IMG/VR virus record: IMGVR_UViG_3300023179_000542
Coordinates: 1-22,839 of that record
DNA from: a virus
Strand: one strand, 5' to 3'
DNA: 22,839 nt
The position numbers and the translations under genes were made by a program. Shown here one piece after another: positions 1 to 22,839 of this stretch. Numbering within the stretch: the stretch's first letter is position 1; every line of letters starts with the position of its first letter. Under the pieces are notes generated by a model. It searched no databases and was not told where the DNA came from. It saw only the letters and a list, made by a program, of their open reading frames with translations.

Positions 1-96
1 AATATCAAAGATGGCTTTTGTCTTGCAAAAGCAGGTTCCGGAACACAAGAGGTTAACCAAGGACGAAATGTCTCAATTCCTAGATTTTTGATTTAA
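1..96 (+). CDS. 3' end of an unidentified gene (partial)
   Basis: Frame 1 is open from the first base to a TAA at 94-96 and encodes the last 31 residues of a protein, ending in SIPRFLI. It lies directly upstream of a promoter-like site and runs in the same direction as the next genes. Frame 2 also contains a small ORF over the same bases (ATG at 11, stop at 91, 26 residues, ending QFLDF), and I cannot separate the two on sequence alone. No function can be assigned from this fragment. Frame 1 is preferred because it is open to the edge and has a natural-looking glycine and hydrophobic residue pattern. Confidence 0.35.
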   Translation, partial: NIKDGFCLAKAGSGTQEVNQGRNVSIPRFLI

Positions 97-104
97 TACA
101 TTGG

Positions 105-113
105 TGCTATACT
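105..113 (+). promoter_or_regulatory. extended -10 promoter candidate
   Basis: TGCTATACT fits an extended -10 element (TGn plus a TATAAT-like hexamer at 108-113). The -35 region is weak (T-rich, about 85-93). The hexamer ends only 6 nt before the ATG at 120, so the usual initiation distance would place the transcript start at or beside that start codon. No Shine-Dalgarno sequence lies before this ATG, which agrees with a leaderless transcript. This is inferred from pattern only. Confidence 0.4.
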
Positions 114-119
114 AGCCCA

Positions 120-260
120 ATGAAGCAAGGACTCTACGCCAACATCAACCGCCGGAAGAAACTTGGGATTAGCAGGCCAAAGAGCGAATCCACCATTAAG
201 CCTAGGGTGTGGAAGCTTATGAAGGCTAAGAAGGGCGGGTTTGAAGATTCAAAAGCCTGA
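120..260 (+). CDS. GLYANI-type basic phage mini-protein
   Basis: This is a 46-residue, very basic protein starting MKQGLYANINRRKKLG. The order GLYANI, then RRKK, then SRPKSEST is the pattern of a small uncharacterised protein that I recognise from many environmental and marine phage genomes, where it is also 40-60 residues long. It has no membrane segment and no cysteine. The lysine and arginine content suggests nucleic-acid or virion binding, but no function is known. The ATG at 120 has no ribosome site and sits right behind a -10-like element. The end overlaps the possible TTG start of the next ORF by 20 nt. Confidence 0.75.
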   Translation: MKQGLYANINRRKKLGISRPKSESTIKPRVWKLMKAKKGGFEDSKA

Positions 261-489
261 CCTTGCCTGGGCGTACATCGAGTTGCTCTTAACTGAGAAC
301 AGCCGGTTGCATAAGACTATTGGACTAGTCGACAGGTTCTTTGGGGATATAATGGCAAACTGCTCTAGAGAGGTTTACGAGGCGAACATGGCAAACCTTA
401 CCGAAGACCTTGAGGGATTGGCACAATTTCTTGCAATTCACCAGGAGCGTATTAAAGCTCTAAGCACCCATCTGAAAGGAAACGAATGA
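241..489 (+). CDS. small helical hypothetical protein
   Basis: The ORF encodes up to 82 residues and is predicted largely helical, with an acidic central part (EVYEANMANLTEDLEGL) and a basic end. The start is uncertain: TTG at 241 overlaps the previous gene, and the first in-frame ATG is at 352 (MANCSREV). Its stop codon overlaps the next ATG (486-489, ATGA), which supports translational coupling and hence a real gene. I recognise no family. It belongs to a run of small + strand genes before the minus-strand cluster. Confidence 0.55.
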   Translation: MKIQKPDLAWAYIELLLTENSRLHKTIGLVDRFFGDIMANCSREVYEANMANLTEDLEGLAQFLAIHQERIKALSTHLKGNE

Positions 490-716
490 GCGAATTACCA
501 TGCAACAGCCCCAGGCGTACACCTGGAGCAAGAAAGAAATTTGTAGTCCGTGCCTGTCAAAACGGCGAATCCAAGACGATTCGCTATGGCGATCCCAAGA
601 TGACCATCAAGAAGAGCAACCCAGACCGGCGCAGAAGCTTTAGGGCTAGGCATCAGTGCGATTCTAAGCCGCCCAGCAAGCTGTCGGCTAGGTATTGGTC
701 TTGTAAGAACTGGTAA
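486..716 (+). CDS. small conserved phage protein with RARH motif
   Basis: A 76-residue basic protein. The N-terminus (CNSPRRTPGARKKFVV) and the block GDPKMTIKKSNPDRRRSFRARHQCD followed by ARYWSCKNW (about residues 35-76) match a short uncharacterised family seen in many phages, where SFRARH and a terminal YW.CK/NKW block are the signature. Three cysteines (6, 24, 59 region) plus C73 could bind metal, but spacing is not that of a classic zinc finger. The ATG overlaps the previous stop (ATGA) and is preceded by AAAGGAAA, a usable ribosome site. The function is unknown; a DNA-binding or virion role is only a guess. Confidence 0.7.
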   Translation: MSELPCNSPRRTPGARKKFVVRACQNGESKTIRYGDPKMTIKKSNPDRRRSFRARHQCDSKPPSKLSARYWSCKNW

Positions 717-720
717 AACA

Positions 721-903
721 ATGCGCCAGGATACCGTTAAATCGGGCCAGGATAGGCCTAGAAAGAGTCTTAGTGGCGCGGCAGATAGGAGACAGCGGGC
801 AAAGCAAGAAAAGCCTTATAGCGTCAAATTTAAGGTTGAACCTATGCCACTGCCTGACCTACCGTTAGGCAACCGAGCTTGCTGTTGCAGGATAGGTCGC
901 TAG
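721..903 (+). CDS. doubtful small basic ORF
   Basis: A 60-residue ORF follows the previous stop by 4 nt. The product is basic (RQDTVKSGQDRPRKS) and ends CCCRIGR. No ribosome site precedes the ATG and I recognise no family. The DNA contains short repeated words (CAGGATAGG near 748 and 889, ACCGTT near 731 and 861) that continue into non-coding sequence, so the region could equally be repeat-bearing intergenic DNA. It is listed because it otherwise leaves a 250-nt gap in a dense gene run. Confidence 0.3.
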   Translation: MRQDTVKSGQDRPRKSLSGAADRRQRAKQEKPYSVKFKVEPMPLPDLPLGNRACCCRIGR

Positions 904-916
904 AGTACCGTTTTTA

Positions 917-936
917 CATAGCCCTTATAGGCTATG
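917..936. terminator. hairpin between convergent genes
   Basis: CATAGCC and GGCTATG form a perfect 7-bp stem around a 6-nt loop. A T5 run lies before it (911-915) and TCTTT after it (938-942). It sits between the + strand run ending at 903 and the minus-strand gene ending at 965, where a shared terminator would be expected. The flanking T and A tracts are short, so efficiency is uncertain. Confidence 0.45.
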
Positions 937-964
937 CGTCTTTACCGCCTCCTTATAGAGCCTC

Positions 965-1153
965 CTAACGCTCCCGTTTAATAGCTGGCCTACCGTTTTC
1001 AAGCCTCCACTTATCCCAACGCTCCCGCTGACGCTGCGCTACCGTTTGGTAGTGTTCCTTGCCCATCTTGCGAGCCTTGGTAGGACCGGTGACGCTCCCG
1101 CCTTTCTTGCCTAGCCTGGATAGGTATGCTTTTATAATTTGGTCTTCGGTCAT
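965..1153 (-). CDS. small basic protein with KKGGS motif
   Basis: A 62-residue basic protein. Residues 10-30 (about SRLGKKGGSVTGPTKARKMG) resemble the KGG/GKKGGS motif found in many small phage and plasmid proteins of unknown role, and the remainder (QRQRERWDKWRLENGRP) is rich in arginine and tryptophan. A nucleic-acid-binding role is plausible from charge alone. It is the last gene of the minus-strand cluster. The region before its ATG is A-rich (AAGAAACCAATCAAAAT), a weak version of the leader seen at the other minus-strand genes. Its coding DNA contains several copies of a short GCTnCCG word. Confidence 0.6.
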   Translation of the reverse strand: MTEDQIIKAYLSRLGKKGGSVTGPTKARKMGKEHYQTVAQRQRERWDKWRLENGRPAIKRER

Positions 1154-1245
1154 ATTTTGATTGGTTTCTTATAAATGCCTACGCTTCCGTTTGTAAAGGC
1201 AAAATGCCTGGACTGCCATTTATGGTGCAAGTGGATGAATAGGTA

Positions 1246-1273
1246 AACCGGCAAGGGGTGGAACCTTGCGGTT
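1246..1273 (-). terminator. hairpin after the 166-residue gene
   Basis: AACCGGCAAGG pairs with CCTTGCGGTT to give a 10-bp stem with one bulged G and a 7-nt loop. Read on the minus strand it lies 12 nt beyond the stop of the gene at 1285 and is followed by TTTACC, a very short T run. It may be a weak terminator or an RNA-stabilising hairpin between the last two genes of the cluster. Confidence 0.35.
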
Positions 1274-1284
1274 ATTTAGACTAT

Positions 1285-1785
1285 TTAAGATAACAATTCT
1301 GAGGCATGGCCGCAAAAGTATTTACCCTTAGCGCACCCAATTAAATCGGAAATAGAATGAAAATTCATATAACGATAGTTTTTCCGCATCCATTCAATTC
1401 TTTCCTTAGTCGTAAATGATTCCCAAACTTCTGCGGCCTGCTCATCCTCAAGGGTGGAATAATCCTCTTCATCAAGCACCGGATAAGAATCAATTTTTTC
1501 GCTTATTTCAATTCCTATTTTGTTGGAATCAGATCCCTCCAGCACGCTTATGGATTCCCACCATCCACAAGCCCAATGCCCGAAACGATCAATTCTTACG
1601 CTATCGGATTCACCGCCTAGCATTTTAAGGGCTGTTCTCCAGTTGCTTTCGGTAAGGCAATCTGAATCCCTATTCCTGGTCATAACGCATAGCCATTTGT
1701 CCTCGGGGACCTCGCCCATGTAGTTAGACAAGGAATCAAAGCCGCTTGGATTTTTAACTATTTTGCTTAATTTCGGTAGGTTCAT
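1285..1785 (-). CDS. conserved phage/plasmid protein of unknown function
   Basis: A 166-residue acidic protein. Three blocks fit an uncharacterised family found in phages and plasmids: RNRDSDCLTESNWR (about 38-51), RFGHWACGWWESISV (about 67-81) and SYPVLDEEDYSTLEDEQ (about 97-113), with a final CGH near the C-terminus. No catalytic motif is clear to me. The start ATG has a good ribosome site on the minus strand (AAAGAAAGGGA), the same leader type as the genes upstream. It is the longest gene of the minus-strand cluster. The family link is from memory of the motif order and should be confirmed by a profile search. Confidence 0.7.
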   Translation of the reverse strand: MNLPKLSKIVKNPSGFDSLSNYMGEVPEDKWLCVMTRNRDSDCLTESNWRTALKMLGGESDSVRIDRFGHWACGWWESISVLEGSDSNKIGIEISEKIDSYPVLDEEDYSTLEDEQAAEVWESFTTKERIEWMRKNYRYMNFHSISDLIGCAKGKYFCGHASELLS

Positions 1786-1883
1786 GTTTTGCGTCCCTTT
1801 CTTTTAGTTTCACGCACGCCGTCACCGGTTGCGCTGCCGTTTGTTAGGACTGTCCAGGCTATCGCCCAGGAATCAATCCATTG

Positions 1884-1908
1884 CATCCCCCCTTGCTAGG
1901 AGGGGATG
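1884..1908 (-). terminator. GC-rich hairpin behind the minus-strand micro-genes
   Basis: CATCCCC and GGGGATG form a perfect 7-bp stem, which two more C-G pairs can extend with a bulged A. It begins 12 nt after the stop of the 27-residue gene on the minus strand. No T run follows it on that strand, so it may protect the RNA end or act as a pause site rather than a classic intrinsic terminator. Confidence 0.45.
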
Positions 1909-1919
1909 ACATGGAGTGA

Positions 1920-2003
1920 CTATTTCCTAAGCATAAAGGCCACCCAAGAAGCTAAGATGGCTCCAAGGATCAGCCCATGGGCGAAGTAGACGGCGTTGGT
2001 CAT
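1920..2003 (-). CDS. 27-residue single-span membrane microprotein
   Basis: On the minus strand an ATG at 2003 opens a 27-codon ORF ending TAG at 1922-1920. The product is MTNAVYFAHGLILGAILASW followed by VAFMLRK: one hydrophobic segment (about residues 5-24) and a positive end, the layout of a small inner-membrane protein. The stop of the upstream gene lies one base before its ATG, and AAGAAAGGAAAAA inside the end of that gene supplies a ribosome site. The tight fit and clear transmembrane pattern make it likely real although very short. Possible roles include a holin-like or superinfection-type membrane protein, with no direct evidence for either. Confidence 0.6.
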   Translation of the reverse strand: MTNAVYFAHGLILGAILASWVAFMLRK

Positions 2004-2004
2004 A

Positions 2005-2133
2005 TTACCATTTTTCCTTTCTTATTGTGTAGTTTGTAGGTCCCATAAACCTCCGCCAAAGTTCAGCACGCTCTAGCGTAGTGAATCGCTGGACGAAGGA
2101 GCCGGAGCGAGTGTAGATGGCGAAGCAGATCAT
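2005..2133 (-). CDS. 42-residue hypothetical protein
   Basis: The product starts MICFAIYTRSGSFVQRFTTL and continues ERAELWRRFMGPTNYTIRKEKW. The start at 2133 is chosen because its ATG overlaps the stop of the upstream gene (ATGA at 2133-2130), which is preceded by GGAGAAGCGG. A longer ORF to 2235 exists but would lie deep inside the upstream gene. The pattern resembles the short phage proteins that turn an instruction-like beta strand into a helix, but I recognise no family. It is the middle gene of a three-gene coupled run. Confidence 0.55.
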   Translation of the reverse strand: MICFAIYTRSGSFVQRFTTLERAELWRRFMGPTNYTIRKEKW

Positions 2134-2354
2134 TTCCGCTTCTCCATAATTCCTTCGGCCAGCTTCCGATACTCTCCGCTTCCGTGCCAAGGCACTAGCT
2201 CGACAACATAGGATGTTGAGCCAGTTTCCTTGCAATTGTTAAGACTCACCCGAACCGCTCCATCCCAACTTGCGGCGTGAGTGGTTAATTCCCGATGACC
2301 GCATCGTGTGGCCATTCCTTTTGCTCCTTTTAGTGTTCCATATAGTGCGCTCAT
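2130..2354 (-). CDS. MSALYGTLKG-type phage/plasmid protein
   Basis: A 74-residue protein whose start MSALYGTLKGAKGMATRCGH and later THAASWDGAVRVSL and VELVPWHGSG blocks match a small conserved family, of unknown function, that I recognise from phages and plasmids. The start at 2354 is preferred over an upstream in-frame ATG because AAAGAAAGGAAA lies correctly before it and the family begins with this sequence. It is the first gene of the minus-strand cluster, behind the repeat-bearing divergent gap. Confidence 0.65.
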   Translation of the reverse strand: MSALYGTLKGAKGMATRCGHRELTTHAASWDGAVRVSLNNCKETGSTSYVVELVPWHGSGEYRKLAEGIMEKRK

Positions 2355-2375
2355 TGTGTGTGTTTCCTTTCTTTT

Positions 2376-2409
2376 GGTTTGCCTTGGCTTGCCTAGCGGT
2401 TTGCCTTGG
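2376..2409. repeat. 12-bp direct repeats, 22-bp period
   Basis: GGTTTGCCTTGG occurs exactly at 2376-2387 and again at 2398-2409, a start-to-start distance of 22 bp, close to two DNA turns. The linker CTTGCCTAGC repeats part of the same word. The pair lies in the gap between the divergent terS and minus-strand genes, just downstream of a minus-strand promoter candidate, as would suit a repressor or activator operator. Confidence 0.55.
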
Positions 2410-2417
2410 TAAGTGAT

Positions 2418-2445
2418 AGAGTATTGCAAGCGGAACGCATGGCAA
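2418..2445 (-). promoter_or_regulatory. minus-strand promoter candidate
   Basis: Read on the minus strand, TTGCCA (2445-2440), a 16-nt spacer and TACTCT (2423-2418) resemble a sigma-70 promoter with a weak -10. It would transcribe through the 12-bp direct repeats into the gene starting at 2354. The match is moderate. Confidence 0.35.
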
Positions 2446-2485
2446 GCACTTTCTTTTGATTATTTTGATGATATAAGTGGTGCTT

Positions 2486-3145
2486 ATGGATGAACCAAGC
2501 GGATCTCCAACCGCAAAAACCGGACGACCTAGCGCATATTCTGATAAGGTTGCTGACGAAATTGTGGCGGCTTGTCGTAGCGGATTTACAATGGAGAAGG
2601 CTGCCGAACTTGTGGGCCTTGAGCCTAAGACTGTTCAGAATTGGGTAGGAAAGCGCAGAGAGTTCGGGGAGCGTATAAAAAAGGCCAGGCGTGAGCATGA
2701 ACTATCCTTATTGAGAGATATTGAACTTGCAGGTGCAAAGTCCTGGCAGGCAAAGGCTTGGATGGCGGAAAGGGTGTACAATTATTCTCAGCCGAGCGCG
2801 CGATTGCAGGTGGCCGGTGAAGTTCAGCATGGAATTAGCGGGAATTTAGTTGCCATGCTTGCGGGTATAGCCTCAAGAAAAAAAACAGAGACCACCGAAA
2901 AACGACAAATCAAGAATGCAACGATATCAGTTGATGCACAAGAACTTCCAAAACAAATTGAAAATCAAAAGTCTAACAATAATTATTGTATCAACTTTGA
3001 TAACAATGCTAATAATAAACAACTTGCAGAACACAATTTGCCAAAACAACGCCATAAGCAAATGAGACGAAGAAAACCCAGGTCTGAATCATTGGCCAAG
3101 TACCCCACCACCACGCCCCCTGCCACGCCCCCAGCCACGGTTTAG
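2486..3145 (+). CDS. terminase small subunit
   Basis: A 219-residue protein. Residues 12-100 have the layout of a phage small terminase: GRPSAYSDKVADEIV, a helix-turn-helix (about 34-57, AAELVGLEPKTVQNWV), then a helix with HELSLLRDIE and SWQAKAWMAERVYNY. It would bind the packaging site and load the large subunit. Its gene lies before terL with one HNH gene between. ATG at 2486 is chosen over GTG codons at 2477 and 2480. No strong ribosome site is seen, and a TATAAG-like hexamer ends 8 nt before the ATG. From about residue 130 the protein becomes basic and Asn/Gln-rich and its DNA AT-rich, and it ends in a Thr/Pro/Ala stretch. That tail looks like an added or fast-changing segment. Confidence 0.8.
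   Translation: MDEPSGSPTAKTGRPSAYSDKVADEIVAACRSGFTMEKAAELVGLEPKTVQNWVGKRREFGERIKKARREHELSLLRDIELAGAKSWQAKAWMAERVYNYSQPSARLQVAGEVQHGISGNLVAMLAGIASRKKTETTEKRQIKNATISVDAQELPKQIENQKSNNNYCINFDNNANNKQLAEHNLPKQRHKQMRRRKPRSESLAKYPTTTPPATPPATV
3111..3132 (+). repeat. left copies of CCACGCCCCC repeat
   Basis: CCACGCCCCC occurs twice in tandem at the end of terS (3111-3120 and 3123-3132). The longer word TGCCACGCCCCC (3121-3132) recurs exactly at the start of terL (3559-3570), so the two copies bracket the HNH gene. Confidence 0.7.
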
Positions 3146-3215
3146 AATCGCATAACCCCCCTAAACAATTCTGGCACAAAACAAAAAGAGGTGTAAATTA
3201 CGCAACATAAAAACA

Positions 3216-3554
3216 GTGCAAAATAAGTCACATTGGCAGAAATATGGCAAAAGACACAAGAGCAAAATAAGCAGAGATATTCGTGCTTATATCATTGATA
3301 TCAAATCAAAAACCCCATGCAAGGACTGCGGAAAGATATTTCATCCAGTAGCAATGGATTTTGATCACATACATGGATACAAAAAATTTCAAATAGGATC
3401 ATCAAATTTGAGCAGTTGGAAAGCGATTCTTAATGAAATTTCTAAATGTGAAATAGTTTGCTCAAATTGCCATAGGGTTAGAACATTTGTAAGAAAACTT
3501 AGCAAACAAGAAAAGCATGAAAGTAATGATGCACAGCTTTATTTGAGCATATAA
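3216..3554 (+). CDS. HNH endonuclease
   Basis: A 112-residue basic protein with the zinc-bound HNH fold: Cys35-x2-Cys38, then AMDFDHIHG (Asp50-His51 and His53), then CEIVCSNCHRVRT (Cys82-x2-Cys85-His86). It is a DNA-cutting enzyme. Small HNH proteins beside terminase genes can assist packaging, while others are homing enzymes, and the sequence cannot settle which applies. The only usable start is GTG at 3216, as an in-frame stop lies just upstream and the first ATG comes after the zinc knuckle. The gene is clearly more AT-rich than terL and is bracketed by copies of TGCCACGCCCCC, both signs of insertion. The ribosome site is poor. Confidence 0.85.
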   Translation: MQNKSHWQKYGKRHKSKISRDIRAYIIDIKSKTPCKDCGKIFHPVAMDFDHIHGYKKFQIGSSNLSSWKAILNEISKCEIVCSNCHRVRTFVRKLSKQEKHESNDAQLYLSI

Positions 3555-3557
3555 AAT

Positions 3558-4982
3558 ATGCCACGCCCCCCCAAGAAGAGCGCAGAAGAAATTCTTTCAG
3601 ACCTATCTAGGCCAACTCCATTTGCCCGTGATGTTCTTGGAATAAACTTATATGATTGGCAAAAGAAGGTTCTTGCAGATTTGGAACAAAGAGATTGTCG
3701 AGTCGCTCTGCGTGCAGCTAATGGTTCCGGCAAGACCAGCACAGTAATTTCAGCCATCCTGCTATGGCACGCACTCGTTTTTCAACGCTCAATAGCCGTA
3801 ACAACCGCCGGTGTTTTCCGCCAAGTCGAATCCCAGCTTTGGCCTAGCATGAGATCCCAAATCGCCAAGCTTGGTGGCCCCTGGGAGGTCACCAGTGGCG
3901 AGATCCGCTACCTGCACCCTAACGGCAACACATCGCGCATTATAGGCTATTCTGCGACCGATCCTGGGCGTGCTGAAGGATGGCACGCAGAAGACCACGA
4001 ACACCATCCATTGCTCATGGTTGTGGACGAAGCCAAGACCGTAGCTGACCCATTGTTCGAGGCCATCAGTCGGTGTCAACCGACGCGACTGCTAATCGCC
4101 TCATCACCGGGAGGTAGCAGTGGAGCGTTCTACCGGGCTTTCACCAAAGAGGCCAATATGTGGTCCAAGCACGCTGTTACTGCCTTTGATTGCCCCCATA
4201 TTACTCAGGCACAGATAGACGAGGTCATCCAGCGGTACGGCGAGAAGCACCCGTTGACCAGGTCAATGATCTATGGCGAGTTTGTTGACATAGGCAACGA
4301 GAGTCTGGTTATTAGCCTAACCCAGCTTCAGAACTGCTTTAACAGCCCACCTCAGTTCAAGCCAGGGATTAGGGTAGCCGGGGTAGATTTTGCCGCCGGT
4401 GGCGATGCCAACGTACTATGTATTAGGGATGGCAATAAGGTGCTACCCATGATCGCATGGCGCGAAAGGGATACGATGGCGGCTGTAGGTAGGTTTATTG
4501 TTGAGTTTAAGAAGGCTGGGCTAGAAGCCAGTAACATTTACGCTGACGCCAGCGGTTTGGGCATGGTTATGTGCGATGCCCTGGCTGAATCTGGTTGGCC
4601 GGTCAACCGGGTTAACTTTGGGTCAACCGCCTATGACAACGATGCGTATACCAACAGATCGGCTGAGATGTGGTATGGCATGGCCAAGAAGATCGAGGAT
4701 GCCGAGATCATTTTACCGGATGATGACGAACTGACGGCGCAACTAACCTGTCGGCGCAGCATGACCAACTCCAAGGGTAAGCTTGGCGTGGAATCCAAGG
4801 ACTCGATGCGATCCAGGGGTCTGGCAAGCCCAGACAGAGCCGATGCCCTTGCCCTGTGCCTGGATGGTGGTAACATGAGATGGGATTTGACTTTTCCCGT
4901 TGAGAAGCCAACGTGGAAGTCGCTTCTATCCATGATTGAGTCGCACGACCCGGTTATGGCTGGATTTGACCCAGGAGGTTAA
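3558..4982 (+). CDS. terL: terminase large subunit
   Basis: A 474-residue packaging motor that pumps DNA into the procapsid and cuts concatemers. The ATPase half shows Walker A AANGSGKTS (Gly58-Lys59-Thr60) and Walker B PLLMVVDEAK (Asp157, Glu158), followed by a likely coupling motif at IASSPGG. The RNase H-like nuclease half shows GVDFAAGGDANV (Asp277), YADASGLG (Asp330) and SPDRADAL (Asp426/Asp429). Length and motif order fit a full enzyme. The ATG at 3558 is 3 nt after the HNH stop and overlaps a TGCCACGCCCCC repeat. No Shine-Dalgarno sequence precedes it, so translation may depend on coupling. Confidence 0.96.
   Translation: MPRPPKKSAEEILSDLSRPTPFARDVLGINLYDWQKKVLADLEQRDCRVALRAANGSGKTSTVISAILLWHALVFQRSIAVTTAGVFRQVESQLWPSMRSQIAKLGGPWEVTSGEIRYLHPNGNTSRIIGYSATDPGRAEGWHAEDHEHHPLLMVVDEAKTVADPLFEAISRCQPTRLLIASSPGGSSGAFYRAFTKEANMWSKHAVTAFDCPHITQAQIDEVIQRYGEKHPLTRSMIYGEFVDIGNESLVISLTQLQNCFNSPPQFKPGIRVAGVDFAAGGDANVLCIRDGNKVLPMIAWRERDTMAAVGRFIVEFKKAGLEASNIYADASGLGMVMCDALAESGWPVNRVNFGSTAYDNDAYTNRSAEMWYGMAKKIEDAEIILPDDDELTAQLTCRRSMTNSKGKLGVESKDSMRSRGLASPDRADALALCLDGGNMRWDLTFPVEKPTWKSLLSMIESHDPVMAGFDPGG
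3559..3570 (+). repeat. right copy of TGCCACGCCCCC repeat
   Basis: An exact copy of the 12-bp word at 3121-3132 lies in the first codons of terL. The two copies are 438 bp apart and bracket the HNH gene. The reading frame of the word differs between terS and terL. Confidence 0.7.
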
Positions 4983-4986
4983 CATT

Positions 4987-5157
4987 ATGAACGCATGGAA
5001 CTGGATTACTGCTAATTGGACTAGCATCGTTGCCGCTGTTGGTGGCATCGTTCTGTCCGCCCGCATCATTGTAAAACTGACCCCGACCCCGGCTGATGAT
5101 TCAATCCTTGAAAAGATTGTCAACTTCCTCAAGTCGATTGGTCTGAAGATTGACTAA
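4987..5157 (+). CDS. small holin-like membrane protein
   Basis: A 56-residue protein. Residues 10-31 (about TSIVAAVGGIVLSARIIVKL) form one membrane span, followed by the signature LTPTPADDSILEK and a helical tail. A single span followed by a TPTPxDD motif is typical of a small phage membrane protein, often annotated as holin-like, that I recognise from many podoviruses. It would sit in the inner membrane. ATG at 4987 is chosen because a perfect AGGAGG (4973-4978) lies 8 nt before it. A longer reading frame from 4936 overlaps terL and lacks such a site. The neighbouring spanin-like genes support a lysis cassette. Holin activity itself is inferred. Confidence 0.7.
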   Translation: MNAWNWITANWTSIVAAVGGIVLSARIIVKLTPTPADDSILEKIVNFLKSIGLKID

Positions 5158-5163
5158 TCTTTC

Positions 5164-5358
5164 GTGATCGGTGCGATACTTAACATCATCGCATCGGTTC
5201 TTCGCCTCATCCCCGGTTGGCGGGAAAAGCGTATTGACAAAATTGAGGGTGAGTGGCGCGACAATAACTCTGCCATTGATGCTGACCTTGGCCCTAAGCC
5301 TTGGTGGTTGCGCCAGTACAACGAGTCCGTTGACCAAGACAAGCGGAGCGGTAACTGA
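5164..5358 (+). CDS. small membrane protein, candidate inner spanin
   Basis: A 64-residue protein with a hydrophobic N-terminus (residues 2-18, IGAILNIIASVLRLIPG), then a charged helical part (WREKRIDKIEGEWRDNN) and an end rich in Trp and Asp (PKPWWLRQYNES). It starts with GTG 6 nt after the previous stop and has no strong ribosome site. Its 3' half overlaps, in another frame, the start of the lipoprotein gene at 5234. This layout resembles Rz/Rz1 pairs, where an inner-membrane spanin overlaps its lipoprotein partner. It is shorter than most inner spanins and its span contains an arginine, so a different small membrane role is possible. Confidence 0.6.
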   Translation: MIGAILNIIASVLRLIPGWREKRIDKIEGEWRDNNSAIDADLGPKPWWLRQYNESVDQDKRSGN

Positions 5359-5485
5359 TTTAATGTATGATGAAAATTATGTTCAAATTCGCAACAGCAG
5401 TCCTGAGGTCAAAGCCTGGGCAAGAAAAGCTTTGCATTACGTCAACGATCTGTCATACGAACTGAATAGGGAGCGAGAGAAATAA
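5234..5485 (+). CDS. lipoprotein, candidate outer spanin
   Basis: The product carries a lipoprotein signal: a hydrophobic run LPLMLTLALSLGGC with the lipobox cysteine followed by ASTTSPLT. Residues after the cysteine (about 57) end in a conserved-looking helix with SPEVKAWARKALHYVNDL. It would be lipidated and held in the outer membrane. The start is uncertain: TTG at 5234 gives a positive n-region (MTKLRVSGA), while GTG at 5249 and ATG at 5279 are alternatives, and the frame is open further back to 5171. It overlaps the previous gene by up to 125 nt in another frame and its stop overlaps the portal start (TAATG). The lipobox is seen directly; the spanin role is inferred from position and overlap. 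Confidence 0.65.
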   Translation: MTKLRVSGATITLPLMLTLALSLGGCASTTSPLTKTSGAVTDLMYDENYVQIRNSSPEVKAWARKALHYVNDLSYELNREREK

Positions 5486-7362
5486 TGGCTGACAACAATC
5501 CACGCGCAACGTATTATCAAAGAATCCTAGAGGCGTTAAACCAGCGGGAAAGCTGGGAGAATCGCCAGAGGTTGTTTTATCAGGCTCGTTACTTTGGTGT
5601 GCGCCGTAAGATCAAGCCTTGGCCTACTGCCGCCGATTTGCACGTTCAGTTGATTGATACTGCCATTGAGAAGCTGAAGCCTAGCTTCGTAAACAGCGCA
5701 ATCGGCAACGACATCCTTTCCAGCTTTGTCCCGATGCGCCAGCAGTTGACCCCGATCACGGTGTCAGCCGAGCGTTGGTTTGACTACAACATGCGCGAGA
5801 AGACCAATTTCCAGAAGGAGATTGTGTCGGTCATCGACAACATTCTTTTGTTTGGCCGTGGCGTTGCCAAGGTAATTTGGGATGAGGACAAGAGGCAGAT
5901 TCGCTTTGACGCGATTGATCCTTTCCATATCATCGTTCCTTCCTACACCAAGGAGTTCAAAGATGCGGATTTCATCGTACACATCATCTCGACTAGCATC
6001 GACTCCTATAAGGCAAATCCCGCTTACAAGCAGAACGAGGAACTCATCAAGATCATTTCTGGTAAACCCTCCAAATCGGTGGGCTTACGAAGTGAAATTC
6101 AGGATGAGATTTATCGGCGCGAGGGAATTACTCAGGAAGGCGAGAATGATCGCATCATTCTTTGGGAAATGTATACGCCGACCAAGGACGGCTGGAAGGT
6201 AGAAACCTATAGCCCCCTCCAGATCCAGACCGACATCCGCAAGACTTTTATTCTGCCGTACAACCACGGCGAACCTCCCTTCGTTGACTTCCCATACGAG
6301 GTCACCGGGGGCGGTTGGTATAGCCCAAGAGGAGTGGCCGAAATCCTACTCCCAGGCGAGAACCTGCTGAATAAACTCAAGAACAGCCTCTCGGACTATG
6401 TGGAGCTTGCCAACCGACCCGTTTTTGAAGCACAGAACCCGATCTCGCTCAACACGGCGAATCTGAAGATGCAACCCGGCCAGATCCTTCCGCAGGGTCT
6501 AAAGCCGGTTCAGTTCAGCCAACCTCCGTTTGATTTTCAGCGTTTGATGCTGGAAGAGCGGATGCTGGCAGAACAACGCATGGGTAACTTCGATATGAGC
6601 GCGGCTGGTCAGTATTCTGGGGCGGACCGCAAGACTGCCACCGAGGTGCAGGCTATCCAAGGTCAGGCTGCTGCTTCTGGAGACTTACGCAATCGGATCT
6701 TCCGCATGAGCTTGGCGCATTTGTTCAAGCAGTGCTGGTCGCTTTACACGCAGTACAACAAGAAAGACTTGATGTATCGATACGCCGAGGAAACCGGGCA
6801 GATGGTGCCGGAAGGTATCCATGCCGAGTACTCCATCGAACCCAAGGGCGGGTTGGATTTTATCAATCGCCAGTTCGCACTTCAAAAGTCCGTGGCCCGG
6901 ATGCAGATGTTCCAAAACAATCCTTTCGTCAACCAAGGCGAATTGGTCAAGTCGGTGCTGGAGCAGGACGATCCTTCATTGGTTCGCCGGTTGTTCCAAG
7001 ACCCGCAGGCCGCTTCTGGCGACCAAGCCGAGGATCAGGCCACCGAAATTGCCACCATGCTTGCCACCGGATTTCCTGTGGCCATCAAACCTTCAGACGA
7101 TCACAAGGCTCACATCTCTGTGCTATTTGCCTTTAACCAAGCGGCTCAAGCCCGCCAACAGCCTGTAGACCAGGCAGCCATGCAAGTACTCATGGCGCAC
7201 CTCCAACAGCATTTGGCTGCCCTGGAGAAGATCGACCCAAACACATCCCGCGCGATCCAGAAACAGCTTCGTGATGCGGCTAAAGCCCAGATTCAGCAAG
7301 CCCCTCAGGGCATTGGTGAAAACATGGGACCGACCAGCCCCGCACTTGCGACTGCTGCTTGA
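5485..7362 (+). CDS. portal (head-tail connector) protein
   Basis: A 625-residue protein that forms the twelve-subunit ring at one capsid vertex, through which DNA enters and leaves. Evidence is its size, position between terminase and scaffold/capsid, and portal-like segments: an early LKPSFVNSAIGND helix, IDPFHIIVPSY and VIWDED in the wing, GGGWYSPRGVAEILLPGENLLN (about residues 272-293) leading into the stem region, and EVQAIQGQAAASGDLRNRIF before a helical crown. The C-terminal 80 residues are rich in Gln and Ala and probably form the barrel or crown. The ATG overlaps the lipoprotein stop by one base, with GGGAG and GAGAGA upstream as ribosome site. Confidence 0.9.
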   Translation: MADNNPRATYYQRILEALNQRESWENRQRLFYQARYFGVRRKIKPWPTAADLHVQLIDTAIEKLKPSFVNSAIGNDILSSFVPMRQQLTPITVSAERWFDYNMREKTNFQKEIVSVIDNILLFGRGVAKVIWDEDKRQIRFDAIDPFHIIVPSYTKEFKDADFIVHIISTSIDSYKANPAYKQNEELIKIISGKPSKSVGLRSEIQDEIYRREGITQEGENDRIILWEMYTPTKDGWKVETYSPLQIQTDIRKTFILPYNHGEPPFVDFPYEVTGGGWYSPRGVAEILLPGENLLNKLKNSLSDYVELANRPVFEAQNPISLNTANLKMQPGQILPQGLKPVQFSQPPFDFQRLMLEERMLAEQRMGNFDMSAAGQYSGADRKTATEVQAIQGQAAASGDLRNRIFRMSLAHLFKQCWSLYTQYNKKDLMYRYAEETGQMVPEGIHAEYSIEPKGGLDFINRQFALQKSVARMQMFQNNPFVNQGELVKSVLEQDDPSLVRRLFQDPQAASGDQAEDQATEIATMLATGFPVAIKPSDDHKAHISVLFAFNQAAQARQQPVDQAAMQVLMAHLQQHLAALEKIDPNTSRAIQKQLRDAAKAQIQQAPQGIGENMGPTSPALATAA

Positions 7363-7373
7363 AGGTACCGGTA

Positions 7374-7889
7374 ATGCGGGATGCCTTCCAACAGGAAGGC
7401 TTAAAACATCTTTGCGAGTGGGCTAATAAAGAAGGTGCGGTTGGCAAGGCGGTTGAAATTGGCTCCTACAGCGGTGAGGGTACGATTGTCATCGCCAAAT
7501 ACTTCAAGGAAGTGCTTGCCGTAGATCCATGGATAAACGGCTACGACATCAATGACCGGGCGAGCCAGCAATGCCCGATGAAATTTGTTTTTGAGAAATT
7601 TCAAGAAAATACCAAGGGTCTTGGTAACGTAATGTTTAGTCGCGGGAAAAGTCTTGACGCGCTGGAGTTCGTCAAAGATGGTGAGTTGGATTTTATTTAT
7701 GTTGACGGCGATCATAGGTACGAAGCGGTCTTGGCTGACATCAAGGGTTGGATGCCAAAACTTCGTAACGGAGCGGTGCTTGCTGGACACGATTGGAGTT
7801 TCAAAGATGTACAAAAGGCTATACACGAGACGCTTACAGGTAAGGAAGCCGTACTTTTCCAAGGTGATTCATGGGCGGTAAAGCTATGA
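7374..7889 (+). CDS. class I SAM-dependent methyltransferase
   Basis: A 171-residue protein with a compact Rossmann methyltransferase core: motif I VEIGSYSGEGT (27-37), acidic end of strand 2 AVDPW (Asp51), and LDFIYVDGDHRYEAV (about 105-119) followed by GAVLAGHDW (133-141). This arrangement is that of the Methyltransf_24 family, whose members modify small molecules or sugars; the DGDH and GHDW pairs often bind a metal. The target here is unknown, and it is placed between portal and scaffold, an unusual site. ATG at 7374 is chosen because GAAGG (7361-7365) precedes it. A TTG at 7359 overlapping the portal stop is the alternative. Confidence 0.85.
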   Translation: MRDAFQQEGLKHLCEWANKEGAVGKAVEIGSYSGEGTIVIAKYFKEVLAVDPWINGYDINDRASQQCPMKFVFEKFQENTKGLGNVMFSRGKSLDALEFVKDGELDFIYVDGDHRYEAVLADIKGWMPKLRNGAVLAGHDWSFKDVQKAIHETLTGKEAVLFQGDSWAVKL

Positions 7890-8209
7890 GAAAATTAAAA
7901 GCAGCACTGGCGTTTATTCGGGACCAGGAATGGGTTGAGGAACCTAAGTGGCTTGAGGAAGACGAGAAGGCGTTGACCGCATTCCTTGGCACGCCAACTG
8001 GGAAACGCCTAAGTCTCATCTTGCTCAATCTTACTTTGCGTCAAAATGCGTCTGCGGTGATGAAGAAACCAGAGGGACTTGCGGACGCTTGTGGTTATGC
8101 TAAAGGGTTTAGAGGTTGCGTGGCGACTCTTGAGTCGCTTGCAACCACAAAATTAAACTCCGCCATTGCTGGCTACGGTGATGGAGAGGATGAACCAGTA
8201 GCAAACTAA
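7886..8209 (+). CDS. small conserved pre-scaffold protein
   Basis: A 107-residue protein, or 112 if started at ATG 7871. It is helical, with EDEKALTAFLGTPTGKRL (about 25-42) and a C-terminal GYAKGFRGCVATLESLA segment. Proteins of this size and pattern are common just before the scaffold gene in N4-gp56-capsid podoviruses, where their job is unknown. The ATG at 7886 overlaps the methyltransferase stop (ATGA); the 7871 ATG has the better Shine-Dalgarno sequence (AAGGTGA), so either may be used. I cannot name a function. Confidence 0.7.
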   Translation: MRKLKAALAFIRDQEWVEEPKWLEEDEKALTAFLGTPTGKRLSLILLNLTLRQNASAVMKKPEGLADACGYAKGFRGCVATLESLATTKLNSAIAGYGDGEDEPVAN

Positions 8210-8258
8210 CCTAGTGCCTTGACTGACTCCCAGGGCAATTAGTGTAAGAAAGGGTCAA

Positions 8259-9230
8259 ATGGCCGATTCAAATAACCTGACGGAAGTTGATATGCTAGCA
8301 ATGGCAGCCGCAGCCGATGAGGGAAGGGAATATATCCCCGAACCCAAAAAGGATGAGGAAACCAAGGTTGAGCATATAGCTTCTGAAAAGGCCAGCGGAG
8401 ATACCGAGCAGAAACCCGCGCCTGCTGAAGAAGCCAAAAACGAAAAGGATGCTTCGAGTGAAGCACCTGTATCCGAAGAGAAATCCAAGGATGCAAAAAG
8501 TTCTTTAACAACGCAACCTGATGAAACCAAGTCGGAGTCGGCTTCCGAAGAGAAGAAGCCTACCCGTTACGAAAAGGCCAAGTCACGTCTTGAAAAAGAG
8601 TGGGAGGATGTCAGGGCGGAAAAAGCAAGATTAAAAGCGGAGCGCGAAGCCATTGAAAACGCCAAAACGCAGGCTACACAGTCTGGTTCTGAAACGCCGA
8701 AAAGCGGAAGTAGACGCTTTAGCGCGGAAGATTACCGAGAGGCGGCAAAGAGCTATCGTGAGGAAGGCCGCGATGATCTTGCAAAACTCGCTGACCAAAA
8801 AGCCACTGAAGTCGAGACGGAAGAGCGCAGGGAAATCGAGCAGAAAACCCAGGCAGAGCTAAAGTCTGCGTGGGATAAAAATTTGCTGGAAGAGGTCGAG
8901 AGCAATCCAGACCTCAAGGATTCCAACAGCGCGCTTTACAAGGCCGTATCGGAAATGCTCCAAAACCACGCTATCCTTCGCAATTATCCTGCCGGGATCA
9001 AGGATGCTGTGGGGATCGCCAAGATCCGCATCAAGGCGGAGGCCGCCTCCGATTTGGAAAAGAAGGTTGCAGAGTATGAGCGAGAAATCGCCCAACTCAG
9101 AAAAGCGACGATGCCCGCTTCGGGTCAACCGTCCGCGCCGAAAAAGACTAAGGCGTTCCATGAACTCTCCCTGGAGGAGCAGGAAAAGGAACTCTTTAAG
9201 ATGGCTGTGGAAGCTGACCGGAATGGCTGA
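8259..9230 (+). CDS. scaffolding protein
   Basis: A 323-residue, strongly charged protein with almost no hydrophobic core. Residues 25-100 are low-complexity Glu, Lys, Ser and Ala, about 100-140 and 265-285 look like coiled coils (EKEWEDVRAEKARLKAERE, DLEKKVAEYEREIAQL), and the C-terminus is basic then acidic. Composition, length and position directly before the capsid gene fit a scaffold that guides procapsid assembly and is then lost or cut away. AAAGGG lies before the ATG. The 49-nt gap upstream contains a TTGACT (8219-8224) but no convincing -10. Confidence 0.8.
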   Translation: MADSNNLTEVDMLAMAAAADEGREYIPEPKKDEETKVEHIASEKASGDTEQKPAPAEEAKNEKDASSEAPVSEEKSKDAKSSLTTQPDETKSESASEEKKPTRYEKAKSRLEKEWEDVRAEKARLKAEREAIENAKTQATQSGSETPKSGSRRFSAEDYREAAKSYREEGRDDLAKLADQKATEVETEERREIEQKTQAELKSAWDKNLLEEVESNPDLKDSNSALYKAVSEMLQNHAILRNYPAGIKDAVGIAKIRIKAEAASDLEKKVAEYEREIAQLRKATMPASGQPSAPKKTKAFHELSLEEQEKELFKMAVEADRNG

Positions 9231-9255
9231 GTCACAACAAAGGATATAAACTAAA

Positions 9256-10275
9256 ATGGTTACCACTGGTTCAGTCTCGGCGCAGTTCCAGACGTACTTC
9301 TCGAAGTCGTTGCTGGAGCGCGCGCTCCCCTTGCTCCAAATGGAGCAGTTCGCAATGAAGGTTCCTTACCCCACCAAAACGGGCGGGAACAAAACAATCC
9401 GGTTCTTCCGCTTCGGAGATCCGTCAATCAGCGCAATTGCCAACCTCTCGGAAGGTACTACCTCCGTTAGCGGTGACGAGCGTGATCTGACCCTCTCCTC
9501 GGTCGAAGCCACCCTGGTGCAGTACGGCTCCAAGATCATCCTCACGGACGTTCTCTTGGCCACCGAACTCTTCTCGCACCTCGCCCAGGCCACCAAGCAG
9601 CTTGGTGAAGATGCCGCCCTCCACGCAGACACCCTGTGTCACCGCGCGTTGGTGCAGGATTCTTCCACAAGCACTGGTACCGGCGTTGCCACCAAGTCGT
9701 ATGCCCGTTATGCCCAGAACGGCACCAACGGAACGACCTTTGCGACCAACTCCACCCCTAACTCCAGCATCACGGCCACCGACCTTTTGGACGGTGCGAC
9801 CTCGCTGTTCATCGCCCGCGCTCCCAAGATCAAGGACGGCTACGCCCTCGTGGCGCACCCTGCCGTCATCCGCGATCTCCAGCAGGATGATGATTGGTTG
9901 AAGGTTTCCAGCTACTCCGCCCCGGACCAAATCTTCCGTGGCGAAGTTGGAAAACTCTTCGGCGTTAGCGTGATCTCCAGCACCAACGTGCAGACGTTCA
10001 ATACCTCCGCCTCTGGCGTGACCGAGAATACGGTTGCCACCGGCGCGGCCTACGCGAACGTGTTGCTCGGTGGTGGTGCGTTTGGTGTTCCTAGCCTGTC
10101 ATCCGTGGCGGCTTCCGGTTCGCCCTTCGCTCCGAAGGTCACCATCATTGACGCTCCTGATAAGTCCGACCCGTATGGCCAGCGCATCGTGGCGTCCTTC
10201 AAGACGTTCTACGCGGCCAAGCAGCTCGACCCTCGGTTCTTCCGGGTGTTGTTCAGCAAGTCGAACTACAGCTAA
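9256..10275 (+). CDS. major capsid protein, N4-gp56 type
   Basis: A 339-residue shell protein. The order of blocks fits the N4-gp56 capsid family with the HK97 fold: early AQFQTYFSKSLLERALPLL, then VPYPTKTGGNKTIRFFRF, LSEGTTS, VEATLVQYGSKIILTD, a helix with LGEDAALHADTLCHRAL (spine-like), then YALVAHPAVIRDLQQDDDW and IFRGEVGKLFGVSVI, and a final beta segment ending in RFFRVLFS. It forms the icosahedral head. AAAGGA lies 12 nt before the ATG, slightly far. Its GC content is higher and its codon use tidier than in neighbouring genes, as expected for a highly expressed protein. A strong hairpin follows it. Confidence 0.92.
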   Translation: MVTTGSVSAQFQTYFSKSLLERALPLLQMEQFAMKVPYPTKTGGNKTIRFFRFGDPSISAIANLSEGTTSVSGDERDLTLSSVEATLVQYGSKIILTDVLLATELFSHLAQATKQLGEDAALHADTLCHRALVQDSSTSTGTGVATKSYARYAQNGTNGTTFATNSTPNSSITATDLLDGATSLFIARAPKIKDGYALVAHPAVIRDLQQDDDWLKVSSYSAPDQIFRGEVGKLFGVSVISSTNVQTFNTSASGVTENTVATGAAYANVLLGGGAFGVPSLSSVAASGSPFAPKVTIIDAPDKSDPYGQRIVASFKTFYAAKQLDPRFFRVLFSKSNYS

Positions 10276-10319
10276 TAATTAAATGGGAACCCTAGTTATC
10301 GCTATGGGTCGCCCAGGGA

Positions 10320-10349
10320 AAGCTGGGGAGGATAAAACCTCCCCAGCTT
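10320..10349 (+). terminator. strong hairpin after the capsid gene
   Basis: AAGCTGGGGAGG pairs perfectly with CCTCCCCAGCTT (12 bp, 6-nt loop ATAAAA), 44 nt after the capsid stop, and is followed by TTCTTCCTC. It is the strongest stem in the window. It may act as a partial terminator, like the one behind the capsid gene of T7, or protect the 3' end of the capsid message. The T run is interrupted, so read-through is likely. Confidence 0.7.
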
Positions 10350-10369
10350 CTTCCTCAATGGAAAAGCCA

Positions 10370-10657
10370 ATGCACAAAAAAATAATGAAATCCGGCATGG
10401 TAATGTTGCCAATCTCCAAGTTCGAGGTGAACGATGGCGGTGAAGATGTTACCCCGGAGGTTGGAGATTCCGTTGAACTTTCTGGCACAATCAGCATGAT
10501 CGAAAATGGCATTGCCCACGTTAATGTGGAACACGCCATGACCGAGAATGAATCTTCTGACAAGTCTGAAGACAAGTCCGAAGGTGAAGATTTGATGTCG
10601 GAAGAAGAGCGAATGATGAAGCTTGCCGAAGAGTCCGATAAGGAGAACTATAGCTAA
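10370..10657 (+). CDS. acidic small virion-module protein
   Basis: A 95-residue protein: a short basic start (MHKKIMKSGMVMLPI), a likely beta part (SKFEVNDGGEDVTPEVGD and SVELSGTISMIENGIAHVNV), then an acidic Ser/Glu/Lys tail. I recognise no named family; proteins placed here in similar phages are often head-associated. The start is chosen at 10370, preceded by GGAAAAG. Upstream in-frame ATGs at 10358 and 10283 exist, but the latter would put the perfect post-capsid hairpin inside the coding region and has no ribosome site. The stop overlaps the next start (TAATG). Confidence 0.6.
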   Translation: MHKKIMKSGMVMLPISKFEVNDGGEDVTPEVGDSVELSGTISMIENGIAHVNVEHAMTENESSDKSEDKSEGEDLMSEEERMMKLAEESDKENYS

Positions 10658-10944
10658 TGCCTGTTTACCAGTACGAGGACACCAGAAATGGGAATGTTGT
10701 CGAACTGGAAAAGGCTGTGGCCGAAAGGGACAAAGTCCCGCGTTATCTTAAAAGATTCCAAGTGCCTGCAAGATTGACCCTAGTGGGGGTTGGCGAACCC
10801 CTCGACAATCCGCTGGGTGTCAATCAAACCAATCTTATGAAGGGGTACTACCGCCAGGAACAAAAGCTTGGCAGTAGGTTTAAGAGCCAATACACGCCAG
10901 ATAGTATCAAACGTGCGGCTTTAAGGAGAAAACAAAATGGCTAA
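10657..10944 (+). CDS. small protein with FmdB-like N-terminus
   Basis: A 95-residue basic protein. Its start MPVYQYEDTRNGNVVELEKAV recalls the beginning of FmdB-type small zinc-ribbon proteins, but it has no cysteines, so no metal can be bound that way. A central block KVPRYLKRFQVPARLTLVG is followed by a basic tail (YTPDSIKRAALRRKQNG). The function is unknown; its place between capsid and fibres suggests a minor head or joining role. It begins with a one-base overlap and its end overlaps the next gene by 8 nt. Confidence 0.6.
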   Translation: MPVYQYEDTRNGNVVELEKAVAERDKVPRYLKRFQVPARLTLVGVGEPLDNPLGVNQTNLMKGYYRQEQKLGSRFKSQYTPDSIKRAALRRKQNG

Positions 10945-11131
10945 AGAATTTGTACGTTCTGAACGGAAGGCCAAGGGTCGGGCGATCCGCTTTGATACCC
11001 AGGGTCAAACCAATGTGTTTGAGATTACGGCTGCTTCCAGCGGCGGCACGGTTAACACCGTTGCCACTGCTCCGGCCTCGCTGAACGTGACGCTCAACGG
11101 AACTTCTTACCGCATCGCGTTGCACAGCTAA
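10937..11131 (+). CDS. 64-residue hypothetical virion-module protein
   Basis: A small protein with a basic N-terminus (AKEFVRSERKAKGRAI) and a beta-rich Ser/Thr/Ala end (SGGTVNTVATAPASLNVTL). A very good ribosome site (AAGGAGA, 10921-10927) lies before the ATG, which argues for high expression. A beta-rich small protein just behind the capsid could be a head decoration protein, but that is inference. No family is recognised. The stop overlaps the next ATG. Confidence 0.6.
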   Translation: MAKEFVRSERKAKGRAIRFDTQGQTNVFEITAASSGGTVNTVATAPASLNVTLNGTSYRIALHS

Positions 11132-11367
11132 TGCGCCTGCTATCTCGCCTTACATTGGGTAATGGTGGGACGATCATCGCATCGTCGGCTTCCACGAATA
11201 CTGGAAGCTACGATGCGGTGACCGCACTTACCCTGTCCACGGCAACTCTTGTGATTAGCGGAGCAACCAGCACGGCAACCCTTACGGCAGGTGTCACTGT
11301 TTTTGGTGACATCGACCAGGTTGCGTTGACCGGCGGTGGTTTGGCTATCTACGCTCGCAAAGATTAA
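11131..11367 (+). CDS. beta-rich small protein, possible decoration protein
   Basis: A 78-residue protein almost wholly of Ser, Thr, Ala, Gly and Val, with SASTNTGSYDAVTALTLSTA followed by repeated TATL strands and a closing GGGLAIYARK. The block STNTGSYDAVTAL is one I recognise from small proteins next to capsid genes in several phages. It probably folds as a small beta sandwich on the virion surface. It starts with a TAATG junction and ends 11 nt before a strong ribosome site for the next gene. The decoration role is inferred. Confidence 0.6.
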   Translation: MRLLSRLTLGNGGTIIASSASTNTGSYDAVTALTLSTATLVISGATSTATLTAGVTVFGDIDQVALTGGGLAIYARKD

Positions 11368-11378
11368 GGAGGCCCACT

Positions 11379-11783
11379 ATGGGTCGTCAGTGGAATACGA
11401 TTATTGAGAGCCTTGGTCCGCTTACCGGCGGATCAATGTCTATTAGCGCAAATCTTACTGACATTGAGGCTTTACTTACCACTATCCAAGCAGATATTGC
11501 GGATGGTATTCAATCAACCAAGGGAACAACTACTACAGGAACGCTGACTGCCGGAACTACCAACGGAACCTTGTTTGCTGCTAAAGCCAACCGAAACTAT
11601 CTTTTGGTGCAATGCACCAGCGGCACGGTGTTTATTGATACGAATGGTACGGCAACGCCATCCAACGATGTCCAGTTGACGAGCGGACAGGGAATTACTT
11701 GGGAAGGCTCATTCATTCCAACTGGAGCAATCGCAGCCATTACATCAACCGGAACAGCTAGGTTGGTTGGGATTGAAGGTTAG
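11379..11783 (+). CDS. beta-rich virion protein of unknown role
   Basis: A 134-residue protein with a short helix (SISANLTDIEALLTTIQADIA, about 20-40) followed by Thr/Gly-rich beta strands (TTTTGTLTAGTTNGTLFAAK onward). The helix-then-beta layout is like trimeric tail or fibre-base proteins. Perfect AAGGAGG (11367-11373) precedes the ATG, so strong translation is likely. It probably belongs to the virion because of its position between capsid and fibre genes. I recognise no named family. Confidence 0.55.
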   Translation: MGRQWNTIIESLGPLTGGSMSISANLTDIEALLTTIQADIADGIQSTKGTTTTGTLTAGTTNGTLFAAKANRNYLLVQCTSGTVFIDTNGTATPSNDVQLTSGQGITWEGSFIPTGAIAAITSTGTARLVGIEG

Positions 11784-11786
11784 TTT

Positions 11787-12488
11787 ATGGGTTTTTTTGG
11801 CGGCGGTGGAGGAACAACTCCTGTAAACATGGCTGGAGCCAGCAGTGGGACTGCTGGAACGGCTGGGTATGTTCCGGCTCCTGCGGCTGGTAAAAATACA
11901 AGAGGATTATTTAGCGATGCTTCTTTTGCAGAAATTCCTCTTTTTCCTCAATATAAGAATACTGCAACTGGCGCATATATATCAACATGGTCTCCGGCCC
12001 ATTTTGACGGAGGTGGATATAGCGGTACAAGGGTAAGAAATTTTATGCTTGTTTATGTCCCCGCATCAGGAGTTGTGGATAAGCTTACATTTTTAACCGC
12101 AGGCGCCGGAAGCCCTGCTGTAAACATGCACATTGCAATGTGGGAGTCGGCAGAGGATGGAACTCCGTCTACCTATGTTACTGGAGCAACCGCATCAAGC
12201 GGAACTGCTGCATCAACACTTGTTGATGTGACCGTATCGACAGCATCAGTTAATCGTGGATTTTACTATTTAAGTCTAACAGCAGAAACGCAAACAAATG
12301 TAACAATAAGAACAAATGCAACGCCATCATATTTAAAGCAATTTATTGGTGGAAGCAGTTTGCAGGGGAGTAATAATTTTACATTTTCATACACTGCAAC
12401 AACATATAGCCAAAGTACGCATGAAACATTTACTATTGGGGCACCTGCAAACACAATGTTTCCAGTAATGGCTTTTCAATACGTCTAA
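11787..12488 (+). CDS. tail fibre-like / receptor-binding candidate
   Basis: A 233-residue protein. Residues 1-45 begin GFFGGGGGTTPVNMAGASSG and continue TAGTAGYVPAPAAGK, a linker motif (GLVPAPAAG type) that I know from many phage tail fibre proteins. The remaining 190 residues are aromatic and Ser/Thr-rich beta structure without enzyme motifs, ending FPVMAFQYV, like a fibre tip or knob. It would bind the host surface. The last 250 nt are much more AT-rich than the first part, a pattern common where fibre ends are exchanged. The next gene looks like a fibre partner. Confidence 0.65.
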   Translation: MGFFGGGGGTTPVNMAGASSGTAGTAGYVPAPAAGKNTRGLFSDASFAEIPLFPQYKNTATGAYISTWSPAHFDGGGYSGTRVRNFMLVYVPASGVVDKLTFLTAGAGSPAVNMHIAMWESAEDGTPSTYVTGATASSGTAASTLVDVTVSTASVNRGFYYLSLTAETQTNVTIRTNATPSYLKQFIGGSSLQGSNNFTFSYTATTYSQSTHETFTIGAPANTMFPVMAFQYV

Positions 12489-12491
12489 TAT

Positions 12492-12797
12492 ATGGGACAC
12501 AAAATACTTCATCATTATTTAGACGGAACATCATTCTTTGAGGACACACGCACCATCGAGGAAGCCCACGAAGAGAACCTAACCCGCATCCGTGAGCTTG
12601 TGACGGCTAAAATACTTGAGGCTGGATATGATGAGGTCTGGCAACGCAATGCCGCTTTGGGCGTGTTGACGAACATCGAAGTCGAGCAAGGGCGTGAGTT
12701 TATTGCCAACCTGCGATCCGCTTATCACGACTACAAATCACGACTTTTAGAAAGCACCAGGGATGAGGCTGATGGAATCAAGTTCAACATGCCATGA
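12492..12797 (+). CDS. tail fibre chaperone-like protein
   Basis: A 101-residue, mostly helical protein with LTRIRELVTAKILEAGYDE and WQRNAALGVLTNIEVEQG blocks followed by a helix with YHDYKSRLL. Short helical proteins with a QRNAALG-type segment are common directly behind tail fibre genes, and many are assembly helpers or fibre-tip caps. It follows the fibre-like 11787 gene by 3 nt, which fits that role. The ATG at 12492 has no strong ribosome site, suggesting coupling. Its stop overlaps the next ATG (ATGA). Confidence 0.55.
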   Translation: MGHKILHHYLDGTSFFEDTRTIEEAHEENLTRIRELVTAKILEAGYDEVWQRNAALGVLTNIEVEQGREFIANLRSAYHDYKSRLLESTRDEADGIKFNMP

Positions 12798-13075
12798 TAA
12801 AGTCACTCGCCACCTGGCTCACCAATTTGAGTTTGCGTTTCTTGATGACGCGCTCGGAGTACGCCTGTTTCAAGGAGGCGTTGAAGTTTGCCACCGAGAA
12901 CAACACGATGGTCAAGGAGACCAAGTATATTGGGAAGGTAAAGCACCTGTTGAGCGTCAATCGCTCCATCAAGCGGATTGTGGAGGAAGGCCGGAATCGG
13001 GACGAGATTGTGGATGCTGTTGTCCATCTTGCCGTGGCATTAAAGTATCTGGAGGGTAGGGGTCGTGAGTCTTGA
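12794..13075 (+). CDS. 93-residue hypothetical protein
   Basis: A basic helical protein. Residues 1-20 form an amphipathic start (MIKSLATWLTNLSLRF), followed by EYACFKEALKFATENNT and a C-terminal helix with DEIVDAVVHLAVALKYLEG. No family is recognised. It is coupled on both sides, starting in an ATGA overlap and overlapping the next gene by 11 nt. Because the next gene is holin-like, this may also act at the membrane, but its hydrophobic part is too short for a clear span. Confidence 0.55.
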   Translation: MIKSLATWLTNLSLRFLMTRSEYACFKEALKFATENNTMVKETKYIGKVKHLLSVNRSIKRIVEEGRNRDEIVDAVVHLAVALKYLEGRGRES

Positions 13076-13319
13076 TGAGGTATCAGACCTTAAAGACAGG
13101 GTGGCAACCGTATCAGAAAGGTTGGCCAGGATGGAGGAACGTCAAATGACCCTGATTTCCATGATTGAAAGGTCTTTATCAAGCTTTGGTGATCTATCCA
13201 ATAGGGTAACCGCCATTGAAGGCTTAAAGACCAAGATGCTACTTGTGGCAGGCGCACTAGGTGCTATAATCAGCGTCGCCTGGGATTTCGTTAAATCCAA
13301 GCTAATAAACGGAGGATAA
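13065..13319 (+). CDS. XhlA/holin-like coiled-coil membrane protein
   Basis: An 84-residue protein with a long heptad-patterned coiled coil (about 5-53, VSDLKDRVATVSERLARME and on) and one C-terminal membrane span (about 57-75, KMLLVAGALGAIISVAWDF) ending in lysines. This order is that of XhlA-type phage membrane proteins that assist holin-driven lysis. The GTG start overlaps the previous gene; GGAGGGTAGGGG lies upstream. A second lysis-type membrane gene 8 kb from the first suggests either split lysis functions or a structural use of the coiled coil. Confidence 0.65.
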   Translation: MSLDEVSDLKDRVATVSERLARMEERQMTLISMIERSLSSFGDLSNRVTAIEGLKTKMLLVAGALGAIISVAWDFVKSKLINGG

Positions 13320-13910
13320 ATGGCCACTTTAGGCACACAGAACATTTCGACAAGCTATAACCAGGTTCTCAAGACCTACGGGTCAAATATCGTTGGAGCC
13401 ACGCTTGCGGCTGTATCCAGTGGCGATGAAACTGGTGTTTCAGCCCTTCAGATTTCAACTACCGGAGTTAAAAGCACGGGCACGTTTGCTGTGGATGGTG
13501 CGGCCACGTTTGGGTCAAGTGTAACCATGTCCACAGGAACCGCAACGATTGGAACACTTTCTGTAACTGCTACTGCAACTGTTGGATCTGCAAGGATTGG
13601 ATCAGCTGGACCTACCGTAACAAAGGTTTCACACGGAACGGCGTTGTTCCCGTCAACAGTTGTAGGCCCATATAATGCTTCCGGAACGTCAACTGGAACA
13701 TTTGGTGTGACCGGTGCGCAACTTGGTGATTTTGTGTGTGGAAGCATAAATTCCATTGGGTCTGCAACTGGGGCGGCTGGTTTTTATTGTGTTCCAAGTT
13801 TTTATGTTATTTCTTCCGATGTTGTAAGGTGGGCGATTGCCGGACCTTCATCACAAGGAACAATCGGTACAGGCATTGTTAGCGCAACCGCATGGAGGGT
13901 GACGGCTTAA
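13320..13910 (+). CDS. tail fibre-like beta-repeat protein
   Basis: A 196-residue protein. Residues 45-95 are Ser/Thr/Gly/Val strands with a repeating pattern (TGTFAVDGAATFGSSVTM, then TGTATIGTLSVTATATVG), like the shaft of a trimeric fibre. The C-terminal 100 residues form a denser, aromatic beta domain. GGAGG (13310-13316 region) lies right before the ATG. It sits next to the longer fibre protein at 13912 and may form a fibre segment or spike. Virion location is inferred from composition and context. Confidence 0.6.
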   Translation: MATLGTQNISTSYNQVLKTYGSNIVGATLAAVSSGDETGVSALQISTTGVKSTGTFAVDGAATFGSSVTMSTGTATIGTLSVTATATVGSARIGSAGPTVTKVSHGTALFPSTVVGPYNASGTSTGTFGVTGAQLGDFVCGSINSIGSATGAAGFYCVPSFYVISSDVVRWAIAGPSSQGTIGTGIVSATAWRVTA

Positions 13911-13911
13911 T

Positions 13912-14994
13912 ATGGCAATCAAATTCAATCGCTCCCAGACCTTCGCAACCAACGGCACGGTTACTGCCGCTGGATTGCACAATCTTATTGACGGAACTGA
14001 CATTTACCAAGCGTTAATTACCGATCAGCCCAGCCTTACTTCGGTTGCCACGGATGACAGCATCCTTATTGCCGATGCAAGCTTGACGGCAGGTGATGCC
14101 CCAAGGCAGACGACTGTATCCAATTTGTTTGATGATGCGCTTACCGGCGGAACTTATACAAATCTAAACCTTACCGGAGCGTTGACTTTCGGTACGGCCA
14201 CAGGAAATCGCACTGTTTCAACAAGCGCAACGATTACCACCGGAACAATTCCCAATCTTACCTCAAGCACTGCAAGCATTACGATTGGAACGATTCCAAC
14301 GCTTACGGCTGGCACCACGACGGCTACGGCAGAGAATGTTACCAACGGAACAATTCAATCGCTTACATCAAGCACTGCAAACATTACTGGTGGAACTTTT
14401 GGTGGAATCATTAATTCAACAGGAACATTTTCAGGATCAATTAACAGTACAAATGGTACTATTATAAATTTATCAACAACTCTTGCTGGAGATGTGTCAA
14501 TAAGTCAAGGAACTGCGACTCTGTCAACAACCGGAGTTACATCAGGAACGTATGGAAACTCTTCATCTTATCCAATTGTAAATGTTGATTCCAAGGGAAG
14601 AATATTAACCGTAAGCACTGCTGCCGCAAGTTCAAGCATCGGTACAAATAGTATTTATTTTGATGCTTTATCAACAAGCACAAGCGAATCAACTAATGTG
14701 GCCAAGCGGGTTGCGAAGGCATGGGCATCATGGAATGGATCAACCGATGTAATAAGAGATTCATTTAACGTCCATTCAATCACGCATGGAGCCACTGGAG
14801 AATATACTGTAAATTTCAAAACATCAATTGGAACAGGAATGGGATTTTCAGCAGATGGGAATCTTTCCTCATCGTTTAATTATGTTGTAAGCTCAGACAT
14901 TTCGTCAGCAACCTCATTGAGGGTTATTTCTTGTACGGCTGCGGCAGTTAAAACAAATCTTGATTATATTTCTGTCGTTGTATTTGGAGCATAA
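13912..14994 (+). CDS. tail fibre protein
   Basis: A 360-residue protein with three parts: an N-terminal attachment-like part (1-75, FNRSQTFATNGTVTAAGLHN), a shaft of short beta repeats (about 85-200, GTIPNLTSSTASI and relatives), and a C-terminal domain beginning near residue 262 with KAWASWNGSTDVIRDSFNV and SITHGATGEYTVNF. This C-terminal pattern (KAWxxFNG, DSFNVxSI, GxYTVNF) is one I recognise from many podovirus tail fibres. It would form a trimer that touches the host. The 3' half is AT-rich. The next gene is chaperone-like. Confidence 0.8.
   Translation: MAIKFNRSQTFATNGTVTAAGLHNLIDGTDIYQALITDQPSLTSVATDDSILIADASLTAGDAPRQTTVSNLFDDALTGGTYTNLNLTGALTFGTATGNRTVSTSATITTGTIPNLTSSTASITIGTIPTLTAGTTTATAENVTNGTIQSLTSSTANITGGTFGGIINSTGTFSGSINSTNGTIINLSTTLAGDVSISQGTATLSTTGVTSGTYGNSSSYPIVNVDSKGRILTVSTAAASSSIGTNSIYFDALSTSTSESTNVAKRVAKAWASWNGSTDVIRDSFNVHSITHGATGEYTVNFKTSIGTGMGFSADGNLSSSFNYVVSSDISSATSLRVISCTAAAVKTNLDYISVVVFGA
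14242..14388 (+). repeat. fibre-shaft coding repeats
   Basis: A roughly 41-nt unit beginning GGAACAATTC at 14242 recurs at 14347, 105 nt (35 codons) later, with few changes; a more diverged copy begins near 14287. They encode GTI-x-x-LT repeats of the fibre shaft, suggesting growth by duplication. Confidence 0.6.
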
Positions 14995-14995
14995 T

Positions 14996-15430
14996 ATGGC
15001 TAAAATTATTGCATATAATAATGCTGGTTTTCTTGGAGTAATCATTCCTGTCTTGGATGATGAATCAAAAATTTCACAATTTGCGTCAGAAAACATACAG
15101 GCTGGTGTTGAATATATTATTATTGAAAATTCAGAACTTCCATCTGACCATACCTTTCGTGATGCGTTTGAAATAAATGGAGGAATTAAGTTTAACCCTG
15201 ACAAGGCTAAAGCAATCTGGAAAAATAAATGGCGGGAAGCGCGCAAATCAAAACTTGCTTTACTTGATATTGATTTTATGCGCTCTGTTGAATCTGGAAA
15301 TAAATCAAAACAAACAGAGATTTCCAACAAGAAGCAAGCATTGAGGGATGTGACTTTAACCGAAATACCAGGCACCACGCCCGAAGAAATTAAGTCTGTC
15401 TGGCCGGAGGTGCTAAATGACCCTATCTGA
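14996..15430 (+). CDS. tail fibre assembly / tail chaperone-like protein
   Basis: A 144-residue protein whose block order I recognise from small phage tail proteins: NAGFLGVIIPV, then GVEYIIIENSELPSDHTFRDAFE (about 40-62), then PDKAKAIWKNKWREARKSKLALLDIDFMR, and KKQALRD with TTPEEIKSVWP at the end. Such proteins usually sit after a fibre gene and act in its assembly or cover its tip. ATG at 14996 is chosen, directly after the fibre stop; an in-frame start at 14960 would lie inside the fibre gene. The gene is AT-rich like the end of the fibre, so both may have moved together. Confidence 0.7.
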   Translation: MAKIIAYNNAGFLGVIIPVLDDESKISQFASENIQAGVEYIIIENSELPSDHTFRDAFEINGGIKFNPDKAKAIWKNKWREARKSKLALLDIDFMRSVESGNKSKQTEISNKKQALRDVTLTEIPGTTPEEIKSVWPEVLNDPI

Positions 15431-16115
15431 AATAGCCCAATACGCCGGCGAGAAAGTCGGCAAGACCGACTCCGACACATTATTGTTTCTCCAAAAAGCC
15501 GCAAGCTTGGCTTACCGGCGGGTATGGAACTTTGCGCCATGGCGCGAGACTGTAACCAGCTCAACCTACTCGGTTGGAACCAACCGTACGATTACACTTG
15601 GTTCCAATGTGGAAACTCCGTTGTCTGTTTCCTACGATAAGTCCGAGGTAGACCCAATTGATTTGGCAACAATTATCAGCCAGGATGCGGATTTGCTCGA
15701 GGAAACAAGAACTGGAACTCCTGTGCTTTATCACTTTACTGGTCGCAATACCAGCGGAATTGCCCAGCTTGATCTTTATCCAAGGCTCGCTACGGCTGGA
15801 ACAGAAACTTTGCGAGTTGTGGAAAAGCTGAAGTGCCTAACCCGCACAAACATTGTCGTTGACTTCCCGCCATCCACCGAGGCTCTGAATGACGAGCTTC
15901 GTCTGCCTCATGTCCACCAGGTCATTCTTGCCCTTACGCATGCCGATGCCTTGGAACGTGAACGGCAATACGCCAAGGCGCAGGCTGTGGTGCAATCAGC
16001 CAATGCGGATCTGGCGGCGATGGCCAATTATGAACTCAGCCAGGTTGGTGGGGTCAAGCAGATTACCCCAGTTAGCCTTGGCGACTTGATGACCGAAGAA
16101 ATCACGGCTGCTTAA
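15417..16115 (+). CDS. head-tail adaptor / tail tubular A-like protein
   Basis: A 232-residue protein: helical N-terminus (MTLSEIAQYAGEKVG, FLQKAASLAYRRVWNFAPW), a beta middle with YSVGTNRTITLG and FTGRNTSGIAQLDLYPRL, and a long C-terminal helix with HADALERERQYAKAQAVVQ. This helix-beta-helix layout, and position directly before the tail nozzle gene, fits the ring protein that joins portal to tail (the role of P22 gp4 or T7 gp11). It overlaps the chaperone-like gene by 14 nt. The role is inferred from pattern and context. Confidence 0.7.
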   Translation: MTLSEIAQYAGEKVGKTDSDTLLFLQKAASLAYRRVWNFAPWRETVTSSTYSVGTNRTITLGSNVETPLSVSYDKSEVDPIDLATIISQDADLLEETRTGTPVLYHFTGRNTSGIAQLDLYPRLATAGTETLRVVEKLKCLTRTNIVVDFPPSTEALNDELRLPHVHQVILALTHADALERERQYAKAQAVVQSANADLAAMANYELSQVGGVKQITPVSLGDLMTEEITAA

Positions 16116-16131
16116 ACCACAGGGAGTCTAG

Positions 16132-18030
16132 GTGCCATACTACTCCGACAATCTGGACGATCTGCTGGCGTTTGACGGCATTCGCAGTTTTGCGGGTGGT
16201 CAGGCTAGCGGATTGCAGTCTGACCTGTTGGCAGAGAACCAGGTAAGCCAACTGGTCAATATGACCCTGTCGCCAAGGGGTAGCCTTGAAACCCGCACCG
16301 GAGCCACCTCGTTTTGTACGACTACTACAAGCCAGCTTGGTTCAGTTGGTGGCATGCGGTATTACGACACTGCTTTATACGAATATCTTTTGACTGTAAC
16401 CCAAGGGCGTTTTTACAGCATTAATTCTTCTGGAAGCGCGGACATTCACCCAGCAGACGAGACTTGGGGTGCGGTCAACAGAACTTGGGGATCTGAAGAC
16501 CAAGCATGGGCTGACGGATTTTCATCTGTTTATGATGTGCCTGTGGCCATGGCGCAGTTCAATGACAAGATGTACATGGCTGACGGAGATGGCGACCTGT
16601 ATTATTTTGACGGCAACATAGCCACTAGGCAGGCAGGAAAGGTTCGAGCCATAACCGTAACTACGGCTGGAACAGGATACACCAGCGCAACTGCCATTGT
16701 CACTGGACCACAATGGGGCGGAACATACCCTCAGTTGATTACAACCGTTGCAGGAGGCGCAGTAACAGGAGTTACTGTTGTTGACGGAGGGTATGGATAT
16801 AGCTCTGCTCCAACCGTAACCATTATTGGAGATGGCTCCGGGGCAACTGCCACGGCAACCGTAAGCCCTCCTCCATCCAATCTTAGGCTTTTAATCAATA
16901 CCGGAAATCGACTATTTGCAGTCGGATCTGGCAGCCAGCGCAACACGCTTTATTGCTCGGATATCTTGGATGCGTCGATATGGGATTCGGCAAATAGTGC
17001 AGTGATTAACGGCGATGACGGTGATGAGATCACGGCAATTGTTCCATATTATCAAAACAGAATCATCGTATTTAAGAAGCGCAGGATATTCCAGGTAACC
17101 GTTCCAGACGACATGACCAGTGCGGCGGATTGGACAATCTCGCTTATTTCAAACAATACCGGGTGTGTGGCAGGGAATACCGCAGTTCAGGTAAGCAGCG
17201 ACATCTTTTTCCTGTCAGACAACGGCATTCGGTCGCTGGTCAGGTCAGCGGCTGACGACTTTAGCTCCGTTGGAATCCCCATTTCCGAGGTGGTCAAGGA
17301 TGTCATTCAATCCATTAACCCTGCCAAGATAAACATTGCCACCTCAATCTTTTACGATAACCGATATTTCATGGCATTCCCAACCGGAGCCAATGACTAC
17401 AATGACACCATTCTTGTTTACAATACTGCGTTAAACGCCTTTGAAGGAACATGGACTCCGCAGGTTATGCAGTTTGCCTTGACCAATTTTGACAACCAAG
17501 GTTTGCGTGCCGCATTCAAAACAACCACCGGGCAGATCAATCAATACTTTGGGTATAAATCTCCATCCGCGCTTACTGCTCAAGATTATAGAGATTACGG
17601 AGTTTATGTTCAGACAACCACTACCTCCACATCAACTGGAACTGGATTTTTTGATTATCAGTCTTACATCAGAACAAAAGACTTCAACTTTGGCGACCCA
17701 TTCTCCATGAAGTATGGCAGCCATTTTGAGGTTATCTTTGACGATTCCTATTCAACCGATGCCACCATATCCATCCAGCGGGACAGCGATGTTGGGGATA
17801 TTGATGTCCAGCCCAACCTTAACATTGCCAGTGCGGTTCTTACCCTTGATTTTGTGCTTCCAGCCGTTCTTCCTACCTCGGTCAAGAAGCGTATTGCAAG
17901 CGATCTTAGGGTGTACGAGAAGTGGCGGTTATTGAATATCAAGATTACCAGCGCGGCTGGCAAGATGGCTATACGCCAGATTACGGCAGCGGCCAACCCA
18001 GATACCATTGAGGTGCAAAAGAGTCTATGA
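16132..18030 (+). CDS. tail stabilisation / nozzle protein (P22 gp10-like)
   Basis: A 632-residue beta-propeller-type protein. It begins with AGGQASGLQSDLLAENQVSQ and NMTLSPRGSLETRTG, then short blades with VPVAMAQFNDKMYMADG, NRLFAVGSGSQRNTLYCSD, EITAIVPYYQNRIIVFKKRR, DIFFLSDNGIRSLV and YDNRYFMAFP, a pattern I associate with gp10-like tail proteins that plug and extend the portal-adaptor channel. Residues about 170-247 are an inserted Gly/Thr-rich domain (two copies of a GxGYxSAxxxV-type motif) ending in a PPP linker. GTG at 16132 is used, with GGGAG 6 nt ahead. The insert may face outwards and bind glycans, which is inference. Confidence 0.8.
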   Translation: MPYYSDNLDDLLAFDGIRSFAGGQASGLQSDLLAENQVSQLVNMTLSPRGSLETRTGATSFCTTTTSQLGSVGGMRYYDTALYEYLLTVTQGRFYSINSSGSADIHPADETWGAVNRTWGSEDQAWADGFSSVYDVPVAMAQFNDKMYMADGDGDLYYFDGNIATRQAGKVRAITVTTAGTGYTSATAIVTGPQWGGTYPQLITTVAGGAVTGVTVVDGGYGYSSAPTVTIIGDGSGATATATVSPPPSNLRLLINTGNRLFAVGSGSQRNTLYCSDILDASIWDSANSAVINGDDGDEITAIVPYYQNRIIVFKKRRIFQVTVPDDMTSAADWTISLISNNTGCVAGNTAVQVSSDIFFLSDNGIRSLVRSAADDFSSVGIPISEVVKDVIQSINPAKINIATSIFYDNRYFMAFPTGANDYNDTILVYNTALNAFEGTWTPQVMQFALTNFDNQGLRAAFKTTTGQINQYFGYKSPSALTAQDYRDYGVYVQTTTTSTSTGTGFFDYQSYIRTKDFNFGDPFSMKYGSHFEVIFDDSYSTDATISIQRDSDVGDIDVQPNLNIASAVLTLDFVLPAVLPTSVKKRIASDLRVYEKWRLLNIKITSAAGKMAIRQITAAANPDTIEVQKSL

Positions 18031-18416
18031 CACCAATGGATTATATTGAGCTTTCCGGGGTGCCGGAGTCCAAGTGGCCAACTTTTAAGGAATGGTTTGG
18101 GTGGCATGAAAAGCTGGATTTGGTGGGTGTTGCCAAGGATGGGGACACCATTGCTGGTGTGGCTATTGCCAGGTGCTTAAATGATGGGCAAGATCCTGTG
18201 CATTACAAACATACCGAAGATGGCGATAATGTGTTCGTTGACTTGACCGTGACTAGTACCGATGGTATAAGTAACGCCCTGAGCCGTAAGGCTCTAAAAT
18301 GCCTGCTGTCGATCCTTTGGGATCGTTTTGGTCCGCGCAGGAGGATCATGTTTAAGCGCAATGGCGCATACAAGGAGTACGATTACTTGAAATTTATGAC
18401 AAAGGCTATGGCTTAA
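18027..18416 (+). CDS. acetyltransferase-like virion-module protein
   Basis: A 129-residue protein whose middle (LVGVAKDGDTIAGVAIARCL), followed by VFVDLTVTSTDG and a C-terminal helix plus strand (LKCLLSILWDRFGPRRRIMFKR), resembles a short GNAT fold, as in small acetyltransferase-like proteins between the tail and internal-protein genes of T7-like phages. The usual acetyl-CoA loop (Q/RxxGxG/A) is not clear, so enzyme activity is doubtful. It overlaps the nozzle gene stop (ATGA). A structural or assembly role is possible. Confidence 0.55.
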   Translation: MTPMDYIELSGVPESKWPTFKEWFGWHEKLDLVGVAKDGDTIAGVAIARCLNDGQDPVHYKHTEDGDNVFVDLTVTSTDGISNALSRKALKCLLSILWDRFGPRRRIMFKRNGAYKEYDYLKFMTKAMA

Positions 18417-18417
18417 C

Positions 18418-18897
18418 ATGGGTGGCGGACCTTCTATTCCGGCACCTCCTCCGCCTCCCGACCCTAATGCGGTCGCGCAGGCCAATGCTGAGGCTTACAA
18501 AAAGAATGTTGAAACCTATATTCAGAAAGCCCCGGAAATGGCTGCCTTGGAAAACAAGCTTCGCATCCAGTACATGCCTCAACAGCGTTCTTTGGAGCGT
18601 CAGCTTTCAGCCCTCGACCAACAGGCAGCCGCCCTATCCAGCCTGCAACTTGAGCGTCAATATGGACCGCAACGTACCCTGGAGGGATTACGTCGCTCTT
18701 ATGAATATAGCCCTCAGGCGTATGCTTTGAATCGTGGCCTTGGCCAGCAAATGACCCAGCAATTTGCGCGTCTTTATGGAACCTCGCCCTATGGTGCGGT
18801 TGAACCCAATGTGGCATTTGCCCCCCGCGCCATGCCTCCGCAGGACATTTACGGAACGATTGGCACAAGCATTTCCAATCCTCCGCTCCAAGGTTAA
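18418..18897 (+). CDS. internal virion protein-like, proline start
   Basis: A 159-residue protein that starts MGGGPSIPAPPPPPDPN, then becomes helical and Gln/Leu/Ala-rich (NKLRIQYMPQQRSLERQL, ALDQQAAALSSLQLERQYG), ending with a less ordered Pro/Ala part. A GGG-then-polyproline start followed by Gln-rich helices is common among proteins packed in podovirus heads next to the giant ejected proteins. It has no signal peptide and no enzyme motif. It starts one base after the previous stop and ends 3 nt before the next gene. Function is inferred from context. Confidence 0.6.
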   Translation: MGGGPSIPAPPPPPDPNAVAQANAEAYKKNVETYIQKAPEMAALENKLRIQYMPQQRSLERQLSALDQQAAALSSLQLERQYGPQRTLEGLRRSYEYSPQAYALNRGLGQQMTQQFARLYGTSPYGAVEPNVAFAPRAMPPQDIYGTIGTSISNPPLQG

Positions 18898-18900
18898 GTT

Positions 18901-20487
18901 ATGGCTAGCAAATTAATAAACGTTCTTTATTCCCAGTCAAAAATAGCGCAAGGCCCAGAAGATTTGCCAGAAAAGTACAATGTTGATGAAGACGGGAATA
19001 TCGTAACGATTGCTCCTCCTGCCTATAACGGAGGCCAAGGGACAAAAAGCATTGGTTACCGCGCAAGACAGGATGAAACCGATGCCTACCTTGGCGCAAA
19101 ATACAAGAGCATTGCCGATGCAACCAATGCCGCGCAAAAGATTATATCCAAAAAATCAGAAGCCGGAATCAGGGCTGATTACGATAAAAGACTTGCGGAT
19201 ATTACCAGTCAGGAAAATACAAGAAATACCCTTGCTCAACAAATCGCAATGCTGGCGGGTGGTCGTCAACCGGCACAAGGATTAGATCAATTTAATATGG
19301 CTCAATCACCATCCATGACTGCATTCGGGGCAGACCGAAATTTTGGCACCTCCGATCTTGCCAACCGCCTAAACTTTCAAGTATCAGACGAGCAGATCCT
19401 AAACGACTATAATACCAGCAAGCTTGGCAGTCTTAACTCCATTGTTGATCGTGGCAATGCCCAGATCGCTGGCATCCAGGAGCGTCTTAATGCCGCGCAG
19501 ACCCTGCTTGACCAACTTCCTTCCGGTGACCCTCGGCGCGAATCCAGCCAGGTGTATGTCAACCAGTTGAAGTCCGATCTGACCAGCGTGCAAAGCGCGG
19601 TTACGGATGCGACCAAACAGATCAAGGATTTTAAGCCAATCACCGCTGGTTCCCCGGAAGCCGCCAGCCAGATCACCTCTTTCCGCGAATATCTCCAGTT
19701 GCCCGAAGAGCGTGCCACCCAACAGTTGCGCCAGATTGATCCAGAATCATATAAGACTGCGGTTGGGCTTGGTCGTCAATATCGTCAGATGGCAACTCAG
19801 CCCCTTGGCGCAACCACCACTCCGCAGACGGAACAACTGCGCCAGACCATTGAGCAGGAGGCGTTAAATCAACTCCGCCTTGGCTCAACCTTGGGAGCCG
19901 AAGAAAGGCGTGGCTACGAACAGGCCATCCGTGGAGCACAGACCGCCCGTGGGAATATCTTCGGTCTTGGACCGGCAGTGCAGGAAGCGGCACAGATTGG
20001 TGCCGCCGGGGAACAACGCAAGCTTGCGCGTTATGGGGCGGCACAGCAGTTCCTTGGATCTGGCGAAACCACCGGAGCCGCTGCTGCAAGGGACTTGGCC
20101 TTGCGCGAGGGGCTGCAACAGGCACGTCTTGGTGCCGCAGCCAATTTCATTGGTGGCGGTCCTTCGCTCTATAACCTTGGCCAAGCACGCACAGGCGCAC
20201 AGCAGGCTGCGTTCCAGAACTACATCCAGGCCAACCAAGCGTTGCCTGGTCAGTTTGGGCAGGCTCCTAGTACGGCACAGCCGTTTTATCAAGCGGTGGA
20301 TCAAAGCATTCCTGTCAATCTTACCAATACGTTTGCGAATCTTTATGGGTCGCAGGCTAATTATCTTGCAAATACATACGGGGCGCAGGTTGGGGCGATC
20401 TCTAGGTCATACACAAGCCCGTCACAAGCATTCGGAAATGTTGCCTCTGGCCTTGGAGGATTATTTAGTTTTAGCAAAGCATTTTAA
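18901..20487 (+). CDS. internal (ejected) virion protein
   Basis: A 528-residue helical protein rich in Ala, Gln and Gly. Middle segments look like coiled coils (NAQIAGIQERLNAAQTLLDQ and NQLKSDLTSVQSAVTDATKQ, about residues 185-240). The last 130 residues repeat Ala/Gln/Gly-rich motifs (LAREGL-like and ARLGAAANFIGGG) and aromatic ends. No enzyme motif is seen. Composition, size and position before the giant protein fit a T7 gp14/gp15-like protein ejected to form a DNA channel. AAGG lies 8 nt before the ATG. Confidence 0.6.
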   Translation: MASKLINVLYSQSKIAQGPEDLPEKYNVDEDGNIVTIAPPAYNGGQGTKSIGYRARQDETDAYLGAKYKSIADATNAAQKIISKKSEAGIRADYDKRLADITSQENTRNTLAQQIAMLAGGRQPAQGLDQFNMAQSPSMTAFGADRNFGTSDLANRLNFQVSDEQILNDYNTSKLGSLNSIVDRGNAQIAGIQERLNAAQTLLDQLPSGDPRRESSQVYVNQLKSDLTSVQSAVTDATKQIKDFKPITAGSPEAASQITSFREYLQLPEERATQQLRQIDPESYKTAVGLGRQYRQMATQPLGATTTPQTEQLRQTIEQEALNQLRLGSTLGAEERRGYEQAIRGAQTARGNIFGLGPAVQEAAQIGAAGEQRKLARYGAAQQFLGSGETTGAAAARDLALREGLQQARLGAAANFIGGGPSLYNLGQARTGAQQAAFQNYIQANQALPGQFGQAPSTAQPFYQAVDQSIPVNLTNTFANLYGSQANYLANTYGAQVGAISRSYTSPSQAFGNVASGLGGLFSFSKAF

Positions 20488-20506
20488 CAAAAACTAGGAA
20501 AACAAT

Positions 20507-21160
20507 ATGGCAATGTTTAATTTTCAATTAGATGGAGAAAAACAGGCTAGAAAGCCAATGCGTTCATATATTGATATTGATGAAAGCGGTAGGCCGAAGG
20601 CAAGAATTTATGCAGATGAATATGATGATGTAAAGGCAAATCCTGATTTTCAACCGTTTATTTCAAACGCTGGAAAGAATATTGCGATGGCGCAGGATAA
20701 CGATGCCTACCAAATGAACGAGGCAAGAATTGCTGATGTTGAGAAAAGAATAGATTTAAAAAGACAACAAACTATTAAAGCCGAAACAGAAGCAAGGAAA
20801 GCTCAAGAAGAAAATAATGTATATTATGGGCCTGATTTTCTTGGAAGTCTTGGAGGATTAAGGCAAACATATGCAGAGAAAAAAACTGCTCGCCAACAAG
20901 AACTAAAGAAGTTGCTTGAGGAGCGATCTGGATATATGGAAACACCTGAAATTTCTGCTCCGATGCAAGCAGAGGCTCCTACTGAACAGGCTCCAGCCGA
21001 ACAGACTCAAGCCGCACAAAATGAGTATATAAATCTAAAAGCTCCAGATGGCAGCATGTCAAGAATTAAAAAAAGCGCGTGGAGCGGTCAATCAAAAACC
21101 AAGCCAGGCAAAAAAGTTTCTGAAGTATATTTAGATTCGGGATATTCAATCATCCCGTAA
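20507..21160 (+). CDS. internal virion module protein
   Basis: A 217-residue charged protein. Residues 65-140 are a long helix rich in Arg, Lys, Gln and Glu (ADVEKRIDLKRQQTIKAETE and following), then a Pro/Gln/Ala linker (APTEQAPAEQTQ), and a C-terminal part with YINLKAPDGSMSRIKKSAW. The end resembles the short KxxDGS-type strand modules seen in virion proteins that precede large ejected proteins. TAGGAAAA lies before the ATG. The gene is AT-rich like the next one. No enzyme motif is visible. Confidence 0.55.
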   Translation: MAMFNFQLDGEKQARKPMRSYIDIDESGRPKARIYADEYDDVKANPDFQPFISNAGKNIAMAQDNDAYQMNEARIADVEKRIDLKRQQTIKAETEARKAQEENNVYYGPDFLGSLGGLRQTYAEKKTARQQELKKLLEERSGYMETPEISAPMQAEAPTEQAPAEQTQAAQNEYINLKAPDGSMSRIKKSAWSGQSKTKPGKKVSEVYLDSGYSIIP

Positions 21161-21164
21161 GGCA

Positions 21165-22839
21165 ATGGCGCAGGGCTTAGATCCCGAAGGTTTGCTTGAG
21201 CCTGTAGAGCAAGCGCAAGTACAGCAAGATCCTGAGGGTCTTCTAGAGCCAAAAGCACAGGAACCAAGGCCTGAGCAACAGCAGTCCGCGCAAGATCCAG
21301 AGGGTCTGCTTGAACCAGCGCAGGAAAAGCCATCTAGGCTTGGAGCGGTGGCAAGAACTCTTGCGGAGGAATTTATACCGTCAACTGCTGCCGGACTAGC
21401 AACCGGAGCAATATCAAGACTTCCAGTTCCGGCTGTTCCAAAATTTCTTCTTGGTGCAACTGGAGGAATTCTTTCTTATGGCATGGCTGGGAAATTGCAA
21501 GAAGAGGCTGCAAAGAAGATTGCGGGAGAACAAGCAGTTGAGCAATTCAAGGCACAAAGAGAGCGCGATATAGCCGCATATCCTGCGTCAACATTTGCTG
21601 CGTCTGTGCTAACTCCAACGGCAGGTGCGGCAATTGGCGTTGGTCGCAAGGGTATTTCTACCGCTGGACAGGCAATTCGTGGCGCATTTACAAAGGCAGA
21701 AACTGCCGCTCCAGAAACGATTGAGGCGGTAGCACCAAAGGTTGCAGAGCGCGTAACAGAAGCAATTCCAGTACAACAAGAATTACCTCTTGGCGGAACA
21801 AAAACCATTGGAGAAATACAGGCAGAAAGAGCTAAACTAATACCAGAGCCAGGAAATGGTCAAAAAGTAAGTCAATTTGCTGAAAGGGTAATTACAGATC
21901 CGAAGACTCAAGATGCTGTTGCAAAAAAGATTGCAGACGAAAGATCATTGTACAACACAATGTCTCCAACAAAAATTGCAGATGACGTAAGATCTCTCAG
22001 ACCAGAACAAAGAATTGCGGTTGCACAGGCTGATGACAATGTCGGGAATGTCGCAAAAGCTGTAATGATGGAAGATGCTAGAATTGCTGGAGATATTCAA
22101 ACAGCAGATATGATGTTTGAAAATTTGGTTAAAAAGTTTACTGGGGCAGGTCAATTATTAAACATTGCAAAATTAATAAAAACAACTCCAGATGGATATG
22201 CCTATATTCTTGAGAAAACATTGCAACAATCTGCAAGGCAATTTGCTACAAAAGAAGAAAAAGATCTGGCAAAAGTTGGGAAGCAATTTACTCCAGAATT
22301 AAGACAAAAAGCTATTGATTTATTTAAGAATTTTCAAGCATCAGAAAAAGCAAAAGAGGATGCATTTGCTCTGGCAAGAAGCGATTTGTCAAAAGCAACT
22401 GAAAAAGCAGCAGAAGAAGCGCAAAAAAAGCTTTGGAATTCTGCTGGAGAGTTAGCTAAATTTGAGGCGGATTTAGTGCCAAAGGAAATTATAGGACAGC
22501 AAATTCCAGATTTCATTAGGGGGAATCTACTAACATCAGTGTCACAGGGTGCAAACATATTGGGAAATACCGTCAATATGCCAACCCGCGCTTCGACAAG
22601 ACAGGTTGCATCCTTATTGGATCAAATAGAAAGAAATATTGTAAGGCCGGTTGTGAGCAAAGTTCCTGTTGTCGGGAAACCTTTTGCAGAAAAATATCTT
22701 GCAAAAGAAAAGCAATTTATGTCTCCGCTTGGAAAGGGTTCATTGGAAAGATTTATTGAGGTTTACAAGGCTGGAGGAAGGGGTGTCGGGAAGGGTGTGC
22801 GCGGGCTATGGGCTGGATCATTGCCAGATGGGTGGGCTG
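21165..22839 (+). CDS. large ejected protein (large polyvalent-like), partial
   Basis: The reading frame is open from ATG 21165 to the window edge, at least 558 codons. It begins with three copies of DPEGLLEP in a Gln/Pro linker, followed by a hydrophobic Ala/Gly region (about 65-112, AGLATGAISRLPVPAVPKFL and LGATGGILSYGMAG) that may insert in membranes. A long Lys/Ala/Glu helical part follows. Around residue 453 the block GNLLTSVSQGANILGNTVN occurs, a motif I recognise from large polyvalent proteins and giant internal virion proteins of podoviruses (NLLT/SSPxTxxxNxxGN type). Such proteins are carried in the head and ejected into the host. Only its first part is here. AAGG lies close to the ATG. 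Confidence 0.7.
   Translation, partial: MAQGLDPEGLLEPVEQAQVQQDPEGLLEPKAQEPRPEQQQSAQDPEGLLEPAQEKPSRLGAVARTLAEEFIPSTAAGLATGAISRLPVPAVPKFLLGATGGILSYGMAGKLQEEAAKKIAGEQAVEQFKAQRERDIAAYPASTFAASVLTPTAGAAIGVGRKGISTAGQAIRGAFTKAETAAPETIEAVAPKVAERVTEAIPVQQELPLGGTKTIGEIQAERAKLIPEPGNGQKVSQFAERVITDPKTQDAVAKKIADERSLYNTMSPTKIADDVRSLRPEQRIAVAQADDNVGNVAKAVMMEDARIAGDIQTADMMFENLVKKFTGAGQLLNIAKLIKTTPDGYAYILEKTLQQSARQFATKEEKDLAKVGKQFTPELRQKAIDLFKNFQASEKAKEDAFALARSDLSKATEKAAEEAQKKLWNSAGELAKFEADLVPKEIIGQQIPDFIRGNLLTSVSQGANILGNTVNMPTRASTRQVASLLDQIERNIVRPVVSKVPVVGKPFAEKYLAKEKQFMSPLGKGSLERFIEVYKAGGRGVGKGVRGLWAGSLPDGWA
21180..21317 (+). repeat. triplicated DPEGLLEP coding motif
   Basis: The octapeptide DPEGLLEP is encoded three times, starting at residues 6, 22 and 44 of the giant protein. 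Codons differ between copies, so the protein sequence rather than the DNA is conserved. Spacing of 16 and 22 residues is filled by Gln/Ala/Pro linkers. Confidence 0.85.

Follow-up and report, generated by a model that had tools for sequence, protein, structure and literature searches.

The minus-strand gene block and its fixed backbone

The window analysed here, the whole 22,839-base virus record IMGVR_UViG_3300023179_000542, comes from a tailed phage whose plus strand encodes small and large terminase, portal and major head proteins. As the preliminary description had it, five small genes run against this direction: the minus-strand block at 965-2354 comprises five ORFs, located between the terminase and four small plus-strand genes (120-903) (Table 1). 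The two coupled junctions it claimed are also present, as an ATGA overlap of the g5 stop and g4 start (2130-2133) and as a gap of a single base between the g4 stop at 2005 and the g3 start at 2003. Its statement that no gene of known function is present held as well; g1-g5 matched no family of known function in PHROG, Pfam or PADLOC (g3 was outside the PADLOC search), and neither g5 nor g2 matched a characterised counter-defence family in these collections. The AlphaFold model of g5 (pLDDT 85) consists of a helix plus four strands and has no clear PDB match, the best hit in the VIA structure search (Z 6.0) being a common arrangement. For the predicted g2 model (pLDDT 88), BFVD returned only uncharacterised phage proteins, and structure searches of the two proteins gave no informative solved match. 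Searches against named phages, by blastn with window positions 1-8000 and by tblastn with g1, g2 and g5, were without a match.

Table 1. Features of the minus-strand block and its upstream region (window coordinates)
Feature	Position	Strand	Remarks
g5	2354-2130	-	74 aa; first operon gene; exchangeable cassette; slot directly before g4
g4	2133-2005	-	42 aa; fixed backbone gene; ATGA-coupled to preceding cassette
g3	2003-1920	-	27 aa; fixed backbone gene; coupled to g4; hydrophobic, membrane-like by eye
g2	1785-1285	-	166 aa; exchangeable cassette; family of uncharacterised phage proteins
g1	1153-965	-	62 aa; basic, pI 10.8; fixed, last operon gene
Putative sigma70-type promoter	2418-2445	-	-35 TTGCCA (2445-2440), 16 nt, -10 TACTCT (2423-2418)
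5' UTR hairpin of T1 module	2382-2409	-	fold -8.3 kcal/mol, z -0.99 in window
A/G-rich leader AAAAGAAAGGAAA, then ACA repeats	2355-2375	-	before g5; 13/13 match
Leader copy before g3	2013-2025	-	12/13 match; inside end of g4
Leader copy before g2	1793-1805	-	11/13 match

Relatives were collected as viral contigs through the terminase (80), g5 (22), g2 (24, at 43-71% identity) and g1 (80), giving 184 oriented loci, or 127 after removal of 57 near-identical ones. Among these 127, g4 occurs in 99, g3 in 102 and g1 in 100, and g4 and g3 are kept together in 98 of the 99 loci with g4. Conservation of the ORFs in related phages, which had been set beforehand as a refutation test, was found: the order g4, g3, g1 on the minus strand is preserved in 96/96 loci having all three. 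Pooled pN/pS values for the four ORFs covered (g1, 0.36; g3, 0.35; g4, 0.45; g5, 0.19) show that these genes are conserved under purifying selection. A near-complete relative carries genes for a RusA-like resolvase, an exonuclease, a DNA methyltransferase and a primase/helicase to the left of the block, which therefore lies between replication and packaging. By sequence comparison, some 100 related phage contigs share the cluster as a conserved putative operon. Its three tiny backbone genes, g4-g3-g1, are fixed, always lying on the minus strand with predicted replication-side genes on one side and the terminase on the other, and its other genes are exchanged.

Several further features were observed in and around the block. 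The plus-strand gene at 486-716, of unknown function, encodes 76 amino acids with 74-96% identity in about 50 loci, placing its product among the best-conserved proteins near the cluster. A possible HNH endonuclease gene (3216-3554; Pfam E 0.016, below the cut-off) is located between the small and large terminase genes, and a G+C-rich inverted repeat (CCCCTCC/GGAGGGG-like) noted by eye between g3 and g2 (1885-1909), lacking a T-run, is a possible attenuator. Three near-complete relatives (L082/L083, L084/L085 and L090/L091) have an exact 123-base terminal overlap, which probably marks circular assembly. The plus-strand gene at 120 looks leaderless (window 108-122), with a TATACT that ends 6 nt upstream of the ATG; this spacing recurs in 24/24 examined loci with an ATG at the aligned start of that gene.

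Exchanged cassettes beside the backbone

The slot directly upstream of g4 holds 18 unrelated gene families across 99 loci, and the cassette stop overlaps the g4 start as ATGA in 64/99 loci and 13/18 families, counts that depend on our own ORF picking. Across 271 pairs of loci whose occupants differ and whose g4 genes agree to 70% or more, identity was 0.26-0.33 over the 120 nt upstream of the g4 ATG versus 0.79-0.86 over the 120 nt downstream, and directly at the ATG it was 0.33 before and 0.85 after. This alignment comparison shows a sharp cut exactly at the g4 start codon and, around the backbone, slots refilled with unrelated small genes. The window's g5 family fills the g4 slot in 10 loci; other occupants or near neighbours include GP88 (PF17338, 2e-30), DUF7227 (3e-84) and ArdC, the last separated from g4 by an ORF of 50-51 aa.

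The gene 0.3 region of phage T7 is an early anti-restriction locus, and two families of the relatives bear on the possibility of such content here. The ArdC cassette (c13) matches an anti-restriction PHROG at 5e-75, and one of its members, L006, matches PF08401 (ArdcN, 2.7e-33) and PF18818 (zincin-like metallopeptidase, 4.2e-37), both over the cut-offs. The Ocr-like cassette (c20) matches PHROG 2568 in 4/4 members (best E 1.3e-5 over 49/128 residues) and encodes a strongly acidic small protein (pI 4.1-4.4, median charge -19), a combination of sequence and acidity expected of an Ocr-type DNA mimic; a PDB sequence search with it to E 10 gave no match. Both ArdC and the Ocr-like protein occupy the region of the relatives' operon that matches the place of g5 in the window. 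The earlier suggestion of host-takeover or exclusion functions thereby gains support in the part that concerns anti-defence content, by way of these relatives' proteins. With the same position, conserved flanks, variable content and known counter-defence genes, the locus has the features of a phage accessory or anti-defence hotspot as judged from gene content, and g2 and g5 themselves may have an anti-defence function. In an unrelated phage (L119), g2, the Ocr-like protein (57%) and three more of these accessory families lie within 6.5 kb.

Other contents were noted in individual contigs. Those found through g2 (L115-L120) are phage contigs of 38-70 kb in which several of the same accessory families lie near g2, and the stretch fetched was without the other core genes of this phage group. 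A sliding-clamp-like protein (L067:2274-2822) and an amidoligase-like protein (L018:3972-4826) are each encoded on the minus strand at the operon place in a single relative.

Two start modules at the 5' end of the operon

The promoter of the window scored 8.6 against a shuffle median of 6.0 and a 95% point of 9.7, which is not significant alone; it is placed as are the TTGAC-N17-TA promoters of relatives and is absent from the list of a stricter scan. Across loci, a minus-strand promoter above the mononucleotide-shuffle 95% point was found in 59/105, compared with 4/105 on the divergent terminase side, and it is this sigma70-type sequence in relatives that suggests early expression of the operon. 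The operon 5' end was readable in 104 loci, of which 36, including the window, have a module with a Shine-Dalgarno-type start (T1), 65 a predicted leaderless one (T2) and 3 another arrangement; classes were assigned by pattern, plus by hand for 5 T1 and 9 T2b loci, with L018, L107 and L111 set aside. Two of the latter, L107 and L111, have a similar start with a variant pseudoknot.

The T1 module is laid out as promoter, hairpin and A/G leader with ACA repeats, the repeats numbering 2.3 per 16 nt versus 0.3 at other starts. Its hairpin gave fold z values of -3.67, -2.93 and -2.49 in three relatives, and covariation was weak or marginal (0.106 versus 0.088 shuffled, with 13/500 shuffles as high and a slid version at 0.112), in an alignment whose window-type rows are misaligned, which counts against the hairpin. 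Because the window has T1, with its own z of -0.99 and this marginal covariation, it offers weak evidence of its own that the 5' end is structured; no pseudoknot is present at its operon start.

The preliminary description ascribed related purine-rich leaders to four genes. Within 35 nt before the start, the best match to AAAAGAAAGGAAA was 13/13 for g5, 12 for g3, 11 for g2, 9 for g1 and 7 for g4, compared with at most 10 among the 31 scored plus-strand starts of the window, a maximum reached in 3 genes. Copies of the leader precede g5, g3 and g2. With only one base between the g4 stop (2005) and the g3 start (2003), the g3 leader falls inside the end of g4. Neither g1 nor g4 really carries the leader: relatives of g1 have a TAAGGAG-type site in its place, and g4 probably relies for its start on coupling. 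The core A[AC]GAAAGGA[AC] was scanned for in loci with g4 (265 kb inside the cluster, 515 kb outside). Within the cluster, the minus strand has 108 copies, 106 of them with an ATG within 15 nt, and the plus strand has 2; a further 5 lie elsewhere. The leader is therefore specific to the minus strand and to the cluster, and it is more than a repeated ribosome site, being part of one of two interchangeable operon start modules.

In the T2 module, the distance from the end of the -10 box to the ATG is 6, 7 or 8 nt in 56, 7 and 2 of the 65 loci, respectively, and the message should therefore be leaderless; by this spacing, all 65 look like leaderless transcription units. ACA repeats follow the AUG at a mean of 3.3 per 21 nt, versus 0.4 at other gene starts. 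Beyond them, 55/65 loci have an in-frame coding stretch capable of forming an H-type pseudoknot (at least 5/7 pairs in stem 2), and nine others have a plain hairpin and belong to one protein family. The pseudoknot geometry comprises a 4-pair stem 1, two bases that are mostly AA, a 7-pair stem 2 and a third loop of six bases, with A5, G15 and G22 invariant, and the element mostly begins 18, 21, 24 or 27 nt downstream of the ATG. A fixed-geometry scan (at least 6/7 pairs) found it at the operon start in 53/104 loci, compared with 1.8 expected given its frequency in the remainder of these sequences. In the alignment (54/57 rows, after dropping L071 and L074 as T1 chance matches and L003 as out of register), covariation over the 54 copies was 0.579 versus 0.211 shuffled, with 0/500 shuffles as high and slid versions at 0.145 or below, and 10/11 pairs change on both sides. 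The pseudoknot was first spotted by eye in the same data. In a sister clade (terminase ~75% identical), whose 14 loci were obtained independently of any pattern search and with duplicates excluded, the strict form occurred in 7/14 versus 0.75 expected; of the other seven loci, five retain stem 1 but have a shorter second stem, stem 1 is broken in L278, and L276 lacks a start of this kind. Two interleaved stems with compensatory changes are the hallmarks of an H-type RNA pseudoknot, which T2 relatives are accordingly predicted to form.

The pseudoknot stretch is common to 22-23 unrelated protein bodies, with identity dropping from 0.64 to 0.29 directly past it where bodies differ, and three body families occur both with the pseudoknot and, behind a T1 start, without it. 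On a terminase tree of 65/101 classed loci (limited to loci in which 900 bases or more of the gene are present), T1/T2 labels change 18 times, compared with a shuffled mean of 18.5; the start module is therefore exchanged independently of terminase ancestry. Comparison of operon 5' ends thus shows an exchanged module, either T1, of Shine-Dalgarno type, or T2, leaderless with the AUG predicted at +1. Exact-pattern scans of 2.9 million viral contigs retrieved one T2 form in 16 contigs and one T1 form in 21, and 34/34 new loci carry the terminase genes of this group, to which both modules, by these scans, appear to be confined. Rfam gave no match at gathering in 8 sources, and for L079 at E up to 2 the only match was a below-threshold one to another family. 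The accessible parts of the literature on pseudoknots in leaderless, phage or start-codon contexts, and of that on metagenomic structured RNAs, contained nothing recognised as the T2 element. Frameshifting was set aside as its role because the protein bodies stay in the frame of the AUG. A second pseudoknot tag was observed in L192 (minus strand, position 4685 of the oriented locus), in a downstream gene with its own AGGAG site, as if this were a displaced former first gene.

A probable accessory operon with an exchangeable start

We regard it as probable that the block is an accessory operon with a fixed backbone, refilled slots and an independently exchanged start module, transcribed early and carrying counter-defence cassettes. 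Under this model, host sigma70 RNA polymerase would read the operon early, the ACA-rich start module would ensure strong translation of any newly acquired ORF, ribosomes finishing the cassette would go on, by ATGA coupling, to translate g4 and g3, and counter-defence or host-modifying proteins would predominate among the cassettes. More tentatively, and with the odds somewhat against it, the combination of 5'-terminal AUG, ACA repeats and in-frame H-type pseudoknot may be a portable start device that can be spliced onto any captured ORF to make it the first, strongly translated gene. The T1 hairpin and A/G leader would be its Shine-Dalgarno counterpart, so that counter-defence gene and start module could be exchanged independently. 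For the pseudoknot, the likeliest role is a cis effect on translation, in which it faces the mRNA entry side of a ribosome at the 5'-terminal AUG; a part in start selection or pacing is favoured because it begins 18-27 nt after the AUG, roughly at the point where an initiating ribosome takes in the message. CA or ACA repeats have been reported to enhance translation (PMC9031893; PMC3879156), and stable structure around the start codon to lower initiation (PMC9031893); the latter counts against the model.

The main rival to start selection or pacing is that the pseudoknot, perhaps along with the T1 hairpin, serves as an operator through which an RNA-binding protein of phage or host represses or times the operon. 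The fixed geometry, the invariant A5, G15 and G22, the strong covariation and the occurrence of one site per operon in nearly all loci would suit such a site, as would the precedent of gp32 acting on its own mRNA through the T4 gene 32 pseudoknot (PMC3014915). However, the stem sequences vary freely, such that the protein would need to read shape and loops, the element follows a leaderless AUG rather than preceding a Shine-Dalgarno site, and no candidate binder was found; we consider this role unlikely, albeit less so than the further alternatives. A purely protective role, in which the 5' structures shield that end of the message against RNases, would account for a structure near the predicted 5' end in both modules, yet it explains neither why the pseudoknot keeps to the frame at 18, 21, 24 or 27 nt past the AUG nor the ACA repeats, and we judge it improbable. 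Somewhat lower still we rate a toxin-antitoxin or superinfection-exclusion unit made up of the tiny membrane-like g3 with g4 and g1: g3 is 27-31 aa long and hydrophobic with a basic end, and it is coupled to g4 in the window and almost always found with it, but the genes tested had no PADLOC or Pfam match (g3 outside PADLOC) and the exchangeable neighbours are unlike a closed toxin-antitoxin pair.

Two further readings are already disfavoured. The shared leader might be an ordinary Shine-Dalgarno site, with its likeness among minus-strand genes due to chance, insofar as AAAGGA forms part of the Shine-Dalgarno sequence; this is very improbable given that the genome has different sites at its plus-strand genes, that the core numbers 108 on the coding strand in the cluster against 7 on the other strand or elsewhere, and that unrelated cassettes are 0.70 identical in -20..0 and only 0.38-0.52 identical inside the genes. 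Lysogeny control regions typically hold divergent or counter-oriented small genes, and a cluster of this orientation could be one, transcribed against the lytic genes. We give this reading the least credence of all, as Phage_integrase was found in 0/20 related records (which may be fragments) against 14/14 for the positive control, the scanned families included no repressor-like protein, and the bacterial genome collection contained no relative. By the integrase search the group looks lytic. Its nearest named phages by terminase are Akkermansia phages (36-38%), from which we infer a host among the Verrucomicrobiota; this assignment is unproven because a scan of bacterial genomes with the terminase found no relative of the group. 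Akkermansia phage Chambord has no minus-strand gene near its terminase, and a literature search on ArdC in freshwater Verrucomicrobiota phages found no paper.

The accessory anti-defence setting is of a known kind. Anti-defence islands and plasmid leading regions, as far as described in the part of PMC11541004 available, likewise consist of interchangeable small counter-defence genes expected early, and ArdC and Ocr-like members occur in the window's relatives too; here, in contrast, there is a fixed three-gene micro-backbone, a slot defined by ATGA and an exchangeable RNA start module. The gene 32 mRNA pseudoknot of T4, T2 and RB69 is also H-type and near the start of a phage message, and was perhaps the only viral example in translational autoregulation as of 2010 (PMC3014915, in part), whereas the element of the T2 module is inside the coding region, past a leaderless AUG, and fused to 22-23 unrelated proteins. 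The STAXI motif is likewise a pseudoknot RNA near anti-restriction and DNA-handling genes, but with 2-3 tandem repeats and often UUCG loops (PMC2864571, in part); the T2 pseudoknot is single-copy (two in one locus, non-tandem) and in frame, with an A-rich third loop, and for lack of tandem repeats and of an Rfam match it was not taken to be a STAXI RNA. Leaderless mRNAs with downstream CA repeats resemble the T2 start in having CA/ACA repeats after an AUG that lies at the predicted 5' end (PMC9031893, in part), but the T2 unit continues into a conserved pseudoknot and is portable from one gene to another. As far as the literature search reaches in the partial sources available, a fixed micro-backbone with exchangeable RNA start modules is new.

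How ribosomes choose leaderless messages has been called not understood (PMC9031893, in part), and pseudoknot start elements that are natural, varied and placed on different proteins offer a way to ask this question. The mapped slot, in turn, makes any gene between the start module and g4 a counter-defence candidate that can be searched for by position.
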